A stretch of 64,000 bases of DNA from Halosolutus halophilus (lineage in GTDB: Archaea > Halobacteriota > Halobacteria > Halobacteriales > Natrialbaceae), in the NCBI RefSeq assembly GCF_022869805.1, contig NZ_CP094974.1:1488001-1552000 (forward strand), written 5' to 3'. Shown piece by piece: positions 1 through 64,000 of this stretch. The position numbers and the translations under genes were made by a program. The notes under the pieces were generated by a model. It saw only the letters and a program-made list of their open reading frames with translations, had not been told where the DNA came from and did no database searches. How positions within the stretch are numbered: the stretch's first letter is position 1; each line of letters starts with the position of its first letter.

Positions 1-78
1 GACCTCCCGGCGTACGACCTCCGGGACGTCGAGGAGACGCTCGTCGTTCGCCTGACGGAAGCCGAGTACTCGCCGTGA
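1..78 (+). CDS. C-terminal end of an unidentified protein (partial)
   Basis: An open frame runs from base 1 to a TGA at 76-78 and encodes 25 residues ending in LTEAEYSP. The start and most of the gene lie outside the window. The acidic composition and GC-rich third codon positions look like genuine haloarchaeal coding sequence. The fragment is too short to assign a family. It converges on the lipoprotein gene that follows on the other strand. Confidence 0.6.
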   Translation, partial: DLPAYDLRDVEETLVVRLTEAEYSP

Positions 79-105
79 TCGGCGACGAGAGCCGGATCGG
101 TCGCG

Positions 106-846
106 CTACGTCGAGGAGTCGCTATCGCTGTCCGATCCGTCGTCGTCGGAATCTCGCTCGGTGTCCGATTCCGACGCCGATCCCTCGCTACTGTCGAACC
201 CCATTCCGAACCCGTGCTCGGTACCGTCCCGGTCGACGATCGTCGCCGAGAGTTCGGATCCGCCATCGCCGGTCGGCGTCGCCCGCACGAGTTGTCCGAC
301 CGCCGTCTCCTGCTGTGCACAGAACTCGTCCGAAGCGGATTCGTCGCTCACCCTCGCGGTGACGTCGATCGACTCCTCGCCGACTGTGACTTCGTCGAGG
401 ACCAGTTCGTGGCAGAGATCGGGTGCGCTGGCCTCCAGCGAGACCAGGACCGACTCCTCGAACGACGTTTCGTCGACGAACTCGGTGACCGCTTCGTCGG
501 CGGTCAGGTCCCGGTCGGCGAGCCACTGCTCGGCGGCGTCCCGGTCGAAGTGGGTGTCGACGTCGGGGTCCGCCGGGAGTTCGGTGTGAGTCAGCGACTG
601 CGTCTCGTACACGGTCTGTTCGGACTCTTCGTCGCCGTCATCACCGTCGTCGCCGTTGCCATCGTCGTCGGTCTCGTCCTCGCCGCCAGCGCCCGGCTCG
701 TCGTCGGTTCCGTCGGTATCGTCACCACCGGTGTCGGACCGGGAACCCTCGTCGGCGATACAGCCGGCAGTGAGCGCGAACAGAGCAGTCGTCGTACAGA
801 GAACCGATCGGCGCGACCGGCCGGATCGATCGGAGGAACGCGTCAT
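106..846 (-). CDS. Tat-exported acidic lipoprotein, function unknown
   Basis: The 246-residue protein begins with a basic stretch containing a twin arginine (RSRRSVLC), then a hydrophobic segment and a lipobox, LTAGC, near residue 29. This is the usual haloarchaeal arrangement for a Tat-exported, lipid-anchored surface protein. A low-complexity Asp/Glu/Gly linker covers about residues 35-75. A folded region follows (about 80-215) with two Cys (DLCHE and EFCAQQ) that could form a disulfide. The tail is again Ser/Asp-rich. An AT-rich CTTTTAC box about 30 nt upstream of the ATG fits a leaderless promoter. I do not recognise the central domain. Confidence 0.75.
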   Translation of the reverse strand: MTRSSDRSGRSRRSVLCTTTALFALTAGCIADEGSRSDTGGDDTDGTDDEPGAGGEDETDDDGNGDDGDDGDEESEQTVYETQSLTHTELPADPDVDTHFDRDAAEQWLADRDLTADEAVTEFVDETSFEESVLVSLEASAPDLCHELVLDEVTVGEESIDVTARVSDESASDEFCAQQETAVGQLVRATPTGDGGSELSATIVDRDGTEHGFGMGFDSSEGSASESDTERDSDDDGSDSDSDSST

Positions 847-970
847 CGTGCCCGGACGTACACAGCAGCGGGTAAAAGGAGTTGTTCAAGGTGAAAGAAC
901 GATTTTGGTCTTCGGCTCGCGGGATCACCGCTCGCCCGTTCGGAGATTGTTACACTCCTCGACTCTCCCG

Positions 971-1948
971 TCAGTCGAAGAGTCCGGTCGAGAGATACCG
1001 TTCGCCGCTGTCCCAGAAGACGGTGACGACCAGCGGGCAGTCCTCGGCCGGCCGGCCACCGTCCGGTTCGGACGTGACCGCCCGTCCGTCGAACGCGCCC
1101 GGCACGTCGGGACAGTCCTGCCTCGGATCCGCGATTTCGTCGGCGATCCGCTGGGAGACGAGGCTCGTCGCCCCGCTGGATTGCCCGACGAGGATCCCCT
1201 CCTCGCGAGCGAGGCGGCGGCACTCGTCTTCCGCATCCTCGAGCGCCACCGTCTCGACGCGATCGATCAGATCCCGATCGAGGTTCTCGCTGACGAAGCC
1301 GGGGCCCATCCCCTGGAAGTCGTCGTCGCCCGACTCGCCGGTCGAGAGGACGGCGTTGCGTGCCGGTTCTACGGCGATGATATCCATCTCGGGGAACTCC
1401 TCGCGGAGCCGTCGCCCGGTCCCGGAGAGGGTGCCGCCGGTGCCGACGCCGGCCACGAAGGCGTCGATCTCCCGATCGCCGACCTGTTCGACGATCTCCT
1501 CGCCGGTCGTGCGATAGTGGGCCGTCGGGTTGGCGGGGTTCTCGAACTGGCCGAGCTGGATCGCGCCCGCCGCTTCAAGGTCGTCGGCGCGGGCACGGGC
1601 GTCGTCCATCTCGCCCTCGACGAGTTCGAGTTCTGCACCGTAGGCGGCCATGATCCGTCGGCGCTCCTCGGACTTCGAGGCGGGCATAACGATCGTGAGG
1701 TCGTATCCGCGGGCGGCGGCGACGAGCGCGAGCCCGATACCGGTGTTCCCGCTCGTCGGTTCGACCAGCCAGTCGCCGGGTTCGATCAGGCCCTCCCGCT
1801 CGGCCGTCCGGACCATCTCGAGGGCCGGGCGGTCCTTGGCCGAGCCGCCGGGGTTGAAGGATTCGACCTTGGCGGCGACGGTCGCCCCCTCCGGCGAGTC
1901 GACCCGGACGAGCGGCGAACCGATCGTGTCCAGGATGCTTCCCTTCAT
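971..1948 (-). CDS. cysK: Cysteine synthase (PLP-dependent O-acetylserine sulfhydrylase family)
   Basis: This cytoplasmic PLP enzyme family makes cysteine from an activated serine and sulfide. The 325-residue protein shows family motifs in order: NPGGSAKDRPA (the Lys forms the PLP Schiff base), PTSGNTGIGLALVAA (substrate-binding loop), GVGTGGTLSGTGR (phosphate-binding loop) and GQSSGA near the end. Length matches CysK/CysM. Sequence alone does not separate cysteine synthase from close relatives such as cystathionine beta-synthase, but there is no CBS extension. It is a single gene with its own upstream AT-rich element (TTTACG about 30 nt before ATG). Confidence 0.9.
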   Translation of the reverse strand: MKGSILDTIGSPLVRVDSPEGATVAAKVESFNPGGSAKDRPALEMVRTAEREGLIEPGDWLVEPTSGNTGIGLALVAAARGYDLTIVMPASKSEERRRIMAAYGAELELVEGEMDDARARADDLEAAGAIQLGQFENPANPTAHYRTTGEEIVEQVGDREIDAFVAGVGTGGTLSGTGRRLREEFPEMDIIAVEPARNAVLSTGESGDDDFQGMGPGFVSENLDRDLIDRVETVALEDAEDECRRLAREEGILVGQSSGATSLVSQRIADEIADPRQDCPDVPGAFDGRAVTSEPDGGRPAEDCPLVVTVFWDSGERYLSTGLFD

Positions 1949-2062
1949 TGCCCGGCCGTAAGGAGTCGAGACGTAAACCCGTAGTGGGCCGAGGCAGGTC
2001 GTGCCGGTGTGTCGGCTCCCGCCGAGGACAGGGGCTCCGTCGCTCTGTCTATCGGACGGCGA

Positions 2063-3121
2063 TCACTGCGACGGAACTGCCGGCGTCACCCTCTCTGCGT
2101 CGTCGATTCGCTTCTCGGCGTACTGGTCCGCGGCTGCGAGAACCGTCGTCTCCCGTTCATCGGCGCGCTCGATCATCTCGCGCAATCGATCGCCGATCGC
2201 GGCGGCTTCCTCGTAGGCCTCCTCCCGGCCCCCGCCGAGGTGCTCCTTGGCGACGGTAATCAGGCCGCCGGCGTTGATCACGTAGTCCGGCGCGTAGCGG
2301 ATGCCCCGCTCTCGAAGCACCTCGGCGTGTCGGCGCTCGGCGAGGACGTTGTTCGCTCCGCCGGCGACGATATCGCACTCGAGTCGCGGGATCGTCTCGT
2401 CGTTGACGACGCCGCCGATCGCACACGGCGCGAAGACGTCGCAAGACTGATCGTAGACGGTGTCGGAATCGACGACGTCGACGTCGTGGTCCGCCGCGAA
2501 CGACTCGACGGCGGCGGCGTCGACGTCGGTGACGGTGACCGAGGCGTCCCGCGCGAGCAGTTCCTCGGCCAGCGACTTGCCGACCTTCCCCAGCCCCTGG
2601 ATCACGACGTCGAGCCCCGCGACGGAGTCCGACCCGTAGACGGACTCGACGCACGCGCGAATTCCGTGAAACACGCCGTGGGCCGTGATCGGCGACGGAT
2701 CGCCGAGACCCTTGCTCGTCCCGACGACGTTGTCGGTCTCCCGCGCGACGACGTCCATGTCCTCGACGCCGGAGTTGACGTCGACGGACGTGATGTACCG
2801 ACCGCCCAGACAGTCGACGGCCCGTCCGTACGCCTCGAACAGCGCCTCGGTCTTGATCTCCGCCGGGTCGCCGAGGATGACGGCTTTGCCCCCGCCGAGC
2901 GGGAGATCGGCGGCGGCCGCCTTGTAGGTCATCGCCCGCGAGAGCCGGAGGACGTCCGCCAGCGCATCGTCTTCCGTGTCGTAGTCGAGAATACGTGTGC
3001 CCCCGAGACTCGGTCCCAGCGTGGTGTCGTGGATCGCCACGATCGCCTGCAGGCCGGTTTCGGGGTCCGTGAAGTACGATACCTGTTCGTGGCCGTCGTC
3101 GCCCATCGAGGCGAATACCAT
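2063..3121 (-). CDS. Glu/Leu/Phe/Val dehydrogenase family protein
   Basis: Oxidative deaminases of this family interconvert an amino acid and its 2-oxo acid using NAD(P). The 352-residue protein carries the hallmark catalytic segment MTYKAAAADLPLGGGKAVI (about residues 63-81), including the Lys and the Gly-rich loop. It also has a Rossmann region with VIQGLGKVGKSLAEELL followed by an acidic residue after the second strand (VTDVDA). About 350 residues is closer to leucine/phenylalanine dehydrogenases than to the roughly 420-430 of glutamate dehydrogenases, so branched-chain amino acid use is the better inference. A TTTTTACGG box lies about 30 nt upstream of the ATG. Confidence 0.88.
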   Translation of the reverse strand: MVFASMGDDGHEQVSYFTDPETGLQAIVAIHDTTLGPSLGGTRILDYDTEDDALADVLRLSRAMTYKAAAADLPLGGGKAVILGDPAEIKTEALFEAYGRAVDCLGGRYITSVDVNSGVEDMDVVARETDNVVGTSKGLGDPSPITAHGVFHGIRACVESVYGSDSVAGLDVVIQGLGKVGKSLAEELLARDASVTVTDVDAAAVESFAADHDVDVVDSDTVYDQSCDVFAPCAIGGVVNDETIPRLECDIVAGGANNVLAERRHAEVLRERGIRYAPDYVINAGGLITVAKEHLGGGREEAYEEAAAIGDRLREMIERADERETTVLAAADQYAEKRIDDAERVTPAVPSQ

Positions 3122-3238
3122 GCTATATAGATCTTCTGTTTACCGTAAAAATTGTATCGCTCTCGACTGCGCCGGACGACTCGACCGGCCGCCCGCTCTC
3201 GAGGACGGTTTTTTGTCCCCGTCCCGTGATCTGCCGTC

Positions 3239-3568
3239 ATGGACGGAATCGTCTTCTTCCGGACGCAGTGTCACGACGACGTGGTCGCGTTCTACCGCGA
3301 CCTCGGCGCGACCGTCTGGCGCGAGCAGCCAGACTGTACCATCCTCGAAGCGGGCACGTTCCGGGTCGGGTTCTGCGATCGGGAGACCGCCGACACCGAG
3401 GGGATCGTCACGTTCGTCTTCGGCGACCGCGACGGCGTCGACGACGCGTACGAACGGCTCGCCGATCGGGCAGCCGAAGAGCCGCGGTTCAACCAGAAAT
3501 ACGGCATCTACCAGTTCTTTGCCGCGGATCCGGAGGGCCGAACCGTCGAGTTTCAGACCTTCGAGTGA
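3239..3568 (+). CDS. VOC superfamily (glyoxalase/dioxygenase-fold) protein
   Basis: This 109-residue protein has the paired beta-alpha-beta-beta-beta pattern of a single vicinal-oxygen-chelate domain. It opens with IVFFRTQCHDDVVAFYRDLGA and closes with YQFFAADPEGRTVEFQTFE, the usual family ending that carries a metal-binding Glu. Members include glyoxalases, ring-cleaving dioxygenases and antibiotic-binding proteins, and the substrate cannot be read from sequence. It is divergent from the dehydrogenase gene. The 117-bp gap between them contains a T-rich block (GGTTTTTTG) that could serve its promoter. Confidence 0.8.
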   Translation: MDGIVFFRTQCHDDVVAFYRDLGATVWREQPDCTILEAGTFRVGFCDRETADTEGIVTFVFGDRDGVDDAYERLADRAAEEPRFNQKYGIYQFFAADPEGRTVEFQTFE

Positions 3569-3704
3569 CCGTCGATCGGCACTCCCGACCCGTCTCGCTT
3601 CCCGCCGTCACCTCACGGTATCGACGGGAGTTCGATAGCGACCGCTCCGACGCGAGTCCGCACGAAGCACGGTCGTTAAGCCCCCGGCCACGTAATGCGC
3701 GGGT

Positions 3705-4112
3705 ATGAGTCTCGAAACCATGCGGCCGAACCCGACGTGGGACGCCGCATCGTACGCGGACACCGTGGACACGCTCGCAGCCCATCGCGACGAACTGACC
3801 TTCATCGTCTGGGGCGGCGACTGGTGCAAGGACTGTCGCGCACTCCTGCCCGACTTCGGGGCCGCCCTCGAGGCGGCCGAGGTTCCCGACGACCGGATCG
3901 AGGCGATCGCCGTCGATCAGGACAAACGGGGACCGCGCGTCGACGAGTACGGTATCGAGTACATCCCGACGATCGTGGTCGAGCGCGCGCCCGACGGCGC
4001 GGACGGAGATGCGGGCGAGGAACTCGTCCGGTTCGTCGAGTCCGAGGACGTCCCGCCCGCCGTCTGGCTCGCACGGGAACTCGAGGCAGAACTCGAAGCC
4101 GAAACGGCCTGA
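3705..4112 (+). CDS. Thioredoxin-family protein with WCKDC active site
   Basis: The 135-residue cytoplasmic protein has a thioredoxin fold: the strand TFIVWGGDWCKDCRALLPDF (about residues 29-48) places a CxxC redox pair (Cys-Lys-Asp-Cys) at the start of a helix. Later YGIEYIPTIVV supplies the cis-proline (Ile-Pro). WCKDC differs from the classical WCGPC, so redox potential or partner may differ. It is probably a disulfide reductase or oxidoreductase of unknown target. A TTAAGCC element about 28 nt upstream of ATG suggests leaderless transcription. It converges with the DUF255 thioredoxin-fold gene. Confidence 0.85.
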   Translation: MSLETMRPNPTWDAASYADTVDTLAAHRDELTFIVWGGDWCKDCRALLPDFGAALEAAEVPDDRIEAIAVDQDKRGPRVDEYGIEYIPTIVVERAPDGADGDAGEELVRFVESEDVPPAVWLARELEAELEAETA

Positions 4113-4136
4113 CCGTCGTCCGACAGTCCTACCACC

Positions 4137-6311
4137 TCAGAACGGAACGTTTTCTCCCGACTCGGATCCGTCGTCCGATTCCACCTCCGTCTCGCTCAGC
4201 CACTCGATCGCGTCGTCGACGTCCGTCGTCGGCGGCGAACACGTACGATTGCGGCAGACGTACAGCGTCGGCTCCCCGTCGCGTGCGTCACGATCGGCCC
4301 AGATCGCCGGGGCCTCCGCGAGGTCGAGCCGATCGAGCCACGACTCGAGGCCGTCGTCGGTCGGCGGCCGCGGGGCGAACAGCCGGTCGGGAAGGTACTG
4401 CGTGGCGAACCGTTCGTACCACTCGTCGGGGACCTCGTCGGCGGCGACCGTGACTTCGAGCGCGCCCGACTCGAGTCGATCGGCGGCGAGACAGAGCGTG
4501 GCGTGCTGGAGCGGGTCGGATTCGAGCCGGCCGGCGTGGGTTTCCAGGACCCCCGACGCGATCGATTCGAAGTCCTCCTCGGCGAACCCGTCCAGCGCGA
4601 GCAGCGTCTCGACGGCCACGCCCGCGGCCGAGGGCGTCGACTGATCGCCCAGTTCCTGGGGCCGGGTGACCAGCGCCTCGCCGCTCTCTGGCGTGAAGTA
4701 CAGCGTCTCGCGATCGGCGTCCCAGAACTCCGCCTCGATCACCCGCGCGAGATCGAGCGCGAACGCGAGGTGATCGACCTCGCCGGTGACTTCGTAGCAG
4801 TACAACGCGCCGCGGGCGAGGAACGCGTAGTCCTCGAGGTAGCCCTCCACCGCGACGTCCCCGTCCTTGTAGCGCCGGGAGAGCCGCTCCTCGTCGTCGT
4901 CCCAGAGCCGATCGCGGACGAACTCGAGGGCGTCGACCGCCATGGTGGCGTACTCGTCTGCTCCCAGGACGAACCCGGCCTCGGCGCAAGTCGAGATCAT
5001 GAGGCCGTTCCAGCCCGCGAGGACCTTCTCGTCGCGGGCCGGCCGAGGCCGTTCCTCGCGGGCCTCGAATAGCCGTTCGCGTGCGGTCTCGAGCCGATCG
5101 CGAACCTCGTCTTCGGAGAGGTCGTACCTGTCGGCGAGGGTGTCGATCGGCGCGACGATGTTCGGCTGATTCTGACCCTCGAAGTTGCCCGATTCGGTGA
5201 CGTCGTAGCGATCGCAGAACAGGTCGGCAGCCGTCCCGTCGTCGACCGCGTCGCGGATTTCGTCGGGCGTCCAGACGTAGAACGCCCCTTCCTCGCGTTC
5301 GCCCGCCTCGGTCTCGCTTTGCGCGTCGAGCGTGCTGAAGAATCCGCCCTCGTCGTGGGTCAGTTCCCGATCGACGAACGCGAGCGTCTCGCGGGTGACC
5401 TCGGCGTAGCGCTCGTTTCCAGTTAGCTGGTAGCCGGCGAGCATCGTCCGCGGAATCTCCGCGTTGTCGTACAGCATCTTCTCGAAGTGGGGCACCGTCC
5501 AGTCCCGATCGACGCAGTACCGATGGAACCCGCCGCCGACGTGGTCGTAGAGGCCGCCGGCGGCCATCGCGTCGAGAGTTTCCTCGAGCACCGCGCGGTA
5601 CTCGTCGCGTCCGGTTCGATCGTCGGCCCGAGCGAGGACGCGGAGCCGTGCGGGCTGGGGGAACTTGGGACCGCCGGAGCCGAACCCGCCGTACTGCCGG
5701 TCGGCGCTCCGGAGGGCCGTGTCGGCGGCCGTCTCGAGGACCTCGCTCGACGGCGGCTCTGCGGCGCCGACCGACTCGGGTGTCTCTTCCAGTTGGCCCC
5801 TGGCGGCCTCGGTCCACTGGTCGGCCCGGTTTTCCATCTCCGCGCGATCGTCCGGGTCTCGCCAGGAGTCGCTGATCCGATCGAGAAGGTCGCGAAAGCC
5901 CGGCTGGCCGCGCTTCGGTTCCTTCGGGAAGTAGGTCCCGACGTAGAACGGCTTCCCGTCGGGGGTGAGCCACGCCGAGAGCGGCCAGCCGCCGCCACCG
6001 GTGACGAGCTGGCAGACCGTCATGTAGATCGAGTCGACGTCCGGGCGCTCCTCCCGATCGACCTTGATCGGGACGAAGTGCTCGTTGAGCACCTCTGCGA
6101 CCTCTTCGTCGGCGAAGCTCTCCTCCTCCATGACGTGACACCAGTGACACGCCGAGTAGCCGATCGAGAGGAAGATCGGGACGTCGTGTTCCCGGGCGGC
6201 CTCGAGAGCCCGTTCGTCCCACGGCTGCCAGTTGACGGGGTTGTCCGCGTGCTGGCGCAGGTACGGGCTCTCCTCCTCGTCGAGCCGATTGCGCTCTGTC
6301 GGCTGGGTCAT
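4137..6311 (-). CDS. Thioredoxin domain-containing DUF255 protein (SSP411/YyaL family)
   Basis: The 724-residue protein starts MTQPTERNRLDEEESPYLRQ and reaches the DUF255 signature IGYSACHWCHVMEEESF at about residue 50, a thioredoxin-like fold with a CxxC (CHWC). The rest resembles an (alpha/alpha) barrel like that of N-acylglucosamine epimerases, with GGFGSGGPKFPQP and MLYDNAEIPR motifs typical of the family. The ATG at 6311 is preferred over an in-frame upstream start (6461) because the family motif NPVNWQPW begins only some 35 residues after it. The bacterial and eukaryotic family is conserved but its biochemical role is unsettled. Confidence 0.9.
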   Translation of the reverse strand: MTQPTERNRLDEEESPYLRQHADNPVNWQPWDERALEAAREHDVPIFLSIGYSACHWCHVMEEESFADEEVAEVLNEHFVPIKVDREERPDVDSIYMTVCQLVTGGGGWPLSAWLTPDGKPFYVGTYFPKEPKRGQPGFRDLLDRISDSWRDPDDRAEMENRADQWTEAARGQLEETPESVGAAEPPSSEVLETAADTALRSADRQYGGFGSGGPKFPQPARLRVLARADDRTGRDEYRAVLEETLDAMAAGGLYDHVGGGFHRYCVDRDWTVPHFEKMLYDNAEIPRTMLAGYQLTGNERYAEVTRETLAFVDRELTHDEGGFFSTLDAQSETEAGEREEGAFYVWTPDEIRDAVDDGTAADLFCDRYDVTESGNFEGQNQPNIVAPIDTLADRYDLSEDEVRDRLETARERLFEAREERPRPARDEKVLAGWNGLMISTCAEAGFVLGADEYATMAVDALEFVRDRLWDDDEERLSRRYKDGDVAVEGYLEDYAFLARGALYCYEVTGEVDHLAFALDLARVIEAEFWDADRETLYFTPESGEALVTRPQELGDQSTPSAAGVAVETLLALDGFAEEDFESIASGVLETHAGRLESDPLQHATLCLAADRLESGALEVTVAADEVPDEWYERFATQYLPDRLFAPRPPTDDGLESWLDRLDLAEAPAIWADRDARDGEPTLYVCRNRTCSPPTTDVDDAIEWLSETEVESDDGSESGENVPF

Positions 6312-6518
6312 ACGAGAGTCTACGGAGGGAGGCGGGAAAAGACCGGCGCGTGGCACCCATCCCCCATCGGACGTGAGCGGGAGGGGCAGCTGACGCGAGC
6401 GGAAAAGACGTGAGCGAGGAGACGAGCGAAACGGATCGTCGACAGAACGATCGCACGGCACGCGACTCGAACGGACGAAAAAGGCGATACGTGAGGGTTC
6501 CGTCGATCTATCGATCGA

Positions 6519-9257
6519 TCAGGCCGCCTCTTCCTGGAGCAGCCGTCGCAGCACGAGGTGCAGGACGCCGCCGTTCTCGACGTACTCGACGGCGGCGGGC
6601 GTGCCGACCTGTGCGGTCACGTCGAACTCGGTGGTCTCGCCGTCCTCGTCCTCGGCGACGACGGTGAGTTCGGCGTTTGGCTCGAGTCCGTCGTCGAGGC
6701 CGCGGATCTCGAAGTACTCGGAGCCGTCGAGGCCGAGTTCCTCCCAGCCGTCGCCCTCCGCGAACTGCAGGGGCAGGACGCCCATGCCGATCAGGTTGTC
6801 CCGGTAGATGCGCTCGTAGCTCTCGGCGATCGTCGCGCGGATCCCGAGCAGGTCGGTCCCCTTGGCCGCCCAGTCGCGGCTGGAACCGGTACCGAACTCC
6901 TCGCCGGCCATGACGACCAGCGGGGTGTCCTCCTCGCGGTAGCGCTCGCTGGCCTCAAAGACGGTGGTCTCCTCCTCGGTCGGGTGGTGGATCGTGTATC
7001 CGCCCTCCGTGCCGTCGAGCATCTGGTTCTCGATGCGCACGTTCGCGAAGGTGCCGCGCATCATGACCTCGTGGTTCCCGCGGCGAGAGCCGTAGGTGTT
7101 GAACTCGTACGGTTCGACGCCGCGTTCTTTCAGCCACTGGCCGGCGGGCAGGTCCTCGCCGAACGGCCCCGCGGGGCTGATGTGGTCGGTCGTGACGGTG
7201 TCGCCGAGGGTGAGCAGACAGCGGGCGTCCGCGACGTCCTCCACGCCGGGTTCCTCGAGCGGGAAGTCCTGGAAGAACGGCGGCTCCCGGATGTACGTCG
7301 ACTCGTCGTCCCAGTCGTAGACCTCGCCGGTCGGCGCGTCGAGGGCCTCCCAGCGATCGTCGCCCTCGAAGACGCTCGCGTACTTCTCCTCGAACATTTC
7401 GGGGGAGACGCTGTCGTGGATCGTCTCGCGAACCTCCTCCGGGTCCGGCCAGACGTCCTCCAGGTAGACCGGTTCGCCCTCGTCGTTCGTCCCGATCGGC
7501 TCCTCCTCGAGGTCGATGTCCATCCGGCCCGCGAGCCCGTAGGCGACGACCAGCGGCGGGCTGGCGAGGTAGTTCGCGCGGATCTTGGGGTGGATGCGCG
7601 CCTCGAAGTTGCGGTTCCCCGAGAGGACGCTCGTCGTCCAGAGGTCGTGCTCGTCGATGTCGGCCTCGATCGGCTCGGCCAGCGGACCGGCGTTGCCGAT
7701 ACAGGTTGTACAGCCGTAGCCGACGACGTGGTAGCCGAGTTCCTCGAGGTCGTCGAGGAGATCGGCTCGTTCCAGGTACTCGGTGACGACCCTGCTCCCC
7801 GGTGCGAGACTCGTCTTGACGTACTCGGGCACCTCGAGTCCCTGTTCGGCGGCGTTTCGCGCGAGCAGCCCCGCGGCGACCATCACCGACGGGTTCGAGG
7901 TGTTCGTACAGGAGGTGATCGCGCTGACGAGGACGTCCCCGTGGCCGATCTCGACCTCGGTTCCGTCCTCGAGTTCGACGGGGACTTTCTCGTCGAGGTC
8001 GGGTGAGGTCTCCGTGACCAGTCCTCCATCGCTGGTTGCGCCATCCTCGCCGCCGACGACGCCTTCCTCCTCGAGCAGCGTCGGGAAGTGCTCGTCCAGA
8101 TTGCCCATCGGAATGCGGGCGTGGGGCTTCTTGTGGCCCGCGAGGCTGGGTTCGACGTCGCCGAGGTCGAACTCGACGACCTCGGTGAACTCCGGATCGT
8201 GCTCGCCGAACAGGCCCTGGGCCTCGAGGTACTCGCGGACCAGTTCGATGTGGTCCTCGTCGCGGCCGGTGAGTTCGAGGTAGTCCAGCGTCTTCTCGTC
8301 GACCGGGAACATGCTGATCGTCGACCCCTGCTCGGGCGCCATGTTCGCGATCGTCGCCCGATCGGCGACCGAGAGCTGCGAGACGCCGGGGCCGTAGAAC
8401 TCGACGAACTTGTCGACGACGCCGACCTGGCGGAGCTTCTCGGTGATGTGGAGCACGAGGTCGGTCGCGGTCGCACCCTCCGGCAGTTCGCCGGTGAGTT
8501 CGACCCCGACGACCTCGGGTAGCGTCATCGTGATCGGCTGGCCGAGCAACGCGGCCTCGGCCTCGATGCCCCCGACGCCCCAGCCGACGACGCCGATGCC
8601 GCCGATCATGGGGGTGTGGCTGTCGGTTCCGACGAGGGTGTCGGGGAGGAGCCACTGTTCGCCGTCCTCCTCGCGGGCGTGGACGACGCGCCCGAGATGC
8701 TCCAGGTTGACCTGGTGGACGATCCCGGTTCCCGGCGGGACCACGTTGAAGTCCTCGAACGCTTGCTCGGCCCACTTGATCGCGCGGTAGCGCTCCTCGT
8801 TGCGCTCGTACTCGAGTTCGACGTTCTTCTCGTAGGCGTCCTCGCTGCCGAAGTAGTCGACCTGGACACTGTGGTCGATCACGAGGTCGCAGGGGACCTC
8901 GGGTTCGACGCTGGTCGGGTCGACGCCCTTGCGATCGGCCGCCGAGCGAAGCGCCGCGAGGTCGACGACCGCGGGGACGCCGGTCAAGTCCTGCAGGACG
9001 ACTCGCGAGGGCTGGAACGGCACCTCCGCGTCGGGGACGTCCGGTTCCCACGACGCCGCGTTCCGGACGTCCGCTTCGGTCACTCGTTCGCCGTCCACGT
9101 TCCGGAGCACCGATTCGAGCAGCACTCGGATGCTCACGGGGAGTTTCTCGAGGTCGCAGAGCCCCTGATCCTCGAGAACCGTGAGATCGGCCATCTTGTA
9201 CGTCTCGCCGTCGTGTTCGAACTCCCGGATGGCGTTCGAGACGTCATCAGTTGCCAT
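6519..9257 (-). CDS. acnA: Aconitate hydratase
   Basis: Aconitase interconverts citrate and isocitrate in the TCA cycle. The 912-residue protein belongs to the AcnA/IRP type by length. It shows the iron-sulfur cluster ligands in SAITSCTNTSNP and YGCTTCIGNAGPL, the substrate loop DSHTPMIGGIGVVGWGVGG, and the C-terminal swivel-domain motifs GEEFGTGSSRDWAAKG and GMGVLPLQF. The ATG is followed directly by a typical N-terminus. It stands alone on its strand, with about 250 bp of gene-free DNA before the next feature. The many Asp/Glu replacements fit a high-salt cytoplasm. Confidence 0.96.
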   Translation of the reverse strand: MATDDVSNAIREFEHDGETYKMADLTVLEDQGLCDLEKLPVSIRVLLESVLRNVDGERVTEADVRNAASWEPDVPDAEVPFQPSRVVLQDLTGVPAVVDLAALRSAADRKGVDPTSVEPEVPCDLVIDHSVQVDYFGSEDAYEKNVELEYERNEERYRAIKWAEQAFEDFNVVPPGTGIVHQVNLEHLGRVVHAREEDGEQWLLPDTLVGTDSHTPMIGGIGVVGWGVGGIEAEAALLGQPITMTLPEVVGVELTGELPEGATATDLVLHITEKLRQVGVVDKFVEFYGPGVSQLSVADRATIANMAPEQGSTISMFPVDEKTLDYLELTGRDEDHIELVREYLEAQGLFGEHDPEFTEVVEFDLGDVEPSLAGHKKPHARIPMGNLDEHFPTLLEEEGVVGGEDGATSDGGLVTETSPDLDEKVPVELEDGTEVEIGHGDVLVSAITSCTNTSNPSVMVAAGLLARNAAEQGLEVPEYVKTSLAPGSRVVTEYLERADLLDDLEELGYHVVGYGCTTCIGNAGPLAEPIEADIDEHDLWTTSVLSGNRNFEARIHPKIRANYLASPPLVVAYGLAGRMDIDLEEEPIGTNDEGEPVYLEDVWPDPEEVRETIHDSVSPEMFEEKYASVFEGDDRWEALDAPTGEVYDWDDESTYIREPPFFQDFPLEEPGVEDVADARCLLTLGDTVTTDHISPAGPFGEDLPAGQWLKERGVEPYEFNTYGSRRGNHEVMMRGTFANVRIENQMLDGTEGGYTIHHPTEEETTVFEASERYREEDTPLVVMAGEEFGTGSSRDWAAKGTDLLGIRATIAESYERIYRDNLIGMGVLPLQFAEGDGWEELGLDGSEYFEIRGLDDGLEPNAELTVVAEDEDGETTEFDVTAQVGTPAAVEYVENGGVLHLVLRRLLQEEAA

Positions 9258-9511
9258 ACTCGACCTAGTAAGTCACCACATTTGAATCCCCCGAGAATCT
9301 TCTGTACACACCTTATACACCCCGTATTTGTCGGAGTGTGATGTAGTACCACGGCCGGGGTCGGGAGACTCTCCAACCCGGACAGCACGACGGCCCGGGA
9401 GCCACGGTCGATCGCGCGAGACGGCCATCGGACTGAACGAGATGCGGTGCTCGAGGTCGTGCGCAAAATACGTGAAAACGGATCGAGGCGGGACGAGAAC
9501 GGAGCGGCGCG

Positions 9512-10108
9512 TCAGTTGCCGGTGCCGTTGTCGCCGCCGTTTCCGCCGCCGTCGCCGCCGTCTCCGCCGCCGTCTCCGCCGTTGCCTGCGCCGCCGTCGC
9601 CGCCGTTTCCGCCGTCGCCGCCGTTACCGTCGCCGTCGTCTCCGTTACCGTCGCCTCCGTTACCGCCGTTACCGTCGACACCACCGAGCATCGCCTCAAC
9701 CATGTCCAGCGCAGGGTCACGGAATTCGCCGTCGCCCATCGTTTCGCTGTCGCCAGCGCTGAGGTCGGCGTCCTCCGTGAAGAGGAAGCCCCACGTGGGT
9801 GCGTCCACGCCGAGGTCGTAACTGATGATGTACGCGTCCCAGTCGTCGGGGTCGTCGAACACGTCGTCCGCCGACCCGGACTCCTCGATCAGGTCTTCCT
9901 TCGTTGTCGTGTTCAGCGCCGAGACGACCGTGAAGTCCTGGCCGGGGAGGTAGTCATCTCCGTACACGATCACGTCGCCGTTCTCCTGGGCGGCAGCACT
10001 TCCTGACGTCGCGCCTGCGCCGAGGGCGAGCGCCGTCGTGGCGAGCGCTCCCTTCTTCATGAACGAGCGTCTGGAGTCGTCGAATAGTCCGCTATCTTCT
10101 TCTGTCAT
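9512..10108 (-). CDS. Tandem exported protein, copy 1 (Tat signal, Gly/Asn/Asp-rich tail)
   Basis: First of three paralogous neighbours. The 198-residue product has a Tat signal (SRRSFMKK, hydrophobic stretch, AAAQ cleavage region near residue 41) and a core domain of about 95 residues shared with copies 2 and 3. The core includes DDVFDDPDDWDAYIISYDLG, WGFLFTEDADLS and GDSETMGD. Unlike its paralogs it ends in about 58 residues of Gly/Asn/Asp (NGGDGG-type repeats). The ATG at 10108 is preferred over an in-frame GTG at 10117, because that GTG is part of the ribosome-binding site AGGTGAGAG. The acidic DxD clusters could bind calcium, which is an inference. Function unknown. Confidence 0.8.
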   Translation of the reverse strand: MTEEDSGLFDDSRRSFMKKGALATTALALGAGATSGSAAAQENGDVIVYGDDYLPGQDFTVVSALNTTTKEDLIEESGSADDVFDDPDDWDAYIISYDLGVDAPTWGFLFTEDADLSAGDSETMGDGEFRDPALDMVEAMLGGVDGNGGNGGDGNGDDGDGNGGDGGNGGDGGAGNGGDGGGDGGDGGGNGGDNGTGN

Positions 10109-10187
10109 GTCTCTCACCTAAGTCCCCTCTTCGGGGTAGACCTTTCTTGACCCAATTTTCGCATAAGTCAGTCCCATTGTTTCACCG
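10109..10187 (-). promoter_or_regulatory. Promoter and palindromic leader of tandem copy 1
   Basis: Read toward the gene, this holds a conserved block GGTGAAACAATGGG, then CTGACTTATGCGAAAA as the TATA region, then a palindrome CCCCGAAGAGGGG (10124-10136) and the ribosome-binding site AGGTGAGAG. The same order occurs before copies 2 and 3. Counting about 25 nt from the TATA region puts the transcript start close to the palindrome, so it is either a 5-prime-terminal RNA hairpin or a DNA operator. Confidence 0.6.
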
Positions 10188-10708
10188 TCTAAGACAAACT
10201 AAAGTCACAAATATGCCGCCATTAGCCACTACGGAGCCGAATTTCGGCACTTTACGGCGGCGCGAGATTCGGATGTCAACAATGGTTGTTTATCGATCGA
10301 AACGGGCTTCGGAACGCGCGATTCAGTCCGTTACTGTTTCTGATAGGTATGCGCTGTGTGAGCGCCGACCGCATCTCCCTGCTTCGCCCACGAGGATAGC
10401 CGATTGCGGCCTCTAAGGCGGTTTATCGTGTGATTTGAGGCGATAGGGACGGAGTACGCAACCCCTCATATAGCAAAACAAATGCTTTCCTCGGACTATC
10501 ACCGGGAAAATCAGCACCGAAAAACGGTCACAGCCCGTGAGTATCATCGGATCGGATGAAGTTTCGAACTGGCTCGTTCGAACAGTTGCGACCGCCGGCG
10601 CGTCGGGCGTCGTTCAGGTCGCGGTGAAGGAGGGCACTACTATCGGAACGGTCGAACGTCGCGCAACTGGGAATGAAAAGAAACAGTCCGATCGGATTCA
10701 GTCCGCGC
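10188..10708. other. Gene-free spacer between tandem copies 1 and 2
   Basis: No convincing gene is visible. The stretch is less GC-rich than the surroundings, and its only recognisable content is the 41-nt repeated element at 10475-10515. An 89-codon plus-strand frame at 10147-10416 runs through the conserved promoter block, starts with a TTG and lacks haloarchaeal composition, so it is not called. Confidence 0.5.
10475..10515 (-). repeat. Distal upstream repeat, copy A
   Basis: This 41-nt stretch matches 11491-11531 at 33 of 41 positions by eye, sharing TGCTTTC, CGGACTATCAC and ATCAGC. It begins about 367 nt upstream of the copy 1 ATG; copy B lies about 360 nt upstream of the copy 2 ATG. 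The equal spacing suggests that the duplicated unit included the gene and at least 400 bp upstream, or that the element is a retained distal control site. Confidence 0.6.
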
Positions 10709-11131
10709 TCACAACCCGACCTCGACCAGGCCGAGTCGGGCCCGCCGGAACGCTCCGTCGTCGCCTAACGTCTCGCTATCGCCGGTGCTGAGGTCTGCAT
10801 CCTCCGTAAACAGGATCCCCCACGAGGGGGCTTCCACACCCAAATCGAAGTCGACGATGAACGCGTCCCAGTCGTCGGGGTCGTCGAACACGTCGTCTCC
10901 CGCCCCGGAGTCCTCGATCAGATCTTCGAGCGTTCTCGTTTCCAGCTCTGCGATGACGTCGAAGTCGACGTCGGGCCGGTAGTCCGCTTCGAGCACGATC
11001 ACGTCCTCGTCGTCCTGGGCGGCGGCGGTCCCTGCCGTCGCGGCTGCGCCGAGGGCGAGCCCCGTCGTTGCGATTGTCCCTTTCGATACGGATCGTCTCG
11101 CGTCTGAGTGTCCGTTGGTCTCTTTTGACAT
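10709..11131 (-). CDS. Tandem exported protein, copy 2
   Basis: The 140-residue product begins MSKETNGHSDARRSVSKG and keeps the twin arginine, then a hydrophobic stretch ending AAAQ. The core matches copies 1 and 3: VFDDPDDWDAFIVDFDLG, WGILFTEDADLSTGDSETLG. It ends shortly after the core with LGLVEVGL and lacks the Gly-rich tail of copy 1. The ATG at 11131 sits 5-6 nt after AGGTGAGAG. The sequence is much more similar to copy 3 at the N-terminus (MSKETN) than to copy 1, which suggests an order of duplication. Function unknown; probably cell-surface or extracellular. Confidence 0.8.
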   Translation of the reverse strand: MSKETNGHSDARRSVSKGTIATTGLALGAAATAGTAAAQDDEDVIVLEADYRPDVDFDVIAELETRTLEDLIEDSGAGDDVFDDPDDWDAFIVDFDLGVEAPSWGILFTEDADLSTGDSETLGDDGAFRRARLGLVEVGL

Positions 11132-11210
11132 GTCTCTCACCTGCATCCCCCTGCTCAGGGTAGGCGTTTCTTGACCCCATATCGCTTAAGTCAGCCCCAT
11201 TGTTTCACCG
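11132..11210 (-). promoter_or_regulatory. Promoter and palindromic leader of tandem copy 2
   Basis: Same architecture as copy 1: GGTGAAACAATGGGGCTGAC, TATA region CTTAAGCGATAT, palindrome CCCTGAGCAGGG (11149-11160), then AGGTGAGAGAC before ATG. Relative to copies 1 and 3 the stem changes one C-G pair to T-A while staying complementary. Confidence 0.6.
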
Positions 11211-11722
11211 GCCAAGACGACCTGTACCTGAAAAACTTCCCTCTTAGATCCGCAGTGGCTCGGGTTCCACGCATCGTCGGTCCGCCGATCGGTCGATCCG
11301 GGGTCCGACCGCGTCCCGATCGGGACGCGGCCTCCCCAGTGCTCCGGCCCGTGAAACGAGTTGGTAGCCGGAATCGGGGCCGATCGGCGCGGCGACGATG
11401 GCCGACGGTGGATAAAACGCGAGTTCGGTGCAGAGCCGTCTTACGGGAGATTTGTAGCCGAAGACGACGCAGTTCGGACCGCCAGGAGACAAAACCGGTG
11501 CTTTCTGCGGACTATCACGTGGAAGATCAGCGCGGGGTACGAGTCACATCCAGTGGTTGTTTGAGGGTCCCGAACGACGGTCCTGAACGGCAGTTCTCGA
11601 GCACCGTACGTGTCGACGGGCCGAGCGGCGTTCGGGTCGCGCGAAGAGGGGCACTCCCGTCGAAACGTGCGAGCGAAGCGCCACTAGGCGGGAAAAAACT
11701 CTCGAATGGGATCGATTTGGGG
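11211..11722. other. Gene-free spacer between tandem copies 2 and 3
   Basis: Nothing resembling a conserved gene is visible. The GC-rich left part shows little similarity to the spacer of copy 1 apart from the CCAAGACGACCTGTACC block next to the promoter (also before copy 3) and the distal repeat at 11491-11531. A 192-codon plus-strand frame (11171-11749) crosses both and ends inside copy 3, so it is treated as a shadow. Confidence 0.5.
11491..11531 (-). repeat. Distal upstream repeat, copy B
   Basis: This is the counterpart of 10475-10515, with the same core words TGCTTTC, CGGACTATCAC and ATCAGC. A GTCACA word follows about 10 nt further on in both copies. A possible weak third copy, recognisable only by CCGGGAAAACGAG, lies near 12392 upstream of tandem copy 3. 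Confidence 0.6.
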
Positions 11723-12157
11723 CTACAGCTCGACCTCAACGATATCTAGCTGAGCGTCACGGAAATCCCCGTCATCGCCCATCGTCTCGCTGTCGCCGGT
11801 GTCGAGATCGACGTCCTCCGTGAACAGAACGCCCCACATCGGGGCGTTCCCGTCGTTGTCGGAACTGATGACGTACGCGTCCCAGTCGTCGGGATCGTCA
11901 AAGAGGTCGCCCCCGGCGTCGTCGATCAGATCCTCTTTCGTTTCGGTTTCCAGCATCGAGATGACCTCGAAGCCCACGTCGGGTCGATAGTCATCCGCTA
12001 ACACGACTACCAGGTCTTCGTTGTTATCGTCATCGTCATCGTCGTCCTGGGCCGCGGCGCTCCCCGCCGTCGCGGTTGCGCCGAGTCCGAGCCCAGTCGC
12101 GGCGAGCGCTCCTTTCGTCAGTCTTGCATCGGACCGTTTGTTAGTTTCTTTTGACAT
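11723..12157 (-). CDS. Tandem exported protein, copy 3 (twin arginine lost)
   Basis: The 144-residue product begins MSKETNKRSDARLTKG. The position of the twin arginine in copy 2 (DARRSVSKG) reads DARLTKG here, so the canonical Tat pair is missing although the hydrophobic stretch and AAAQ region remain. An Asp-rich insertion (seven Asp in a row) follows the signal. The core is conserved: DLFDDPDDWDAYVIS, WGVLFTEDVDLDTGDSETMG, ending IVEVEL. The ATG at 12157 follows AGGTGAGAGAA. It may use the Sec route, be poorly exported, or be decaying. Function unknown. Confidence 0.78.
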   Translation of the reverse strand: MSKETNKRSDARLTKGALAATGLGLGATATAGSAAAQDDDDDDDNNEDLVVVLADDYRPDVGFEVISMLETETKEDLIDDAGGDLFDDPDDWDAYVISSDNDGNAPMWGVLFTEDVDLDTGDSETMGDDGDFRDAQLDIVEVEL

Positions 12158-12235
12158 TTCTCTCACCTATGCCCCCTCTTCGGGGTGGACGTTTCTTGCT
12201 GCAATTTCGTATAAGTCGGCCCGTTCGTTTCACCG
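12158..12235 (-). promoter_or_regulatory. Promoter and palindromic leader of tandem copy 3
   Basis: It shows GGTGAAACGAACGGGCCGAC, TATA region CTTATACGAAATT, palindrome CCCCGAAGAGGGG (12173-12185, identical to that of copy 1), then AGGTGAGAG before ATG. The CCGGCCAAGACGACCTGTACC-type block immediately upstream is shared with copy 2. Confidence 0.6.
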
Positions 12236-12545
12236 GCCAAGACGACCTGTACCCGAAGAACGCCCCTATTAGGTCCCCGGCGGCACGGGTCCTGGCGTCG
12301 TCGATTCGCCGCTCGATCGAGAACGAACGCAATTCGCTCGACGCCGACCGCGATCGGGGACGGTCGTAGTCGGGTTCCGTCGACACGAACGCCGGGAAAA
12401 CGAGTGATTATGTGGTCGGTGACCGGTCACGACAACGGCCCGCTGACGGTGTGGTCGTCCAGCGATCGGGTCGCGGTGACGCCGCCGATCCCGGATCGGG
12501 GACGAGATCGTTCCGGATCGACGGCCGGGACACCGATCGAGGCCG
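12236..12545. other. Gene-free stretch upstream of tandem copy 3
   Basis: The stretch holds the upstream part of the copy 3 control region and the region downstream of the dihydrofolate reductase gene. GC-rich frames on both strands look like noise. No RNA gene or repeat is visible beyond the weak distal-element remnant near 12392. Confidence 0.4.
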
Positions 12546-13097
12546 TCACTCGCGGCAGGCGTACACCACGAACGCGAACCCGTCGCGTTCGTCACGCGAA
12601 ACCTCCCGAAACGACTCTCGATCCCACACCGGAAACCGCGTGTCGCCGTCGGGTGCGTCGTGAACCTCGGTGACGATCAGCCGATCGATCGCGGGCAGGA
12701 ACTGCTCGTACACCGACGCGCCGCCGGCAACGAACGCCCGATCGGTGCCCTCGTGGCGCTCGCGGGCCGCTGTTTCGGCCGCCTCGATCGCCCCCTCGAG
12801 ATCGGACGCCACGACGGCGTTCTCGGGCGTCTCGAGGTCCCGACTCGTCAGGACAATCGTCGTCCGGCCGGGGAGCGGTTCGCCGAGGGCCTCGACGATG
12901 CCCTCGTAGGTGACCCGCCCCATGATGACGGGATGGTCCATCGTCACCTCCTTGAAGTGCTGCAGGTCGTCGGGAAGGTGCCACGGCATCTCGCCGTCCC
13001 TCCCGATGACGCCGTTCTCCGCGACGGCGACGATCGCGGCGAGTTCGAGGTCGGTCTCGCGAACGGCCGCCGGGAGGGACTCGCGGGACGCGGTCAT
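12546..13097 (-). CDS. folA: Dihydrofolate reductase
   Basis: DHFR regenerates tetrahydrofolate with NADPH and restores the folate oxidised by thymidylate synthase. The 183-residue protein has the family signature AIVAVAENGVIGRDGEMPWHLPDD split over residues 17-40 (the Trp-His-Leu-Pro-Asp active-site loop, with the substrate-binding acidic residue), VIMGRVTYEG, TIVLTSRD and the NADPH-binding loop VAGGASVYEQFLP. The ATG at 13097 overlaps the thyA stop by 4 nt (ATGA), so the two enzymes of the thymidylate cycle are translationally coupled. Upstream in-frame residues are shadows of thyA. Confidence 0.95.
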   Translation of the reverse strand: MTASRESLPAAVRETDLELAAIVAVAENGVIGRDGEMPWHLPDDLQHFKEVTMDHPVIMGRVTYEGIVEALGEPLPGRTTIVLTSRDLETPENAVVASDLEGAIEAAETAARERHEGTDRAFVAGGASVYEQFLPAIDRLIVTEVHDAPDGDTRFPVWDRESFREVSRDERDGFAFVVYACRE

Positions 13098-14110
13098 TCG
13101 GCCACCGAGAACTCGATCCCCTCGTGGGAGTCGTACCCCCGCAACTGGACGTCCTCGGAGGCGAGGTCGTCGATCGACGTGTCCGCGAGGTCGAGCGTCG
13201 GGCGGTCGAGTGGCTCCCGCGACAGCTGTTCGAGCAGGCCGGGCACGTGATCGAGTCGCTCGTCGCCCTCGGCCTCCGGCGGCGCTTCGGCCTCGAGCCA
13301 CGCCTTGACGTCCAGATACGCCTCGCGATCGTCGACGGCGGCGAGTCGGGACTGCAAGTTGTCGAGGTTCTGACCGTACCAGTCGCCCCGATCACCGCGG
13401 CCGCAGTAAACGTGTGCATCGACGACGGTGTGGGCGAAGGTGCCGGGTTCGAAGCCGGTCTGCTGGGCGACGACTTTCGTCAGGAGCGCGTAGGCCGCGA
13501 TGTTGAACGGGATCCCCAGCGCCGTGTCGCCGGACCGCTGCGTGAGGTGACAGTTCAGCCGATCGCCCTGGACGTTGAAGACGAACGAGTAGTGACAGGG
13601 CGGGAGCGTCGAGACGGCCGCGTTGGCGGGGTGCCACGCGTTCACGACGAGCCGTCGGGAGTTCGGGTTGTCCGAGAGCGTGTCGATCACGTACTGCAGT
13701 TGATCGAACGTCCGGCGGCCGTCGTCCTCGACTGTGACCCAGCGGTGGGCGTCGTCGGGCCAAGACTCGCCCGCGAGTTGCGCGTCGTCCTCCGGGACCG
13801 GATACCGGCGCCAGAACCGACCGTAGGCGGTATCGAGGCGGCCGTCCTCGTCGGCCCAGGCGTCCCAGATCTTCGTCTCCTCGCGGAGGTTGCGGATGTG
13901 CTCCTCGCCGGAGAGATACCAGCAGACCTCGTGCAGCATCGAGTTCCATCGGTAGCCGTCCATCTCCTTCGTCGTGAGCAGGGGATACCCATCCTGCAGG
14001 TCGACCTCGTAGTGCTCGCTGAACGAGGAAATCGTGTCGACGCCGGTTCGATTGGGCTTGTAAGTACCCCCGGAGAGAACCGAATCGACGAGATCGAGGT
14101 ACTGGTGCAT
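13094..14110 (-). CDS. thyA: Thymidylate synthase
   Basis: ThyA methylates dUMP to dTMP using methylene-tetrahydrofolate. The 338-residue protein starts MHQYLDLVDSVLSGGTYKPN, followed by NRTGVDTISSFSEHYEVDL. The catalytic Cys lies in STLPPCHYSFVFNVQ. The dUMP-binding segment is QRSGDTALGIPFNIAAYALL, and TVVDAHVYCG follows. It is longer than the E. coli enzyme (264) because of an insert and a C-terminal extension. An in-frame start 4 codons upstream (14122) is possible. It forms a two-gene operon with folA, which overlaps its stop codon. Confidence 0.95.
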   Translation of the reverse strand: MHQYLDLVDSVLSGGTYKPNRTGVDTISSFSEHYEVDLQDGYPLLTTKEMDGYRWNSMLHEVCWYLSGEEHIRNLREETKIWDAWADEDGRLDTAYGRFWRRYPVPEDDAQLAGESWPDDAHRWVTVEDDGRRTFDQLQYVIDTLSDNPNSRRLVVNAWHPANAAVSTLPPCHYSFVFNVQGDRLNCHLTQRSGDTALGIPFNIAAYALLTKVVAQQTGFEPGTFAHTVVDAHVYCGRGDRGDWYGQNLDNLQSRLAAVDDREAYLDVKAWLEAEAPPEAEGDERLDHVPGLLEQLSREPLDRPTLDLADTSIDDLASEDVQLRGYDSHEGIEFSVAE

Positions 14111-14256
14111 TGTTCGACCCATTCGGACGCGGATACATGACGATTACGTCCCGGTCACGACCGATCGGAACACCGCCCGGTCGACCCTCACGATCGTGTA
14201 TATTTCCGCTGTCGGAAAGAGCAACGCTTACAGGTTCGTGCGTTCCGCTTTCGACC

Positions 14257-15549
14257 ATGCGAGAACACGTCCTGCTGATCGGTGGCGGCGGCCGGGAGCA
14301 CGCGATCGCCCGTGCGCTGGCCGACAGCGAAGGCGAACTGTACGCCTGTGCCGGCAACCGCAACCCCGGCATCGCGCGGATCGCGTCCGAGTTCGAGACG
14401 CTCGAAACGACCGATCCCGAGGCCGTCGTCGACTACGCCGAAGACGTCGGCGCGACGATCGCGGTCATCGGGCCGGAAGCACCGCTGGCGGCCGGCGTCG
14501 CGGACGCGCTCGAGGCCGCGGGGATCTACCCCTTCGGACCGAAGGAAGCGGACGCCCGCATCGAGACGGACAAGGCCTTCCAGCGCCGGTTCATGCAGGA
14601 GCACGACATTCCCGGCTGTCCGGACTTCGAGACCTTCGACGACATGGAGGCCGCGTGTGACTTTATCGACGAGTACGACGGCGATCTCGCGATCAAGCCC
14701 GCCGGACTCACCGGCGGCAAGGGCGTAAAGGTCATCGGCGATCAGGTCACCGCCGAGGAGGGCAAGGAGTACGTCCGCGACTCCGACTACGATCGGATCG
14801 TCCTCGAGGAACGGCTGATCGGGGAGGAGTTCACCGTGCAGGCGTTCGTCGCCAACGGCGAATTCGAGACCGCGCCCGCGGTGCAGGATCACAAGCGTGC
14901 CTACGAGGGTGACGAGGGTCCGAACACGGGCGGCATGGGGAGTTACTCGGACGCGACGTTCGAACTGCCCTTCATGACCGCCGACGACTACGAGCGTGCA
15001 GTCGAGATCATCGAGGCGACCGTCGACGCGCTCGACGACTACCGGGGCATCCTCTACGGCCAGTTCATGCTCACGAGCGCGGGTCCGAAGGTAGTCGAGT
15101 TCAACGCCCGCTTCGGCGATCCAGAGGCGATGAACACTCTTCCCGTGCTCGAGACCGACTTCCTCGAGATTCTCATCGCCGCTCGAGACGGCGAGGCCCC
15201 GCCTGAACTCGAGTTCGCCGACAAGGCGACGGTCTGCAAGTACGCCGTGCCCGAAGGGTACCCGACGGATCCGGCGGCCGGTGCGAAGGTACAGGTCGAC
15301 GAAGAGAGCGCCAGCGACGCATTGCTCTACTACGCCAGCGTGGACGAACGCGACGACGGCATCTACACCACGACATCCCGATCGTTCGCCCTGGTCGGCG
15401 TCGCCGACTCGATCGGCGAGGCCGAGGAACTGGCCGAAGACGCGCTCGCGGTCGCTGGCGAGGAGGGACTGCACGTCCGCCACGACATCGGCAAAGCCGA
15501 CCTCGTCCAGCGGCGGATCGATCACGTGAACGAACTTCGAGAGGAGTAA
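14257..15549 (+). CDS. purD: Phosphoribosylamine--glycine ligase
   Basis: PurD joins glycine to phosphoribosylamine, the second step of purine synthesis. The 430-residue protein begins MREHVLLIGGGGREHAIARA, the N-terminal nucleotide-binding loop, and continues with an ATP-grasp domain: AIKPAGLTGGKGVKVI (about 145-160), EFTVQAFV, NTGGMGSYSD and EFNARFGDPEAMNTLP (metal and ATP ligands). The ATG at 14257 is chosen because the frame upstream lacks conserved content and the family N-terminus starts exactly here. It is divergent from thyA. purM lies elsewhere in the window (27085-28086), so the purine genes are dispersed. Confidence 0.95.
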   Translation: MREHVLLIGGGGREHAIARALADSEGELYACAGNRNPGIARIASEFETLETTDPEAVVDYAEDVGATIAVIGPEAPLAAGVADALEAAGIYPFGPKEADARIETDKAFQRRFMQEHDIPGCPDFETFDDMEAACDFIDEYDGDLAIKPAGLTGGKGVKVIGDQVTAEEGKEYVRDSDYDRIVLEERLIGEEFTVQAFVANGEFETAPAVQDHKRAYEGDEGPNTGGMGSYSDATFELPFMTADDYERAVEIIEATVDALDDYRGILYGQFMLTSAGPKVVEFNARFGDPEAMNTLPVLETDFLEILIAARDGEAPPELEFADKATVCKYAVPEGYPTDPAAGAKVQVDEESASDALLYYASVDERDDGIYTTTSRSFALVGVADSIGEAEELAEDALAVAGEEGLHVRHDIGKADLVQRRIDHVNELREE

Positions 15550-15561
15550 CGCCGTCCGCGG

Positions 15562-15981
15562 TTAGCCGTCCGTCTCCGATTCGTCGCCTCCCACGCCCTC
15601 CGTCAGGTCGTCGCCGGTCTCGCCCGTCGACTCGTCGTCGACGATCCCCTCCGTCACGGCGTCGGTTTGCTCGGTCACCGACGACGTGAGATCGTCCATC
15701 TCGACGTCCGAGACCAGTTGTTCCGCGTCGATCGCCTCGTCCAGCGTCGCGGGATCGGCTACCGCCCCCAGTCCGTCGGCGTCGATCGCGTTCTTGATCG
15801 TCGCGGCGTCGATCGCCGAGTCGATCGACTCGTCGTCGGACGCCGTCATCGATCGCAGGGCTCGTCGCACCGCGACGTACCCCGCCAGTGCGATCCCGCC
15901 GGAGGCGATCGCGCCGGGGATCCCGTATCGTTTGTAGCCGAACGTAACCGCTTTCTTGCCGACCGTGAATGCGCCAATCAT
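15562..15981 (-). CDS. Small membrane-anchored acidic protein, unknown
   Basis: The 139-residue protein has one probable membrane segment (YGIPGAIASGGIALAGYVAV, about residues 19-38) after a short basic head (GKKAVTFGYKR). A long, strongly acidic, Ser/Asp/Thr-rich soluble tail follows with no recognised domain. The start at ATG 15981 is chosen because the upstream extension (to 16173) is Pro/Arg/Ser-rich and unlike coding sequence here. It converges with purD (12 bp between stops) and is divergent from the antiporter gene. Function unknown. Confidence 0.6.
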   Translation of the reverse strand: MIGAFTVGKKAVTFGYKRYGIPGAIASGGIALAGYVAVRRALRSMTASDDESIDSAIDAATIKNAIDADGLGAVADPATLDEAIDAEQLVSDVEMDDLTSSVTEQTDAVTEGIVDDESTGETGDDLTEGVGGDESETDG

Positions 15982-16193
15982 TGGATCGATACTTCGCCCG
16001 AGCGCGGGAAGAGACTGCGGCTTTCGTGGTGAGGGTCGCGGCGATTTCGGCGGCCGATCGTTTCGATCGCTACCTGACTGTGTGGCGGTGAGAAGGGTCA
16101 TCGACGGCTGTACCTCCGTGGAACGAAGTAGCTGAAGGTGGTAGAGGTGTCCCGGACGGGGTAGCGAACGCACACGGTTCAGTGAGGAAATCG

Positions 16194-18461
16194 ATGGAGA
16201 TTATCGAACCGCTCGGCCATCACGAACTGTTTCTCGTCATCGCACAGCTCACGGTGTTGCTGCTCGTCGCACGGACGTTGGGGGAGCTGTTTCGCTCGCA
16301 CGGCCAGCCGGCGGTCGTCGGCGAACTCCTCGCGGGTGTCCTCCTCGGCCCCTCGGTGCTCGGCCTCTTCGCACCGGGGGTCTACGAGGCCCTGTTCGTG
16401 GTATCCGAGGACCAGTTTCACCTGCTCGAGGTGATCTCCTGGCTCGGACTCGTCATGCTGTTGATCGTCACCGGGATCGAGACTGACATCGATCTCATCA
16501 TCAGCAAGGGCCGGACGGCGATCGTCCTCTCGGTCGGCGGGATCGTCGTTCCGTTCGCGTCCGGCTTCGCGCTCGGCTGGTTCCTCCCGGCGGCGTTCAT
16601 CGCCGCCCCCGAACAGCGAATCGTCTTCAGCCTGTTCATCGCGACGGCGATGAGCATCTCCGCGATCCCCGTCATCGCGAAGGTGCTCATCGAACTCGAC
16701 GTCATCCGTCGCGACATCGGCCAGTTGATCCTCGCGGCGGGCATGGTCGACGACACGATCGGCTGGATCCTGTTGGCCACGGTCGCGGGACTCGCTCGAA
16801 CCGGCGTCCTCGATATCGGCTCGGCCGCGGCAACGATCGTCTCGGTGGTCGTCTTTCTCGGACTCGCGTTCACGATCGGGCGGCGGCTCACGGCGGACCT
16901 CCTCCGGTGGGTCGACAACGCCGTCGGGAGCGACACCGCGGTGCTCTCGACGGTCATGTTGCTCGCACTCGCCGCGGGGGCGATCACCCAGTACGTGGGG
17001 CTCGAGGCAATCCTCGGCGCGTTCGTCGTCGGCGTGCTGGTCGGCCAGGTCAAGCGATTCGACTACGACCTCAGACACGCGTTCGAGGTGGTCACGCTCT
17101 CGATCTTCGCGCCGATCTTCTTCGCGATCGCGGGCCTCCGGATGGACGTCGCCGGGCTGGTCGATCCGACGGTCTTCGCCGTCTTCCTCGTCGTCCTCGG
17201 GGTGGCGTGTTTCGGGAAGTTCGCCGGCATCATGGGGGTGGCACCCCTGGCCGGACTCTCGCGTTGGGAGGGGATCACGATCGGCGGCGGGATGAACGCG
17301 CGGGGGGCGATGGAGATCATCGTCGCGACGATCGGCCTCGGGGCCGGTATCCTGACGACCGAGATGTACAGTATCATCGTCGCGATCGCCATCGTGACGT
17401 CGCTGATGGCGCCCGCGATCATGCGCTGGTCGATCCCGAAGATCGAGATGAGCGACGAAGAGCGCGACCGGATGGAGCGGGAGACGTACCTCCAGCAGAG
17501 CTTCGTGGAGAATCTCACGCGGATCCTGTTACCGACCCGCGGCGGGACCGACACCCAGTACGCGGCCCGATTGCTCGGGCCGCTGGTTCGGGATCGAGAC
17601 ATCGAACTGGACCTGCTGTGCGTGCGTGAGCCGGTCGACGGGCCCCACGGCACGTCCACCGGAATCCTCGGCCGGATGCGGAACGGACGGTTCGTACGAC
17701 GATGGCGCGGAAGACGCGAGTCGAACGCGACCGTCGTGACCGGCGAGACCGATCGGGTCTTTTCCTCGGTCGAACGCCACCTGGGCGACCCGGAGCGTAC
17801 GCCGAGACGGATCACCCGCAGACGAGACGGGAGCGTCGCCGAGACCATTCTCGAGGAGGTCGACGTCGGGTACGATCTGGTCGTTCTCGGGGAGACCGGA
17901 GCCGGACGGTCTCCCGAGGAGTCGCTGTTCAGCGATACGGTCGATCGGGTCGTCCAGGAGGCGCCGGCGCCGGCGATGATCGTCAGCACCCCGCCGGCGA
18001 TGCGCCTGAACCCGCCGGCCGACTGGGCCGAGGAGTCACTGGACCGAATCCTGCTCCCGACGGTCGGGACGGAGTCCAGTCGCTTCGCCGCCGAACTCGC
18101 GTTCTCCATCGCGGCCCGGGAGAACGCGCTCGTCGAGGTCGTCCACGTGGTCGACGCGCCGCCGTTCGACGATCGGTTCGCCGGCGATCCCGACCTCTCC
18201 CAGCAGCGCCGGATCGGCGAACAGATCGTCGAGCGGGAGGCGGAACTCGGCAGACGGCTCGGGGCGACGGTACTGACGACCGTGACGACCTCCGAGCGTC
18301 CCGAAGCGGAACTCGTCGAGCGTGCCGATCGGACCGGCGCCGACGTGATCGTCATGGGATCGTACGTGCGCCCGATATCGCGGCGCGCGTACCTCGGCAG
18401 TCGCGTCGAGTACGTCATTCGGAACGCGTCGTGTCCGGTGGCGGTGCTCACCTCGATCTAG
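16194..18461 (+). CDS. Cation/proton antiporter (CPA2 type) with two C-terminal universal stress protein domains
   Basis: The N-terminal half (about residues 5-400) is a multi-pass Na+/H+ exchanger domain with many hydrophobic segments, including QPAVVGELLAGVLLGPSVLG and GGGMNARGAMEIIVATIGLG. It would exchange Na+ or K+ for protons across the cytoplasmic membrane. The C-terminal half has two universal-stress-protein modules, beginning TRILLPTRGGTD and DRILLPTVGTE. The second retains the ATP-loop pattern VIVMGSYVRPISRRAYLGS. A cytosolic nucleotide-binding regulator fused to a transporter is the likely design. The ATG at 16194 has GTGAGG 7 nt upstream; a GTG at 16182 is possible. Total length 755 residues. 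Confidence 0.9.
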   Translation: MEIIEPLGHHELFLVIAQLTVLLLVARTLGELFRSHGQPAVVGELLAGVLLGPSVLGLFAPGVYEALFVVSEDQFHLLEVISWLGLVMLLIVTGIETDIDLIISKGRTAIVLSVGGIVVPFASGFALGWFLPAAFIAAPEQRIVFSLFIATAMSISAIPVIAKVLIELDVIRRDIGQLILAAGMVDDTIGWILLATVAGLARTGVLDIGSAAATIVSVVVFLGLAFTIGRRLTADLLRWVDNAVGSDTAVLSTVMLLALAAGAITQYVGLEAILGAFVVGVLVGQVKRFDYDLRHAFEVVTLSIFAPIFFAIAGLRMDVAGLVDPTVFAVFLVVLGVACFGKFAGIMGVAPLAGLSRWEGITIGGGMNARGAMEIIVATIGLGAGILTTEMYSIIVAIAIVTSLMAPAIMRWSIPKIEMSDEERDRMERETYLQQSFVENLTRILLPTRGGTDTQYAARLLGPLVRDRDIELDLLCVREPVDGPHGTSTGILGRMRNGRFVRRWRGRRESNATVVTGETDRVFSSVERHLGDPERTPRRITRRRDGSVAETILEEVDVGYDLVVLGETGAGRSPEESLFSDTVDRVVQEAPAPAMIVSTPPAMRLNPPADWAEESLDRILLPTVGTESSRFAAELAFSIAARENALVEVVHVVDAPPFDDRFAGDPDLSQQRRIGEQIVEREAELGRRLGATVLTTVTTSERPEAELVERADRTGADVIVMGSYVRPISRRAYLGSRVEYVIRNASCPVAVLTSI

Positions 18462-18510
18462 GCGCACGCGGGTGGACCACGGGGAGCGGACCGGCACCGG
18501 GAGCCGATCG

Positions 18511-19854
18511 TCACGCGTCGGCGGCCGCGACGTCCGCGATCGCCTCGAAGAGCAAACGCGCTCCCAGTTCGATCTCTCGCTCGGTGACGTCCAGCGGCGG
18601 CAACAGGCGCAGCGTGCTGTGGCCACAGCCGAGCGTGAGCAGGCCGCGCCTGAACGCGGCTTCGACGACGGCTTCCCGGCGCTCTTTCGTGTCGAACTCG
18701 ACGGCGAGCATCAGGCCGCGGCCCCGCACGTCGACCACCCCCTCGAGATCGGCCTCCTCGACGATGGCTCGGAGCTGTTCGCCCCGCTCGCGGACGTTCG
18801 CGAGCAGGTTTTGCTCGTGGATCGCGTCGATCGTCAGCACCCCCTGCATCGCGGCGATGAAATCGCCGGCCCCCCACGTCGAGGAGAGACGCCCCGTCTC
18901 CTCGGGGAAGACGTCCGATCGGGAGATGGTCGCGCCGACCCGCAATCCTTTCGCGCTGGTGATGACGTCCGGCGTGAGATCGAGGTGGTCGACGGCCCAG
19001 AGTTCGCCCGTCCGCCCGAGTCCCGACTGGATCTCGTCGGCGATGACGTTGATGCCGTACCGCTCGCGGAGGGCGTCGAGGTCGCGGGCGAACTCGGGAT
19101 GGGGGACCCGATAGCCGCCCTCGCCCTGGAGCGGTTCGAGGATGATGTAGGCGATCTCCTCGGGATCGATCACGCCCTGATCCGGATCGAGTTTATCGGC
19201 GAGGACGTTACCGCCGGGGCCGTCGGTTCGCCAGCGGGTCTCGTACGCCTCCTGTGAGGCGGGGTAGGGAACACTGATCACGCCCGGCACCTCGGGGTAG
19301 CCGGTACGGTGGACCGCCTTCGATCGGTTGAGCGAGAGGGCTCCGAGCGTGCGGCCGTGAAAGGCCCCCTCGAAGGTGACCGCCCGGTGGCCGCCGTTCG
19401 CGTAACAGATCTTGATAGCGTTCTCGACGGCCTCGGCCCCAGAGTTCGAGAGGAAGACCCGATCCATGTCGTAGTGGTCGGTCATCGCGACCAGCCGGTC
19501 CATCAGCTGGGTCGGCCCGGGAAAGTCGGCGTCCGCCGGCGATCCGCCGCCGCTCACGTAGAAATCCTGGCCGGCGATCTTCAGCGGATCGACGAGGTCG
19601 AATTCCCGCAGTCGCTCGCGGACGGCCGGGTTGTTGTACCCGAGCGGGGCGGCCGCGACGTGACTCGTGAAATCCAGCAACACGTTGCCGTCGACGTCGG
19701 TACAGAACGGACCGATCGCCTCGGCCCCCGTATCCCAGACGAACTCGTAGACGTAGGTACTCGGGGCGGCGAACTGGTGGTGGTAGTCGGCCCACCGTTT
19801 CGCGCGTTCGCCCGGAATCGTCTCGACCTGCGGCTCGACCGTGTCGCGGTCCAT
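18511..19854 (-). CDS. Class III PLP-dependent aminotransferase
   Basis: The 447-residue protein shows class III aminotransferase features: GYNNPAVRERL near the N-terminus, SNSGAEAVENAIKICY (PLP phosphate loop), FEGAFHGRTLGALSL, VIADEIQSGLGRTGELWAVD, and the PLP lysine in TSAKGLRVGATI. Relatives transfer the omega-amino group of ornithine, 4-aminobutyrate or similar compounds; the specific substrate is not readable. The ATG at 19854 is preceded by a T-rich TATA-like block (GGTTATTTTTACTCACC) about 30 nt upstream, favouring this start over 19944. No operon partner is evident. Confidence 0.9.
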   Translation of the reverse strand: MDRDTVEPQVETIPGERAKRWADYHHQFAAPSTYVYEFVWDTGAEAIGPFCTDVDGNVLLDFTSHVAAAPLGYNNPAVRERLREFDLVDPLKIAGQDFYVSGGGSPADADFPGPTQLMDRLVAMTDHYDMDRVFLSNSGAEAVENAIKICYANGGHRAVTFEGAFHGRTLGALSLNRSKAVHRTGYPEVPGVISVPYPASQEAYETRWRTDGPGGNVLADKLDPDQGVIDPEEIAYIILEPLQGEGGYRVPHPEFARDLDALRERYGINVIADEIQSGLGRTGELWAVDHLDLTPDVITSAKGLRVGATISRSDVFPEETGRLSSTWGAGDFIAAMQGVLTIDAIHEQNLLANVRERGEQLRAIVEEADLEGVVDVRGRGLMLAVEFDTKERREAVVEAAFRRGLLTLGCGHSTLRLLPPLDVTEREIELGARLLFEAIADVAAADA

Positions 19855-20122
19855 ATTCCGTATTAGTGAGTTGGTGAGTAAAAATAACCGTTGTATTTCA
19901 GCGAGTGTGGGTCGTCGCAGCACGCCCGTCCGATTTTGTCGCATTCGGCTTCACAAATGGCGGTAAAGGATCACTGGTGATCGGATGTGAACGGTCACGA
20001 CGGTGCTCGCGCCGTCGTCTCGACGCGATCGGTCCGCCGGATCGCCACGCGCCACGATAGCGACGATCGACGGCCCCGTCTCGCAGCCGAGCGAATCGAT
20101 CACGGGCGCGATCGAACGACGT

Positions 20123-21415
20123 CTAGATGACGACGACGACCGATGCCAGCGCACCGCCGATCAGCAGCAGCGTGCTGTAGGCTGCAACCTGGTTGCGAAA
20201 GCCGTGGTTCGTCGAAGTCGCCGCGAGCATCGCCTTCACGACGATACTCGAGACCGTCGCCAGCAGGATCGCGAGCGTCGCCTCGGGCGGGCTGAGCTGG
20301 CCACCGCGATAGAGGACGACGGCCGACGTCGTCGCGCCGGCGCTGGAGACGAAGCCGCTCGCGACGGCGGTCGCGTAGAAGCCGAGCGTCCCGAACCACG
20401 TCTCGGCGAGCGACCCGAACACGAGGACGACGAGGAAGACGGCCCCGAAGGCCAGCGCGTTCTTCATCGAGAACGGGCTCTCGAGTTCCATCGGCCCGGA
20501 CTCGCTCCAGTCCGCGGTCGTGGCGGCGACGACGAACGCGACCAGGATGACCGTGCCGAGCGGGACGATGGCCTCGACCAGCACCTCGGTGCCGCCGCCC
20601 ATCGTGAACCCGACGGCGATCGCGAGGTTCCGCGCTGCCATCGCGGCGTTTGCGAGCAGGATCGCGGCGACGGCGTAGGACGACGCCTCGGGCCGCTGGC
20701 TGACGTGGTCGAGCATCGTCCCGACGACGGCCGTCGAGGAGGCGAGGCCGCCGAAGAAGCCGGTCACGGCGATGCCCCGGCCGCCGTAGGTCGAGACGAT
20801 CGCGTAGTTGACGATGCCGATGCCGGCGACGGCGACGACCATCAGCCAGATCACCTGCGGTTCGAGCGGGATCGTGATCGCGCCCAGATCGAGGTTATAC
20901 TTGGACGGCAGGAGCGGGTAGATCACGAACGCCAGGATGGCGAACTCGGTCGACGATCGCATCTCCTCGCGGGAGAGCCCCCACGCGAACTCGTGGAGTT
21001 CGCGCTTGAGCACGAGCAACAGCGACGAGAGGACGGCGACGGTCACGCCCTCGAGGATGAACCCGGCGGCCACGAGCGCGCCGACGCCGTAGGCGACGAG
21101 CATCGAGACCGAGGTCGTCAGCGAGAGGCCGGCGTCCTCGTCGCTCAGCAGCCCCTGAACGGCGAGCAACACTCCCTGGACGATCACGAGCAATCCGCCC
21201 AGCACCAGCAGCCCCTGACCGACGGTCGTGTCGATCGCGAGGATGGTAAAGACGGCAGCGAGCAGGCTGATCAGCGAGAAGGTCCGGATGCCCGCCGACT
21301 TCTGGGACCACTCGCGCTCGAGTCCGAGGAACATCCCCAACGCGGCGGCGAGGGCGATGCGGACGACCGCCTCGTCGAGCGGCGCATCGACGACCTGCAG
21401 CGTAACCCCGTTCAC
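20123..21415 (-). CDS. MgtC/SapB family membrane protein with DUF4010 domain
   Basis: The 430-residue integral membrane protein begins with an MgtC-like region: RIALAAALGMFLGLEREWSQ, then KSAGIRTFSLISLLAAVFTI, the conserved ERE...R.GxRT pattern. It continues with about ten more hydrophobic segments including GFFGGLASSTAVVG and SGFVSSAGATTSAVVLY, typical of the DUF4010 part. MgtC proteins affect ATP synthase or membrane physiology in bacteria; the role of the long DUF4010 form is unknown. Start GTG at 21415 is chosen because the preceding frame is unlike coding sequence and a TTTATACG box lies about 30 nt upstream. Confidence 0.85.
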   Translation of the reverse strand: MNGVTLQVVDAPLDEAVVRIALAAALGMFLGLEREWSQKSAGIRTFSLISLLAAVFTILAIDTTVGQGLLVLGGLLVIVQGVLLAVQGLLSDEDAGLSLTTSVSMLVAYGVGALVAAGFILEGVTVAVLSSLLLVLKRELHEFAWGLSREEMRSSTEFAILAFVIYPLLPSKYNLDLGAITIPLEPQVIWLMVVAVAGIGIVNYAIVSTYGGRGIAVTGFFGGLASSTAVVGTMLDHVSQRPEASSYAVAAILLANAAMAARNLAIAVGFTMGGGTEVLVEAIVPLGTVILVAFVVAATTADWSESGPMELESPFSMKNALAFGAVFLVVLVFGSLAETWFGTLGFYATAVASGFVSSAGATTSAVVLYRGGQLSPPEATLAILLATVSSIVVKAMLAATSTNHGFRNQVAAYSTLLLIGGALASVVVVI

Positions 21416-21646
21416 TTCCGACAATTCTCCCCGAGCACGTATAAACGACGTGCCGGCTCTCGGTACCGAACGGCGGTGCTGCCGGCGGGAGTCGGCGACA
21501 CCGCTACCCCGGGGGCGCCCATCGATCGGGTCAGGCGGGACCGGCCCGTACGGGGCGTGCAGGGTACGTGGAAAACGGAGAACGGTCAGCAGGCCAGAAA
21601 ACGGAGCGCGGTCGACAGTCAAACGGAGAGAGGGTCGGACTGACGA

Positions 21647-23116
21647 TCAGAGGATGATGCTCTTCTTGCGCATCATCTCGTGGATCGAGGCGTCGAGGCC
21701 CTCGCGGCCGATGCCCGAATCCTTGTTCCCGCCGAAGGGAACGTCGCCGAGTCCGTGGCTCGGTGCGCCGTTGATGCGGACGGCACCGGCGTCGATCCGG
21801 TTGGCCATCTCCATGGCCCGATCGTAGTCCGACGTGAAGACGGCGGCGTCGAGCGCGAGGTCGGAGCCGTTGGCGATCTCGACGGCTTCCTCGTCGTCTT
21901 CGAAGGTCGTGACGGCCGCGACGGGACCGAACTGCTCTTCGTCGACGAGGCGAGCGTCCTGCGGGACGTTCGCCAGCAGCGTCGGTTCGAAGAACTGGTC
22001 GCCGAGTTCGTCCGGGACGCCCTCGGGCGCGCGTCGCTCGCCACCGCGGACGAGGTCGGCACCCTTCTCGACGGCGTCGTCGACGAGTTCCTGGACCCAC
22101 TCGGCCTGATCTTTGCTGATGAGCGGGCCGAAGGCGGTGTTCTCGTCGAAGAGGTCGCCAGCCTGCCAGGCGTCCATCTGCCCGTCGATCTGGTCGACGA
22201 GGTCGTCGTGGACGGACTCGTGGGCGATCACGCGCGAGATGGCCGAACAGCGCTGGCCGGCGTACTTCAGCGAACCCTTGACGCAGTTACCCGCGACGTC
22301 GGTCAGGTCGGCGTCGTCGAAGACGACGGCGGGAGCGTTCCCGCCGAGTTCCATGTGGAGGTTGACCATGCCGCTCTCGCGCGCGACGTGTTTGCCCGCG
22401 CCCGAGGACCCGGTCATCGCAATCGCGTTGATGCGATCGTCCCCCGAAAGGACGTCGCCGATATCGCTGGCTTCGCCGGGGACGTAGTTGAACGCGCCGT
22501 CCGGAATGCCGTCGACGTCGGCGATGACGTCGGCGAGGATGGCCGAGGATACGGGCGTCTTGCTCGCAGGTTTGAGCAGGACGCTGTTGCCGGCGGCGAG
22601 TGCAGGGGCAACCTGTAATGCCGTCGTCGCTAGCGGATAGTTGTACGGCGTGATACACAGCACCGACCCGATCGGTTCGTGTTTCACGATGGCGTTCCAG
22701 CCCTCGTGTCCGCTCGTCGAGCCCTCGCGGAACTCGCCTTTGCTGACGATGTTCCGGGCTTCCTCGGCGGCGCGATCGAACCGTTCGGCCGCACTGGCGA
22801 CCTCGCCGCGGGCCGAGGAGATCGGCTTGCCGGCCTCCCGGACGATGACCTCGGCGAGTTCCTCCTCGCGTTCGCGCAGGCCCTCGGCGATCGCCTCGGA
22901 CCACCGCGCGCGTTCGACGACGGTCGTCTCCCGCAGTTCGGGTTTGATCTCGTGGGCGGCCGCGAGGGCAGCCCGTGCCTCGGTCGGCCCCGCAGCCGCG
23001 ATCTGTGCGAAGGTGCCGCCGTCGGCGAGGTCCGTGACCGACAGCGTTTCGTCGGTCTCGATCCACTCCCCGTCGACGTAGATCCGCTCTCTCCGCTGTG
23101 CCACTCTCGTTGCCAT
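21647..23116 (-). CDS. NAD(P)-dependent aldehyde dehydrogenase
   Basis: The 489-residue protein is a full-length aldehyde dehydrogenase that oxidises an aldehyde to its acid. Visible motifs: ITPYNYPLATTALQVAPALA (cofactor site), MTGSSGAGKHVA, general base Glu in HMELGGNAPAVVFDDADL, catalytic Cys in GQRCSAISR, and EEQFGPVAAV near the C-terminus. The relationship appears closest to lactaldehyde/glyceraldehyde-type enzymes, which is uncertain. The ATG at 23116 is favoured over a GTG at 23137, because the AAATATTTTTAG box lies about 27 nt before the ATG as expected for a leaderless haloarchaeal gene. Confidence 0.9.
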   Translation of the reverse strand: MATRVAQRRERIYVDGEWIETDETLSVTDLADGGTFAQIAAAGPTEARAALAAAHEIKPELRETTVVERARWSEAIAEGLREREEELAEVIVREAGKPISSARGEVASAAERFDRAAEEARNIVSKGEFREGSTSGHEGWNAIVKHEPIGSVLCITPYNYPLATTALQVAPALAAGNSVLLKPASKTPVSSAILADVIADVDGIPDGAFNYVPGEASDIGDVLSGDDRINAIAMTGSSGAGKHVARESGMVNLHMELGGNAPAVVFDDADLTDVAGNCVKGSLKYAGQRCSAISRVIAHESVHDDLVDQIDGQMDAWQAGDLFDENTAFGPLISKDQAEWVQELVDDAVEKGADLVRGGERRAPEGVPDELGDQFFEPTLLANVPQDARLVDEEQFGPVAAVTTFEDDEEAVEIANGSDLALDAAVFTSDYDRAMEMANRIDAGAVRINGAPSHGLGDVPFGGNKDSGIGREGLDASIHEMMRKKSIIL

Positions 23117-23244
23117 ATCTCTCTCTTGGACGTCCACACTAAAAATATTTACTCACGCTCGAAAAAACCCGGGCCAGAATGATGTTCGGGGAAACGTTGG
23201 TGTGTTTCGAGATTACGAACGTGGGAACGAGATAGTAGAATATA

Positions 23245-23290
23245 TTTTTTAGCCACACCAAAAATTGTTTTTCCATGGATAACGTTTAAG
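23245..23290 (+). promoter_or_regulatory. dpsA control region: imperfect palindrome and TATA box
   Basis: An AT-rich imperfect inverted repeat, TTTTTAGCCACACCAAAAA (about 23247-23265), precedes a TATA-like GTTTAAG at 23284-23290, which lies about 30 nt before the dpsA ATG. The repeat resembles a degenerate DtxR/Idr-type metal box (TTAGGC..GCCTAA is the perfect form, present at 24274). Regulation by iron is inferred from the family, not shown. Confidence 0.45.
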
Positions 23291-23317
23291 GGTCTCGCGC
23301 GAGTACTACGGAATACG

Positions 23318-23863
23318 ATGAGCACCCAGAAGACCGTCCGTCAATCGGCCGAGACCGTCGAGGAGAACAGCCTCCGGCTCGACGAGGACAAAGCCGAGCA
23401 GATCGTCGACGCACTGAACACCGAACTGGCGAACGCGTACGTCCTGTACCACCAGCTCAAGAAACACCACTGGGTCGTCGAAGGTGCGGAGTTCCTGCCG
23501 CTCCACGAGTTCTTCGAAGAGGCCTACGAGAACGTCGAGGAGGCGGCCGACATGATCGCCGAACGCGCCCAGGCGCTCGGCGGCGTACCCGTTTCCGGCC
23601 CCGCGAACCTCGAGGAGCGTGCGACCGTCGAGTTCGAGGGCGAGGACGTCTACGACATCCGGACGATGATGGAACACGACCTCGAGATGTACGGCGACAT
23701 CATCGAGTCCCAGCGCGACAGCATCGAACTCGCCGAGAACCTCGGTGACTACGCGACGGCCGAACTCCTGCGCGAAATCCTCGTGACGACCGAGGAGGAC
23801 GGCCATCACTTCGAACACTACCTCGAAGACGACACGCTGGTGCTCGAAGAGGCCACGAAGTAA
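23318..23863 (+). CDS. dpsA: DNA-protecting ferritin-like protein DpsA
   Basis: DpsA is a dodecameric ferritin-like iron store that oxidises Fe(II) with peroxide and protects DNA. The 181-residue product has the Dps ferroxidase ligands arranged as YHQLKKHHWVVEGAEFLPLH and FFEEAYENVEEAADMIAERA, and helical Dps organisation throughout. The ending, ILVTTEEDGHHFEHYLED, matches haloarchaeal DpsA. The ATG is separated from a TTTAAG TATA box by about 30 nt. Divergent from the aldehyde dehydrogenase. The gene downstream on the opposite strand (24097-24264) carries a perfect iron box, so this is a small iron-related neighbourhood. Confidence 0.95.
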   Translation: MSTQKTVRQSAETVEENSLRLDEDKAEQIVDALNTELANAYVLYHQLKKHHWVVEGAEFLPLHEFFEEAYENVEEAADMIAERAQALGGVPVSGPANLEERATVEFEGEDVYDIRTMMEHDLEMYGDIIESQRDSIELAENLGDYATAELLREILVTTEEDGHHFEHYLEDDTLVLEEATK

Positions 23864-24096
23864 CCGAACTCGGACGGGACCGAACTGCGTCGACGATCGC
23901 CGACACTGTTATTTTACGGACGACGTCACACCAGGTAGCGGCGCCGAGCAGTCTATCGAATAGCGAGTCGTTCGATCGAAGGGTTGCTCCATCGGGGTCC
24001 CGGATCGAACGAAATCCGAACCGGACGAGCGACTGCACGCGAGACAGCGATCGCTCGTCGCTGACGGGTTCGCAGAAGCCGTATCGAGAGCGAGAG

Positions 24097-24264
24097 CTAC
24101 GGCTCGAGGTCGACGGCTAGATCGGTCGCGATCCAGCCGTCGGTGTTGTTTCGTTCGGTAAAGACGACCTTGCCGGGGCGGGTCTCGTGACTGGTCACGA
24201 CCGCCGCCGGCACCTCGGGGTCCTCGTCGAGGTCGGCATCCTGCCTGCGGGCGGGTACGTCCAT
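24097..24264 (-). CDS. 55-residue conserved haloarchaeal protein under iron-box control
   Basis: This short frame begins MDVPARRQDADLDEDPEVPA and continues with AVVTSHETRPGKVVFTERNN and TDGWIATDLAVDLEP. It resembles a family of tiny haloarchaeal proteins ending VVFTERxNxDGWIATD (recognised by memory of the pattern, function unknown). It reads like a two-strand beta unit with an acidic head. The ATG lies about 28 nt after a TATA box, and an iron box sits between them. It converges with dpsA (233 bp between stops). Codon use is typical of the genome, supporting a real gene despite the length. Confidence 0.68.
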   Translation of the reverse strand: MDVPARRQDADLDEDPEVPAAVVTSHETRPGKVVFTERNNTDGWIATDLAVDLEP

Positions 24265-24273
24265 CACGTGGTG

Positions 24274-24296
24274 TTAGGCGAGCCTAAAACTATAAG
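24274..24296 (-). promoter_or_regulatory. Iron box (DtxR/Idr-type palindrome) next to a TATA box
   Basis: TTAGGCGAGCCTAA (24274-24287) is a perfect 6-bp inverted repeat around GA, the form bound by archaeal DtxR-family metal regulators (SirR/Idr). Read toward the small gene, CCCTTATAG (TATA) comes first, then the palindrome at about -10 to -23 from the ATG. A bound repressor would therefore block transcription start. A weaker half-matching copy, TTGGTCGGCCTAA, lies just upstream at about 24301-24313. Confidence 0.7.
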
Positions 24297-24427
24297 GGTT
24301 TTGGTCGGCCTAAGAGTTCGGGACACCGGTTCCGGACGGTCGACTCGGCGCGTCGATCGCGAATCGATCGGATACCGGTGCTGTCGCGAGCCCTGGGATA
24401 CCGGCGATCCGCGAGTCTGCGCGGCTC

Positions 24428-24515
24428 ACTTCCGAACCCGTCGGGGCTGGGTGACTCGATTTCGAACTGCTCGGGCTCGAGTGACCCACTTTCAAACTGT
24501 TCGGGGTCGTACCCG
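24428..24515 (+). repeat. Three imperfect direct repeats upstream of the macrodomain gene
   Basis: Units of about 28-31 nt start at 24428, 24459 and 24488, each with ACTT/ATTT, CGAAC or CAAAC, then GTCGGGG or CTCGGGC or TTCGGGG and a GTGAC-like end. The third ends 5 nt before the ATG of the macrodomain gene. They may be operator half-sites, or slipped duplications of the promoter. Confidence 0.5.
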
Positions 24516-24520
24516 CGCGT

Positions 24521-25060
24521 ATGAACTTCGACGTCGTTCAGGGCGACATCGCCGAACAGTCCGCCGACGCGCTCGTCAACGCCGCCGGGACGAGCCTCCG
24601 GATGGGATCCGGCGTCGCCGGCGCACTCCGCCGCGGCGCGGGCGAGGGGATCAACGAGGAAGCCATGGCGAAGGGACCGATCGATCTCGGCGACGTCGCG
24701 GTCACCGACGCCTACGACCTCGACGCCGAGTACGTCGTCCACGCCGCTGCGATGCCCCACTACGGCGACGGGCAGGCGACCGCCGAGAGCATCCGGGACG
24801 CGACCCGGAATACCCTGGAGAAGGCCGACGAACTCGGCTGCCGGTCGATCGTCATCCCGGCGCTTGGTTGTGGCGTCGCCGGCTTCGATCTCACGGAGGG
24901 GGCAGAGATAATCGCCGAAGAGATCCGCGACTACGACCCGGACACGCTCGAGGAGGTGCGGTTCATCGCGTACAGCGACGAGGAGTACGACGCGATCAGG
25001 GTCGCGAGCGGGAAGTCCGAAGAGTCGGGGACGATCGACGAGACCGAAGCGGACCGTTGA
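24521..25060 (+). CDS. Macrodomain protein (ADP-ribose-binding, possible deacetylase)
   Basis: Macrodomains bind ADP-ribose and often hydrolyse O-acetyl-ADP-ribose or ADP-ribosyl-protein bonds. The 179-residue protein is a single macrodomain: MNFDVVQGDIAEQSADALVN, then NAAGTSLRMGSGVAGALRRG (the Asn and Gly-rich substrate loop), YVVHAAAMPHYGDG, and VIPALGCGVAGFD (second Gly loop). A short acidic tail follows. It stands alone, preceded by three imperfect 30-nt repeats. There is no ADP-ribosyltransferase toxin gene beside it in the window, so a toxin-antitoxin role is not supported here. Confidence 0.9.
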   Translation: MNFDVVQGDIAEQSADALVNAAGTSLRMGSGVAGALRRGAGEGINEEAMAKGPIDLGDVAVTDAYDLDAEYVVHAAAMPHYGDGQATAESIRDATRNTLEKADELGCRSIVIPALGCGVAGFDLTEGAEIIAEEIRDYDPDTLEEVRFIAYSDEEYDAIRVASGKSEESGTIDETEADR

Positions 25061-25186
25061 CGGATCCGCCGACGCACCGCGAGTTCCTCGACGAGCGTCG
25101 CTGCCCCGCGAGCGACCGCGCGACGTGCGATCGCTCCGCCGGGGCGCGACTCCGATTTTACGGTGTCCTCGCGATCACGAACCGGT

Positions 25187-26947
25187 TCAGGTCGCGTGGA
25201 CGGGTCGCACCCGTCCCCCGACACCAACCAGCCAGAGGATCGCCAGCCCGAACCAGTAGACGGCCATGACGGGACCGGCGAGTACGACCATCACGACGAC
25301 GCCCTGGGGGAGGAGCGCGCCGAGACAGCAGAGCGCGATCGTTACCTCGCGCCAGCGCCTGCGCATCGTCCGGTAGGAGACGATCCCCGTGAAGTGAAAC
25401 AGGACCATCGTGAGTACGACGTCCGCGAGGAGGCCGACCCCGATCGACGCGAGGAAGACGAGCCAGAAGAAACTCGGCGCGCGGTAGCTGATGACCATCC
25501 CGGCGTGGACCGCGTCGGTCACCAGGTACGCCATCAGCGCCGGTGCGACGAACAGGTAGCCGCCGACGCTGCCCGAGAGGAGGCCGACGCCGAGTGCGAT
25601 CGCCCACCACTTGAAGACGACGCGCGACCCCGCAGCCAGGCCGCACTCGAGCATCGCCGGCCAGGCGTAGTAACAGACCAGCGGCACGACGGCGACCAGC
25701 GCCAGGATCGCGGCGACTTTCATCTCGAACGCCAGGATCTCGACGGGGTGGATGAGGACGATGTCGACGTCGCCGGGGCGGACGGACGCCGGTAGTCGAC
25801 CGGTGAAGTCGCCCACGAGCAGCCCCATCCCACCCTGGTAGAGGGCGGTGAAGATGCCGAAGAACACCAGCGTGAACGCGGCGCCGATGATCAACAGTTT
25901 CTCGCGCAGTCGGGCGACGACGTACCGGAGGTCGTAGTAGTACCCGCCGATCTCGTCGTCCGGCCGCTCCTCGACGAGGGCGCTCGTGACCCCCAGCGCG
26001 GTGGTCTCGATCGTGCCGGCGATCCGGCGTGGCCTGTCGTCGTCTCCGGTCGCAGCGGACGCTCCGACCCCTTCCTTTGTACCGGCGGTTGTCCCCGCGT
26101 CGGTTTCGCCGGGAAGCGTCGGGAGCGCCCCGGACGATCGCGCGCTCACGACGAGTCTCGCACAGCCGAGTCCCACCCCGTACAGCACGACCAGCGGCGC
26201 GGCGACGAGCAGCATCGAGAACGGGTCGGGCGAGCCGTTGACGATCGAACTGGCGAGGACGACGCCGAAGACGGCGATCCGCCAGTGGTCGCGCAACGTC
26301 TCGTACGCGACGACCTCGGCGTACACCAGCGTCGTCATGACTAGCGGCAACTCCGCTGCCGCGCCCATGACGAGCATGAGCGTGAGAGTGAACTGCGTCC
26401 AGTAGACGATCGAATACGTCGGGGTGAACCCGCTCGCGATGGCGTTCGCCGAGAGGAACTCGTAGAGAAACGGGAAGATCACGGCGTACGCGTACGTCAC
26501 GCCCCCGGCGAAGAGCGCCGCGGCGAGGCCGCTCACGCCGATCGCGACGTACCAGCGGCGTGCGAGCCACGACCACGCCTGCCGTTCGCCGAGCGACCTG
26601 CGGCCGAGGACGATCAACGCCGGGAGCGTGAGGAGGATCCCGCCGATCGTCCCGAGTTTCGCCTGGAGCAGTATCACGTCGAACGGCGTCAGCGCGACGA
26701 TCTCCGCCCCGCGAGCGAGCAGATCAGCTTCGAGCCGCGGCCAGAGCCCCAGCCGAACGAGGTAGAAGACGCCGAGGAAGTTGACCAGGAAGATTACGAA
26801 CAGGATGCGCAGACGCGCCCGAACCGTCCTGAAGAGCCGACCGACCGGCGTGTCACGTATTCCAGACTGCCGACCCGGTGCCGGGGCGGTTACCCCCGGT
26901 TTGCGAACTACCAATTCGCTCTTTCCTACGCCTCCCGCGAGTATCAA
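25187..26947 (-). CDS. tatC: Fused double TatC-like protein (TatCt type), start uncertain
   Basis: TatC is the membrane receptor for twin-arginine signal peptides. This 586-residue protein carries two TatC-like halves: the first from about residue 40 (RILFVIFLVNFLGVFYLVRL, LTPFDVILLQAKLGTIGG, FPFLYEFL, AELPLVMTTLVYAEV) to about 275, and the second from about 350 (YYYDLRYVVARLREKLLIIG, IHPVEILAFEMKVAAILALV) to 570. They are joined by a charged linker. This is the haloarchaeal TatCt layout, though shorter than the roughly 700 residues I associate with it. No in-frame ATG or GTG exists near the N-terminus; TTG at 26947 is used as a placeholder. An out-of-frame ATG at 26957 opens a 34-codon frame only. 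Confidence 0.78.
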   Translation of the reverse strand: MILAGGVGKSELVVRKPGVTAPAPGRQSGIRDTPVGRLFRTVRARLRILFVIFLVNFLGVFYLVRLGLWPRLEADLLARGAEIVALTPFDVILLQAKLGTIGGILLTLPALIVLGRRSLGERQAWSWLARRWYVAIGVSGLAAALFAGGVTYAYAVIFPFLYEFLSANAIASGFTPTYSIVYWTQFTLTLMLVMGAAAELPLVMTTLVYAEVVAYETLRDHWRIAVFGVVLASSIVNGSPDPFSMLLVAAPLVVLYGVGLGCARLVVSARSSGALPTLPGETDAGTTAGTKEGVGASAATGDDDRPRRIAGTIETTALGVTSALVEERPDDEIGGYYYDLRYVVARLREKLLIIGAAFTLVFFGIFTALYQGGMGLLVGDFTGRLPASVRPGDVDIVLIHPVEILAFEMKVAAILALVAVVPLVCYYAWPAMLECGLAAGSRVVFKWWAIALGVGLLSGSVGGYLFVAPALMAYLVTDAVHAGMVISYRAPSFFWLVFLASIGVGLLADVVLTMVLFHFTGIVSYRTMRRRWREVTIALCCLGALLPQGVVVMVVLAGPVMAVYWFGLAILWLVGVGGRVRPVHAT

Positions 26948-27084
26948 TCTCTCTCATACGTGACGGCTTCCGGGACGCTCACGCGGCGAGTGTAGTCGAC
27001 GAGACGGTCCGACTGCGATCGACTGGTGCCGGCCGGATCGAGATTTTGCCGACGCCCGCCGTGGCTACGAACCGAGAGCCGGAG

Positions 27085-28086
27085 TCACGAAAGCGAGAGC
27101 CCGCGTATCTCGACGCTGTTCCCTTCCTCGACGCGGCCGATGGCCTGGCCGTCGGTCTCGGCGACGAATCCGTCGACCTGCGTCTCGGGAACGGCGACGA
27201 CGAAGCCGGTCCCCATGTTGAAGGTCCGGTGCATCTCCTCGTCGGTAACCGCACCCTCCGCCTGAACGAACTCGAAGATCGGCTGGGCGGGCTGCGGGTC
27301 GTCGACCACGTACTTTCGATCGCCCATCCGCAGCAGGTTCGTCCAGCCACCGCCGGTGACGTGCGCCGCGGCGCTGGCGTCGTGTGCGCGCATCGGCTCG
27401 AGCAGGGCGGTGTAGATCCGGGTCGGACGCAGGAGTTCCTCGCCGATCGTCCGATTCTCGTCGGGCGGAAACGGGTCGGCGTAGTCGTGGTCGCGTGTGA
27501 CGGCCTCGCGGGCGAGCGTGAGCCCGTTCGAGTGGATCCCGTTCGAGGGGACGCCGACGAGGACGTCGCCGACCGCAGCCTCACCCGGCAGGATCTCGTC
27601 TTTCTTCGCCAGTCCGGCGCAGGTGCCCGCGAGGTCGAAGCCCTTCACGACCTCGGGCATCACCGCCGTCTCGCCGCCGAGCATCGTCAGGTCGGCCTCC
27701 TCGAGTCCCACGGCCAGCCCCTCGCCGATCCCATTGGTCAGGTCCTCGTCGGGTTCGTCGATCGCGAGGTAGTCGACGAACGCGACGGGGTCGACGCCCG
27801 CGGCCACGAGGTCGTTGACGTTCATCGCGACGCAGTCGATCCCGATCGTCGAGTAGTCCTCGATGGCCTCCGCGACCAGGAGCTTCGTGCCGACGCCGTC
27901 GGTCGCGAGCGCGAGGTACCGATCGCCGATGTCGACGAGGCCGGCGTACTCGGTCGTCAGGTCGCTGCCGAACGCCGCCAGCAGCGCCGCGGTCGCGTCC
28001 TCGCTGGCCTCGATGTCCACGCCGGTGTCGGCGTAGGTGAGCCGCTCCTGCTCGCTCCCGCTCCCGTCGTCCGCTGACTCGGTCAT
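27085..28086 (-). CDS. purM: Phosphoribosylformylglycinamidine cyclo-ligase
   Basis: PurM closes the imidazole ring of aminoimidazole ribotide in purine synthesis. The 333-residue product opens with an acidic leader and LTYADTGVDIEASEDATAAL. It shows the ATP-site motif ATDGVGTKLLVAEA, then DCVAMNVNDLVAAGVDPVAF, MLGGETAVMPEV and SNGIHSNGLTLAREA, and ends with a domain containing HVTGGGWTNLLRM. The ATG at 28086 is preferred to a start 9 codons upstream. It is a single gene; purD lies 12 kb away on the other strand. Confidence 0.95.
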   Translation of the reverse strand: MTESADDGSGSEQERLTYADTGVDIEASEDATAALLAAFGSDLTTEYAGLVDIGDRYLALATDGVGTKLLVAEAIEDYSTIGIDCVAMNVNDLVAAGVDPVAFVDYLAIDEPDEDLTNGIGEGLAVGLEEADLTMLGGETAVMPEVVKGFDLAGTCAGLAKKDEILPGEAAVGDVLVGVPSNGIHSNGLTLAREAVTRDHDYADPFPPDENRTIGEELLRPTRIYTALLEPMRAHDASAAAHVTGGGWTNLLRMGDRKYVVDDPQPAQPIFEFVQAEGAVTDEEMHRTFNMGTGFVVAVPETQVDGFVAETDGQAIGRVEEGNSVEIRGLSLS

Positions 28087-28182
28087 GAGTGAACGACCTC
28101 GTGGCGTGAGCAAAAGGTCACCGGTTAGCGCTCCGGCAAGCGCCGAACAACACGGTATTCGTCGGCCGAACGCGGCCGATCG

Positions 28183-28812
28183 TCAGAAGAAGCCGAATAT
28201 CGCGTAGAATCCCGCGAGCAGGACCAGACTCACGGTAAAGACGCCGGCGAAGACCGGTTTGCTCCACTCCAGCACCGACTTTCCGTCGAGGGGGCCAAAG
28301 GGGATCATGTTGAAGGCGGCCAGAAAGAGGTTGATGAGGACCCCCAGGTGGCCGACGGTCCCGATCAGGCCGGGAAACAGCATGAGTGGGAAGAACGCCA
28401 CCGCGAGGAGGTGATTCGTCACCGGGCCGGCGAGCGCGACGTGGCCGTTCTGCCGTTTCGTGATCCGACCCCGGTGGTAGACCGCTCCCGGTGCGGCAAA
28501 CAGAAAGCCGATCAGGGCGCTCATGATCGCCAGAAAGAGCATCTGGTAGTCCGCGCGGAACTCCGCGATCTGGCCGTACTCGATGGCGACGACCTTGTGG
28601 GCGAGTTCGTGCAAGAGGAACGCGACCCCGACCGTGACGAAGCTCAGTCCGATCATCGTCACGAAACGGGTGAGATCGCCCCCTCGATGGATCGGTTCGA
28701 GCAACAGTGCGAACGCGACGCTCAACGTGATCCAGGCCAGCGCGAGGTCGAGCAGTTCCTTGTCGCTGAACGAGAGTTCGGGTTCCGGCTCTCGGCGGGA
28801 CCGGTAGCTCAC
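28183..28812 (-). CDS. Site-2 protease family (M50) intramembrane metalloprotease
   Basis: The 209-residue membrane protein carries the zinc-binding motif HELAH in VTVGVAFLLHELAHKVVAIE (about residues 57-76). The second active-site motif appears as NMIPFGPLDG (about 168-177), with the Asp as third zinc ligand. Five or six hydrophobic segments surround these. Such proteases cleave substrates inside or near the membrane. The GTG start at 28812 overlaps the TraB stop (GTGA, 4 nt), so it is translationally coupled to the upstream TraB gene and probably acts with it. Confidence 0.88.
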   Translation of the reverse strand: MSYRSRREPEPELSFSDKELLDLALAWITLSVAFALLLEPIHRGGDLTRFVTMIGLSFVTVGVAFLLHELAHKVVAIEYGQIAEFRADYQMLFLAIMSALIGFLFAAPGAVYHRGRITKRQNGHVALAGPVTNHLLAVAFFPLMLFPGLIGTVGHLGVLINLFLAAFNMIPFGPLDGKSVLEWSKPVFAGVFTVSLVLLAGFYAIFGFF

Positions 28813-30581
28813 GTGAGGATCCCCCGGAGCAGTTCGAGGCTGTTCTCGGCACCACGCACGAGTTCGTTCATCAGTGCGTCGACGCCGCCGATCTCCGGTG
28901 CGAGCCACGGAAGGACGATGATCGGGAACAGGACCGTCGCGATCATACTCCCGACGTTGGTCAACGCGACGATCATGATCAGTCGGAAGAGCGGCACGTC
29001 GAACATGTCCTCGAGTGCGTCGCCTATCGGGCGTTCCGTGTCGCCGACGATATCGTTGAGCGTCTGGATGTCGCGGACGTTCACCGGCCGGTGTTTGAGT
29101 TCGACGTAGCCCGCGAACCAGCCGGGTGCCAGCAGCGGGTTGATACTGGTCAGCCAGGCGACGCTCCCGCCGACGCCGGCGCTGATCCAGCGTGCACCGG
29201 CCAGCCGGGCCAGCGTGAACGCGAAGATCCCGTTGAACAGGAACCACGCCAGGAAGATCTGGAGGAGGAACGTGTTCTGGACGCCCGCCATGATCAGCAG
29301 GAAGAAGAAGCCGACGAAGCCGACCATTACCAGGTAGCCGACGATCTTCAGCGGCGAGAATCGCCGTCCCGACGCGGTTCCGGTCAGCGACTCCATCGGC
29401 GGGAGGTCGTCGGGATTCAGAAGGTAGCGTTCGATGCCGGCCTTGTGTCCCGCGCCGACGACCGCGACGACCTCGTAGCCCTGTTCTCGAAGCTGGTGGA
29501 GTTTGTGTGCGATGTAGGCGTCGCGTTCGTCGATCAGGGCGTTCGCGCCCCGGGGACTGAACCGGCGGAACTCCTCCATCATCGCCGCGACGACGTCGCC
29601 GTCGGTCATCTCCTCGATGTCGATCTCGTCGATGTCTTCGACGTCACCGCCGAGTGCGTCGAGGACGAGTCCGAAGACCGCACCGATCGCGACCCCGACG
29701 CCGAGACCCGCCAGTGCGCCGATCGTTCCCCGAATCGCGTAGACGCCGGCACCTTCGACGGTCGACGCCGAGAACGGCCCGACGAAGGTGTTCGTCGCGA
29801 CCAGTGCGAGACAGCCAGCCACTCCGATCGCGACGCCGCCAAGCAGCCGGATCGAGAATCCGCTGAGGACGCCGCCCGTGTAGCTCTGGGCCGACTCCAG
29901 CGAGGGCAAAAAGATCAGTCCGACCAGCAGTCCGCCGACGACGCCGATACCAGTACCACCGATGTACTGCAGAGTCGAGGAGTCGGCAATTCCGAGGGTC
30001 TGGAGTGCGTCGAGTCCGAACGCCGGACCGAGAAACGCCGCGAAGACGACCCCGACGAACAGTCCACCGACGGCACCGAACGCCAATCCGATCGTCCGCG
30101 AGTCAGTGATGCCCAGCGCGAGTCCGCCGACCATCTTCAACTTCTCCGTGACCGACAGTCGACTCCAGAACCGCTGGATCGTCACCTGGATGTCGCGATC
30201 GACCAGTGCGACGCCCCGGCCGTTCCGTTCGGCGGCCTCGATCGCTGCCCGCATGTCCGCACCGGGTTCGATGTCGAACCGCTCGCCGAGCCGTGACTGG
30301 ACGTACGACAGCATCCAGTAGGCCAGGAACTGGAAGACGGTGTTCCCCGAGAGGAGGTCCTTCGCTTCGACGTCGTCCGGTGTGCCGCCCTGCATCTGTC
30401 GATAACGGCCCTCGTCGAGTTCGACGGCGACGACGTCTGGATCTTCTCGATCGACGGTCTCGTGAACCTCGTCGACGCTCGCCTGCGAGACGTGTGCCGT
30501 CCCAAGGACGTGGACGGATCCCCGTCCATCGGCCGGCGGTTCAGGAGGATCCGGCACGTCGGCGTCGCCTGCATCGCTCAT
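28809..30581 (-). CDS. TraB family membrane protein
   Basis: The 590-residue protein has an N-terminal TraB/TIKI-type domain with two GxxH motifs: VHVLGTAHVSQASVDEVHE (about 24-42) and VVAVVGAGHKAGIERYL (about 375-390). It also has the conserved AVELDEGRYRQMQ. Between and after these lie several hydrophobic segments forming two membrane blocks. The TIKI/TraB fold is associated with metalloprotease or peptide-pheromone shutdown functions in some organisms; archaeal roles are unknown. The ATG at 30581 is chosen over 30653. It overlaps the downstream site-2 protease gene, suggesting a two-component membrane proteolysis unit. Confidence 0.88.
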   Translation of the reverse strand: MSDAGDADVPDPPEPPADGRGSVHVLGTAHVSQASVDEVHETVDREDPDVVAVELDEGRYRQMQGGTPDDVEAKDLLSGNTVFQFLAYWMLSYVQSRLGERFDIEPGADMRAAIEAAERNGRGVALVDRDIQVTIQRFWSRLSVTEKLKMVGGLALGITDSRTIGLAFGAVGGLFVGVVFAAFLGPAFGLDALQTLGIADSSTLQYIGGTGIGVVGGLLVGLIFLPSLESAQSYTGGVLSGFSIRLLGGVAIGVAGCLALVATNTFVGPFSASTVEGAGVYAIRGTIGALAGLGVGVAIGAVFGLVLDALGGDVEDIDEIDIEEMTDGDVVAAMMEEFRRFSPRGANALIDERDAYIAHKLHQLREQGYEVVAVVGAGHKAGIERYLLNPDDLPPMESLTGTASGRRFSPLKIVGYLVMVGFVGFFFLLIMAGVQNTFLLQIFLAWFLFNGIFAFTLARLAGARWISAGVGGSVAWLTSINPLLAPGWFAGYVELKHRPVNVRDIQTLNDIVGDTERPIGDALEDMFDVPLFRLIMIVALTNVGSMIATVLFPIIVLPWLAPEIGGVDALMNELVRGAENSLELLRGILT

Positions 30582-30685
30582 TACCGGATCAACTCGGCGA
30601 CGACTTTTAGCAGTGTCGGACCCGCGCTCCCCGGGGGAAGCCACCGACAGCAAGACTGATCAGCGTCGTCCCGGAACGTCCGGCG

Positions 30686-31132
30686 ATGACCGATCTCATG
30701 GAGACGCTGATCGAGAACCGGGAGATGGTCCAGCCGAACCACGCGAACAACCTCGAGGTCACCCACGGTGGCAACGTCATGAAGTGGATGGACGAGGTTG
30801 GTGCGATGTCCGCGATGCGGTTTTCCGGGGAGACCTGCGTCACCGCGCGGGTCAACCAGATGAATTTCGAGCGGCCGATCCCGGTCGGCGACACCGCGTT
30901 TATTACGGCCTACGTCTACGAGGCCGGCGCCACGAGCGTCCGGGTCCGCCTGATCGCCGAACGCGAGGACCTGCGAACGCGAGAGCGCGAGAAGACCACC
31001 GAATCCTACTTCGTCTACGTCGCGATCGACGACGACAACACGCCGACGTCGGTCCCCGATCTCACGGTCAGCACCGAGGAGGGCGAACGCCTCCGGGAGG
31101 AGGCCCTCGAGGGCGAAAACGGCGGTCTGTAG
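30686..31132 (+). CDS. Acyl-CoA thioesterase (hotdog fold)
   Basis: The 148-residue protein matches the acyl-CoA hydrolase family that releases CoA from acyl-CoA: NHANNLEVTHGGNVMKWMDE (about 18-37, hotdog helix with the catalytic acidic residue) and SAMRFSGETCVTARVNQMNF. The C-terminal strands include TAFITAYVYEAGATSVRVRL. Haloarchaea lack ester-linked fatty-acid membranes, so it probably serves branched-chain or fatty acid degradation or CoA recycling. Divergent from the TraB gene, with about 100 bp between starts. Confidence 0.9.
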   Translation: MTDLMETLIENREMVQPNHANNLEVTHGGNVMKWMDEVGAMSAMRFSGETCVTARVNQMNFERPIPVGDTAFITAYVYEAGATSVRVRLIAEREDLRTREREKTTESYFVYVAIDDDNTPTSVPDLTVSTEEGERLREEALEGENGGL

Positions 31133-31165
31133 TCCGTCGGTACAGGGTCGATCGCGATACGGCCG

Positions 31166-32233
31166 TCAGTCGAACCGGACGGTCTTCGTCCCGGGGTCGA
31201 TCCGGACGCGACCGCCGATCGGGATCGGCGTCGTCGGCCACGTGTGTCCGACGTCGACGTTCGAGACGACAGGTGCGTCGGGGTTGTACTCGGCGACCAC
31301 GTCCTCGATCACCTCCCGCTGGTCGGTCCGATACTGCTCTCGGCGGTCCGCCGGCCTGGATTCGAGGCTGGACTGTGTTGCCGGGCGACCGACGAGCACC
31401 CCGTCGAATCGTTCGAGGAGGCCCCGCTCACCGAGTGCCCGGAATACACCCGCGACCCAGTCGGGGTCCGGCAGTTCCTGCGAGGTCTCGATCGCGAGGA
31501 TCGTACCGTCGAGCGCCGACTCGGCCGGCAGATACCGGTCCGCGAGGAACTGCTGGTCGAGGATTTCGAGACAGCCACCCCAGACCCGTCCCTCGACGGG
31601 TGTCTCGCCGCCGGCCCACTCCCAGCCCGGATTCGGTTCGGTCTCGCGGGGTCGATCGAGTGTGTCGGGATCCGCCCAGTCGCCTCGCTCGTCGGTGAAC
31701 ACGTCCGCGGGACGAAGGTCGCCGAACGAATCCTCGAAGAACGCCCGTTCGGTGTACTCGACGGTGTGCTCGAAGAGGCCACCCTCCATCGAGAGTTCGG
31801 CCATCACGGACGGCCCGTAGTACGAGACGATCCCCAGATTCCACAGGTACGACGCGAGGTGCGTGTTGTCGCTGTAGCCGTAGAACCGGGTCGGGTTCGC
31901 CCGGAGCACGTCCGGATCGAGGTGGTCGAGGACCCGGATCTGGTCGTTGCCCCCGATGACGGCGATCACGCCGCGGATCTCGGAGTCTTCGAACGCGTCC
32001 ATCACGTCCCGGGCGCGTTCTTCCGGGTGATCGTAGAGGTAGTCGTCGTCCTTCTCGGTCGTCGGATACTCGACCGGTTCGAGGTCGAACACCTCCCGGA
32101 GCCGATCGAGCCCCTGCTCGTAGACGTGGGGGTACTCGGTCGACGGGTTCGACGACGGGGCGACGACCGCGATCCGATCCCCTCGTTCGAGCGGCGGTGG
32201 CGTGACGAATTCGCGCCCTCCGTTTTCGGGCAT
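31166..32233 (-). CDS. S66 family peptidase (LD-carboxypeptidase-like)
   Basis: Family S66 serine peptidases include LD-carboxypeptidase and microcin-immunity proteins. The 355-residue protein shows the nucleophile Ser in RFYGYSDNTHLASYLWN, preceded by GVIAVIGGNDQIRVLDHLDP, followed by GGCLEILDQQFLADRYLP, ILAIETSQE (Glu) and NVDVGHTWPTTPIPIGG (His), the expected Ser-Glu-His set. Haloarchaea lack murein, so the substrate is something else, perhaps a peptide. The ATG at 32233 is chosen over one nine codons upstream. Convergent with the thioesterase gene. Confidence 0.88.
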   Translation of the reverse strand: MPENGGREFVTPPPLERGDRIAVVAPSSNPSTEYPHVYEQGLDRLREVFDLEPVEYPTTEKDDDYLYDHPEERARDVMDAFEDSEIRGVIAVIGGNDQIRVLDHLDPDVLRANPTRFYGYSDNTHLASYLWNLGIVSYYGPSVMAELSMEGGLFEHTVEYTERAFFEDSFGDLRPADVFTDERGDWADPDTLDRPRETEPNPGWEWAGGETPVEGRVWGGCLEILDQQFLADRYLPAESALDGTILAIETSQELPDPDWVAGVFRALGERGLLERFDGVLVGRPATQSSLESRPADRREQYRTDQREVIEDVVAEYNPDAPVVSNVDVGHTWPTTPIPIGGRVRIDPGTKTVRFD

Positions 32234-32306
32234 ACCGTCCCATTTCGGCGATCGTCTCAAATAGTTGATTGTGGTGTGGTATCACCAATCGCATCAGGTA
32301 TACTCG

Positions 32307-33221
32307 TCACGGACGGCCGACGCTCGAAGCGAGTCCGGCCACGTGGACGATCGCCTGCCGCTTGAGCAGGGCAAAGCCCAGCGCGACCAGTCCGAATCCG
32401 CCGATCGTCAGGGTGGTAATCGTCTCGTCGAGGACGAGTACGCCAACGATCGTCGCGACGACCGGGACGAGATACGCGACGAGCGCCGCCTCGAACGCGC
32501 CGTGTTCCTCGAGAATCGTGAAGTAGATGAGAAAGGCGATCGCGGTCGAGAAGATCCCGAGGTAGAGCACCATGCCGATCGCCGTCGGGGCCGTCGCGCC
32601 GCCGGCGGGAACTTCGCCGAGCCCCATACTGACGGTGTGCAAGACGAGCGCGCCGACGACCATCGACCAGCCCGTCAGGGGCACCCGAGGGATCGTCGGT
32701 CCGGCGCGCTGTATCAGCACACCGCCGAGTGCGACGCTGGCGACCTGCAGGACGATGAGCAGTCGTGCCGCGGTGTCGCCGGCCAGCAGGTCGTTCGGAT
32801 CCGGCTGGACGACGAGGCCGATCCCGAGAAAGCCGATCGCGACGCCCACGGCACCGATCGCCGAGAGTCGCTCGTCCAGCAAGAAGAGTGCCCACAGCGC
32901 GGTGAAGATTGGCACGAGCGCCTGAATGATCGCGGCGACGCCGCTCGGAACGGTCTGCTGCCCGACGAAGAGCAGGCCGTTGCCACCGATGAGGAAGAGT
33001 CCACCGCCGACGATGGCCGCCACGTTGTGCCGGCCCTGCGGCACCCAGTCCCCGACGCGGATCGCGGCGTAGCCGAGTAACAGGATCGCGGCGACGTCGT
33101 ACCGCATCGCCGCGAACAGCAGCGGCGGCAGGTACTCGAGTCCGACCGCGATCGCCGGAAAGGACAGCCCCCAGAGGACGGCGAGCAGGAGAAAGAGCGA
33201 GACGTCGACGAGTCGGGTCAC
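32307..33221 (-). CDS. DMT superfamily (EamA) transporter
   Basis: The 304-residue protein has ten hydrophobic segments in two EamA repeats, starting VSLFLLLAVLWGLSFPAIAV and IFTALWALFLLDERLSAIGA, with the second repeat ending VVATIVGVLVLDETITTLTI. The D-E pairs at matching positions are typical. EamA carriers export metabolites, amino acids or nucleotide sugars; the substrate is not readable. GTG at 33221 is preferred because the only upstream option is a TTG. Not obviously in an operon; 73 bp lie between its stop and the S66 gene start. Confidence 0.87.
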   Translation of the reverse strand: MTRLVDVSLFLLLAVLWGLSFPAIAVGLEYLPPLLFAAMRYDVAAILLLGYAAIRVGDWVPQGRHNVAAIVGGGLFLIGGNGLLFVGQQTVPSGVAAIIQALVPIFTALWALFLLDERLSAIGAVGVAIGFLGIGLVVQPDPNDLLAGDTAARLLIVLQVASVALGGVLIQRAGPTIPRVPLTGWSMVVGALVLHTVSMGLGEVPAGGATAPTAIGMVLYLGIFSTAIAFLIYFTILEEHGAFEAALVAYLVPVVATIVGVLVLDETITTLTIGGFGLVALGFALLKRQAIVHVAGLASSVGRP

Positions 33222-33349
33222 GTCACGGAGTTTCGTCGACCGGCGCAAATCACTGGCGGTTCCGGCGATCCGATCGGCGACGGCGAAGGAAACGGTCGCA
33301 GTCGATCGGCTGGCGTGGGTTTCGACTCCATCCGCCGGACGTGGTTCGG

Positions 33350-33961
33350 CTACGGGTCCACCGCGGGCGTGGTGAACGCTCCCTCGTCGACTTCAGGATC
33401 GTACTCCTCGATCGCAGCGCGAACGAGCGTGAACACGCCCGCCTTGCTCCAGCGGGCGGTGTTGAGGTGGAGGTCGTAGAACTCGCGGTCGGTGACGTCG
33501 ATGTCGTAGTAGGACTGGTAGCGGCCGGCCTCGCTGACCTCCCGGACCCGCATCTCCGCTTCCGTCTCGACCCGGTCGTTGATCCGCTCGAGGCGAACGT
33601 CTTCGGGCGCGTCGAGCCAGATCCGCAGATCCGCGCGGTCGCCCGCGAGCCAGCCGGCGAGTCGCGACTCGAGGATGAACGGTTTGCTGCTCGCGCCCCA
33701 CTGCTCCGCGATCGACTGGAGGCGGCTGTCTAGCGCCCGATCGATCTCGTCCGACGAGTCCGCCTGTGCCGTCAACTGGTTGAGGCTGACGCCGCGATCG
33801 TCCGCGAGTTCGCGGAAGATGTCCCCGCCGGAGACGTACGGACAGCCCATCGCGTCCGAGAGGCGCTCACACAGCGTCGTGGCACCACAGCCCGGTGGCC
33901 CGGAGACGGTGACGAAGAGGTCGGTATCGATCTCCACGGTCGACGATCCGTTCGTGGACAT
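33350..33961 (-). CDS. AAA/cytidylate kinase-like P-loop protein
   Basis: The 203-residue protein begins with a short leader and a P-loop in DLFVTVSGPPGCGATTLCERL (Gly-Pro-Pro-Gly-Cys-Gly-Ala-Thr-Thr), followed by GCPYVSGGDIFRELADDRG, similar to archaeal cytidylate kinases. Later features include the LID-like arginines in RLERINDRVETEAEMRVREV and YYDIDVTDREFYDLHLNT, which is characteristic of the Cmk family. It probably phosphorylates CMP or a related nucleotide. The ATG at 33961 is the first codon of the conserved N-terminus. The 369-bp region upstream contains the palindromic element described separately. Confidence 0.8.
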   Translation of the reverse strand: MSTNGSSTVEIDTDLFVTVSGPPGCGATTLCERLSDAMGCPYVSGGDIFRELADDRGVSLNQLTAQADSSDEIDRALDSRLQSIAEQWGASSKPFILESRLAGWLAGDRADLRIWLDAPEDVRLERINDRVETEAEMRVREVSEAGRYQSYYDIDVTDREFYDLHLNTARWSKAGVFTLVRAAIEEYDPEVDEGAFTTPAVDP

Positions 33962-34058
33962 AGCTCTCCGTTTCTCTCGAAGGGTGAAAAGATGGTGGGA
34001 CACGTGCGCTGGACCGACTGACCGACCGACGACTCCATTACCGGTAGCGAGGCGAGGG

Positions 34059-34307
34059 CCCACCCGTTCACGGGTGGGATGAAGCCGACAACCGGCGGAG
34101 CAGTGATTATCCTGATGACCGTAAAATGAACTACCGAGTCCGAGGTAAGGATACGCACTCCACCGGGGAGGTAACTGAAGCCCGCTATCTCGGTCGGGGG
34201 CCGCACTGGCACGGCCCACAACTCCACCACGCGGTGCGACGAGTGGAGAACCGTCCCCGTCGTGGGCACGATCTGTGACCGTGAAACCCCACGACTTCAG
34301 TCGTGGG
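34059..34307. mobile_element. Small IS200/IS605-derived palindromic element (PATE/MITE-like), no transposase
   Basis: Two 20-nt hairpins of identical design bound 249 bp: CCCACCCGTTCACGGGTGGG at 34059-34078 and CCCACGACTTCAGTCGTGGG at 34288-34307. Each has an 8-bp perfect stem and a TTCA loop. Subterminal hairpins of this kind mark IS200/IS605 and IS1341-type ends in haloarchaea, and transposase-less derivatives (palindrome-associated elements, PATEs) are known there. No tnpA or tnpB frame is present between them, only a 50-codon frame. It sits between two genes without disrupting either. Confidence 0.55.
34126..34278 (+). CDS. 50-residue basic/His-rich ORF inside the palindromic element (tentative)
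   Basis: An ATG frame encodes a peptide starting MNYRVRGKDTHSTGEVTEAR and ending NRPRRGHDL, with a His-rich middle (HWHGPQLHH). It lies entirely between the two hairpins, 8 nt after a GATGACC stretch. It is basic, unlike most haloarchaeal proteins, and has no recognised domain. It may be a real small protein carried by the element, or an accidental frame. Conservation of the frame in other copies would decide. Confidence 0.25.
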   Translation: MNYRVRGKDTHSTGEVTEARYLGRGPHWHGPQLHHAVRRVENRPRRGHDL

Positions 34308-34330
34308 AGGATGTCGGAACGCGGGTCGAG

Positions 34331-35110
34331 TCAGAGTAGCTGTTCGACCTCGGCCAGCGACTCGAGCACGTGGTCGGGTTCGACGGGCGATTCGTCGATC
34401 GCAGCCCGATCCGTCACCCCGGTCAGGACGACGGCCGACGTCATGCCGGCCCGGTTCCCCAGCGCGATGTCGGTGTCGAGCCGATCGCCGACGACGAGCG
34501 TCCGTTCGGGGTCGGCCTCGAGCCGGTTCATCGCCGCGTCGGCGGCGATCGCGGACGGTTTCCCCAGAATCGCGTCCGGTTCTCGGCCGGCGACGGCCTC
34601 CATCGCGGCGAGGATCGCCCCCGAGCCGGGAATCGCCCCGTCCTCGATCGGAATGGTCGCGTCCGGGTCGGTCCCGTAGAACGGGACGTCGCCCTCGAGC
34701 GCCCGCAGGGCCTCCCAGAGCGTGCCGAAGGAGAATCCCTTGTCGAACGAGCCGAGGACGACCTCGGCCGCGTCGGGATCGTCGGTCAGTTCGACGGCCG
34801 CCTCTTCGAGAATCGTCTCGAGCCGATCGATCCCGACGAGATAGACCCGTTCGTCGGGGTGGGTGGTCGCGAGGTACTCCGCGGCGACGGTCGCGGACGT
34901 GAGGACGGTCCCGGGATCGACGCGGATTCCGTGGGGCTCGAGTTTCCCGCCGTAATGGTCGCTGCCGCGAGTCGGGTTGTTCGAAAAGAGCAGCCGGGAA
35001 CAGCCCGCGTCGTCCAGCGCGTGCAACCCGTCGGTCACGTCCGGGACGAGTTCCTCGCCCCGGACGATCGTGCCGTCGACGTCGAGAATCGCCGCCTCGT
35101 ACGCGGTCAT
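34331..35110 (-). CDS. HAD-IIA family hydrolase (NagD-like phosphatase)
   Basis: The 259-residue protein is a HAD phosphatase with a C2-type cap: motif I AAILDVDGTIVRGEELVPDV (nucleophile Asp-x-Asp), motif II LFSNNPTRGS, a lysine in LGKPSAIAADAAMNRL, and motif IV LVVGDRLDTDIALGNRAGM. Family members dephosphorylate small sugars or nucleotides. The ATG at 35110 overlaps the stop of the upstream SHOCT gene by 4 nt (ATGA), so the two are co-translated. The downstream side contains the IS605-like element. Confidence 0.9.
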   Translation of the reverse strand: MTAYEAAILDVDGTIVRGEELVPDVTDGLHALDDAGCSRLLFSNNPTRGSDHYGGKLEPHGIRVDPGTVLTSATVAAEYLATTHPDERVYLVGIDRLETILEEAAVELTDDPDAAEVVLGSFDKGFSFGTLWEALRALEGDVPFYGTDPDATIPIEDGAIPGSGAILAAMEAVAGREPDAILGKPSAIAADAAMNRLEADPERTLVVGDRLDTDIALGNRAGMTSAVVLTGVTDRAAIDESPVEPDHVLESLAEVEQLL

Positions 35111-35580
35111 CGCCCGCAGCTAGGGCTGGCCGCGGATTGAGTGTTTGGATGGCCGATTCGCGACGGCCGACGGGATCGCTCGGTCCCTTCGAGCGACAGT
35201 TCGTCCGTTTTCACGCCCGCCGCTTCCGCCCGTTCGTACGATTCGATCAATCGATCGAGTTTCGCCTCGAATTCGTCCTCGGAGAGGTCGCGCGCGGCGT
35301 ACCGCTTCTGGAGTTCCGTCACGGGATCACGACTGACCCGGTCCGCACCGACACGTCCCCCGTCCGCCGTCGCGAGTTCCGTTTTCTCGTTTTCGGCTCC
35401 GGTGTGCGCGGTGAGACACCGGACGAGAACGCCGCTGAGAACCACGAGACCGGTAACGGCGAGCGCGTACAGCGGCCCGGCGAACAGCAACGTCGCGATG
35501 ATCAGGACGTCGGCCAGGACGAACTCGATCGCGAAAATCTCCGTGAGACTGTAATCCCGGCCGCCCGATTCGCTGCCCAC
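35107..35580 (-). CDS. Small membrane protein with C-terminal SHOCT-like domain
   Basis: The 157-residue protein has two hydrophobic segments (IFAIEFVLADVLIIATLLFA and GPLYALAVTGLVVLSGVLV), then a charged linker and a SHOCT-like motif DPVTELQKRYAARDLSEDEF (about 104-123) followed by EAKLDRLIESY. SHOCT modules are short C-terminal oligomerisation motifs on many prokaryotic membrane proteins. GTG at 35580 is the likeliest start, since further upstream the frame has low-complexity shadows. Coupled by a 4-nt overlap to the downstream HAD phosphatase, with an ACAGGAATGCCTGT palindrome about 20 nt upstream. Confidence 0.7.
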   Translation of the reverse strand: MGSESGGRDYSLTEIFAIEFVLADVLIIATLLFAGPLYALAVTGLVVLSGVLVRCLTAHTGAENEKTELATADGGRVGADRVSRDPVTELQKRYAARDLSEDEFEAKLDRLIESYERAEAAGVKTDELSLEGTERSRRPSRIGHPNTQSAASPSCGR

Positions 35581-35599
35581 GCGTGCATTCAACGTGTCG

Positions 35600-35613
35600 A
35601 CAGGAATGCCTGT
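35600..35613. promoter_or_regulatory. Palindrome ACAGGAATGCCTGT upstream of the SHOCT gene
   Basis: Two perfect 5-bp arms (ACAGG and CCTGT) are separated by AATG, 20 nt upstream of the GTG start of the SHOCT gene and about 155 nt from the divergent acidic-protein gene. It could be an operator for the SHOCT-HAD operon; no regulator is assigned. Confidence 0.3.
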
Positions 35614-35767
35614 AGGGGAATCACCGGTCGATCTCGAAAACTCGTCGATCGGCGGCACCGTCGGTTCGTCCGGGCCGGCATCCCGGTCGCTGCGTACCGG
35701 TCGATGCTGACGTCGACCGTCGAACGGGGAGGGAATTCTTATCCCGCGACCCGCTCTATCACGGGGT

Positions 35768-36238
35768 ATGGGACTCGAGGTCGAAGCCCCCGATCCGCCG
35801 GAACTGGAGTTCGTCGATCCGAACGAGTACGACGACGCCACGATCAGTGCCGACGGAACGGACGAGATCGATTACCGTCGGGAGGAACTCCAGGAGTTCC
35901 TCGAGGAGGGCGCCTGGGAGGAAGCCTTCGCGGAGTGGCTCGAGGACACCGATCTCGAGGAGCGGGAGTACGAGATCGCCCGCGACCTCGACCTCTTCGC
36001 GGAGTTCGACTTCTTCTGGGACGACTTCGCCGATCGGGTCGGCTACCACGCCCCGGGCATCCCGGAGGACTGGCAGGCCCGCGAGTACCACCCGGAACTG
36101 GACACGTGGGGCACCGTCTCCGCGATCAACGCCGAACTCACCGAGTTCGGCCAGATCGTCTCCGTCGTGCTCAAAGAGGAGTACATCACCTGGGAAGCCG
36201 AGTACGAACCGCCGGAGGACCTGCCGGACTTCGACTGA
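35768..36238 (+). CDS. Conserved highly acidic haloarchaeal protein, unknown function
   Basis: The 156-residue protein is extremely acidic and begins MGLEVEAPDPPELEFVDPNE. It has a helical middle (EELQEFLEEGAWEEAFAEWL) and an aromatic-rich part (LFAEFDFFWDDFADRVGYHA). No catalytic motif, signal or membrane segment is visible. The appearance is of a compact soluble domain, perhaps a binding protein. An ATTCTTATCCC block about 30 nt upstream of the ATG suggests leaderless expression. Neighbours give no functional clue. Confidence 0.72.
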   Translation: MGLEVEAPDPPELEFVDPNEYDDATISADGTDEIDYRREELQEFLEEGAWEEAFAEWLEDTDLEEREYEIARDLDLFAEFDFFWDDFADRVGYHAPGIPEDWQAREYHPELDTWGTVSAINAELTEFGQIVSVVLKEEYITWEAEYEPPEDLPDFD

Positions 36239-36271
36239 AGCGGGTTCGACTCTCCGGACGGGATCGGCGCC

Positions 36272-36412
36272 CTACTCGCGCGGGACGGCGATGTTTCCCA
36301 ACTGTTGCTTGCAGCGCGGACAGGTGCCCGGCGAGGCCTCCGTCGTTCGGTAGGTACAGGTCGGGCATTCGTAGATCGGTCGGCCGGACTTGAACGGGTC
36401 CGTGTAACCCAT
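36272..36412 (-). CDS. 46-residue rubredoxin-like zinc-ribbon protein
   Basis: This short gene encodes MGYTDPFKSGRPIYECPTCT and then YRTTEASPGTCPRCKQQLGN, ending AVPRE. Two CPxC knuckles (CPTC and CPRC) spaced 14 residues apart make a rubrerythrin/rubredoxin-like metal site, probably zinc. It has the start ATG at 36412 and a TAG stop. Small proteins of this class are common in haloarchaea and their roles are mostly undefined. Confidence 0.78.
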   Translation of the reverse strand: MGYTDPFKSGRPIYECPTCTYRTTEASPGTCPRCKQQLGNIAVPRE

Positions 36413-36522
36413 GGTGAAGGGAGGGCGGTTTCGGACATAAACGTTGTCCCAACAGAGCAGGTATTCTTCCAGAAGCTGTGTTGAAAAGACGGTATTTGGA
36501 AGACTATTGGACGATCGTAAAA

Positions 36523-37086
36523 TTACTCGTCTCGTCGGATCGCCACGATCGCGAACGTCTCCGGTCGGTCCGTCGCGGTCTCGATCTCGAACCCGGCGGT
36601 CTCGAGCTGTTCGACGACGTCGTCGGGTGCGAACCGCTCGTCGAGGGGCGGCCCGCTCTCCTCGGTGCCGGTGGCCGACCAGTCGATCGTGACCAGCCGA
36701 CCCCCGGGGCGGAGCACCCGCGCGAGTTCCTCGAACGCCTCGTCCGAGGCGTACTCGTGGTGTGTCATGTTCGAGTACGCGGCGTCGAGGTGATCGTCCG
36801 CGAACGGCAGCGAGGAGACCTCGGTCGTGACGAACTCGACGTTCTCCGGCGCACCCTTCTCCCGGTAGCGATCGTGCATCTCCGACTGGACGTCGACGGC
36901 GTAGATCGTCTCGACGTACGGCGCGACGTCGTCGGTGTAGAAGCCGGTACCCGATCCGAGATCCGCGACGACGTCCTCGTCCGTCGGTGCGAGCATCGCC
37001 ACGAGTTCCTCGCGGGAGCAGTACCGGTACCGGGACGGGTCTTCGAGCGCGTCGGCACGATCGATCGGGAAGGTGTGAAAGCCCAT
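36523..37086 (-). CDS. SAM-dependent class I methyltransferase
   Basis: The 187-residue protein has motif I in VVADLGSGTGFYTDDVAPYV (SAM-binding Gly loop), an acidic end of strand 2 in IYAVDVQSEMHDRYREKG, and the later motifs LPFADDHLDAAYSNMTHHEY and VLRPGGRLVTIDWSATGTEE. Its target is unknown; small-molecule methylation is plausible. The ATG at 37086 starts the conserved N-terminus (MGFHTFPIDRADAL). It is divergent from the MFS transporter, with 131 bp between starts. Confidence 0.88.
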   Translation of the reverse strand: MGFHTFPIDRADALEDPSRYRYCSREELVAMLAPTDEDVVADLGSGTGFYTDDVAPYVETIYAVDVQSEMHDRYREKGAPENVEFVTTEVSSLPFADDHLDAAYSNMTHHEYASDEAFEELARVLRPGGRLVTIDWSATGTEESGPPLDERFAPDDVVEQLETAGFEIETATDRPETFAIVAIRRDE

Positions 37087-37217
37087 TACCGGGTGTTCGC
37101 AGCGAGCGCACTTCCAAGTTTCTCGATGCGCTCGCACGTCGGAACGTCGGCTCTGACGCTGCGTCGGTATCGCTACATTCTCGGCAGCGCGCGGTCTGAC
37201 ACCGAGACGAACGTCGC

Positions 37218-38462
37218 ATGTCGGTTCCCGAGTCGATCCGGCGGTACGCCCACCTCGACGTCCTGGTCCTGACCGCGTCGATCTGGTTTCTCGCGAAGTT
37301 CGTCCGGTACGTCTTCCCGCCACTGTTCGGTCCCTTCCAGGACAGCTACGGCGTCTCGAACGCGACGCTCGGGGCTGCCTTTACCGGATTCATGCTGGTC
37401 TACGCGACGATGCAGTTCCCCTCGGGAGTGCTCGCCGATCGACTCGGCTCCGTCACGGTCATCACGTCCGGGGCGCTCGTGGCGGCGGTCGCTGCCCTCG
37501 CGCTCGTCGTCGACTCGCCGTTCGTCGTACTGATCGGGGCCATGCTCGTGATGGGCGGCGGAACCGGCGCCCACAAGACCGTCGCTGTCCGGCTTCTCTC
37601 TCAGGCCTATCCTGCGCGGACGGGCCGCGCACTCGGCGTCCTCGACACCTTCGGCGCGTTCGGCGGCGTGATCGCCCCGGCCGCGGTCGTCGCCGTCGCC
37701 GGCCTGTCGTTCGCGTTCGGCGAGCGCTGGCGGGCGATCTTCCTCGGGGCTGGCGTCGTCGGCCTCGCGCTCGCCGTCACCTTCCGGGTCAGGGTTCCCC
37801 GGCGGGTACCGGCCGAGACCGATCGGGCCGCGGCCACGGGCCTCGGCCCGGGCGCGATCGGCCAGTACGCGACGCTCTTTCGCGACTGGCGGTTCTCGGT
37901 GTTCGCACTCGTGACCGTCCTGTTCTCGTTCACCTACAACGGCCTGGTCGCGTTCGCGCCGCTGTATCTCACCCAGGAGGCCGGACTCGCGCCGGCGACT
38001 GCGAGCCTGCTCTACAGCGCGCTCTTCCTCGCGAGTCTGGTGCAACTGGTGACCGGCGACCTCAGCGATCGGGTCGGGACCCTGCCCCTGATCGTCGGGA
38101 CGCTCGCGCTCGCCTCGACCGCGCTGGTCGGCTTCGTCTCGCTCACCGGCACCGGCGGTCCGATACTGCTCGGCAGCGCGCTCGTCGCCGCCGGGGTGGG
38201 TGCCCACGGGTTTCGACCCGTCCGGGGCGCGTACCTGATGGCGGCGATCCCGGACGACGTCGCCGGCGGCGGACTGGGAATCGTCCGGACGTTCCTGATG
38301 GGAGGCGGTGCGATCGCGCCGACGATCGTGGGGACCCTGTCGGAAACCGCCGGCTTCCGGCCCGCGTTCTGGCTACTCACCGCCTCGGTCGTCTCGGCGA
38401 CGGTTCTCGCAGTGGGACTGTGGGTCCTCGAGGCCGATCGAGGGCGAACTGGCGGTCGGTGA
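37218..38462 (+). CDS. Major facilitator superfamily transporter
   Basis: The 414-residue protein shows twelve hydrophobic segments and the MFS loop 2-3 signature as LVYATMQFPSGVLADRLGSV (GxLaDRxG). The second-half counterpart is LVQLVTGDLSDRVGTLPLIV. It probably imports or exports a small metabolite or drug through proton coupling; the substrate is not readable. Translation starts at the ATG 37218, which is preceded by the methyltransferase gene on the opposite strand. A second methyltransferase gene follows 81 bp downstream on the same strand. Confidence 0.9.
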   Translation: MSVPESIRRYAHLDVLVLTASIWFLAKFVRYVFPPLFGPFQDSYGVSNATLGAAFTGFMLVYATMQFPSGVLADRLGSVTVITSGALVAAVAALALVVDSPFVVLIGAMLVMGGGTGAHKTVAVRLLSQAYPARTGRALGVLDTFGAFGGVIAPAAVVAVAGLSFAFGERWRAIFLGAGVVGLALAVTFRVRVPRRVPAETDRAAATGLGPGAIGQYATLFRDWRFSVFALVTVLFSFTYNGLVAFAPLYLTQEAGLAPATASLLYSALFLASLVQLVTGDLSDRVGTLPLIVGTLALASTALVGFVSLTGTGGPILLGSALVAAGVGAHGFRPVRGAYLMAAIPDDVAGGGLGIVRTFLMGGGAIAPTIVGTLSETAGFRPAFWLLTASVVSATVLAVGLWVLEADRGRTGGR

Positions 38463-38543
38463 TCGCCCGGCGGCGATGGAGCACCGCGATCGGGGCCCGC
38501 GACCCACACGAATATCACGGTTCCCCGCTTCGTTCGGGGCGAG

Positions 38544-39245
38544 ATGTCCGACGCGCTCTACCGCGAGTATCCCGCCGTCTACGACGCGCTGTACGCCGAC
38601 AAACCGTACGACGAGGAGGTCGAATTCGTAACCGACTTCGTCGCGGCGGGTGGCCGGATCCTCGTCGTCGGCTGTGGGACCGGCGAACACAGCCGTCGAC
38701 TCCGCGATCGGGGGTACGACGTCGTCGGCGTCGATCCGAGCGAGGCGATGCTCGAACGGGCCCGGAAGAAATCCGACGCCGACTTCGTGCTGGGATCGCT
38801 CCCCGAACTACCCGTCGATGGGACCTGCGACCTGGTGTTCGTGCCGTTCACCGTCGTCAACCACCTCGAACACGGGACGGTCGACGCGAGCCTCGAAACG
38901 CTCGTCGATCGTCTCGCCCCCGGAGGAACGCTCGTTCTCGATACGATGTGGGTTCCGGAGGACGGCACCGACCTGACGCTCGGCGTCCACGAGCGGCCGG
39001 AGGGCGACTACGCTCGACTGCACCAGATCCACGTCCGGGACGTCGACGCGGGCACCTACCGGTGGGACTCGATCGTCTTCACGCCGGACGGCTCCTGGTT
39101 CGCCGACACGCACGACCTGATCGACGCTCCTGCCGAGGCGATCGTCGAACTCCTCGAGGAGCGGGGCCTGGCGGTCGAGATATACGACGGCTACCGGGAG
39201 GCCGACGGCTGGCCGGCGACGGTCGTCGTCGCCCGGCGTGAGTGA
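38544..39245 (+). CDS. SAM-dependent class I methyltransferase
   Basis: The 233-residue protein begins MSDALYREYPAVYDALYADK and has motif I in RILVVGCGTGEHSRRLRDRG, the acidic residue of strand 2 in VVGVDPSEAMLERARKK, and LPVDGTCDLVFVPFTVVNHL (motif II region). GGTLVLDTMWVP then corresponds to the post-motif strand. It lacks obvious similarity to rRNA or protein methyltransferases and resembles small-molecule types. It is followed after 45 bp by a zinc-ribbon gene. Confidence 0.87.
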   Translation: MSDALYREYPAVYDALYADKPYDEEVEFVTDFVAAGGRILVVGCGTGEHSRRLRDRGYDVVGVDPSEAMLERARKKSDADFVLGSLPELPVDGTCDLVFVPFTVVNHLEHGTVDASLETLVDRLAPGGTLVLDTMWVPEDGTDLTLGVHERPEGDYARLHQIHVRDVDAGTYRWDSIVFTPDGSWFADTHDLIDAPAEAIVELLEERGLAVEIYDGYREADGWPATVVVARRE

Positions 39246-39290
39246 TTAACCGAGACAAGAGTTATTATTCCGCAGGTTGTATGTTATCAC

Positions 39291-39428
39291 ATGCCACTCG
39301 CAGAGCCACGCGAGGACGAGTACGAGTGCGTCCAGTGTGGCCGGCGAGAGACCGCCGTCGACGCGTTGCTATCGACCTGTCGGCGGTGCGGGGGCGAGAT
39401 GCGAAACGTCGAGTTGATCCGGGAGTAG
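39291..39428 (+). CDS. 45-residue zinc-ribbon protein (rubrerythrin-like)
   Basis: The frame encodes MPLAEPREDEYECVQCGRRE, then TAVDALLSTCRRCGGEMRNV and ELIRE. Two CxxC pairs (CVQC and CRRC) spaced 14 residues apart form a zinc-ribbon or rubredoxin-like fold. A TTATTATTCC box lies about 25-30 nt before the ATG. This is the second such tiny metal-binding protein in 3 kb (see 36272-36412). Its role is unknown. Confidence 0.78.
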   Translation: MPLAEPREDEYECVQCGRRETAVDALLSTCRRCGGEMRNVELIRE

Positions 39429-39505
39429 CCGAGGTGTCGTCGTGGCCCGCGCCGATCGGGAGCGGCGCCACCGGTTTTTTGCCAGCGTTCGTGGAAGCTC
39501 GGTCT

Positions 39506-39886
39506 ATGTACAGGCTGGTCGATATCGGCGGCGTCGAGCCACGCGATCTCGAGGACGTCGATCCGTCGCTCCTCCCGATCGGACTCGAACTCCAGCCCGA
39601 TCGGATGCGCCCGAGCATCTGGCACTACGAACGAGGCGCAAAGAACACCTTTCACCGCCAGGCGGAGCAAGAGGAACTGTACGTCGTTCTCGAGGGAACC
39701 CTCGACGTGACGGTCGAACGCGAGGACGAACGCGACGTCGTCAGGATGACGAACCACGACGTCCTCGTCGTCCCGCCGGAGTCGTGGCGCCAGCTGAAAG
39801 CGGTCGAGGAAAGTCGAGTGCTCGCCGTCGGTGCCCCGAACGTCGCGGACGACGCGATCGTCGAGGACGATACTACCACGGAGTAA
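39506..39886 (+). CDS. Cupin domain protein
   Basis: The 126-residue protein is a single cupin barrel. It has the first motif in AKNTFHRQAEQEELYVVLEG (His-x5-Glu-Glu form, about residues 46-65) and the second in MTNHDVLVVPPESWRQLKA, in which the usual final His is replaced. The leading segment GLELQPDRMRPSIWHYERG is typical of haloarchaeal cupins. Metal-dependent catalysis is uncertain because the second His is missing; a binding role is possible. It converges with the actin-like/coiled-coil gene, 9 bp between stops. Confidence 0.85.
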   Translation: MYRLVDIGGVEPRDLEDVDPSLLPIGLELQPDRMRPSIWHYERGAKNTFHRQAEQEELYVVLEGTLDVTVEREDERDVVRMTNHDVLVVPPESWRQLKAVEESRVLAVGAPNVADDAIVEDDTTTE

Positions 39887-39895
39887 CGGCCCCGA

Positions 39896-42800
39896 TTACC
39901 CGTCGAACTGGGACGCAACCGCGAGCAACGCGAGTCCGAGGACTAGCACGCCGCCGCCGACGATCGGTACGCCTGCAGCCGCGACTGCTCCACCGGCGAC
40001 GACGCCGGCCCCGCCGCCGCCCGCGAGCGCCGACCTCGGGAGGGAACCCGCCCCGTCCGCGGCGCGCTGCACTTCTTCGAGGTCGGCCCGGAGAGCCTCG
40101 AGTTCGTCGGCCCGGGCCGGCGGCCCACTGCTTCCGCCGTCGACCGCCGCGAGCCGATCGTTCAGCGAGTCGACGGTGGTCGCCAGTTCGGCGACCGTCG
40201 ACTCGACCGACGATACGTCCGATTCGAGAGATCTGACGTCCGTTTCGTCGGAGATGGACGCGACCGTCGTCGTGAGGGCGTCGATCTCGGTCGATAGCCG
40301 ATCGAGCCGCGCTCCATGCTCGGCTACCTCGTTGCCGTGATCCGGCAGGTCGGCGACGGTCTCCGAGAGCCGGTCGTGGGCCGCCCGGAGCGACTCGACG
40401 TCGGTCGCCACCTCGTCGACCTCGGCTGCAACGGCGTCGACGTCGGCAGCCACCTCGTCGACCGCCGACAGGGTGCCTCGCGCCTCGAGTCGGGACGCGA
40501 GGTCGTCCGCTCGCGATTCGATCGCCTCGACGGTATCCGTGAGGTCGTCGAGGTCGGTCTCGAGGTTCGATCGAACCGCTTCGACCGTCGCCTCGGTTTC
40601 GGAGCGGACGTCGCCGATCCGGTCGTCGAAATCGTCACGCACCTCCTCGAGATCGGCACGAACGTCGCTGACGCTGTCGTCGAGATCGGCACGAATGCCC
40701 TCGGTCCGTTCGTCGACCGTCGTTTCGACCGCCCCGATGCGGTCCCGGAGATCAGCCTCGGTTTCGGCCAGTCGCTCCTCGATCGCACTCGCGTCGGCCT
40801 CGGTCGTCTCGAGGTCCGCCGTCACCGAGTCGATCATCGCTCGCTGCTCGTCGATCGACTGCCGGAGGGCCGCCACGTCGGTCCCGGTGGCAGCTTCGTC
40901 TTCGATCGCGTCCACGGAGTCGGCCAGTGCCGCGACGTCGCCCTCGAGCGCGGACACGTCGGCTGCCACCGACTCCAGAGACTCGGCCAGGTCCGCGCGT
41001 TCACCGTCGATCGTCTCGAGGTCCGCAGCGATCGCGTCGACTCGTTCGGCGTTCGCCGCATCGGCCGCGAGGTCGTCGATCCTGTCGCGCACGTCGGCGA
41101 TCGTCTCCCGGACGTCGTCGACGTCCGCTTCGACCGAGTCGGTGGCAGTCGCGAGGTCGCTCTCGACGGTCTCGACGCGATCGTCGATGTCGTCGACCTC
41201 GTCGTGGACGTCGGCGAGGCGATCGTCCGTCCGCTCCGACAGTTCGTCGAGTCGTTCCGAGACGCCCGTGATCCTGGTGGCCGCTTCCTCGAGTCGACCC
41301 GCCAGTCCGTCCACGCGCGTGCCGATCCGATCGACCTCGTCGTCGAGGGCGACGAGTTCCTCGTCGAGCCGCGTGACCGTCTCCTCGACGGCGTCGAGAT
41401 CGGATTCCGATGCAGCGTCGGCCTCGAGATCGGCCAGGTCGTCGCGTAGCGTGTCGGCCCGCTCCTCGAGCGACGCGGTTCGATCGGTGACGTCCTCGAG
41501 ATCCGTCGTGAGGTCCGTGAGCCGATCGTCGAGGGCAGCCCGGTCGTCGGCCGCGTCCGACGTCGTCTCCGAGAGCGCGTCGACCGCCGACTCGATCGCG
41601 TCGACGTCACCTTCGAGGGCGGCGAACGCCTCCGAGAGGCCATCCAGATCGTTCTCGAGGTCGTCGACGATCTCGTCGCTCGCGTGGGTATCGCTCTCCG
41701 CTTCGAGGGCGGACAGGTCGTCGGCGAACGCCTCGAGTCGCTGCTCGATCTCCTGGACCTCCTCGACCGAGGGCGATCGCTCCTCGACGTACTCGAGGTC
41801 GTCGAAGAGTCGTTCGACGTCCTCGCTGACCGCCTGGATCTCCGCGTCGCGGTTCGCGAGCCGATCGAACAACTGGTCGATCGCGTCGTCGGCCCTGTCG
41901 TGGTCTCCCGCAGCCGCGAGCGAGTCGTCGAACGAGAGCGACGTCCGGGCGTCGTCGACGTTCCCGGTCCCGCCGTTGGTCCCGATTGAGTCCGCCGTCT
42001 CGCCGCCGGCGTCGGTGGCGGACGCGGTGTCGTCCCCGGCCGGCGACTCGTTCCACGTGACGTCGTCGAACGCGTCGACGTCGTCGGCCGCTGCCGCGAG
42101 GGCCCCTCTGGCAGCGCTTGCGGCGGGTTCGTCCGCGAGCCGGACGCCGCGGATCGAGAACGGGAGGTTCCCCGCGTCGAACCGGCCACCCACGAGGTAC
42201 TCGATCCCCTCGGTTGCCCCGTCGCCGGCGACCGCGATCGGGACGGCGAGCCCCTCCTGAACGTCGCTCGCGTCCGCTTCGGCGGCGATCGCCTCGACCA
42301 GTTCTCCGACGAGCGCGTCGTGAGCCGCTGCGATGGCGCTCTCGATTCCGCCGGTGGCCGCCTCCGGATCGAGGACGAACTCCTCGAAGACGGCCGCGAC
42401 CTCGGATCGAGGCTGGTCCGTCTCACTGGCCGCCCGCTGGACGATCCACTCGCTGCCTTTCGCGAGCGAGAAGGCGAGCACCGGGACGCCGTAGTAGGAG
42501 AGTGCGACGCTCGTCGTCTGGGATCCGATGCAGACGCCGAGCCCGGTGTAATTGTCCGCTGCGAGTTGATCGTAGACGACGGCGAAGCCCTTGCTGACCG
42601 GAGTCGCCCCGGACGCCCGCTCCGCGAGGGCGGACGTGACGGCATCGCGGTGTGCGTCCTCCGGTTCGGGGGCGTCGACCACCGTACCGGGCGTCGTATA
42701 ACAGAGTGGGCCGCTCACCGAGTCCCCCAGCAGGTCGGCAACGACGGCTTCCAGCGCAGGTGCCGCGTAGCCGTCCGTGACGAGCAGGCCGTTCGAGAAC

Positions 42801-43036
42801 AGCGGTTCCGGCGTCTCCCCCGTCGCGTCGGCGACGGTCCGCGCGTCCGACCCCACGACGTACGTCGTCCCGTCCCGATCGACGGTCCGGGCGTCACCCC
42901 CAGCGAGTCCCGCCGCCTCGAGCGTCGATTCGTCGGCGGGGAGGACGATCGGCGGCACCGACTCGATCGACGGGTCCTCCCCGGTACCGGTGGCCGACCG
43001 GATCGCCTCTGGTCCGATATCGAGACCGTATCCCAT
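39896..43036 (-). CDS. Actin-like ATPase domain fused to a long coiled coil with a C-terminal membrane anchor
   Basis: The 1046-residue protein has three parts. Residues 1-320 look like an actin/Hsp70/MreB-superfamily domain: phosphate-1 loop GYGLDIGPEAIRSA (2-15), a connect-1-like helix SKGFAVVYDQLAADNYTG, phosphate-2 loop GLGVCIGSQTTSVALSYYG (165-183), and an adenosine-type segment PIAVAGDGATEGIEYLVGG (266-284), followed by AARGALAAA. Residues about 380-1000 are heptad-rich Asp/Glu/Ala/Leu coiled coil. The last 40 form a Gly/Ala-rich hydrophobic segment (VLVLGLALLAVASQFDG), a tail anchor. A cytoskeletal or envelope scaffold is the likely role. Haloarchaeal actin homologues (volactin) make this family known in outline, but this fusion is not one I recognise. 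Confidence 0.72.
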   Translation of the reverse strand: MGYGLDIGPEAIRSATGTGEDPSIESVPPIVLPADESTLEAAGLAGGDARTVDRDGTTYVVGSDARTVADATGETPEPLFSNGLLVTDGYAAPALEAVVADLLGDSVSGPLCYTTPGTVVDAPEPEDAHRDAVTSALAERASGATPVSKGFAVVYDQLAADNYTGLGVCIGSQTTSVALSYYGVPVLAFSLAKGSEWIVQRAASETDQPRSEVAAVFEEFVLDPEAATGGIESAIAAAHDALVGELVEAIAAEADASDVQEGLAVPIAVAGDGATEGIEYLVGGRFDAGNLPFSIRGVRLADEPAASAARGALAAAADDVDAFDDVTWNESPAGDDTASATDAGGETADSIGTNGGTGNVDDARTSLSFDDSLAAAGDHDRADDAIDQLFDRLANRDAEIQAVSEDVERLFDDLEYVEERSPSVEEVQEIEQRLEAFADDLSALEAESDTHASDEIVDDLENDLDGLSEAFAALEGDVDAIESAVDALSETTSDAADDRAALDDRLTDLTTDLEDVTDRTASLEERADTLRDDLADLEADAASESDLDAVEETVTRLDEELVALDDEVDRIGTRVDGLAGRLEEAATRITGVSERLDELSERTDDRLADVHDEVDDIDDRVETVESDLATATDSVEADVDDVRETIADVRDRIDDLAADAANAERVDAIAADLETIDGERADLAESLESVAADVSALEGDVAALADSVDAIEDEAATGTDVAALRQSIDEQRAMIDSVTADLETTEADASAIEERLAETEADLRDRIGAVETTVDERTEGIRADLDDSVSDVRADLEEVRDDFDDRIGDVRSETEATVEAVRSNLETDLDDLTDTVEAIESRADDLASRLEARGTLSAVDEVAADVDAVAAEVDEVATDVESLRAAHDRLSETVADLPDHGNEVAEHGARLDRLSTEIDALTTTVASISDETDVRSLESDVSSVESTVAELATTVDSLNDRLAAVDGGSSGPPARADELEALRADLEEVQRAADGAGSLPRSALAGGGGAGVVAGGAVAAAGVPIVGGGVLVLGLALLAVASQFDG

Positions 43037-43198
43037 GGCGACCGCAACTGAGACTACCCTCTTGGAACTTTGGGCCGGAGTACCAGAACTGAAAACCAGC
43101 GTACATGGTAGCGGACTCGATCTCCCCGGGTCAGATCGCGTGAACCGGCTGGTCTGGCCGTGGCCCGCCGCGAATCGACCGCGGTCACAGTGGACTGC

Positions 43199-44041
43199 TT
43201 ACCTCGGGTTCGCGGACGGCGCGGCGATCGACTCGCCGGTCGTCACCGCGTCACCGATCGCCAGCGTCGATCCCCACGACGATTCGGGGACGCGCGTGTT
43301 GACCATCAGGCGGTAGTAGTGATCGAACCGGTCGTCGCTGGCCCACTCGGGCAGCGTCTCCTCGCGACGGTCGACGAACGTTTCTCTGAACCCCTCCGTT
43401 ACCTCGCCCGTGTCGGGATCGCGTGACGGAACAACACACCGCTGACACGGGTTCACGCCGTGCAGGTGCGTCGATCCGATCTCGAACGGAACGACCCGAC
43501 CCGGCCGGTCGTACAATCGATCCTCCCAGAACGCCGGGACCCCGTCGACGACGAGGTTCGGTCGCAGTCGCCGGCACATCTCCGCGGCGTCGATGCCGTC
43601 GTACCACGACGCGACCGACTCGAGGGTGCGCTGGCCGATGACCGTCGGGCCGGACGCGTCCTCGTCGTCCGGGTATCCGCCCTCGACGTCGCGGACGATT
43701 TCGACGGGATACCCGAAGACGTCCGTGAGCCACGACGCGAAACAGTCCCGATCGAGTTCGAGGTGGAACGTGTGTTCCTCGTCGTCGTCGGGACCGGTGA
43801 CGGTAACGGTCTCGCGTTCGAGATCGTAGTCGGCCGTGAGATCGTGGACGCGGCGCTCGCGTTTGCCGTTGACGTACACGGCGTGGGGGCTCTCCGCGAG
43901 GTTTCCCAGTTCCGTACTCTCGACGATCGCGTACCGCCGGTCCCACTCGAGACTGCCGTTCTCGACGACCGTCGCCGACTGGACGGTCGTCGCGTCGAGT
44001 GACTTGATCGGGTGGACGCGGATTCGATCGAGGCTGGCCAT
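43199..44041 (-). CDS. MOSC domain-containing protein
   Basis: The 280-residue protein begins ASLDRIRVHPIKSLDATTVQ, the MOSC N-terminal barrel, and continues with EWDRRYAIVES and the C-terminal MOSC motif GVNPCQRCVVPSRDPDTGEV, where the Cys binds sulfur or the molybdenum ligand. MOSC proteins carry sulfur to molybdenum cofactor or act in reductive detoxification such as amidoxime reduction. The ATG at 44041 is the start of the conserved segment. About 160 bp separate its stop from the start of the actin-like gene; no operon is evident. Confidence 0.87.
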   Translation of the reverse strand: MASLDRIRVHPIKSLDATTVQSATVVENGSLEWDRRYAIVESTELGNLAESPHAVYVNGKRERRVHDLTADYDLERETVTVTGPDDDEEHTFHLELDRDCFASWLTDVFGYPVEIVRDVEGGYPDDEDASGPTVIGQRTLESVASWYDGIDAAEMCRRLRPNLVVDGVPAFWEDRLYDRPGRVVPFEIGSTHLHGVNPCQRCVVPSRDPDTGEVTEGFRETFVDRREETLPEWASDDRFDHYYRLMVNTRVPESSWGSTLAIGDAVTTGESIAAPSANPR

Positions 44042-44498
44042 GAACGCAGGTGTCACCAGCCCCCCGCTTAGAGCTATCCATTCCGATCGACGGCGCCCTT
44101 CGGACGAGCAAGATAGCCCGAACGCGGCGGTGTTGCGCGGCTACTCGTGCAGTCCACCGTCTCGGGGCCGTCGCCAGTGAACGTCGATGCACGTTCGATC
44201 GCACAGCCGTCGAGGGAGTGTGGAGACGCTTCGTCCACCGTCCACCTGCCTCCGCGAAGACCGTCCCCGCACCCGGCGGCCCGGACAGCGATCGAATCGG
44301 CGATTAGAATTTATTCTGACGCGAGTATATATCCATACCTATCTACTTTAGGACCATTATTCGATAGATTACGAAACACGTATTCAATCCGTAATACCCG
44401 TAGTACTGGCATACGCCACACCGTCTCTGGGTAAGAAGTGACACACGGAGATCAAAATCCCTCATGTTTATACATCAGAGTGGTGGTGGGTTACGTAT
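44042..44498. other. Intergenic region upstream of PEP carboxykinase
   Basis: The left part is GC-rich and lacks a plausible gene. The right part (44310-44498) is AT-rich. It contains GTTTATAC about 29 nt before the pckA ATG as the probable TATA box, then TGGTGGTGGGTT. I looked for a TACT-(7-8)-GAGTA type site known for the haloarchaeal gluconeogenesis regulator TrmB and did not find one. Confidence 0.5.
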
Positions 44499-46010
44499 AT
44501 GTCCGAAACCGGGGCGGAGTCCCGTCCACTGGTCCGACAGCTTCCCGACCCGACGGCAGCGTCGAACGTGCTGTACAACCCGTCGTTGTCCGAGCTTCGT
44601 GATCTCGCCGCGGCCGACGAGACGACGACCGAGTTCGGGTCGCCGTCGTACGTCAGCGAGTACCGCTCTCGGAGCGCCGATCGGACGAAAAACACCGTCG
44701 ACCACGAGTTCACCGAGCGTGATCACGAACTGGTCGACGACGCGATCGACGCCGCCGCCGATCGCGAACTGGTTTGCGTCGATCGACTCATGGGCCGCCA
44801 TCCCGACGCCACCTTCTGCTGTCGCCTCTACGTCCCCGTCGATTACGCCCGGATTGCCCTCGCGTGGGCGAACCTGTTCGAACCCATCGACGGGCGCGAA
44901 CCGGACCTCTACACGCTCCAGTTACCGGACGCCGACGAGACTGCGATCCGCGTCTTCCCGGAAGAGGGGGTCACGACCGTAGTAGGCAGTGACTACACCG
45001 GCGAAGCCAAGAAGTCGTTCCTGCGGCTGTTCATGTACCGCATCAAGCAACGCGGCGGCCTCGGTCTCCACGCTGGAAGCAAGCGCGTCCGCGTGCGCGA
45101 CGTCGACGGCGAGATGCGCATCGTCGGGCAGGTCTTCATGGGACTGTCCGCGACCGGCAAGTCAACCCTGACCTCCCACGGCTGCTGGCTCGAGGAGCCC
45201 GAAGACGCCGTCATGTTGCAGGACGACGTCTGTGGACTCCTCCCGGACGGCTCCGTCGCCGGCAGCGAGGGGAAGGGCCTGTTCATCAAGACGATCGGCC
45301 TCGACGCCGACGAACAGCCGGAACTCTACGGGGCTGCGACCGACGAGTCGGCGATCCTCGAGAACGTCGCCGTCGACGAGGACGGCACCGTCGACTTCGA
45401 CGCGGACCGATACACCGCGAACTCCCGGGCGATCGTCCAGCGAGACGAACTCGCGAGCGCCGACGAGGAGATCGACCTCGATCGGGTGGATCAGATCTTC
45501 TTCATCACACGGAACCCGCTGATGCCCCCGGTCGCCAGACTGACCGTCGACCAGGCCGCCGTCGCCTTCATGCTCGGCGAGTCGATCGAGACCAGTGCGG
45601 GCGATCCGTCCCGCGCCGGGGAGTCGATACGGGTCGTCGGCACGAACCCGTTCATCATCGGTTCGGAGGGTGCCGAGGGGAACGTCTTCCGAGACCTGAT
45701 CGAGACGCTCGACGTCGACTGTTACGTCATCAACACGGGGTGTCTCGGCGACGAATCGAAAGACGTCGGCGTCGAGGAATCGGTCACGATCCTCACCGAG
45801 GCCGCTCGCGGCACGATCGAGTGGACCGACGACGAGCGAACCGGCCTGACGATCCCCGAGACCGTCCCGGGCATCGACGTGGGTGAGTACTACGTCCCCG
45901 ATCACGTCGACGACTACGACGAGGCGGTCGCGGAGCTACGGGCCGAACGCCGGGCGTACCTCGAGGAGTTCGACGAACTCCGCGAAGAGATCAGAGACGC
46001 GGTCTACTGA
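44499..46010 (+). CDS. pckA: Phosphoenolpyruvate carboxykinase (ATP)
   Basis: PEP carboxykinase converts oxaloacetate plus ATP to phosphoenolpyruvate, the entry to gluconeogenesis. The 503-residue protein has the P-loop variant QVFMGLSATGKSTLTSHGCW (Gly-Leu-Ser-Ala-Thr-Gly-Lys-Ser), the metal-binding DDVCGLLPDGSVAGSEGKGL, and TRNPLMPPVARLTVDQAAVA, all at the expected spacing for the ATP-dependent enzyme. Its Ala in place of Gly in the loop is a mild variant. The N-terminal 40 residues are lineage-specific. A single-gene transcript with a TATA box about 29 nt upstream of the ATG. Confidence 0.93.
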   Translation: MSETGAESRPLVRQLPDPTAASNVLYNPSLSELRDLAAADETTTEFGSPSYVSEYRSRSADRTKNTVDHEFTERDHELVDDAIDAAADRELVCVDRLMGRHPDATFCCRLYVPVDYARIALAWANLFEPIDGREPDLYTLQLPDADETAIRVFPEEGVTTVVGSDYTGEAKKSFLRLFMYRIKQRGGLGLHAGSKRVRVRDVDGEMRIVGQVFMGLSATGKSTLTSHGCWLEEPEDAVMLQDDVCGLLPDGSVAGSEGKGLFIKTIGLDADEQPELYGAATDESAILENVAVDEDGTVDFDADRYTANSRAIVQRDELASADEEIDLDRVDQIFFITRNPLMPPVARLTVDQAAVAFMLGESIETSAGDPSRAGESIRVVGTNPFIIGSEGAEGNVFRDLIETLDVDCYVINTGCLGDESKDVGVEESVTILTEAARGTIEWTDDERTGLTIPETVPGIDVGEYYVPDHVDDYDEAVAELRAERRAYLEEFDELREEIRDAVY

Positions 46011-46437
46011 GTGGCCTCGTTCCCGGACGCGATTCTGACGGGTCCACCATCGCGCCGTGTGTGGACAACCATCGGGCCACGTGAGCCGACGGGCCGATCG
46101 CCGATCCGGAGACGGTCGCGTCGAATTTCGTTCGAAAGTGTCGATCGAATTCATCGTTGTTGACGGATGTGGCGGGACGGGAACCGAACCGACAATGAAC
46201 GTGCCGACGCTCCGATATAGTTAATATGACAGTTACTGTGGAACTGTTTCGCCGGGGGTGTGTCTGGAGGGGCTCACGCTCGACACGGACGATATCGGCG
46301 CGAGTATCCGCTATAAACAGTGTTTTCCACACAGAGGTGTCGATTGAACCGCCGGTTTCCCGCGAGAATCAGACATTTATCACTGAAATGGTACTACCGG
46401 TTTACCATCCGGGATCGGTCTCTGTCCACGTGGAGGC
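46011..46437. other. AT-enriched intergenic region upstream of the repeat protein gene
   Basis: The region includes CGATATAGTTAATATGACAG (46212-46231) and CATTTATCACTG at about 46374, either of which could be a promoter for the next gene. An inverted repeat ATGGTA...TACCAT spans 46388-46408. A 71-codon frame (46226-46441) ends in an ATGA overlap with the next start. Its codon use is not haloarchaeal, so I do not call it. Confidence 0.45.
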
Positions 46438-47442
46438 ATGAACGCACGCAAATTACTCGCCGTAACAGTCGTACTGATGATGCTCGCGAGCGGGGGCGCA
46501 TTCGCGATGGCCCCGGCTGGCGCAGTCGCAGATCAACACGAAGACGACGAGGTACAGGAACCCACGGAAGACGGCGTCGACGATAGCCAACTGCAGGTAA
46601 CGGTCGAAGACGCGACGATCGTTCTTCTTACTGAGGACAGCGAGATGGCCGACGAAGCGCCCGCGGACGTAGCGAACAACGAGTCCGCCGTCGACGGCGA
46701 CCAGGAGGGCGTCACGGTCCTCGAAACGTCGATCGAGGTAACGGTCGAGCAGGCGTCGATCCTCAACGTCGGTGACCAGTCAACCGACGCGGCCGCGGAC
46801 GCAAACGGCGTCGACTCGGACGATACGACCGACGACGATAGCGAGAGCGACGACGCTGCCGACAGCCAGGAACTCTCCGTCCAGGAAGCGACGATTTTCG
46901 TCGTCGTCGAAGACGGCGACGACCAGTCGGCCGACGCGAACGGGGTCGAAGACGGACAGGCGATGGACTTCCAGGAGGCGACCGTCTTCGTCCTCGTCGA
47001 AGACGCCGGCGAGATGCTCGACGATCAGCCGATCGGGATGGAAGACGATGCCACCGAAGACAACGAGTCCGACGCAGTGGACGCCGAAGACAACGAGTCC
47101 GACGCAATAGACGACGGAGACGAACTCGACGAGAACGCATCCGAAGTCGAGAACGGCGAAGACGGACTGCAGGTGACGATCGAGGAAGCGACGATCTTCA
47201 TCGTCTTCGAAGACGGCGACGACCAGGCAGCCGAGGAACCGATCGCTGAGGACGACGAACCCGTCGTCGACGATAACGAGACTGACGTCGACGATAACGA
47301 GACTGACGTCGACGATAACGAGACCGTCGTCGACGATAACGAGACCGTCGTCGACGACAACGAGTCCGAAGTCGACGACAACGCCACCCAGGACGACGAC
47401 GCTGAAGCAGCGGTTTCGACGTCCTGTAGCTGTACCGGGTAG
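46438..47442 (+). CDS. Secreted acidic protein with repeated beta-type motif and Cys tail
   Basis: The 334-residue product has a Sec signal (KLLAVTVVLMMLASGGAFAM). Five similar segments follow: LQVTVEDATIVLLTED (about residue 51), the degenerate VEQASILNVGD, SVQEATIFVVVEDGDD, MDFQEATVFVLVEDAGE and LQVTIEEATIFIVFEDGDD. These are separated by acidic linkers with NES/NET sequons that could be N-glycosylated. Near the end are six 7-residue repeats of VDDNETx (about 47268-47380). The protein ends SCSCTG, with two Cys. Function unknown; a surface or matrix protein is likely. GGAGG lies only 1 nt before the ATG. Confidence 0.75.
   Translation: MNARKLLAVTVVLMMLASGGAFAMAPAGAVADQHEDDEVQEPTEDGVDDSQLQVTVEDATIVLLTEDSEMADEAPADVANNESAVDGDQEGVTVLETSIEVTVEQASILNVGDQSTDAAADANGVDSDDTTDDDSESDDAADSQELSVQEATIFVVVEDGDDQSADANGVEDGQAMDFQEATVFVLVEDAGEMLDDQPIGMEDDATEDNESDAVDAEDNESDAIDDGDELDENASEVENGEDGLQVTIEEATIFIVFEDGDDQAAEEPIAEDDEPVVDDNETDVDDNETDVDDNETVVDDNETVVDDNESEVDDNATQDDDAEAAVSTSCSCTG
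47268..47380 (+). repeat. 21-bp coding repeats (VDDNE units)
   Basis: Units built on GTCGACGATAACGAGACTGA-like words repeat with a 21-bp period about five times within the secreted repeat protein gene, and earlier a pair of GAAGACAACGAGTCCGACGC units occurs near 47056. The unit length equals seven codons, so expansion or contraction keeps the frame. Confidence 0.7.
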
Positions 47443-47618
47443 ACACCCCCTGCGGTATTTTTCGGCGAACTGGAATCCACCGGCTCACAGCCGCAGCCGT
47501 GCGATCGGGTCCCGGTCCGTGTCCAGGTGACCCGATCGGGTCCCCGTCTCGGCAGGCGGGTCCGCAGCAATTGCCGCACACTGATACTGTTATATGCGTC
47601 CAGTCCCCACAGGCGACA

Positions 47619-47816
47619 ATGAGCGCACAGGTACGAACACCGACTGCACGCACGTGCGAGCGATGCGGTCGATCCGAACGCTGGGACGACGAGGTCGAGG
47701 CATGGCAGATCGCCCGTGAGGACGGCGACCGACAGGTCGGCAATCCGCATTGCATCCACGAGTGGGACATCAACGGGGCGTTCAACCCCGTCACCGGCAC
47801 CATAAACGGCAAGTAA
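47619..47816 (+). CDS. HEWD family small protein
   Basis: The 65-residue protein shows the haloarchaeal HEWD pattern: a zinc-binding pair in RTCERCGRSERWDDEVEAWQ and the signature GNPHCIHEWDINGAFNPVTG. It is probably a small metal-binding protein of unknown function. The ATG at 47619 has a TTATATGCG box about 27 nt upstream (leaderless). In-frame sequence before 47619 is not coding-like. It is followed by CutA on the same strand. Confidence 0.85.
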   Translation: MSAQVRTPTARTCERCGRSERWDDEVEAWQIAREDGDRQVGNPHCIHEWDINGAFNPVTGTINGK

Positions 47817-47907
47817 GCCAACGCCAACACGCGTCGCCCGCACTCTCGCCGCCCGGACCGCTGAAGCGGTGAGGAGCCTTTTTGTCACGTCGGCCGTAGC
47901 CGCCACC

Positions 47908-48210
47908 GTGCCGACAGTCTACATCACGGTCCCGCCGGACGAGGCCGATTCGATCGCCGAACGGCTTGTCGAGGAGCGACTCGCAGCCTGCGTCAATCGG
48001 CTCTCGACGACCTCCACCTACCGGTGGGACGGCGAGATCCACCACGCCGACGAAGCGGTGTTGCTCGCGAAAACCACCGACGAAGCGTACGACGACCTCG
48101 TCGATCGGGTCCGGGAGATCCACCCCTACGACGTGCCGTGTATCGAGCGGTTCGACGAGAATCACGTCCTCGAGTCGTTCGCGGAGTGGCGGACGGAGAA
48201 CGTGAAGTAG
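47908..48210 (+). CDS. cutA: Divalent-cation tolerance protein CutA
   Basis: CutA is a small trimeric protein implicated in copper tolerance and, in some lineages, signalling. The 100-residue protein starts at GTG 47908 and shows the CutA pattern PTVYITVPPDEADSIAERLV, EERLAACVNRLSTTSTYRWD, AVLLAKTTDEAYDDLVDRVR and HPYDVPCIERFDEN. The start matches the family N-terminus, which begins only a few residues before the first strand. It lies immediately upstream of uL11 but has no overlap with it. Confidence 0.92.
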   Translation: MPTVYITVPPDEADSIAERLVEERLAACVNRLSTTSTYRWDGEIHHADEAVLLAKTTDEAYDDLVDRVREIHPYDVPCIERFDENHVLESFAEWRTENVK

Positions 48211-48319
48211 CGGTTCGGGCGGCCACCCGGCTGCTCGATCGAGCCGTGCGGGAGTGTCTGACAGGCGGTGACTGCCCGAAAAAGCAACCCTTAAAACTCG
48301 CGCACGGGTTGTGACGCGT

Positions 48320-48814
48320 ATGGCTGGAACCATCGAAGTGCTCGTTCCGGGTGGACAGGCCAACCCCGGCCCACCGCTCGGTCCCGAGCTCGGACCGACG
48401 CCCGTCGACGTACAGGCGGTCGTCCAGGAGATCAACGATCAGACGGCAGCGTTCGACGGCACCGAAGTCCCCGTCACCGTCGACTACGACGACGACGGCT
48501 CGTTCGAGATCGACGTGGGTGTCCCACCGACGGCCGCGCTGATCAAAGACGAAGCCGGTTTCGAGACCGGCAGCGGCGAACCCCAGGAGGACTTCGTCGC
48601 CGACCTCTCCGTCGATCAGGTGAAGAAGATCGCCGAGCAGAAACACCCCGACCTGCTCGCCTACGACACGATCAATGCCGCGAAGGAAGTCGTCGGCACC
48701 TGCGCCTCGATGGGCGTCACCATCGAAGGTGACGACGCCCGCGAGTTCAAGCAGAAAGTCGACAGCGGCGAGTACGACGACGTGCTGGCCGAGCAGGGCG
48801 AAGCCAGCGCCTGA
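48320..48814 (+). CDS. rpl11: Ribosomal protein uL11
   Basis: uL11 binds 23S rRNA at the GTPase centre of the large subunit. The 164-residue protein shows EVLVPGGQANPGPPLGPELG at the N-terminus and QVKKIAEQKHPDLLAYDTIN and AKEVVGTCASMGVTIEG in the C-terminal domain. The ATG at 48320 is preferred over an in-frame GTG at 48311. Preceded by AACCCTTAAAACTCGCG, a TATA-like block at -30. It is monocistronic here; the uL1-uL10-P1 genes follow only after a membrane protein gene on the opposite strand. Confidence 0.97.
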   Translation: MAGTIEVLVPGGQANPGPPLGPELGPTPVDVQAVVQEINDQTAAFDGTEVPVTVDYDDDGSFEIDVGVPPTAALIKDEAGFETGSGEPQEDFVADLSVDQVKKIAEQKHPDLLAYDTINAAKEVVGTCASMGVTIEGDDAREFKQKVDSGEYDDVLAEQGEASA

Positions 48815-49100
48815 CGTACGAGCGCAGCGAATCCCTCTTCGTTCTTGCGGTCGGCGCAGACGCTCGAAATTTTTCGTCGAACCCGGCCTCGCAGCCGTCC
48901 GATCGGAGAGCCGCGGCTGGCGGAACCGAGCCGTCGCCACGGCGGAGGCCGGGTCTCGGCGTGCCGGACGGCTCTCCCCGGATCTTCGATCGAGCCGTCC
49001 CCTCTGACGCAGGGCGGACCGTCGATCGACGGGACAGCCGGTGGCCACGTCGCGCTGCTCGTCGACCGGCGGAAAAGGAGTGTTGCTACCGAACGGGTGC

Positions 49101-49709
49101 CTAGATCTGATTCGCCGGTGGAACCGTTCGCTCGTCGGGGCCGGCCGCCCCCCTGAAGCCGGCGAGGACGCGGACGCTGGCGCCCATTCCGAACGCCGAG
49201 GCGACGGTACCGACGACGATCGCGATCGGAAGCGCGATTGCAGCGATACCGCCGAGCAAACCACCGACGAGGACGCCGGCCCAGAGTTCGTCCCGGCCGA
49301 CACGAGCGGCGACCGACTGGCCGATCGAGACGAATCCGATCGCCGTCACGGACGGGAGCACCGTCGCTCCGAGGATGACGAACGGCACGCCGAAGAACGC
49401 CCCGACCTCCGTCCCGATCATGAGATAGCCGACACCCGCGAGCAACCCGACGACGAGGGCGCTCGGGAGTCCGATACAGACGGAGATGACGGGACTGCGA
49501 CGACACTTCGTTACCGCCCGGATCCCGTACCCCTGGAGCATCCCGAGGACGACCATCGAAACGAGCAGCGTCGCGGCGACACCGCCGACGGCCCGCTCCG
49601 GTAGCGCAAGTGACTGTATCGCCTCGACCGCACCGCCCTCACCTCCGAGGAGTGCGACCGATTCGAGCACCAGTTCTCCACTGAATGCGTATAATTCTGT
49701 CGGCCCCAT
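49101..49709 (-). CDS. Multi-pass membrane protein, unknown
   Basis: The 202-residue protein has about five or six hydrophobic segments (AVGGVAATLLVSMVVLGMLQ, SALVVGLLAGVGYLMIGTEV, FFGVPFVILGATVLPSVTAI, LWAGVLVGGLLGGIAAIALP and others) and a short polar tail (AGPDERTVPPANQI). No catalytic motif is visible. It begins at ATG 49709, with CTATAG elements upstream. Its position between rpl11 and rpl1, on the opposite strand, splits the ribosomal cluster. Function unknown. Confidence 0.75.
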   Translation of the reverse strand: MGPTELYAFSGELVLESVALLGGEGGAVEAIQSLALPERAVGGVAATLLVSMVVLGMLQGYGIRAVTKCRRSPVISVCIGLPSALVVGLLAGVGYLMIGTEVGAFFGVPFVILGATVLPSVTAIGFVSIGQSVAARVGRDELWAGVLVGGLLGGIAAIALPIAIVVGTVASAFGMGASVRVLAGFRGAAGPDERTVPPANQI

Positions 49710-49891
49710 ACTAGCGTGCTATACAGTCATTTTCTATAGTATTTCCGGTTCTAGCGAGTGTTCGCTCCTGTACTCGTCGATCGTCGGCCGAGAATCGATC
49801 GCGTTCGATGACGGAAAAACCGGGGTTCGATTCGGGGACTCGATCGGGCGGAACGACGTGGTTCGGCGGAGGGAAAGCGTAGTTCGACGGG

Positions 49892-49985
49892 TTTAAGTTC
49901 GCCATGGCACTTCGTTCAAGGGAGACAGGCATTGCCTGTTTCACTGACCCGTAGGAGCACACCCTGCGTACTACGGAGGTGAACG
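49892..49985 (+). promoter_or_regulatory. uL1 operon promoter and structured leader
   Basis: A TTTAAG box (49892-49897) predicts transcription from about 49920. The leader of about 65 nt contains a hairpin ACAGGC-ATT-GCCTGT (49925-49939), a second potential stem (CGTAG with CTACG) and then GGAGGTGA before the ATG. In haloarchaea the uL1 transcript leader carries a mimic of the uL1 rRNA site used for feedback control. I infer this is the same site, but have not compared it base by base with 23S rRNA. Confidence 0.6.
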
Positions 49986-50618
49986 ATGGCAGATTCGGAT
50001 ATTGAAACCGCAGTGGCTCGCGCACTCGAGGAGTCGCCCGATCGGAACTTTACCGAGACGGTCGACCTCGCGATCAACTTGCGCGACCTTGACCTGAACG
50101 AACCGTCGAACCGTGTTGACGAGTCCGTCGTCCTGCCGTCCGGAACCGGCCAGGAAACGCGAATCGTCGTCATCGCCGAGGGCGAAACCGCAGTCCGCGC
50201 CGAAGAGGCCGCGGACGAGGTTCTCTCGGTCGACGACGTGGCCGATCTGGACGACGACGAGGCCAAAGATATGGCCGACGAGACGGACTTCTTCATCGCC
50301 GAAGAGGCGATGATGCAAGACATCGCCCGGCACCTGGGTACCATCCTCGGTCCCCGGGGGAAGATGCCGGATCCGCTCTCGCCCGACGACGACGTCGTCG
50401 AGACCGTCAACCGGCTCAAGAACACCGTGCAGCTTCGCTCCGGCGACCGCCGAACGTTCCACACGCTCGTCGGCGCCGAGGACATGGATGCCGAAGACAT
50501 CGCCGACAACATCGACGTCATCCTGCGTCGCCTGCACGCCGACCTCGAGAAGGGGCCCCAGAACATCGACGCCGTCTACGTAAAGACGACGATGGGGCCG
50601 TCTCAGGAGGTGGCCTAG
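49986..50618 (+). CDS. rpl1: Ribosomal protein uL1
   Basis: uL1 forms the mobile L1 stalk near the E site and often represses its own operon. The 210-residue protein begins [20 protein letters not shown] and has the conserved [20 protein letters not shown] and [20 protein letters not shown], with [20 protein letters not shown]. It starts at ATG 49986, after GGAGGTGA. It heads the uL1-uL10-P1 operon; the uL10 ATG follows its stop by 1 nt. Confidence 0.97.
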
Positions 50619-50619
50619 A

Positions 50620-51660
50620 ATGAGCGCACAGGCTGAACGCAAGACCGAGAACCTTCCCCAGTGGAAGAAAGAGGAAGTCGACGAACTCGAGCAGCTCATC
50701 GACGACTACGAGAGCGTCGGCGTCGTCGGCATCGCCGGCATTCCCTCGAAACAGCTCCAGGACATGCGCCGCGGACTGCACGGCACCGCCGTGGTGCGCG
50801 TCAGCCGCAACACCCTGCAGACGCGCGCTCTAGAGGACGCCGGACTCGACGACCTCGTCGAGCACATCGATGGACAGGTCGGACTCGTCGCGACCGACGA
50901 GAACCCGTTCTCGCTCTACAAGGAGCTCGAGGCGTCGAAGACGCCCGCCCCGATCAACGAGGGCGAGGTCGCCCCGAACGACATCGTCATCCCCGAGGGT
51001 GACACCGGAGTCGATCCGGGACCGTTCGTCGGCGAACTCCAGAGCATCGGCGCGAACGCACGGATCGAGGACGGTTCGATCCAGGTCATGGAGGACTCGA
51101 CGGTCCTTTCGGCCGGCGAGGAAGTCTCTGCGGACCTGGCGAACGTCCTCAACGAACTCGGTATCGAACCCAAAGAGGTCGGTCTCGACCTTCGCGCCGT
51201 CATCGCCGACGGCGTTCTCTTCGATCCCGAGGACCTGGACATCGACGTCGAGGCCTACGAAAGCGACGTGTCGACGGCCGCCGCCCGCGCCCGGAACCTC
51301 TCGGTCAACGCGACCTTCCCGACCGCGACGACGGCCCCGACGCTCATCGCCAAGGCCACGGGCGAGGCCAAGAGCCTCGGCCTGCAGGCCGCGATCGAGG
51401 ACGAAGACCTGATGCCCGACCTCGTCTCCAAGGCCGACGCACAGCTGCGTGCGCTCGCGGCCCAGATCGACGACGAGGAGGCCCTGCCCGAGGAACTGCA
51501 GGACGTCGAGGCGCCTGCTGAACCGGCAGCGGCCGACGAGGGCGACGACGAATCGGCGGACGACCAAGACGAGGACACCGAGGCCGAGGACGCCGACGCC
51601 GACGATGACGACGAAGACGACGGCGACGGCGCTGCAGGACTCGGCGAAATGTTCGGCTAA
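50620..51660 (+). CDS. rpl10: Ribosomal stalk protein uL10 (P0)
   Basis: uL10 anchors the P1 stalk proteins to 23S rRNA. The 346-residue archaeal form has [40 protein letters not shown] and [20 protein letters not shown] near the N-terminus. The spine helices that bind P1 are in the region to about residue 290. A long acidic Ala/Glu/Asp tail then ends AAGLGEMFG, shared with P1 proteins. An AGGAGGTGG site lies inside the end of rpl1, showing translational coupling. P1 follows 18 bp later. Confidence 0.97.
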
Positions 51661-51678
51661 TCAACGGAGGACACTACA

Positions 51679-52020
51679 ATGGAATACGTTTACGCTGCAC
51701 TCATCCTGAACGAAACGGGCGAAGAGATCAACGAAGACAACCTGACGAACGTGCTCGACGCTGCCGGCGTCGACGTCGAGGAGTCCCGCGTGAAGGCGCT
51801 CGTCGCCGCACTCGAGGACGTCGACATCGACGAGGCAGTCTCCGAGGCTGCTGCCGTCCCCGCCGCCGGTGCCGCCGCAGGCGCTGGCGCGGCCGACGAG
51901 GCCGCGGGCGACGAAGACGAAGAGGAAGAAGTCGAAGAGACCAGCGACGTCCCGGACACGACGGACGAAGACGAGGACGACGAGGCAGACGGCGAAGGCC
52001 TCGGCGAACTCTTCGGCTAA
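51679..52020 (+). CDS. rpl12: Ribosomal stalk protein P1 (L12)
   Basis: P1 is the flexible stalk protein that recruits translation GTPases. The 113-residue protein begins [20 protein letters not shown] and continues with [20 protein letters not shown], the helical dimerisation domain. An Ala-rich hinge follows, then an extreme acidic tail ending GEGLGELFG, the factor-binding tail shared with uL10. GGAGG precedes the ATG by about 10 nt. It is the last gene of the uL1 operon; HAD and DUF429 genes follow on the same strand. Confidence 0.96.
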
Positions 52021-52108
52021 GTCGCGACGCGACGACTCCGTACAATCCCGATTTTGTTCGACGCCACTCGCCGATAGCTACTTCTGGCGACCGTGTGAAC
52101 GGCCGATC

Positions 52109-52801
52109 GTGACGACGGCAGTATACTTCGATCTCGACGGAACGCTCTGTTCGTACGACGTGCCGTTCGAGGCGCAGTTCGAAACGACCGTCTCTCCCTA
52201 CGGTGAGCCGACCGACGCGGCGTACGAGGCCTACGTCGACCGCCTGTTCGACGCTCTCGAGAACTGCGAGGCCGATCCGTACTGCCGCGCGTTCGAGGCC
52301 GTCGCGGAGCAGATCGATCTCGATGCGACTCCCCACACGCTCGCCCGCGAGCACTGCGAGACGGAACTCGAGGCGTCCGTCGTGACGGCGAGCGCAAAGC
52401 GGGTCGTCGAACGGGTCGCGACGACCGCTCCGACCGGCATCCTGACGAACGGGGACGGTCGACAACAGCGATCGAAACTGGAACGGCACGGGCTCGCGGA
52501 GCCGGTCGACGAGGTGATCGTCTCGAACAGCGTCGACGTGCGAAAACCCGATCGCCGGATCTTCGAACTCGCGAAAGCCCGCTTGCCGGCCGAGGACTAC
52601 GTCTACGTCGGCGATAGCTACGAGGAGGACGTCGTCGGTGCCCGATCGGCTGGCTTCACGACGGTGTACGTGAACGAGACCGGTAGCGAAACCGGCGACG
52701 CCGACGCGGCGGACGCCGTCGTTTCGAGCGTCGACGAACTGCTCGAGCCGGCAGCACTCCCGGCTTCGGTACGAACCGCATTCACGCCGACGACGAGGTA
52801 G
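52109..52801 (+). CDS. HAD family hydrolase
   Basis: The 230-residue protein starts at GTG 52109 with TTAVYFDLDGTLCSYDVPFE (motif I, nucleophile Asp-x-Asp). Motif II is in TGILTNGDGRQQRSKLERHG, a Lys in SVDVRKPDRRIFELAKARL, and motif IV in YVYVGDSYEEDVVGARSAGF. The cap type resembles the haloacid-dehalogenase/phosphoglycolate phosphatase group, so a small phosphorylated metabolite is the likely substrate. It lies 88 bp after P1 and 19 bp before DUF429. Confidence 0.87.
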   Translation: MTTAVYFDLDGTLCSYDVPFEAQFETTVSPYGEPTDAAYEAYVDRLFDALENCEADPYCRAFEAVAEQIDLDATPHTLAREHCETELEASVVTASAKRVVERVATTAPTGILTNGDGRQQRSKLERHGLAEPVDEVIVSNSVDVRKPDRRIFELAKARLPAEDYVYVGDSYEEDVVGARSAGFTTVYVNETGSETGDADAADAVVSSVDELLEPAALPASVRTAFTPTTR

Positions 52802-52820
52802 TGCCGATCGAGAACCCGCC

Positions 52821-53570
52821 ATGAGCGACACCGTCGGACTCGACTGGGGTGGTAACGGCTGGATCGCCGTAATCGCAACGGGTGAGCGCGATCCGACGAT
52901 CGACGTCGCGTTCTATCCGTCGATGCTGAACGCGTGGCGCGACAATCGCGACGCCGAACGAATGCTCGTGGACATCCCGATCGGGCTGGCGGACGACGAA
53001 CGCCGCGAGTGTGACGCGATCGCTCGATCGATCCTCGGGGCCGATCGGAGCCGGGTGTTTTTCACGCCGGTCCGGGACGCGGTCTACGAGGACGAGTACG
53101 AGGCGGCGGGCGACGCCAACGAGGCAGCGACGGGGACCCGTATCTCGACGCAGGCATATCACATCTGCCCTGCGATCCGGGAGGTCGACGGGGTACTCCG
53201 CGAGATCGACGCCGCCCGAGAACTGCTCCGGGAGTCACACCCCGAGGTCTGTTACGCGGTACTCGCCGGCGGATCGGGAGTGGGGCCGAAGTCGAGCGAC
53301 GACGGGCTCGAACGCCGGCGGGAGCTACTCGCGACGGAACTCGGCTGGCCCGTGAGTGACGTCGAATCGATCGAGAGCCGGCACATCGACGAGCAACCGA
53401 CCCACGCTCGCCGACTCCGAGCCGGAAACCGGGACGATCTGCTCGACGCGTTCGTACTCGCCCTGACAGCCCGCGGCGAGACGGCGTCGCTGCCGGGCGA
53501 TCCGCCGACCGATCGCCACGGGCTGCCGATGGAGATCGTTGCGCCCGCGACCGTGTCGGACCTGCGGTAG
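52821..53570 (+). CDS. DUF429 domain protein
   Basis: The 249-residue protein begins TVGLDWGGNGWIAVIATGER, and further on has MLVDIPIGLADDERRECDAI and YHICPAIREVDGVLREIDAA, then ESHPEVCYAVLAGGSGVGPK and NRDDLLDAFVLALTARGETA. These are the DUF429 pattern (predicted RNase H-like nuclease-type fold with acidic residues at DWGG, DIPIG, ESHPE and DDLLDA). No activity has been read from the sequence. It is close behind the HAD gene and is followed by the TctA-like permease. Confidence 0.85.
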   Translation: MSDTVGLDWGGNGWIAVIATGERDPTIDVAFYPSMLNAWRDNRDAERMLVDIPIGLADDERRECDAIARSILGADRSRVFFTPVRDAVYEDEYEAAGDANEAATGTRISTQAYHICPAIREVDGVLREIDAARELLRESHPEVCYAVLAGGSGVGPKSSDDGLERRRELLATELGWPVSDVESIESRHIDEQPTHARRLRAGNRDDLLDAFVLALTARGETASLPGDPPTDRHGLPMEIVAPATVSDLR

Positions 53571-53640
53571 TCGATCGGGACGACTGCACCACGCGTCGAT
53601 CGCCGCGGGTTTAAACCACAGGCCGCACCCAGAGGGAGCG

Positions 53641-54879
53641 ATGGCCGTCCCCGTCGAGTTCGTCGCCGAGCCGATGCTGACGCTGCAGTTGCTCGGCTGG
53701 GTCCTGGCTGGATCGCTGCTCGGCAGTTGCAGCGGACTCGTGCCGGGACTGCACGCCAACAACTTCGCACTCCTGCTGGCCGGGATCGCGCCCTCGATCC
53801 CCGGCCCGCCGCTATTCGTCGGCTGTGCGATGCTCGCAGCCGGCGTCGTCCACACGTTTTGCAACGCCGTGCCCGCCATGGCACTCGGCGTGCCCGACGC
53901 CGAGATGGCGGTCACCGCGCTGCCGGGCCACCGGCTGGTCCTCGCGGGCCGCGGCTACGAGGCCATACGGCTGTCGGCACTCGGGAGCCTGCTCGCGGTC
54001 CTCGCGGCGATCCCGCTGGCGATCCCGATCACGTGGGGCGTGACGGCTGCCTACCCGACGATTCGCGACAATCTCCCGCTTCTGCTGGCGATCGTCGTCG
54101 TCGCGCTGGTTGCGTCCGAGCGGACGTGGCGTGCTCGTGGGGGTGCACTCCTCGCGTTCACACTCTCCGCTGCCCTCGGCGCGTTCACCATGGACCTCTC
54201 CCCGGACGCGCCGCTCGACGCCGGCGGGACCCTCGCGCCCCTCTTCGCCGGGCTGTTCGGCGCACCCGTCCTGATCGACGCGATTCGCGGGAGCGGCATT
54301 CCGCCACAGGGCGACGAGACGATCGTGATCTCCCACCGGCTCGTCGGAACGACCGCCGTCGCCGGCGCACTCGCTGGCGCGGTGGTGGGCTACGTCCCGG
54401 GTATCTCCGCTGCCATCGCGGCAGTCGCAGCGCTCGTCGTCGTCCCCGCCGACGCCGGCGATCGCGGCTACGTCGTCGCGACGAGCGGCGTCGATACGGC
54501 GAACACCATCTTCGCGCTGTTCGCTCTCGTGGCGATCGGCCAGCCCCGGACGGGCGTGATGGTCGCGTTCGAGACCGTGAACGCGCCGCTCGACGTGCCG
54601 ATCCTGCTCGGGGCCGTCGTCGTCGCGGGCGCGATCGGCTTCGCCCTCGTCTGTATCGTCGGCGACGCGTATCTCGACGTCGTCGGTCGGATCCCCTACT
54701 GGAAGATTTCGATCGCGGTGCTCGGGCTCCTGCTCGCACTTTCGACCCTCTTCACCGGGATCCTCGGTATCGTCGTCTTCGTCGTTGCGACGGCGATCGG
54801 GATGGTCCCGATTCGATTGCGAGCGCGGCGGGTCCACCTGATGGGCGTGCTGATCGGCCCGTTGCTGCTCGGACTCTAG
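53641..54879 (+). CDS. TctA-like (DUF112) membrane permease
   Basis: The 412-residue protein begins MAVPVEFVAEPMLTLQLLGW and has about ten hydrophobic segments. The family signature is CSGLVPGLHANNFALLLAGI (about residues 30-49), with a second-half counterpart VVGYVPGISAAIAAVAALVV. This is the archaeal relative of TctA of the tripartite tricarboxylate transporter. No TctB or periplasmic TctC gene is adjacent, so it may act alone. It converges with the BtpA gene, stop codons overlapping by 3 nt. Confidence 0.85.
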   Translation: MAVPVEFVAEPMLTLQLLGWVLAGSLLGSCSGLVPGLHANNFALLLAGIAPSIPGPPLFVGCAMLAAGVVHTFCNAVPAMALGVPDAEMAVTALPGHRLVLAGRGYEAIRLSALGSLLAVLAAIPLAIPITWGVTAAYPTIRDNLPLLLAIVVVALVASERTWRARGGALLAFTLSAALGAFTMDLSPDAPLDAGGTLAPLFAGLFGAPVLIDAIRGSGIPPQGDETIVISHRLVGTTAVAGALAGAVVGYVPGISAAIAAVAALVVVPADAGDRGYVVATSGVDTANTIFALFALVAIGQPRTGVMVAFETVNAPLDVPILLGAVVVAGAIGFALVCIVGDAYLDVVGRIPYWKISIAVLGLLLALSTLFTGILGIVVFVVATAIGMVPIRLRARRVHLMGVLIGPLLLGL

Positions 54880-55715
54880 GTCACGTCGTCCCGCGCCGCG
54901 ACCACTCGACGGACCCGTTCCTCCGAGACCGGGTTCGTCGTCTCACCGTCCTCTTTGAGCGCCGTGCCGACGATCACGCCGTCAGCACCGGCCGCGAGGC
55001 AGTCGCCGATCGTCGCCGCCGTGACGCCGCTGCCGACGAAGACGGGGACCGAGCGATCGATTCCGGCATCCGAAAGGGCCGCGACGACTCGCTCGACGTC
55101 CGCGAGTGCCGTCTCCCGACCGGTTCCAGGCCCGGAGACGATCACCCCGTCAGCCCGGCCGCGCTCGACGGTCTCGATCGCCGCCGCCTCGATGTCACGC
55201 TCCCCGATCGGGCTGGCGTGTTTGACGTGGACGTCCGCGAGGATCGCGACGTCGGCGTCGATCCGCTCGCGGAGCCGAAGGGTCTCGTGTGCCTGACCCT
55301 CGACGACGCCCTGATCGGTCGCGGCCGTACCTACGTGGACGTTGACCCGGACGAACGCGGCACCAGTCGCCGCGGCGATCGAGAGTGCCGCGATCGCGTC
55401 GTTTCGAAGGACGTTGATTCCGACCGGAACGTCGACCGCACCGGTCAAGGCCGTCGCGAGCGAGGTCACGTCCGCGACGACGTGTTTCGGAACGTCGTCG
55501 GGGTAGAACGGCGCGTCCCCGAAGTTCTCGAGGACGATCCCGTCCACGCCGCCGTCTTCGAGCCGTCGCGCGTCCTCGAGCATCCGGGTCCGGATCGCGT
55601 CGCGATCGCCATCAGATCCCGGTGCGCCCGGAAGTGGCGAAAGGTGAATCATACCGACGACGGGACGAACGGCGTCGAACCGGTCCTGGAGGGGTGATCG
55701 CGGTGCAGGTGGCAT
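54876..55715 (-). CDS. BtpA/SgcQ family TIM-barrel protein
   Basis: The 279-residue protein begins with a short Pro/Arg leader then FDAVRPVVGMIHLSPLPGAP, DARRLEDGGVDGIVLENFGD, ALTGAVDVPVGINVLRNDAI and AAATGAAFVRVNVHVGTAAT, the strand-helix pattern of BtpA. Cyanobacterial BtpA affects photosystem I stability; archaeal homologues have unknown roles and may be phosphoribosyltransferase-like or sugar enzymes. The ATG at 55715 is preferred over 55805. Divergent from the old yellow enzyme gene. Confidence 0.88.
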   Translation of the reverse strand: MPPAPRSPLQDRFDAVRPVVGMIHLSPLPGAPGSDGDRDAIRTRMLEDARRLEDGGVDGIVLENFGDAPFYPDDVPKHVVADVTSLATALTGAVDVPVGINVLRNDAIAALSIAAATGAAFVRVNVHVGTAATDQGVVEGQAHETLRLRERIDADVAILADVHVKHASPIGERDIEAAAIETVERGRADGVIVSGPGTGRETALADVERVVAALSDAGIDRSVPVFVGSGVTAATIGDCLAAGADGVIVGTALKEDGETTNPVSEERVRRVVAARDDVT

Positions 55716-55839
55716 GCTGGTACTCGTGTCTCGATCGACAAATGCGTGGTCCGTCGCCGAACTCCCCCGCGACGGACACGTGCCGGCAATTCCCTCCCCG
55801 TTCACGGGTGTTTAGCCCGCTCACTGTCAACGCCCGTCG

Positions 55840-56925
55840 ATGGCTGACCTCTTTACGCCGCTGTCGCTTCGCGACCGTGAGATTCCGAACCGACTCGCCG
55901 TCTCGCCGATGTGCCAGTACTCCTGCGATCCCGACGGCCTCGCGACGGAGTGGCACCGCGTCCACCTCGGGAGTCGCGCCGTCGGCGGCGCCGGGATCGT
56001 CATGACGGAAGCCACCGCCGTCAGCCCCCGCGGCCGGATCACGCCTCACGACCTCGGGATCTGGAGCGACGATCACGCGGCGGCGCTCGAACCGATCGCC
56101 GAGTTCATCCGCGACCAGGGAGGGGTGCCGGGGATCCAACTCGCCCACGCAGGCCACAAGGCGAGCAAGACCCGCCCCTGGGAGGGAAACGTCCCGATCG
56201 GCCCTGACGAGGAGACCGGGTGGGAGGTGCTCTCGCCCTCGCCCGACGCGTATCCACCGTTCGACGGTGATCGGCCGGCGATGCGAAACGCAACTCCGGA
56301 CGATATTCGGGGAGTGATCGACAGTTACCGCGCGGCCGCCGAACGGGCGCTCGCGGCCGGCTTCGAGATCGCAGAAGTTCACGCGGCCCACGGCTATCTC
56401 CTCCACGAGTTCCTCTCACCGGTGACGAACCGGCGCGAAGACGACTACGGCGGAAGCTTCGAGAATCGAACGCGACTCGTGCGGGAGGTCACGGCGGCCG
56501 TTCGCGAGGTCTGGCCCGACGAGAAGCCGGTCTTCGTCCGCATCTCCGGCACGGACTGGCTCGACGATCGGGAGTCGTGGACGATCGACGGGTCCGTCCG
56601 CCTCGCCGACGACCTCGTGGACCTGGGCGCGGACCTGATCGACGTCAGTTCGGGCGGTCTCCACCCGGATCAGGAACCGCCGGTGGGGCCGAACTTCCAG
56701 GTCCCCCTCGCCGAGGAGATACGGGAGCGGACCGACGTCCCTGTCGGTGCGGTCGGCGGGATCACCGAACCAGAACAGGCCGACGCCCTCGTTCGCAACG
56801 ACCGCGCGGATCTCGTCCTCGTCGGCCGGGAATTCCTGCGCGATCCCTACTTCGGCCTTCGATCCAGCGACGCCCTCGACGGCGATCGAAAGTGGCCGAT
56901 CCAGTACCGCCGCGCCGTTCGCTGA
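55840..56925 (+). CDS. NADH:flavin oxidoreductase (old yellow enzyme, YqjM type)
   Basis: The 361-residue FMN enzyme reduces activated double bonds. Motifs: FTPLSLRDREIPNRLAVSPM and then CQYSCDPDGLATEWHRVHLG (the Cys near FMN, as in YqjM). Also present are GGAGIVMTEATAVSPRGRI, IQLAHAGHKASKTRPWEGN (substrate His), EVHAAHGYLLHEFLSPVTN with RREDDYGGSFENRTRLVREV, and the C-terminal VPVGAVGGITEPEQADALVR. Start at ATG 55840, immediately before the family N-terminus. No operon partner is visible. Confidence 0.93.
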   Translation: MADLFTPLSLRDREIPNRLAVSPMCQYSCDPDGLATEWHRVHLGSRAVGGAGIVMTEATAVSPRGRITPHDLGIWSDDHAAALEPIAEFIRDQGGVPGIQLAHAGHKASKTRPWEGNVPIGPDEETGWEVLSPSPDAYPPFDGDRPAMRNATPDDIRGVIDSYRAAAERALAAGFEIAEVHAAHGYLLHEFLSPVTNRREDDYGGSFENRTRLVREVTAAVREVWPDEKPVFVRISGTDWLDDRESWTIDGSVRLADDLVDLGADLIDVSSGGLHPDQEPPVGPNFQVPLAEEIRERTDVPVGAVGGITEPEQADALVRNDRADLVLVGREFLRDPYFGLRSSDALDGDRKWPIQYRRAVR

Positions 56926-56986
56926 GCGGCGCTAGGGGTCTCGCGCCGCCGAGGACGATCGGCGACGACCCGATCGGGGTGCCGGC

Positions 56987-57598
56987 TCAGTCGTCGGTCC
57001 ACTTGATCGAACAGCCCTGGGACGGCTTCCACTCCAGATCGACGTCTTCGCCCGCCAGTACGGACTCGATCGCTTCTCGGACGTGGAACCGGGTCGGATC
57101 GTCGTCGGGGTTCAGAGCGTCGTCGAGGCGGCCCTGGTAGACCAGCCGGAACTCGCCGTCGTCGTCGCCCGGCTTCGCAGCGTGACTGTCCGCTGCGTCA
57201 CGCGCCGCGCTATTCTCGAAGAGGAACGGGTCGGGCGTACAGACCGCGCCGTAGGCCTCGGCGACCGCCTGGCTCTCGTCCCGCAGGTAGGCGTCGTACT
57301 GGATCCGTCCCTCCTCGACGTACTCCTCCATCGTCTCGAAGGAGTCCTCGGGGTACGCCTCGGCGTCGTTGGGGTTGATTCCGACGACCGACACGTCCTC
57401 GTACTCGGCCGCGAGGTCGTTGAGGATGTCGAACTTGGCCTGGGCGTACGGGCAGTGATTACAGGTGAAGACGACCAGCAACGCCTCGTCGTCGGCGAAG
57501 TCCGCGAGCGTGTACGTCTCCCCGTCGACGCCCGGTAATTCGAAGTCCGGTGCGACGTCACCCTTGTCCAGTTCCGAATCGGACTCTTGTAGGACCAT
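56987..57598 (-). CDS. Thioredoxin-fold (AhpC/TSA-like) redox protein with CNHC motif
   Basis: The 203-residue protein shows a peroxiredoxin/TlpA-like fold: GDVAPDFELPGVDGETYTLA then LLVVFTCNHCPYAQAKFDIL, with a CxxC pair (CNHC) at about residue 49. Other features are VSVVGINPNDAEAYPEDSFE and AYGAVCTPDPFLFE with a third Cys and the cis-Pro. It ends QGCSIKWTDD with a further Cys. It is more likely a thiol-disulfide oxidoreductase than a peroxidase. The ATG at 57598 is favoured over 57712. Divergent from the next gene, 145 bp apart. Confidence 0.87.
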   Translation of the reverse strand: MVLQESDSELDKGDVAPDFELPGVDGETYTLADFADDEALLVVFTCNHCPYAQAKFDILNDLAAEYEDVSVVGINPNDAEAYPEDSFETMEEYVEEGRIQYDAYLRDESQAVAEAYGAVCTPDPFLFENSAARDAADSHAAKPGDDDGEFRLVYQGRLDDALNPDDDPTRFHVREAIESVLAGEDVDLEWKPSQGCSIKWTDD

Positions 57599-57743
57599 AC
57601 CCGAACGTATCGTCCGTGCCCCTGTAAGGACTCCGTTCGATCGAGACTCGCGTCGGTGACGGGTGAGGCCGACGAGTACGATCGGCGCTCGATCGCGATA
57701 TCGACGGCCCACCTATTTGTACTCTCGGTGATATCGCGTGCAC

Positions 57744-58415
57744 ATGAAGACGCTCGAGGTCACCGACGAACAGTACGCGTTCATCCAGCACCTCCGTGAA
57801 GAGATCGCCGAGGACGTCGTCGGGAAGTACGGCTTCGTCCGCGAACAGGACGCGATCCAGTTCCTGATCGACAACCTCGCCGCCAACGTCGAGATCGAGG
57901 GCGATTTCGACTCCTCCGCCGCGGACGACGTCGCCGCGGCGGTCGGAGCCGCGATCGACGGCGAACCGGAACCGAACGCCCTCGAAGCGGTCTCGTACGT
58001 GGAGTCGGAGGAAACTGGCGCGGACGAATCGGCGGTCGCCCCGGACGACGGATCGGCCGATCCGGAGCCGGCGGCCACTGGTGACGACCCGGAGGCGGAC
58101 GACGAACCGGAGGCGGACGACGAACCGGAGGCGGACGACGAACCGGAGGCGGACGACGAACCGGCTACCGGAGACGCCGACGGGGCCGACCCGAACGCCG
58201 ACGGTACCGACGAAGCGGCTGCCGAGGACGACGGCTCCGCCGACGACGACGACATGCTGGACGAGATGATGAGTCTGCTCGAGACCCACGACGACAAGTG
58301 GGAGGAATCGTCGTCGGCCGACTACCGCTACACCGTGACGTTGCCCGACGGCTCGACCGAGGACGTCCAGACGAAAGACGACGTCCGGGCGCTGTTGTTC
58401 AAGAACTACCGGTAG
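57744..58415 (+). CDS. Conserved acidic protein with expandable repeat insert
   Basis: The 223-residue protein has a conserved N-terminal domain (about 1-55: MKTLEVTDEQYAFIQHLREE and KYGFVREQDAIQFLIDNLAA). A long low-complexity acidic middle follows, with four EPEADD units. A conserved C-terminal domain (about 170-223) contains MLDEMMSLLETHDDKWEESS and YRYTVTLPDGSTEDVQTKDD. The two ends look like they belong to separate small folds joined by a flexible linker. The ATG at 57744 is used instead of a GTG two codons upstream. Function unknown. An Lrp-family regulator gene follows on the same strand. Confidence 0.72.
   Translation: MKTLEVTDEQYAFIQHLREEIAEDVVGKYGFVREQDAIQFLIDNLAANVEIEGDFDSSAADDVAAAVGAAIDGEPEPNALEAVSYVESEETGADESAVAPDDGSADPEPAATGDDPEADDEPEADDEPEADDEPEADDEPATGDADGADPNADGTDEAAAEDDGSADDDDMLDEMMSLLETHDDKWEESSSADYRYTVTLPDGSTEDVQTKDDVRALLFKNYR
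58090..58161 (+). repeat. Four 18-bp tandem coding repeats
   Basis: The 18-nt unit CCGGAGGCGGACGACGAA is repeated four times in tandem without visible change, encoding PEADDE each time. The identity of the copies at nucleotide level suggests recent slippage, and the unit length of six codons keeps frame. Confidence 0.85.
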
Positions 58416-58517
58416 CTCACCCGCCGACGGTCGGGAGCGGGTGGTTCGGGACCGTTCACGCGAGCGATCGGCCCGAAAAGAACAACGCTTTTACTCGCGC
58501 TTCTGCTTCCCGTTGGT

Positions 58518-59003
58518 ATGAGCGAACGCGAGGTGCTCGAGTTGCTTCGTGAGAACGCGCGGTATTCGGCGGCGGATATCGCACGAATGACCGGCCTCGA
58601 GGAACAGGAGGTCGAGGCAGTCGTCGAGGAACTCGAGGGGGCAGGCGTCGTTCGTGGCTACCAGGCCGTCGTCGACTGGGACAAACTGGAAGACGAACGC
58701 GTCCGCGCCGAAGTCGAGTTGAACGTCCGCCTCGATCGCGAGACGGGCTACGGTGACATCGCAGAGCGCCTCGCACGGTTCCCGCAGGTCAAAGCGTTGC
58801 GGCTGGTCAGTGGCGACTACGACTTCGACATGGAAGTCGAGGGCGACTCGATCCGGGAAGTCTCACAGTTTATCAGCGAAAAAGTCGCCCCCGTCCCCGA
58901 GATCACCCAGACGGTCACTCACTACGTGATGACCTCCTACAAGGAGAACGGGATCGAACTCGGCGACGGAGAGGACGACGATCGACTCTCGTTCTCGCCA
59001 TGA
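58518..59003 (+). CDS. Lrp/AsnC family transcription regulator
   Basis: The 161-residue protein has an N-terminal winged helix (MSEREVLELLRENARYSAAD, IARMTGLEEQEVEAVVEELE) and an RAM-like C-terminal domain beginning about residue 65 with VRAEVELNVRLDRETGYGDI, then LRLVSGDYDFDMEVEGDSIR. It would bind DNA as a dimer or octamer and sense an amino acid. A CTTTTAC box precedes the ATG by about 28 nt. The TGA overlaps the ATG of the aminotransferase gene (ATGA), so regulator and enzyme are co-translated. Confidence 0.93.
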   Translation: MSEREVLELLRENARYSAADIARMTGLEEQEVEAVVEELEGAGVVRGYQAVVDWDKLEDERVRAEVELNVRLDRETGYGDIAERLARFPQVKALRLVSGDYDFDMEVEGDSIREVSQFISEKVAPVPEITQTVTHYVMTSYKENGIELGDGEDDDRLSFSP

Positions 59004-60157
59004 CGATCGAACCGTCAGATCGCGTGAAGGCGGTCCCGCCGTCGGGCATCCGGCGGTTTTTCGAGATCGCCGAGGAGCGCGACGAGGTCATCTCGCTGGG
59101 CGTCGGCGAACCCGACTTCTCGACTCCGTGGGCCGCACGGGACGCGGCGATCACCTCGCTGGAACAGGGCAAGACCTCCTACACCGCGAACCGCGGGAAA
59201 CGCGAACTCCGGGAGTCGATCGCGGACTACGTCGCCGATCGGTTCGACCTCGGCTACGACCCGGCCGAGGAGATCATCGTGACCGCCGGCGCGAGCGAGG
59301 CGGTCGACCTCGCATTCCGGGCGTTCGTCGATCCCGGCGACACGGTCGCGATCGCACAGCCGTCGTACATCTCCTACGAACCCGGCGTGATCTTCGCCGG
59401 CGGCGAGGTGCTGCCGGTCCCCACGAGAAAGGAGGACGAGTTCCGACTCACCGTCGAGGAACTCGACGCGGCGGGTGCGGCCGACGCCGACGTGCTCGTC
59501 GTCTGTTACCCCAACAACCCGACGGGTGCGATCATGCGCGAGGAAGACCTCGAACCGATCGCCGACTTCGCCCGCGAGCACGACCTCACGGTCTTCTCGG
59601 ACGAGATCTACGCCGAGTTGACCTACGACGGGGATCACACGTCGATCGCGACCGTCGACGGCATGCGCGAGCGGACGATCGTCTTCAACGGGTTCTCGAA
59701 GGCCCACGCGATGACCGGGCTTCGGCTGGGATACGCGCTCGGGCCCGCCGACGCGATCGGCGCGATGAACAAGATCCACCAGTACGCGATGCTGTCGGCC
59801 CCGACGACGGCCCAGTACGCGGCCCTCGAGGCACTGGATTCTTGCGAGAACGACGTTCGCGAGATGGTCGACCAGTACGATCGCCGTCGCCAGTTCGTTC
59901 TCTCGCGGTTCCGCGAGATCGGGATGGACGTCTTCGAGGCGAAGGGAGCGTTCTACTGTTTCCCCGAGGTGCCCGAGGGCTTCACCGCGGAGGAATTCGC
60001 GGAAGATGTCCTCCGCGAGCAGGGGGTCGCCGTCGTCCCGGGTGACGTCTTCGGCGTCGGTGGCGAGGGACACCTCCGGATCTCCTACGCGACGGGTCTC
60101 GAGGACCTCCGCGAGGCGCTGACCCGGATCGAAGCCTTCGTCGCGGAACACGCCTGA
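59000..60157 (+). CDS. Class I/II PLP-dependent aminotransferase
   Basis: The 385-residue protein belongs to aminotransferase fold type I: VISLGVGEPDFSTPWAARDA, SYTANRGKRELRESIADYVA, VTAGASEAVDLAFRAFVDPG, VVCYPNNPTGAIMREEDLEP, DEIYAELTYDGDHTSI and the PLP lysine in IVFNGFSKAHAMTGLRLGYA. These match the aspartate/aromatic/alanine aminotransferase subgroup of archaea; the exact substrate is not readable. Translationally coupled to the upstream Lrp regulator by a 4-nt overlap. Confidence 0.93.
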   Translation: MTIEPSDRVKAVPPSGIRRFFEIAEERDEVISLGVGEPDFSTPWAARDAAITSLEQGKTSYTANRGKRELRESIADYVADRFDLGYDPAEEIIVTAGASEAVDLAFRAFVDPGDTVAIAQPSYISYEPGVIFAGGEVLPVPTRKEDEFRLTVEELDAAGAADADVLVVCYPNNPTGAIMREEDLEPIADFAREHDLTVFSDEIYAELTYDGDHTSIATVDGMRERTIVFNGFSKAHAMTGLRLGYALGPADAIGAMNKIHQYAMLSAPTTAQYAALEALDSCENDVREMVDQYDRRRQFVLSRFREIGMDVFEAKGAFYCFPEVPEGFTAEEFAEDVLREQGVAVVPGDVFGVGGEGHLRISYATGLEDLREALTRIEAFVAEHA

Positions 60158-60262
60158 ATCGCTGATTCGCCGTTCGATCGACGGCCTGCGTGACCGCCGG
60201 TGGTCCAGCGCGGCTGGCAGGAGTATCACGAACGTTTTCTCGATCGGCCCGCATTCGTGCGT

Positions 60263-61483
60263 ATGGTCGACTATCGTCCGCTCACCGACGACGGGGACGT
60301 CTTCCACGAGTACCGCAGTTACGCCTTCACGCCCCAGGAGGGGGTCCCGGCGTACGATCCCGACGAGCACGACACGCCACGATCGACCCTCGGGGCGCGT
60401 CGGGGACTCTACGAGCACGCGGACGACGAACGGCCTCGCTGTGTCTGTCGACACTACTGGCTCGAGGCCCGCGTTCGCGGGGAGCCCCACGCGACGGCCG
60501 GAATCGCGTCGATCGCCACCCCGCCCGAGTATCGCCGGGAGGGCTACGTTCGCCGGCTTCTCGCACACTCCCTCGCCGAGTATCGCAACCACGGCGTCAG
60601 GTTCTCGGTCCTCTGGCCGTTCCGGTACCGCTTCTACCGGCAGTACGGCTGGGACGCCGCCAACCGGATCGTCACCCACGAGTGCGATCCCGACGTGCTC
60701 TCCTTCGCCGCTGCGAGCGACGCTCGGGATCGGGGATCGTTCCGGCCGGTCGACCCCGACGAGTACGACGCGATCGAACCCGTCTACGACGAGTGGGCCG
60801 ACCGCCACGCGCTCGCACTCGAGCGCGACGAGGACTGGTGGCGCCACCGCGTCTTCGGCGGCCACGACGTCGATCCGTTCGTCTACGCGTACGAACGGGA
60901 CGGCGAGCCGCGGGGGTATCTCGTCTACACGATCGACGGCGATCACGGGGAGCGGACGATGGACGTCACGGAACTGGCAGCCGTCGATCGCGAGGCGGTC
61001 CGCGCACTCCTGTCGTTCTGTTACGATCACGACTCGCAGGTCGATCGGGTCCGGTTCCGGATGCCGGAGAACGACCTCCTGCGCGCGGACGCGGCCGATC
61101 CCGACGAGATCGATACGACCGTCGAAACGGGACCGATGGTCCGGATCGTCGACGTCGAAGCGACCCTGTCGGCGCTGTCCTATCCCTCCCTCGATCGGAC
61201 CCTCACGCTCGCAGTCGAGGATCCGCTGGTCGACTGGAACGACGCCGCCGTCTCGCTCGAGGTGGCGGCTGGGCGCGCCGCGTGCGAGCGGATCGACGCC
61301 GCGGCCGCGGACGAACCGGACGTGACGCTCGACGTGGCCACGCTCTCGCAACTCGTCGTCGGGGCCCGATCGGCCGCGACCCTCGATCGGCTGGGTCGAC
61401 TCGAGGGCGCAACACCGGACGCGGTCGCGACGCTCGGGGACCTGTTTCCCGAACGGGACGTCTACCTCGGGGAGTTCTTCTGA
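60263..61483 (+). CDS. GNAT-family acetyltransferase, Eis-like
   Basis: The 406-residue protein has an N-terminal GNAT domain with the acetyl-CoA signature GIASIATPPEYRREGYVRRL, followed by LWPFRYRFYRQYGWDAANRI. A second GNAT-like domain (YAYERDGEPRGYLVYTIDGD) and a C-terminal sterol-carrier-like domain ending TLGDLFPERDVYLGEFF follow. This is the three-domain layout of Eis proteins, which acetylate amines including aminoglycosides. The ATG at 60263 is chosen over an in-frame GTG at 60200, whose extension is weakly coding-like. Convergent with the FAD oxidase gene. Confidence 0.87.
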   Translation: MVDYRPLTDDGDVFHEYRSYAFTPQEGVPAYDPDEHDTPRSTLGARRGLYEHADDERPRCVCRHYWLEARVRGEPHATAGIASIATPPEYRREGYVRRLLAHSLAEYRNHGVRFSVLWPFRYRFYRQYGWDAANRIVTHECDPDVLSFAAASDARDRGSFRPVDPDEYDAIEPVYDEWADRHALALERDEDWWRHRVFGGHDVDPFVYAYERDGEPRGYLVYTIDGDHGERTMDVTELAAVDREAVRALLSFCYDHDSQVDRVRFRMPENDLLRADAADPDEIDTTVETGPMVRIVDVEATLSALSYPSLDRTLTLAVEDPLVDWNDAAVSLEVAAGRAACERIDAAAADEPDVTLDVATLSQLVVGARSAATLDRLGRLEGATPDAVATLGDLFPERDVYLGEFF

Positions 61484-61485
61484 AC

Positions 61486-62661
61486 TCAGACGACGTTCCG
61501 CTCGGCGTGCTCGTCGCCCGACTCGAACCGATCGCTCGAGAGCGCGTCGACGTCGACGAGCGACGCCTCGCCGTCGACGGCGAGCTCCGCGACGACCTGT
61601 CCGGTCGCGGGCGCGTGCTGGAAGCCGTGGCCGGAGAAGCCGGCGGCAGTAATGAAGCCGGGAACGGTCTCCTCGACGATCGCGTTGTCGTCCGGCGTCA
61701 CGGCGTAGAGCCCCGCCCAGCCGCGCTTGATCCGCGATTCCGGGCCGAAGTAGGTCGTCCACTCGCTTGTTTTCTCGACGACGTCGGCGGCCCAGTCGAA
61801 CTCCATCTGCGTCACGTAGCCGTCGGGATCGCGCTCCGGATCGTCGCTGGCGAGGTGGCCGCCGACGAGGGCGTCGCCGCCGCGATCGGGCCGGAAGTAC
61901 GTTCCCGTCCCGAGGTCGATCGTCAGCGGATCCGTCTCCGGGACGGCCGTTTCCGGATCGACGACGGCGATCTGGCGTCGCTTCGGCGCGATCGGCAGCG
62001 AGACGGCGGCCAGTTCGGCGACCTGCCCGGCCCACGGTCCCGCGGCGTTGACGACGAAATCGGCATCGAGTCGACCGTCGAGTGTCTCGACGCCCGTCAC
62101 CCGCCCGTCGCGATCGGCACTGGCGCTGGTCCCGTCCTCGCGGTGGACGTCGATAACGGGCGTCCTCGTCCGAACGTCGACCCCCGCGTCGGCCGCCGCC
62201 CGGGCGTAGGCCTGTAACGCGAGGTGCGGATCGGCGAACCCGTCCGTTTCCGAGTACGTCGCCGCGACGAACCGCTCCGGATCGATCCCGGAACAGTACT
62301 CTCGGGCCGCGTCGGGATCGAGCACCTCGCTCGGGACGCCGCGATCGTTCTGCATTGCGACCGCGTCCTCGAACGCCGCGGCAGTCTCGTCGGACCGGGC
62401 GAGAAAGAGATACCCCGTCTTCCGGTAGTCGATGTCGGTCCCGAACCGCTCCGTGAACTCGTTCCAGACGCGCATACTCTCGCGGGACAGGTCGACGTTG
62501 ACCGGCGTCGAGAACTGCGCACGGATGCCGCCCAGCGCCCGTTCGGTGCTTCCGCCGCCGATCGACCCCTTCTCGCAGACGGTCACGTCGACGCCGCGGT
62601 TTGCCAGTGCGTACGCGCTCGAGAGGCCGACGATGCCGCCGCCGACCACGATACCGTGCAT
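61486..62661 (-). CDS. FAD-dependent amine/amino-acid oxidase-like oxidoreductase
   Basis: The 391-residue protein has an N-terminal Rossmann motif GIVVGGGIVGLSSAYALANR followed by VTVCEKGSIGGGSTERALGG, a FAD-binding glycine-rich loop. Later FVVNAAGPWAGQVAELA and the C-terminal GFSGHGFQHAPATGQVVAEL are the DAO-family signatures. Relatives oxidise D-amino acids, glycine or sarcosine. Together with the next gene, a paralog on the same strand 78 bp upstream, it suggests a pathway for amines or D-amino acids. Substrate unknown. Confidence 0.9.
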   Translation of the reverse strand: MHGIVVGGGIVGLSSAYALANRGVDVTVCEKGSIGGGSTERALGGIRAQFSTPVNVDLSRESMRVWNEFTERFGTDIDYRKTGYLFLARSDETAAAFEDAVAMQNDRGVPSEVLDPDAAREYCSGIDPERFVAATYSETDGFADPHLALQAYARAAADAGVDVRTRTPVIDVHREDGTSASADRDGRVTGVETLDGRLDADFVVNAAGPWAGQVAELAAVSLPIAPKRRQIAVVDPETAVPETDPLTIDLGTGTYFRPDRGGDALVGGHLASDDPERDPDGYVTQMEFDWAADVVEKTSEWTTYFGPESRIKRGWAGLYAVTPDDNAIVEETVPGFITAAGFSGHGFQHAPATGQVVAELAVDGEASLVDVDALSSDRFESGDEHAERNVV

Positions 62662-62739
62662 ACGATACCAATCGACACGGCCGGAGAAAAGGGTTCGTTC
62701 GAGACCGCGATCGGACGGCGGAATCGATCTCTACAGGCG

Positions 62740-63843
62740 TCAGAACCGATCGGGTGAGAGTCGATCGTGGACGTCGGGATCGGGCCGGTCGTCGATCTCC
62801 TCCTGGACGACCGCGGCGACGGCCGGCGCGAGCGTGATCCCCAGTCCAGTCATCCCACAGGCGACGACGAACCCGTCGACGGCCGTCTCGCCGACGATCG
62901 GACGCCCGTCCGGCGTAACCGTCCGGAGACCGATCCACGCGTCGACGACCGACGCGTCCGCGAGCGCGGGGACGACGCTCGCCAGTTCGGGCGCCGAGTC
63001 GACGAACTCCTCCGAGACCGAGAGGTCGTCCGGGTCGTACCGTTGCCCCTCCACGTACGTCGTCAGGAACTCCCCGACCCACGCCCGCGTTCCGTCAGCG
63101 TCGACCGCGGGCCGTACGTACCGATTCGACTCGAAAATCGTGACCGGCGCGTCGATCGGTTCGACCGCCTCGAGTTCGACCATCGGCCCCTGCGTGTGAC
63201 AGAGCGGAAGCGAGACGCCGACCGCCTCGTTCAGGCGCGGTGCCCAGGGCCCCGCCGCGTTGACGACGACGTCCGCGTCCGCGCTTTCGTCGTCGGTCAC
63301 GACGCTCGAGACGGCCCCGTCGGTCGTTTCGACGTCCGTGACCGTGACCCCCGTTCGGACGTCGACGCCGTTTCGGCGTGCACGGTCGGCAAAGGCCGTC
63401 GCGATCGCTGCCGGATCGTCACAGACGGTATCGGCGGGCGTGGAGAGTGCACCGGCGAACCCCGCGGGTTCGACGCCGAATTCGGCCAGATCGGTCGCCT
63501 CGACGAACGACGCGTCGACGCCGTACTCCCGGAGCGTCGTCGCCGATCCGGCGAGTCGATCGGCGAAAACGGGCGTCTCGGCCACGTACAGCGCACCCAG
63601 TCGCTCCACGTCCAGCGACTCGGCCTCGAACAGATCCCGGTAGACCGATCGCGCTCGCGCTCGCATCCGCAGGTCGAACGGGTCCGGTTCGACCGCGGTC
63701 CGCATCACGATTCCCGCGGAGGCCGCCGTCGTTTCGCGGCCGATCTCCGATCGTTCGAGCAGGGTTACGTCGTGGCCGGTCTCGCCCAGCCGCGACGCGA
63801 TTGCGGTGCCGACGATCCCTCCCCCGACGATGACGACGTTCAT
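62740..63843 (-). CDS. FAD-dependent amine/amino-acid oxidase-like oxidoreductase, paralog
   Basis: The 367-residue protein begins MNVVIVGGGIVGTAIASRLG, then HDVTLLERSEIGRETTAASA, the FAD-binding loop of the DAO family. VVVNAAGPWAPRLNEAVG and the C-terminal FVVACGMTGLGITLAPAVAA also match. It is clearly related to the preceding gene by motif but diverged throughout. Both are on the minus strand, so transcription likely runs from here into 61486. The ATG at 63843 is the family start. Divergent from the ornithine cyclodeaminase-like gene at the window end. Confidence 0.9.
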   Translation of the reverse strand: MNVVIVGGGIVGTAIASRLGETGHDVTLLERSEIGRETTAASAGIVMRTAVEPDPFDLRMRARARSVYRDLFEAESLDVERLGALYVAETPVFADRLAGSATTLREYGVDASFVEATDLAEFGVEPAGFAGALSTPADTVCDDPAAIATAFADRARRNGVDVRTGVTVTDVETTDGAVSSVVTDDESADADVVVNAAGPWAPRLNEAVGVSLPLCHTQGPMVELEAVEPIDAPVTIFESNRYVRPAVDADGTRAWVGEFLTTYVEGQRYDPDDLSVSEEFVDSAPELASVVPALADASVVDAWIGLRTVTPDGRPIVGETAVDGFVVACGMTGLGITLAPAVAAVVQEEIDDRPDPDVHDRLSPDRF

Positions 63844-63949
63844 GCGAGGGACTACCACGGCGGGAAGGAAAGAACCTCCTCCGGTTCCGTCGCGTGAGTT
63901 CGGCCGGCGGCGATACACACTGAAGTACCCGTCCGGCGACCGTCACGAT

Positions 63950-64000
63950 ATGGTACGCGTACTCTCCGACGAGGACGTAGCGTCCGTGCTCGATTTGCCG
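63950..64000 (+). CDS. Ornithine cyclodeaminase/alanine dehydrogenase-like protein (partial, N-terminus)
   Basis: Only 17 codons are in the window: MVRVLSDEDVASVLDLP. This fits the first residues of ornithine cyclodeaminase/mu-crystallin family proteins, whose N-terminus typically reads LxxxDVxxxLxxP. The enzymes form proline or reduce imino acids with NAD(P). The gene is divergent from the FAD oxidase pair, about 106 bp apart. The identification rests on a short match and is moderate. Confidence 0.55.
   Translation, partial: MVRVLSDEDVASVLDLP

What the first reader, a model, noticed from the sequence alone, without database searches (positions are those of the whole stretch)
10109..12235. 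Shared palindromic leader element before all three tandem genes
Each gene has, in the same order, GGTGAAAC-block, TATA region, a palindrome (CCCCGAAGAGGGG in copies 1 and 3, CCCTGAGCAGGG in copy 2) and AGGTGAGAG. Copy 2 keeps complementarity while changing one stem pair (C-G to T-A), which favours selection on pairing or symmetry. The predicted transcript start falls at the palindrome, so it could be a 5-prime RNA hairpin controlling stability or translation, or a repressor site. Most haloarchaeal genes are leaderless, so a conserved leader is notable.
Basis: partly seen in the sequence, partly recalled or inferred. Interest (0 to 1): 0.58.

Follow-up and report, generated by a model that had tools for sequence, protein, structure and literature searches.

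The report
Conserved hairpin at haloarchaeal mRNA start
Three neighbouring genes for small exported proteins in a salt-loving archaeon carry, where their messenger RNA is predicted to begin, a short hairpin that relatives across two archaeal families also keep in front of this kind of gene, which is notable because haloarchaeal messages usually have no structured leader.

Summary
The palindromic leader is real in all three copies. The copies are tandem duplicates, so their likeness alone proves little; the evidence is comparative. Of 123 leaders of this gene family from 22 haloarchaeal genera, 104 keep a CCC-N2..9-GGG core. Among 75 non-redundant leaders it is 58, against 1-4 in control windows. 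The arms co-vary: 0 of 500 between-genus arm swaps pair as well. The hairpin is locked to the promoter: TTAT to CCC is 29-31 nt in 57 of 65, while hairpin to ATG is 7-27 nt. TATA, the -10 "AA" element and a purine start place the predicted transcript start at its 5' edge. Covariance models hit only this gene family strongly; the own genome has just the three copies. Best reading: a 5'-terminal mRNA stem-loop acting after transcription, through stability or translation. A DNA operator is less likely but open. No Rfam match; one haloarchaeal precedent (H. volcanii hp). No transcript start was measured.

The parts
9512..10108 (-). gene 1: small protein with twin-arginine signal and Gly/Asp-rich tail
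   Evidence: ORF; TAT model hit
10709..11131 (-). gene 2: paralogue, 140 aa
   Evidence: ORF; 63-68% identical to the other two
11723..12157 (-). gene 3: paralogue, 144 aa
   Evidence: ORF
10124..10136 (-). hairpin copy 1, CCCC-GAAGA-GGGG; predicted +1 at 10137
   Evidence: sequence; stem starts 31 nt after the C of CTTAT, 30 nt after TTAT
11149..11160 (-). hairpin copy 2, CCCT-GAGC-AGGG, or CCCT-GAGCA-GGGG from 11148
   Evidence: sequence; fold
12173..12185 (-). hairpin copy 3, CCCC-GAAGA-GGGG
   Evidence: sequence; fold
10160..10167 (-). TATA box copy 1 (CTTATGCG)
   Evidence: sequence; conserved column
11183..11190 (-). TATA box copy 2 (CTTAAGCG)
12208..12215 (-). TATA box copy 3 (CTTATACG)
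10146..10149 (-). CAAG copy 1; its AA is the -10 'WW' element
   Evidence: conserved A-A 12 and 11 nt before CCC
11170..11173 (-). CAAG copy 2
12195..12198 (-). CAAG copy 3
10179..10186 (-). GGTGAAAC upstream promoter block copy 1
   Evidence: AAC invariant in 30 of 30 aligned class A leaders
11202..11209 (-). GGTGAAAC copy 2
12227..12234 (-). GGTGAAAC copy 3
10111..10119 (-). AGGTGAGAG before ATG, copy 1
   Evidence: GTGAGAG conserved
11134..11142 (-). AGGTGAGAG copy 2
12160..12168 (-). AGGTGAGAG copy 3

Best explanation
Each gene is read from its own promoter, and its mRNA begins with a short GC-rich stem-loop at the extreme 5' end (predicted +1 is the purine directly before CCC), followed by a short linker with a purine-rich GTGAGAG and the start codon. 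The stem-loop acts in the RNA. Because it is placed relative to the transcript start and not to the start codon, and the loop is not conserved, the most likely action is a general 5'-end effect: it shields the 5' end of the message from 5'-end-dependent decay and leaves the linker and AUG usable by ribosomes. Shown here: conservation, arm co-variation, promoter-locked position, restriction to this gene family. Inferred: transcript start, RNA as the acting form, effect on stability.
For: CCC-N2..9-GGG in 104 of 123 leaders, 20 of 22 genera; 58 of 75 non-redundant against 1-4 of 75 in five control windows. Stem score >=12 in 105 of 123, shuffles mean 42, max 53. Arm swap between genera: real 13.97, swapped 12.93 sd 0.28, 0 of 500 reach it. 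Pair counts on a model-fitted alignment: 24 cells changed on both sides against 14.1 when shuffled, 0 of 500; highest covariation score at slide 0. Loop length 3-8 nt; 34 distinct arm pairs and no loop consensus. TTAT to CCC 29-31 nt in 57 of 65, hairpin to ATG 7-27 nt. AA at the -11/-10 position and a pyrimidine-purine step at the predicted +1 in 45 of 56. A hairpin-less gene in another family with the same promoter has its ATG 29-35 nt after TTAT in 10 of 10 measured, which caps the start at about 29. Predicted 5' ends form the hairpin with P>0.5 in 54 of 58 (its two groups summed). Same arrangement in a second family, f17: 10 of 13 f17 leaders with a core have TTAT 30-31 nt upstream, and a model built without f17 finds L261, L268, L270, L280, L282 and L283.
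Against: No transcript start, half-life or structure has been measured. The core CCC:GGG pairs hardly vary, so most co-variation is in the two outer pairs; the outermost of these could lie upstream of +1 in long-stem forms. The window hairpins are only 4 bp and not unusually stable alone. In H. volcanii two tested 5'-UTRs did not change transcript level (PMC2636863 section 5), which speaks against a stability role for 5'-UTRs there. 19 of 123 leaders lack the CCC/GGG core; one of them, L131, has a GTCTC/GAGAC stem instead.
Confidence: 0.6

Rival explanations
1. A 5'-UTR stem-loop that lowers or regulates translation (for example by growth phase), as shown for the hp (HVO_0721) transcript of Haloferax volcanii, perhaps together with the 3'-UTR.
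For: Direct haloarchaeal precedent: a stabilised hp stem-loop abolished translation and a destabilised one gave constitutive high translation (PMC2636863 section 6). In class B leaders the 3' arm runs straight into GTGAGAG. In window copies 1 and 2 the MFE pairs the AGG of AGGTGAGAG.
Against: Hairpin position follows the promoter, not the start codon. Replacing CCC by AAA in silico hardly changes predicted AUG accessibility (0.62 to 0.64). Pairing of the AGG is not seen in copy 3.
Confidence: 0.3
2. A DNA operator: a repressor binds the palindrome at the transcript start and blocks RNA polymerase.
For: Archaeal regulators mostly bind semi-palindromes, and a negative semi-palindrome next to the start site is known for sptA in Natrinema (PMC6085418 section 15). 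The palindrome sits at the predicted start.
Against: Half-site spacing varies 3-8 nt and half-site sequence varies from TGCCC/GGGCA to CACCCC/GGGGTG and GTCTC/GAGAC (L131). In-stem T.G outnumbers C.A 9 to 4 in the core columns, and by my reading the four C.A rows are alignment shifts; few independent events. No other gene of the genome carries the element, and flanking ORFs in named relatives look like thyA, dihydrofolate reductase and aconitase (my reading of translations), so no regulon or adjacent regulator was seen.
Confidence: 0.15
3. A GC-rich initially transcribed sequence that tunes promoter escape or pausing, the pairing being a by-product.
For: Fixed distance from TATA; predicted start directly before the C-run.
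Against: Does not explain why the distal arm co-varies with the proximal one.
Confidence: 0.06
4. No function: leftover likeness from the tandem duplication.
For: The window copies are duplicates with high overall identity.
Against: Kept in 20 of 22 genera and in another family, while control windows further upstream show the core in only 1-4 of 75.
Confidence: 0.02

Closest known systems
Haloferax volcanii hp (HVO_0721) 5'-UTR stem-loop (Brenneis & Soppa 2009, PMC2636863)
   Same: A short stem-loop in a short haloarchaeal 5'-UTR; stability of the stem matters for expression.
   Different: One gene in one species, shown by reporter; no conservation reported in the sections I read; effect on translation, not transcript level. 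I did not test whether HVO_0721 is related to this gene family.
Bacterial 5'-terminal stabilising stem-loops (E. coli ompA, papA; B. subtilis aprE)
   Same: Hairpin at the very 5' end, sequence and loop not critical, ribosome site left free (features recalled; the papers were seen only as titles in the reference list of PMC3997798).
   Different: Different domain of life and decay enzymes; here only predicted.
Semi-palindromic repressor sites at haloarchaeal start sites (sptA SPS3, Natrinema; PMC6085418)
   Same: Inverted repeat next to the transcript start in a related haloarchaeon.
   Different: Fixed DNA half-sites (GAA-N4-TTC) just upstream of +1; here GC-rich, variable, at or downstream of the predicted +1.
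Rfam families
   Same: None matched.
   Different: The only two matches at E <= 5 were far below gathering scores and are chance.

Membership tests
Conserved cis-acting mRNA stem-loop | Base pairing kept in relatives, with co-variation | tested here: met
Conserved cis-acting mRNA stem-loop | Present in the transcript | not testable with these tools
   Inferred from TATA, WW and pyrimidine-purine start geometry
5'-terminal stabilising stem-loop (ompA/papA type) | Hairpin within a few nt of the 5' end | tested here: inconclusive
   Predicted +1 is 1 nt before CCC, within about 4 nt; not measured
5'-terminal stabilising stem-loop (ompA/papA type) | Removal of the hairpin shortens mRNA half-life | not testable with these tools
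   needs an experiment
Translation-controlling 5'-UTR stem-loop (hp type) | Stem stability inversely related to translation | not testable with these tools
   needs a reporter
Translation-controlling 5'-UTR stem-loop (hp type) | Stem covers ribosome site or AUG | tested here: inconclusive
   AUG accessibility hardly changed by the hairpin in prediction; AGG paired in copies 1 and 2 but not 3
DNA operator | Constant half-site sequence and spacing | tested here: not met
   Loop 3-8 nt; 34 distinct arm pairs
DNA operator | Specific DNA-binding protein | not tested
   no binding data
Known Rfam RNA | Score above a family's gathering threshold | tested here: not met
   window 9400-12600

The most novel reading that the evidence does not exclude
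A promoter-locked 5'-terminal hairpin that serves as a built-in 5'-end protector for the messages of one exported protein family across haloarchaea: a phylogenetically supported 5'-end stability element in a lineage in which structured leaders are said not to be typical.
Probability: 0.3. Interest if true: 0.7.

Novelty: new variant of a known kind. Interest (0 to 1): 0.5.

Why it matters
Translational control by structured leaders is described as not typical in haloarchaea (PMC4983044 section 8). This is a short leader hairpin with comparative support in 20 genera of one family plus a second family, tied to one gene family, so archaeal 5'-end mRNA stability or translational control becomes directly testable with a small reporter set. 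It also gives covariance models for finding it elsewhere.

Tried and rejected
Rejected: compensatory change in copy 2 as evidence (one C-to-T change). Rejected: the element as a genome-wide regulon (own genome: only the three copies; next R1 match E 1.9; exact spaced pattern 3 rows, which are copies 1 and 3, against 2 for the control pattern). Rejected: single-sequence folding as support for the window copies. Inconclusive: T.G versus C.A asymmetry (9 against 4; a looser count gave TG 6, GT 3, CA 5, AC 2; earlier counts, blurred by register slips, gave no clear excess). The plain MAFFT alignment put the two classes out of register, so I did not count pairs on it. An earlier arm-swap cut at the paired loop and is biased; I rely, where the cut is set by motif only; its subset with a long 3' part (5 leaders) shows no excess (194 of 500 swaps reach it). 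In some searches leaders judged by eye to lack promoter and hairpin were dropped; keep them, and starts from all and drops 17 of 75 that lack the CCC..GGG core. Non-redundant sets used a sequence-ratio cut of 0.88. One fold (L261) was of the wrong strand and is not used.

Protein side: no Pfam match for the three window proteins, only a TAT model and weak TAT-region matches in NCBIfam for gene 1 and scattered weak matches to single relatives; PDB sequence matches were only to N-terminal signal regions; AlphaFold model weak (mean pLDDT 61); Foldseek best E 0.69, VIA best Z 4.9. No function assigned.

Weak R2 matches (45-50 nt) that I read proved to be promoter-only, in front of another gene (leaderless or nearly so) in f17 or of stretches without a clear ORF; G026:C12:585213-585280 (E 1.6e-4) is an unrelated gene with a similar layout, left open.

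Literature: nine listings. None of the listed titles describes this element, but the library holds open-licence papers only.

Full report
What is there. The window belongs to a 5.06 Mb single-contig genome (G000:C1:1488001-1552000); the closest named relatives found by protein are Natrinema hispanicum, Haloterrigena sp. H1, Natrinema ejinorense and Natronorubrum. Three tandem minus-strand genes (11723-12157, 10709-11131, 9512-10108) encode paralogues, 63-68% identical to gene 2, with a twin-arginine type N-terminus. They are tandem duplicates, so the three copies alone cannot show selection.

Relatives. A profile of the family (A1) finds it in 77 of 125 genomes of the same family and in 105 of 392 genomes of the order. 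I fetched 120 upstream stretches from the family, taken from the top of the listed matches whose match starts near the N-terminus, and added the three window copies: 123 leaders. One search prints the 120. The same order of parts recurs: GAAAC, TTAT, CAA, a CCC..GGG hairpin, GTGAGAG, ATG.

More than chance. A stem of score 12 or more occurs in 105 of 123 leaders; dinucleotide shuffles give 42 on average and 53 at most. CCC-N2..9-GGG occurs in 58 of 75 non-redundant leaders and in 1 to 4 of 75 for five windows further upstream; over all leaders 104 of 123, in 20 of 22 genera. Leaders without it are mostly extra copies that also lack the promoter block (my reading).

Pairing. Stems range from 4 bp to longer ones, with 34 distinct arm pairs such as TGCCC/GGGCA, CACCCC/GGGGTG, CGCCCC/GGGGCG, ACGCCC/GGGCGT, GCCCA/TGGGC; L131 has GTCTC/GAGAC. 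Loops are 3-8 nt with no consensus; GAACA and GAAGA are commonest. If 3' halves are exchanged between genera, pairing falls from 13.97 to 12.93 (sd 0.28) and 0 of 500 exchanges reach the real value. On a model-fitted alignment of 65 distinct rows, 24 cells carry changes on both sides against 14.1 in shuffles (0 of 500) and the covariation score peaks at the true register. The inner CCC:GGG pairs are almost invariant, so they speak neither for nor against pairing; the number of pairs with a change on both sides (2) is not above shuffles. Related sequences inflate such counts.

Two layouts. In class A (the window type, A3) a short stem, mostly 4 bp, is followed by a spacer and then GTGAGAGAC-ATG. 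In class B (A4) a longer stem mostly runs straight into GTGAGAG.

Position. The distance from TTAT to CCC is 29-31 nt in 57 of 65 leaders, while the distance from the GGG core to ATG spreads over 7-27 nt. Among 56 leaders with that spacing, A-A stands 12 and 11 nt before CCC and a pyrimidine-purine step directly before CCC in 45; the base before CCC cannot be C by construction, which helps that count somewhat. The haloarchaeal promoter parts TTWT, CGAAA and WW at -10 are from PMC4983044 section 21; the usual TATA distance of about 26-27 nt from the start is recalled. This puts +1 on the purine just before CCC, with a second candidate four bases upstream. A hairpin-less gene in family f17 uses the same promoter and has its ATG 29-35 nt after TTAT in 10 of 10 measured loci; an eleventh, L323, was not measured because its second codon differs from the one the script looked for. 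So the start cannot lie much past 29.

Specific to the gene family. Model R1 (from 30 class A leaders) gives 88 matches at E <= 0.01 in 59 of 125 genomes. 87 lie inside upstream stretches of family genes and the last, G094:C1:3749493-3749570, ends at the family gene at 3749568: 88 of 88. Some of these are the training leaders. Model R2 (29 class B leaders) has 41 matches at E <= 1.2e-8 in 125 genomes, all in front of family genes. In the own genome R1 finds only the three copies, the next match at E 1.9. The promoter motif with at most one mismatch has three family matches and one other, G000:C1:3144240.

Deeper. Family genes in f17 have the same promoter-hairpin layout (for example ACCCC-GGGA-GGGG); 13 f17 non-redundant leaders have the core, 10 of them with TTAT 30-31 nt upstream (39 f17 leaders were examined). 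R2, built without them, matches six f17 leaders, L261, L268, L270, L280, L282 and L283, of the eight offered.

RNA or DNA. Variable half-site spacing, variable half-site sequence and tolerated T.G pairs favour RNA; the T.G count is small. No conserved regulator was seen beside the genes in the six named loci, where flanking ORFs read as thymidylate synthase, dihydrofolate reductase and aconitase (my reading of translations; not all in every locus). Predicted 5' ends form the hairpin with P>0.5 in 54 of 58, assuming a 5' end four bases before CCC.

What it does. A structure fixed to the 5' end, indifferent to loop sequence and to the distance from AUG, fits a 5'-end role such as protection from decay. 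The nearest haloarchaeal experiment, however, found that 5'-UTRs changed translation and not transcript level (PMC2636863 sections 5 and 6 read), so the translational rival stays strong. I put about 0.75 on an RNA hairpin acting after transcription in some way, about 0.4 of that on stability.

Novelty. No Rfam match. [quoted passage not shown] PMC3986360 reports that H. [quoted passage not shown] Weinberg 2010 (PMC2864571, passages) holds no mention of haloarchaea under the terms searched. I rate it a new variant of a known kind.

Noticed in passing
L308-L316, L325 (f17 genomes): Another gene, for a low-complexity hydrophilic protein, has the same promoter block as class B leaders but no hairpin, with ATG 29-35 nt after TTAT; a natural hairpin-less comparison.
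   Followed up: partly
L040-L045 and window 6519-14122: The family genes sit between dihydrofolate reductase/thymidylate synthase and aconitase in several named relatives as in the window (by reading translations).
   Followed up: partly
window 9512-9690: Gene 1 ends in a Gly/Asn/Asp-rich repeat tail that genes 2 and 3 lack; several relatives also have a tailed and a tail-less copy.
   Followed up: no
L299 (G026:C12:585213-585280): An unrelated cysteine-containing protein gene has a similar promoter, a GCCC-GACA-GGGC hairpin and GGAGG before its ATG (R2 E 1.6e-4); could be a second user of the layout or chance.
   Followed up: partly
L101, L102, L104, L113, L115, L117, L146: Extra family copies in some genomes lack both promoter block and CCC..GGG hairpin; how they are transcribed is unclear.
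   Followed up: no
window 10474-10539 and 11490-11555: A 66 nt stretch far upstream of genes 1 and 2 is 73% identical, so the duplicated unit is about 1 kb and includes non-leader DNA.
   Followed up: no

Follow-up and report, generated by a model that had tools for sequence, protein, structure and literature searches.

How actin filaments of archaea are attached to the membrane is a standing question, and the locus described here raises a narrower one: does a single chain in Halosolutus halophilus link an actin-like head to a membrane anchor by way of a long coiled-coil rod, and what could such a protein do in an organism whose genome also encodes an ordinary archaeal actin? The protein is encoded in the window, by which we mean the whole stretch of 64,000 nucleotides that was analysed (contig NZ_CP094974.1, positions 1,488,001 to 1,552,000). 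Its head belongs to the same family as volactin of Haloferax volcanii (VolA, HVO_2015, PF25216), which one volactin paper, in the passages of it considered here, calls the sole identified actin homologue of that species. Among volactins, dynamic filaments in cells have been shown for HVO_2015 only (PMC10869688). According to the passages of that paper that concern filaments, they span the cytoplasm and touch the membrane by their tips only, and in those passages no membrane anchor for the tips is named. The passages considered from the main volactin papers within our search describe no rod-bearing form, though one may have been described elsewhere. The proteins themselves are already in sequence databases and Pfam already names the head.

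A conserved gene for a three-part protein

The open reading frame lies at 39896..43036 on the minus strand, with its ATG at 43036 and its stop at 39896, and encodes 1046 amino acids; we call its product long volactin. From the N-terminus it consists of a head, a disordered linker, a neck motif, an acidic heptad coiled coil of about 600 residues and a glycine-zipper hydrophobic tail (Table 1). This architecture recurs without stops across dozens of genomes, with head identities of 43-86%, which argues that the gene is under constraint; it is a genuine, conserved gene. Two open frames of 595 and 603 amino acids, which lie over it in other frames, were taken as high-GC artefacts. The first-pass annotation, made from the letters of the window alone, had proposed one chain that carries an actin-like head on a long coiled-coil rod, with a membrane anchor at its C-terminus. 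That composite, with an actin-fold head and a predicted anchor, stands as a unit conserved in many genomes, and among the long-form homologues none was found that lacks both the phosphate loops and the coiled coil. Judging from the pattern of identity across 11 full-length relatives (Table 1), the head, the neck and the tail look functional and the rod looks like a spacer. The full-length AF2 model is of low confidence (pLDDT 58, pTM 0.29) and was used for the extent of helix only.

Table 1. Features of long volactin in the window, with mean identity to the window protein among 11 full-length relatives
Feature	Residues	Position in window	Strand	Mean identity	Basis
Volactin-family actin-fold head	1-321	42074..43036	-	57%	PF25216, AF2, Foldseek
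Phosphate-1 loop, YGLDIGPEAI (motif GYGLDIGPEAIRSA = 2-15)	3-12	43001..43030	-		Asp6 conserved
Lys149 at the place of the catalytic Glu (MamK E143)	149	42590..42592	-		profile alignments
Phosphate-2 loop, GLGVCIGSQTTSVALSYYG, altered	165-183	42488..42544	-		alignment
Adenosine-type segment (PIAVAGDGATEG = 266-277), altered, AGD for GGT	265-277	42206..42244	-		alignment
Acidic unconserved linker, predicted disordered	322-366	41939..42073	-	20%	mean identity; pLDDT <40
Conserved neck motif, LSFD...DDAIDQLFDRLANRDAEI	367-402	41831..41938	-	61%	mean identity
Acidic coiled-coil rod	403-995	40052..41830	-	30%	heptad periodicity; AF2 helices; 21-bp repeats
Glycine-zipper hydrophobic tail	1003-1046	39899..40030	-	48%	mean identity; hydropathy

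The head is a divergent volactin

The Pfam model Volactin (PF25216) matches residues 1-316 at E 6e-120, with 400.9 bits against a curated cut-off of 35 and with all of the model covered (1-321/321), so that the head aligns with volactin end to end; NCBIfam gave no match to the head, and apart from PF25216 every Pfam or NCBIfam match falls within the rod. The best of five AF2 models of the head, built from 13 aligned sequences, has a pLDDT of 87 and a pTM of 0.88 and displays the two-lobed actin fold, with the caution that the other four models scored 60-71. When this model was compared with the PDB by Foldseek, the first match was MamK (5ljv, E 1.4e-12, TM 0.67), followed by MreB and actins; there were 647 matches at E <0.001, and the best 50 of the 647 are MamK, MreB, actin and PilM. 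Sequence identity to MamK and MreB, the best structural matches, is below 20%. A sequence search of solved structures with the long-form profile returned nothing meaningful, and it was the short-form profile that reached MamK and gave the correspondence of residues used below. The head is thus an actin fold by structural modelling, and its assignment to the family is far beyond chance, in agreement with the actin-like head first proposed from its motifs. In four Natrialba loci the alignment shows low-complexity insertions in the head of the long form, between phosphate-1 and phosphate-2.

The same genome (5.06 Mb, one contig) encodes a second, ordinary volactin of 340 amino acids, 33% identical to the head of the long form. 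The complete short volactins that we retrieved have 336-371 amino acids, carry neither rod nor membrane tail, and are strikingly conserved among haloarchaea. Short volactins of about 340 residues thus differ from the 1046-residue protein in having no rod or tail and in keeping the catalytic glutamate, which the long form has lost. The first-pass proposal can be refined accordingly: the head is a divergent paralogue of volactin itself, and the genome keeps its ordinary volactin as well. Salactin of Halobacterium salinarum is also a haloarchaeal actin homologue (PMC10746226), but it differs from long volactin in being a protein of its own, whose N-terminal tail is disordered and whose role lies in DNA partitioning. 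Weak matches to PF25216, of 23-31 bits, occur in many genomes and may represent the salactin family.

An altered active site

The three motif-like segments singled out in the first-pass annotation are present, namely phosphate-1 GYGLDIGPEAIRSA, phosphate-2 GLGVCIGSQTTSVALSYYG and the adenosine-type segment PIAVAGDGATEG, and phosphate-1 alone among them is near intact. Its Asp6 is found in 44/46 long forms of the family and in 5/5 other long forms (49/51), and in 47/47 short volactins. In phosphate-2 of the window protein a glycine has become Q173 (GSQ vs GAG), with T175 and the YY pair conserved, and across the long forms this region has a conserved pattern of its own, GxCIxxQTTSVALxYY. The adenosine segment is without its GG.

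ATPase activity is reported to be abolished when E143 or D161 of MamK, or their equivalents in other actins, are mutated (PMC5059902). Aligned with MamK over 270 residues, the short-volactin profile has a Glu at the place of E143 and a Ser at that of D161, and in the alignment of long and short profiles these two places are occupied by K149 and C169 of the window protein. Among short haloarchaeal volactins 47/47 have the catalytic Glu, as do the 11 methanogen volactins read in frame; among long forms it is 0/51, with K, T, R, S, Q, A or P instead. Asp at the place of D161 occurs in just one of the 51. With the glutamate missing from all 51 long forms, it is unlikely that the head works as a normal ATPase. 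It would rather be a pseudo-ATPase, maybe still binding nucleotide, and the retention of Asp6 in nearly all long forms makes nucleotide binding without normal hydrolysis possible. It should be noted that short volactin itself is without the phosphate-2 Asp, having Ser instead, and still makes dynamic filaments, so that the loss of ATPase activity in the long form is something we infer; the motif logic of MamK may carry over to volactins incompletely. The nucleotide switch that had been attributed to this head is accordingly doubtful, given K149 in place of E143, a position that is never Glu in the 51 long forms, together with Q173 and the lost adenosine GG.

Neck, rod and tail

The neck has the consensus DDAIDQLFDRLANRDxEI and is as highly conserved as the head; it is present in most long forms of the family and absent from five divergent ones, described below. 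Beyond it, heptad-rich sequence had been noted over about residues 380-1000, and a coiled coil in this region is borne out in three ways. The hydrophobic periodicity peaks at 3.4-3.6 residues with a power of 16.5, against 8.8 for the 99th percentile of shuffled sequences, and a period of about 3.4-3.6 is found across the 51 long-form homologues. AF2 gives, at low confidence, a near-continuous helix over residues 378-994, and at the DNA level the rod contains tandem repeats of 21 bp, or seven codons, which amount to copied heptads. The number of residues between head and tail ranges from 206 to 893 across the 51 long forms; by simple arithmetic (0.15 nm per residue), about 600 residues of straight helix would extend to about 90 nm. 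In profile searches the rod also drew matches to SMC, Rad50, laminin, baculovirus PEP and DUF7310, which we regard as generic hits expected from any long heptad sequence; those of the SMC/Rad50 type fall below the family cut-offs. Crescentin and the Sph/SMC-like proteins of haloarchaea have a long heptad rod in common with long volactin, and its profile matches to them are of this generic kind; none of these coiled-coil proteins is known to carry an actin-fold head.

Hydropathy windows with a mean above 1.6 cover residues 1008-1044 (37 residues), and no other window anywhere in the protein exceeds this value, which agrees with the hydrophobic tail reported initially. The tail is made of two glycine-rich hydrophobic segments with invariant glycines, a stretch that would be enough for one membrane helix, possibly two. 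A second copy of the tail was searched for in the same genome, and the tail was found at long volactin only. Because the protein has no other membrane-like segment and the head begins at residue 1, the head should be cytoplasmic.

Distribution and origin

With E <1e-62 against the long-form head as threshold, the long form was found in 86/125 Natrialbaceae genomes (20/29 genera), once per genome, in open frames of 649-1564 codons; its holders include Natrinema, Natrialba, Halovivax, Halopiger, Natronococcus and Natronorubrum. At the same threshold, 392 genomes of the order gave no long form outside Natrialbaceae. A search with the family model, run on genomes with a second hit, brought up five genomes from two other families whose long forms are divergent and have 780-909 codons. 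About 30% of Natrialbaceae are without the long form; some of these hold only the short gene even at a permissive threshold and seem truly to lack the long one. Where genomes were screened with the family model, holders of the long form carry a short volactin gene as well, which is frameshifted in one and partial in one draft. In genome G402 the short and the long gene both seem split by frameshifts (C3:599079-600040 and C3:674556-675505), which appear to reflect either sequencing error or a real loss of both.

In the volactin tree the long forms make up one side of a branch that separates them from all short volactins (support 99-100); the tree was built by a quick method and has long branches, which makes the position of the five divergent long forms uncertain. 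In other classes of the phylum the open frames of short volactins all have 326-371 codons; the catalytic Glu is retained there, and none has a rod. We therefore take the short form as ancestral, and the rod-and-tail form is taken to have arisen once. Concerning a viral origin, long volactin had no match in PHROGs. Plasmid matches were seen at 33-34% identity, the same level as for the short volactin.

A possible tether for volactin filaments

The reading that we prefer, with a probability of roughly 0.4, is that long volactin is a pseudo-volactin tethered to the membrane, where it would bind, cap or nucleate volactin filaments and keep them attached. A short volactin gene would have been duplicated, and the copy would have acquired the neck, the coiled-coil rod and the C-terminal membrane tail, while its active site was altered and normal ATP hydrolysis probably lost. 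The tail would keep the protein in the cytoplasmic membrane; the rod would dimerise and hold the actin-like heads out in the cytoplasm, at a reach of up to about 90 nm, where the paired heads might bind, cap or nucleate the ordinary volactin filaments of the same cell, whose ends would thereby be fixed to the membrane. More tentatively, a catalytically dead actin paralogue may here have become a dedicated anchor or nucleator of actin filaments at the membrane, with an adjustable spacer of coiled coil, uniting in one molecule an actin, a rod and a membrane linker that elsewhere are distinct proteins. MreB is membrane-binding and has as its partner MreC, a coiled-coil protein of the membrane; long volactin differs from MamK and MreB in joining head, rod and anchor in one chain and in being without the catalytic residues.

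A tether is favoured by the tip-only contact of volactin filaments with the membrane, by the loss of the catalytic Glu in the long forms and by the freedom of the rod to vary in length between conserved ends, as expected of a spacer. Co-occurrence with short volactin says little, since short volactin is common in the group, and the absence of the long form from about 30% of Natrialbaceae, together with its metabolic neighbours, speaks against. In Haloferax volcanii the filament tips reach the membrane, yet a single PF25216-type actin is reported there in the passages on that species; the long form is thus not a general anchor, since the tips are attached in its absence.

Alternatively, the long forms might be a filament system of their own, in which the heads self-polymerise and the rod and tail build a sheet or scaffold bound to the membrane, shaping the envelope independently of ordinary volactin. 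The fold of the head, nearest to the filament-forming MamK and MreB, the conserved rod and membrane tail and the retained Asp6 would suit this idea, but the catalytic Glu, the phosphate-2 glycine and the adenosine GG are gone, and a filament would be expected to become crowded if every subunit carried a rod hundreds of residues long; we regard it as less likely. The conserved neck motif could also bind a partner other than volactin, and the rod does match SMC/Rad50-type coiled coils in profile searches, so a tether from the membrane to the nucleoid or to a protein has to be weighed, with the degenerate head as a binding module for DNA, the S-layer or the division machinery. Such a tether is unlikely, however: the coil matches are generic and under the family cut-offs, DNA-binding and ATP-cassette domains are absent in profile searches, and the neighbours tested include no conserved partner gene. 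As for an active ATPase with an altered site, whose nucleotide binding and hydrolysis would switch head states that are relayed along the rod, we consider it improbable. The phosphate-1 Asp is kept in 49/51 and the new phosphate-2 pattern is unlike random decay, but Glu occupies the catalytic place in 0/51, and Asp the other place in one long form only.

If the preferred reading of a pseudo-volactin tether is true, archaeal actin paralogues can turn into inactive accessory parts, as actin paralogues did in the actin-related proteins of eukaryotes. A conserved second volactin with a rod and anchor of its own offers, for the membrane attachment of archaeal actin filaments, a single-gene candidate that can be tested family-wide.

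Gene neighbourhood

The nearest genes of long volactin encode a cupin, a MOSC protein, a phosphoenolpyruvate carboxykinase-like protein and an MFS transporter; they are metabolic and partly retained, and a functional link based on an operon was dropped for this reason. Across 50 related loci, no conserved partner gene was found among the neighbours tested. The cupin-domain gene (39242-39886, plus strand) stands tail to tail with long volactin, their ends 10 bases apart. Upstream and divergent is the phosphoenolpyruvate carboxykinase-like gene (44499-46010, plus strand; NF006821, E 3e-196), which is near long volactin in 24/50 loci. Farther away, a 1355-codon open frame without Pfam match (59015-63082, minus strand) overlaps an aminotransferase gene on the opposite strand and is probably a high-GC antisense artefact. 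The window also encodes, at 46438-47442 on the plus strand, a very acidic protein that is predicted to be secreted; its N-terminus is signal-like, it contains DDNETxV repeats (21-bp tandem repeat, about six copies), and its gene is near long volactin in only 2/50 related loci.
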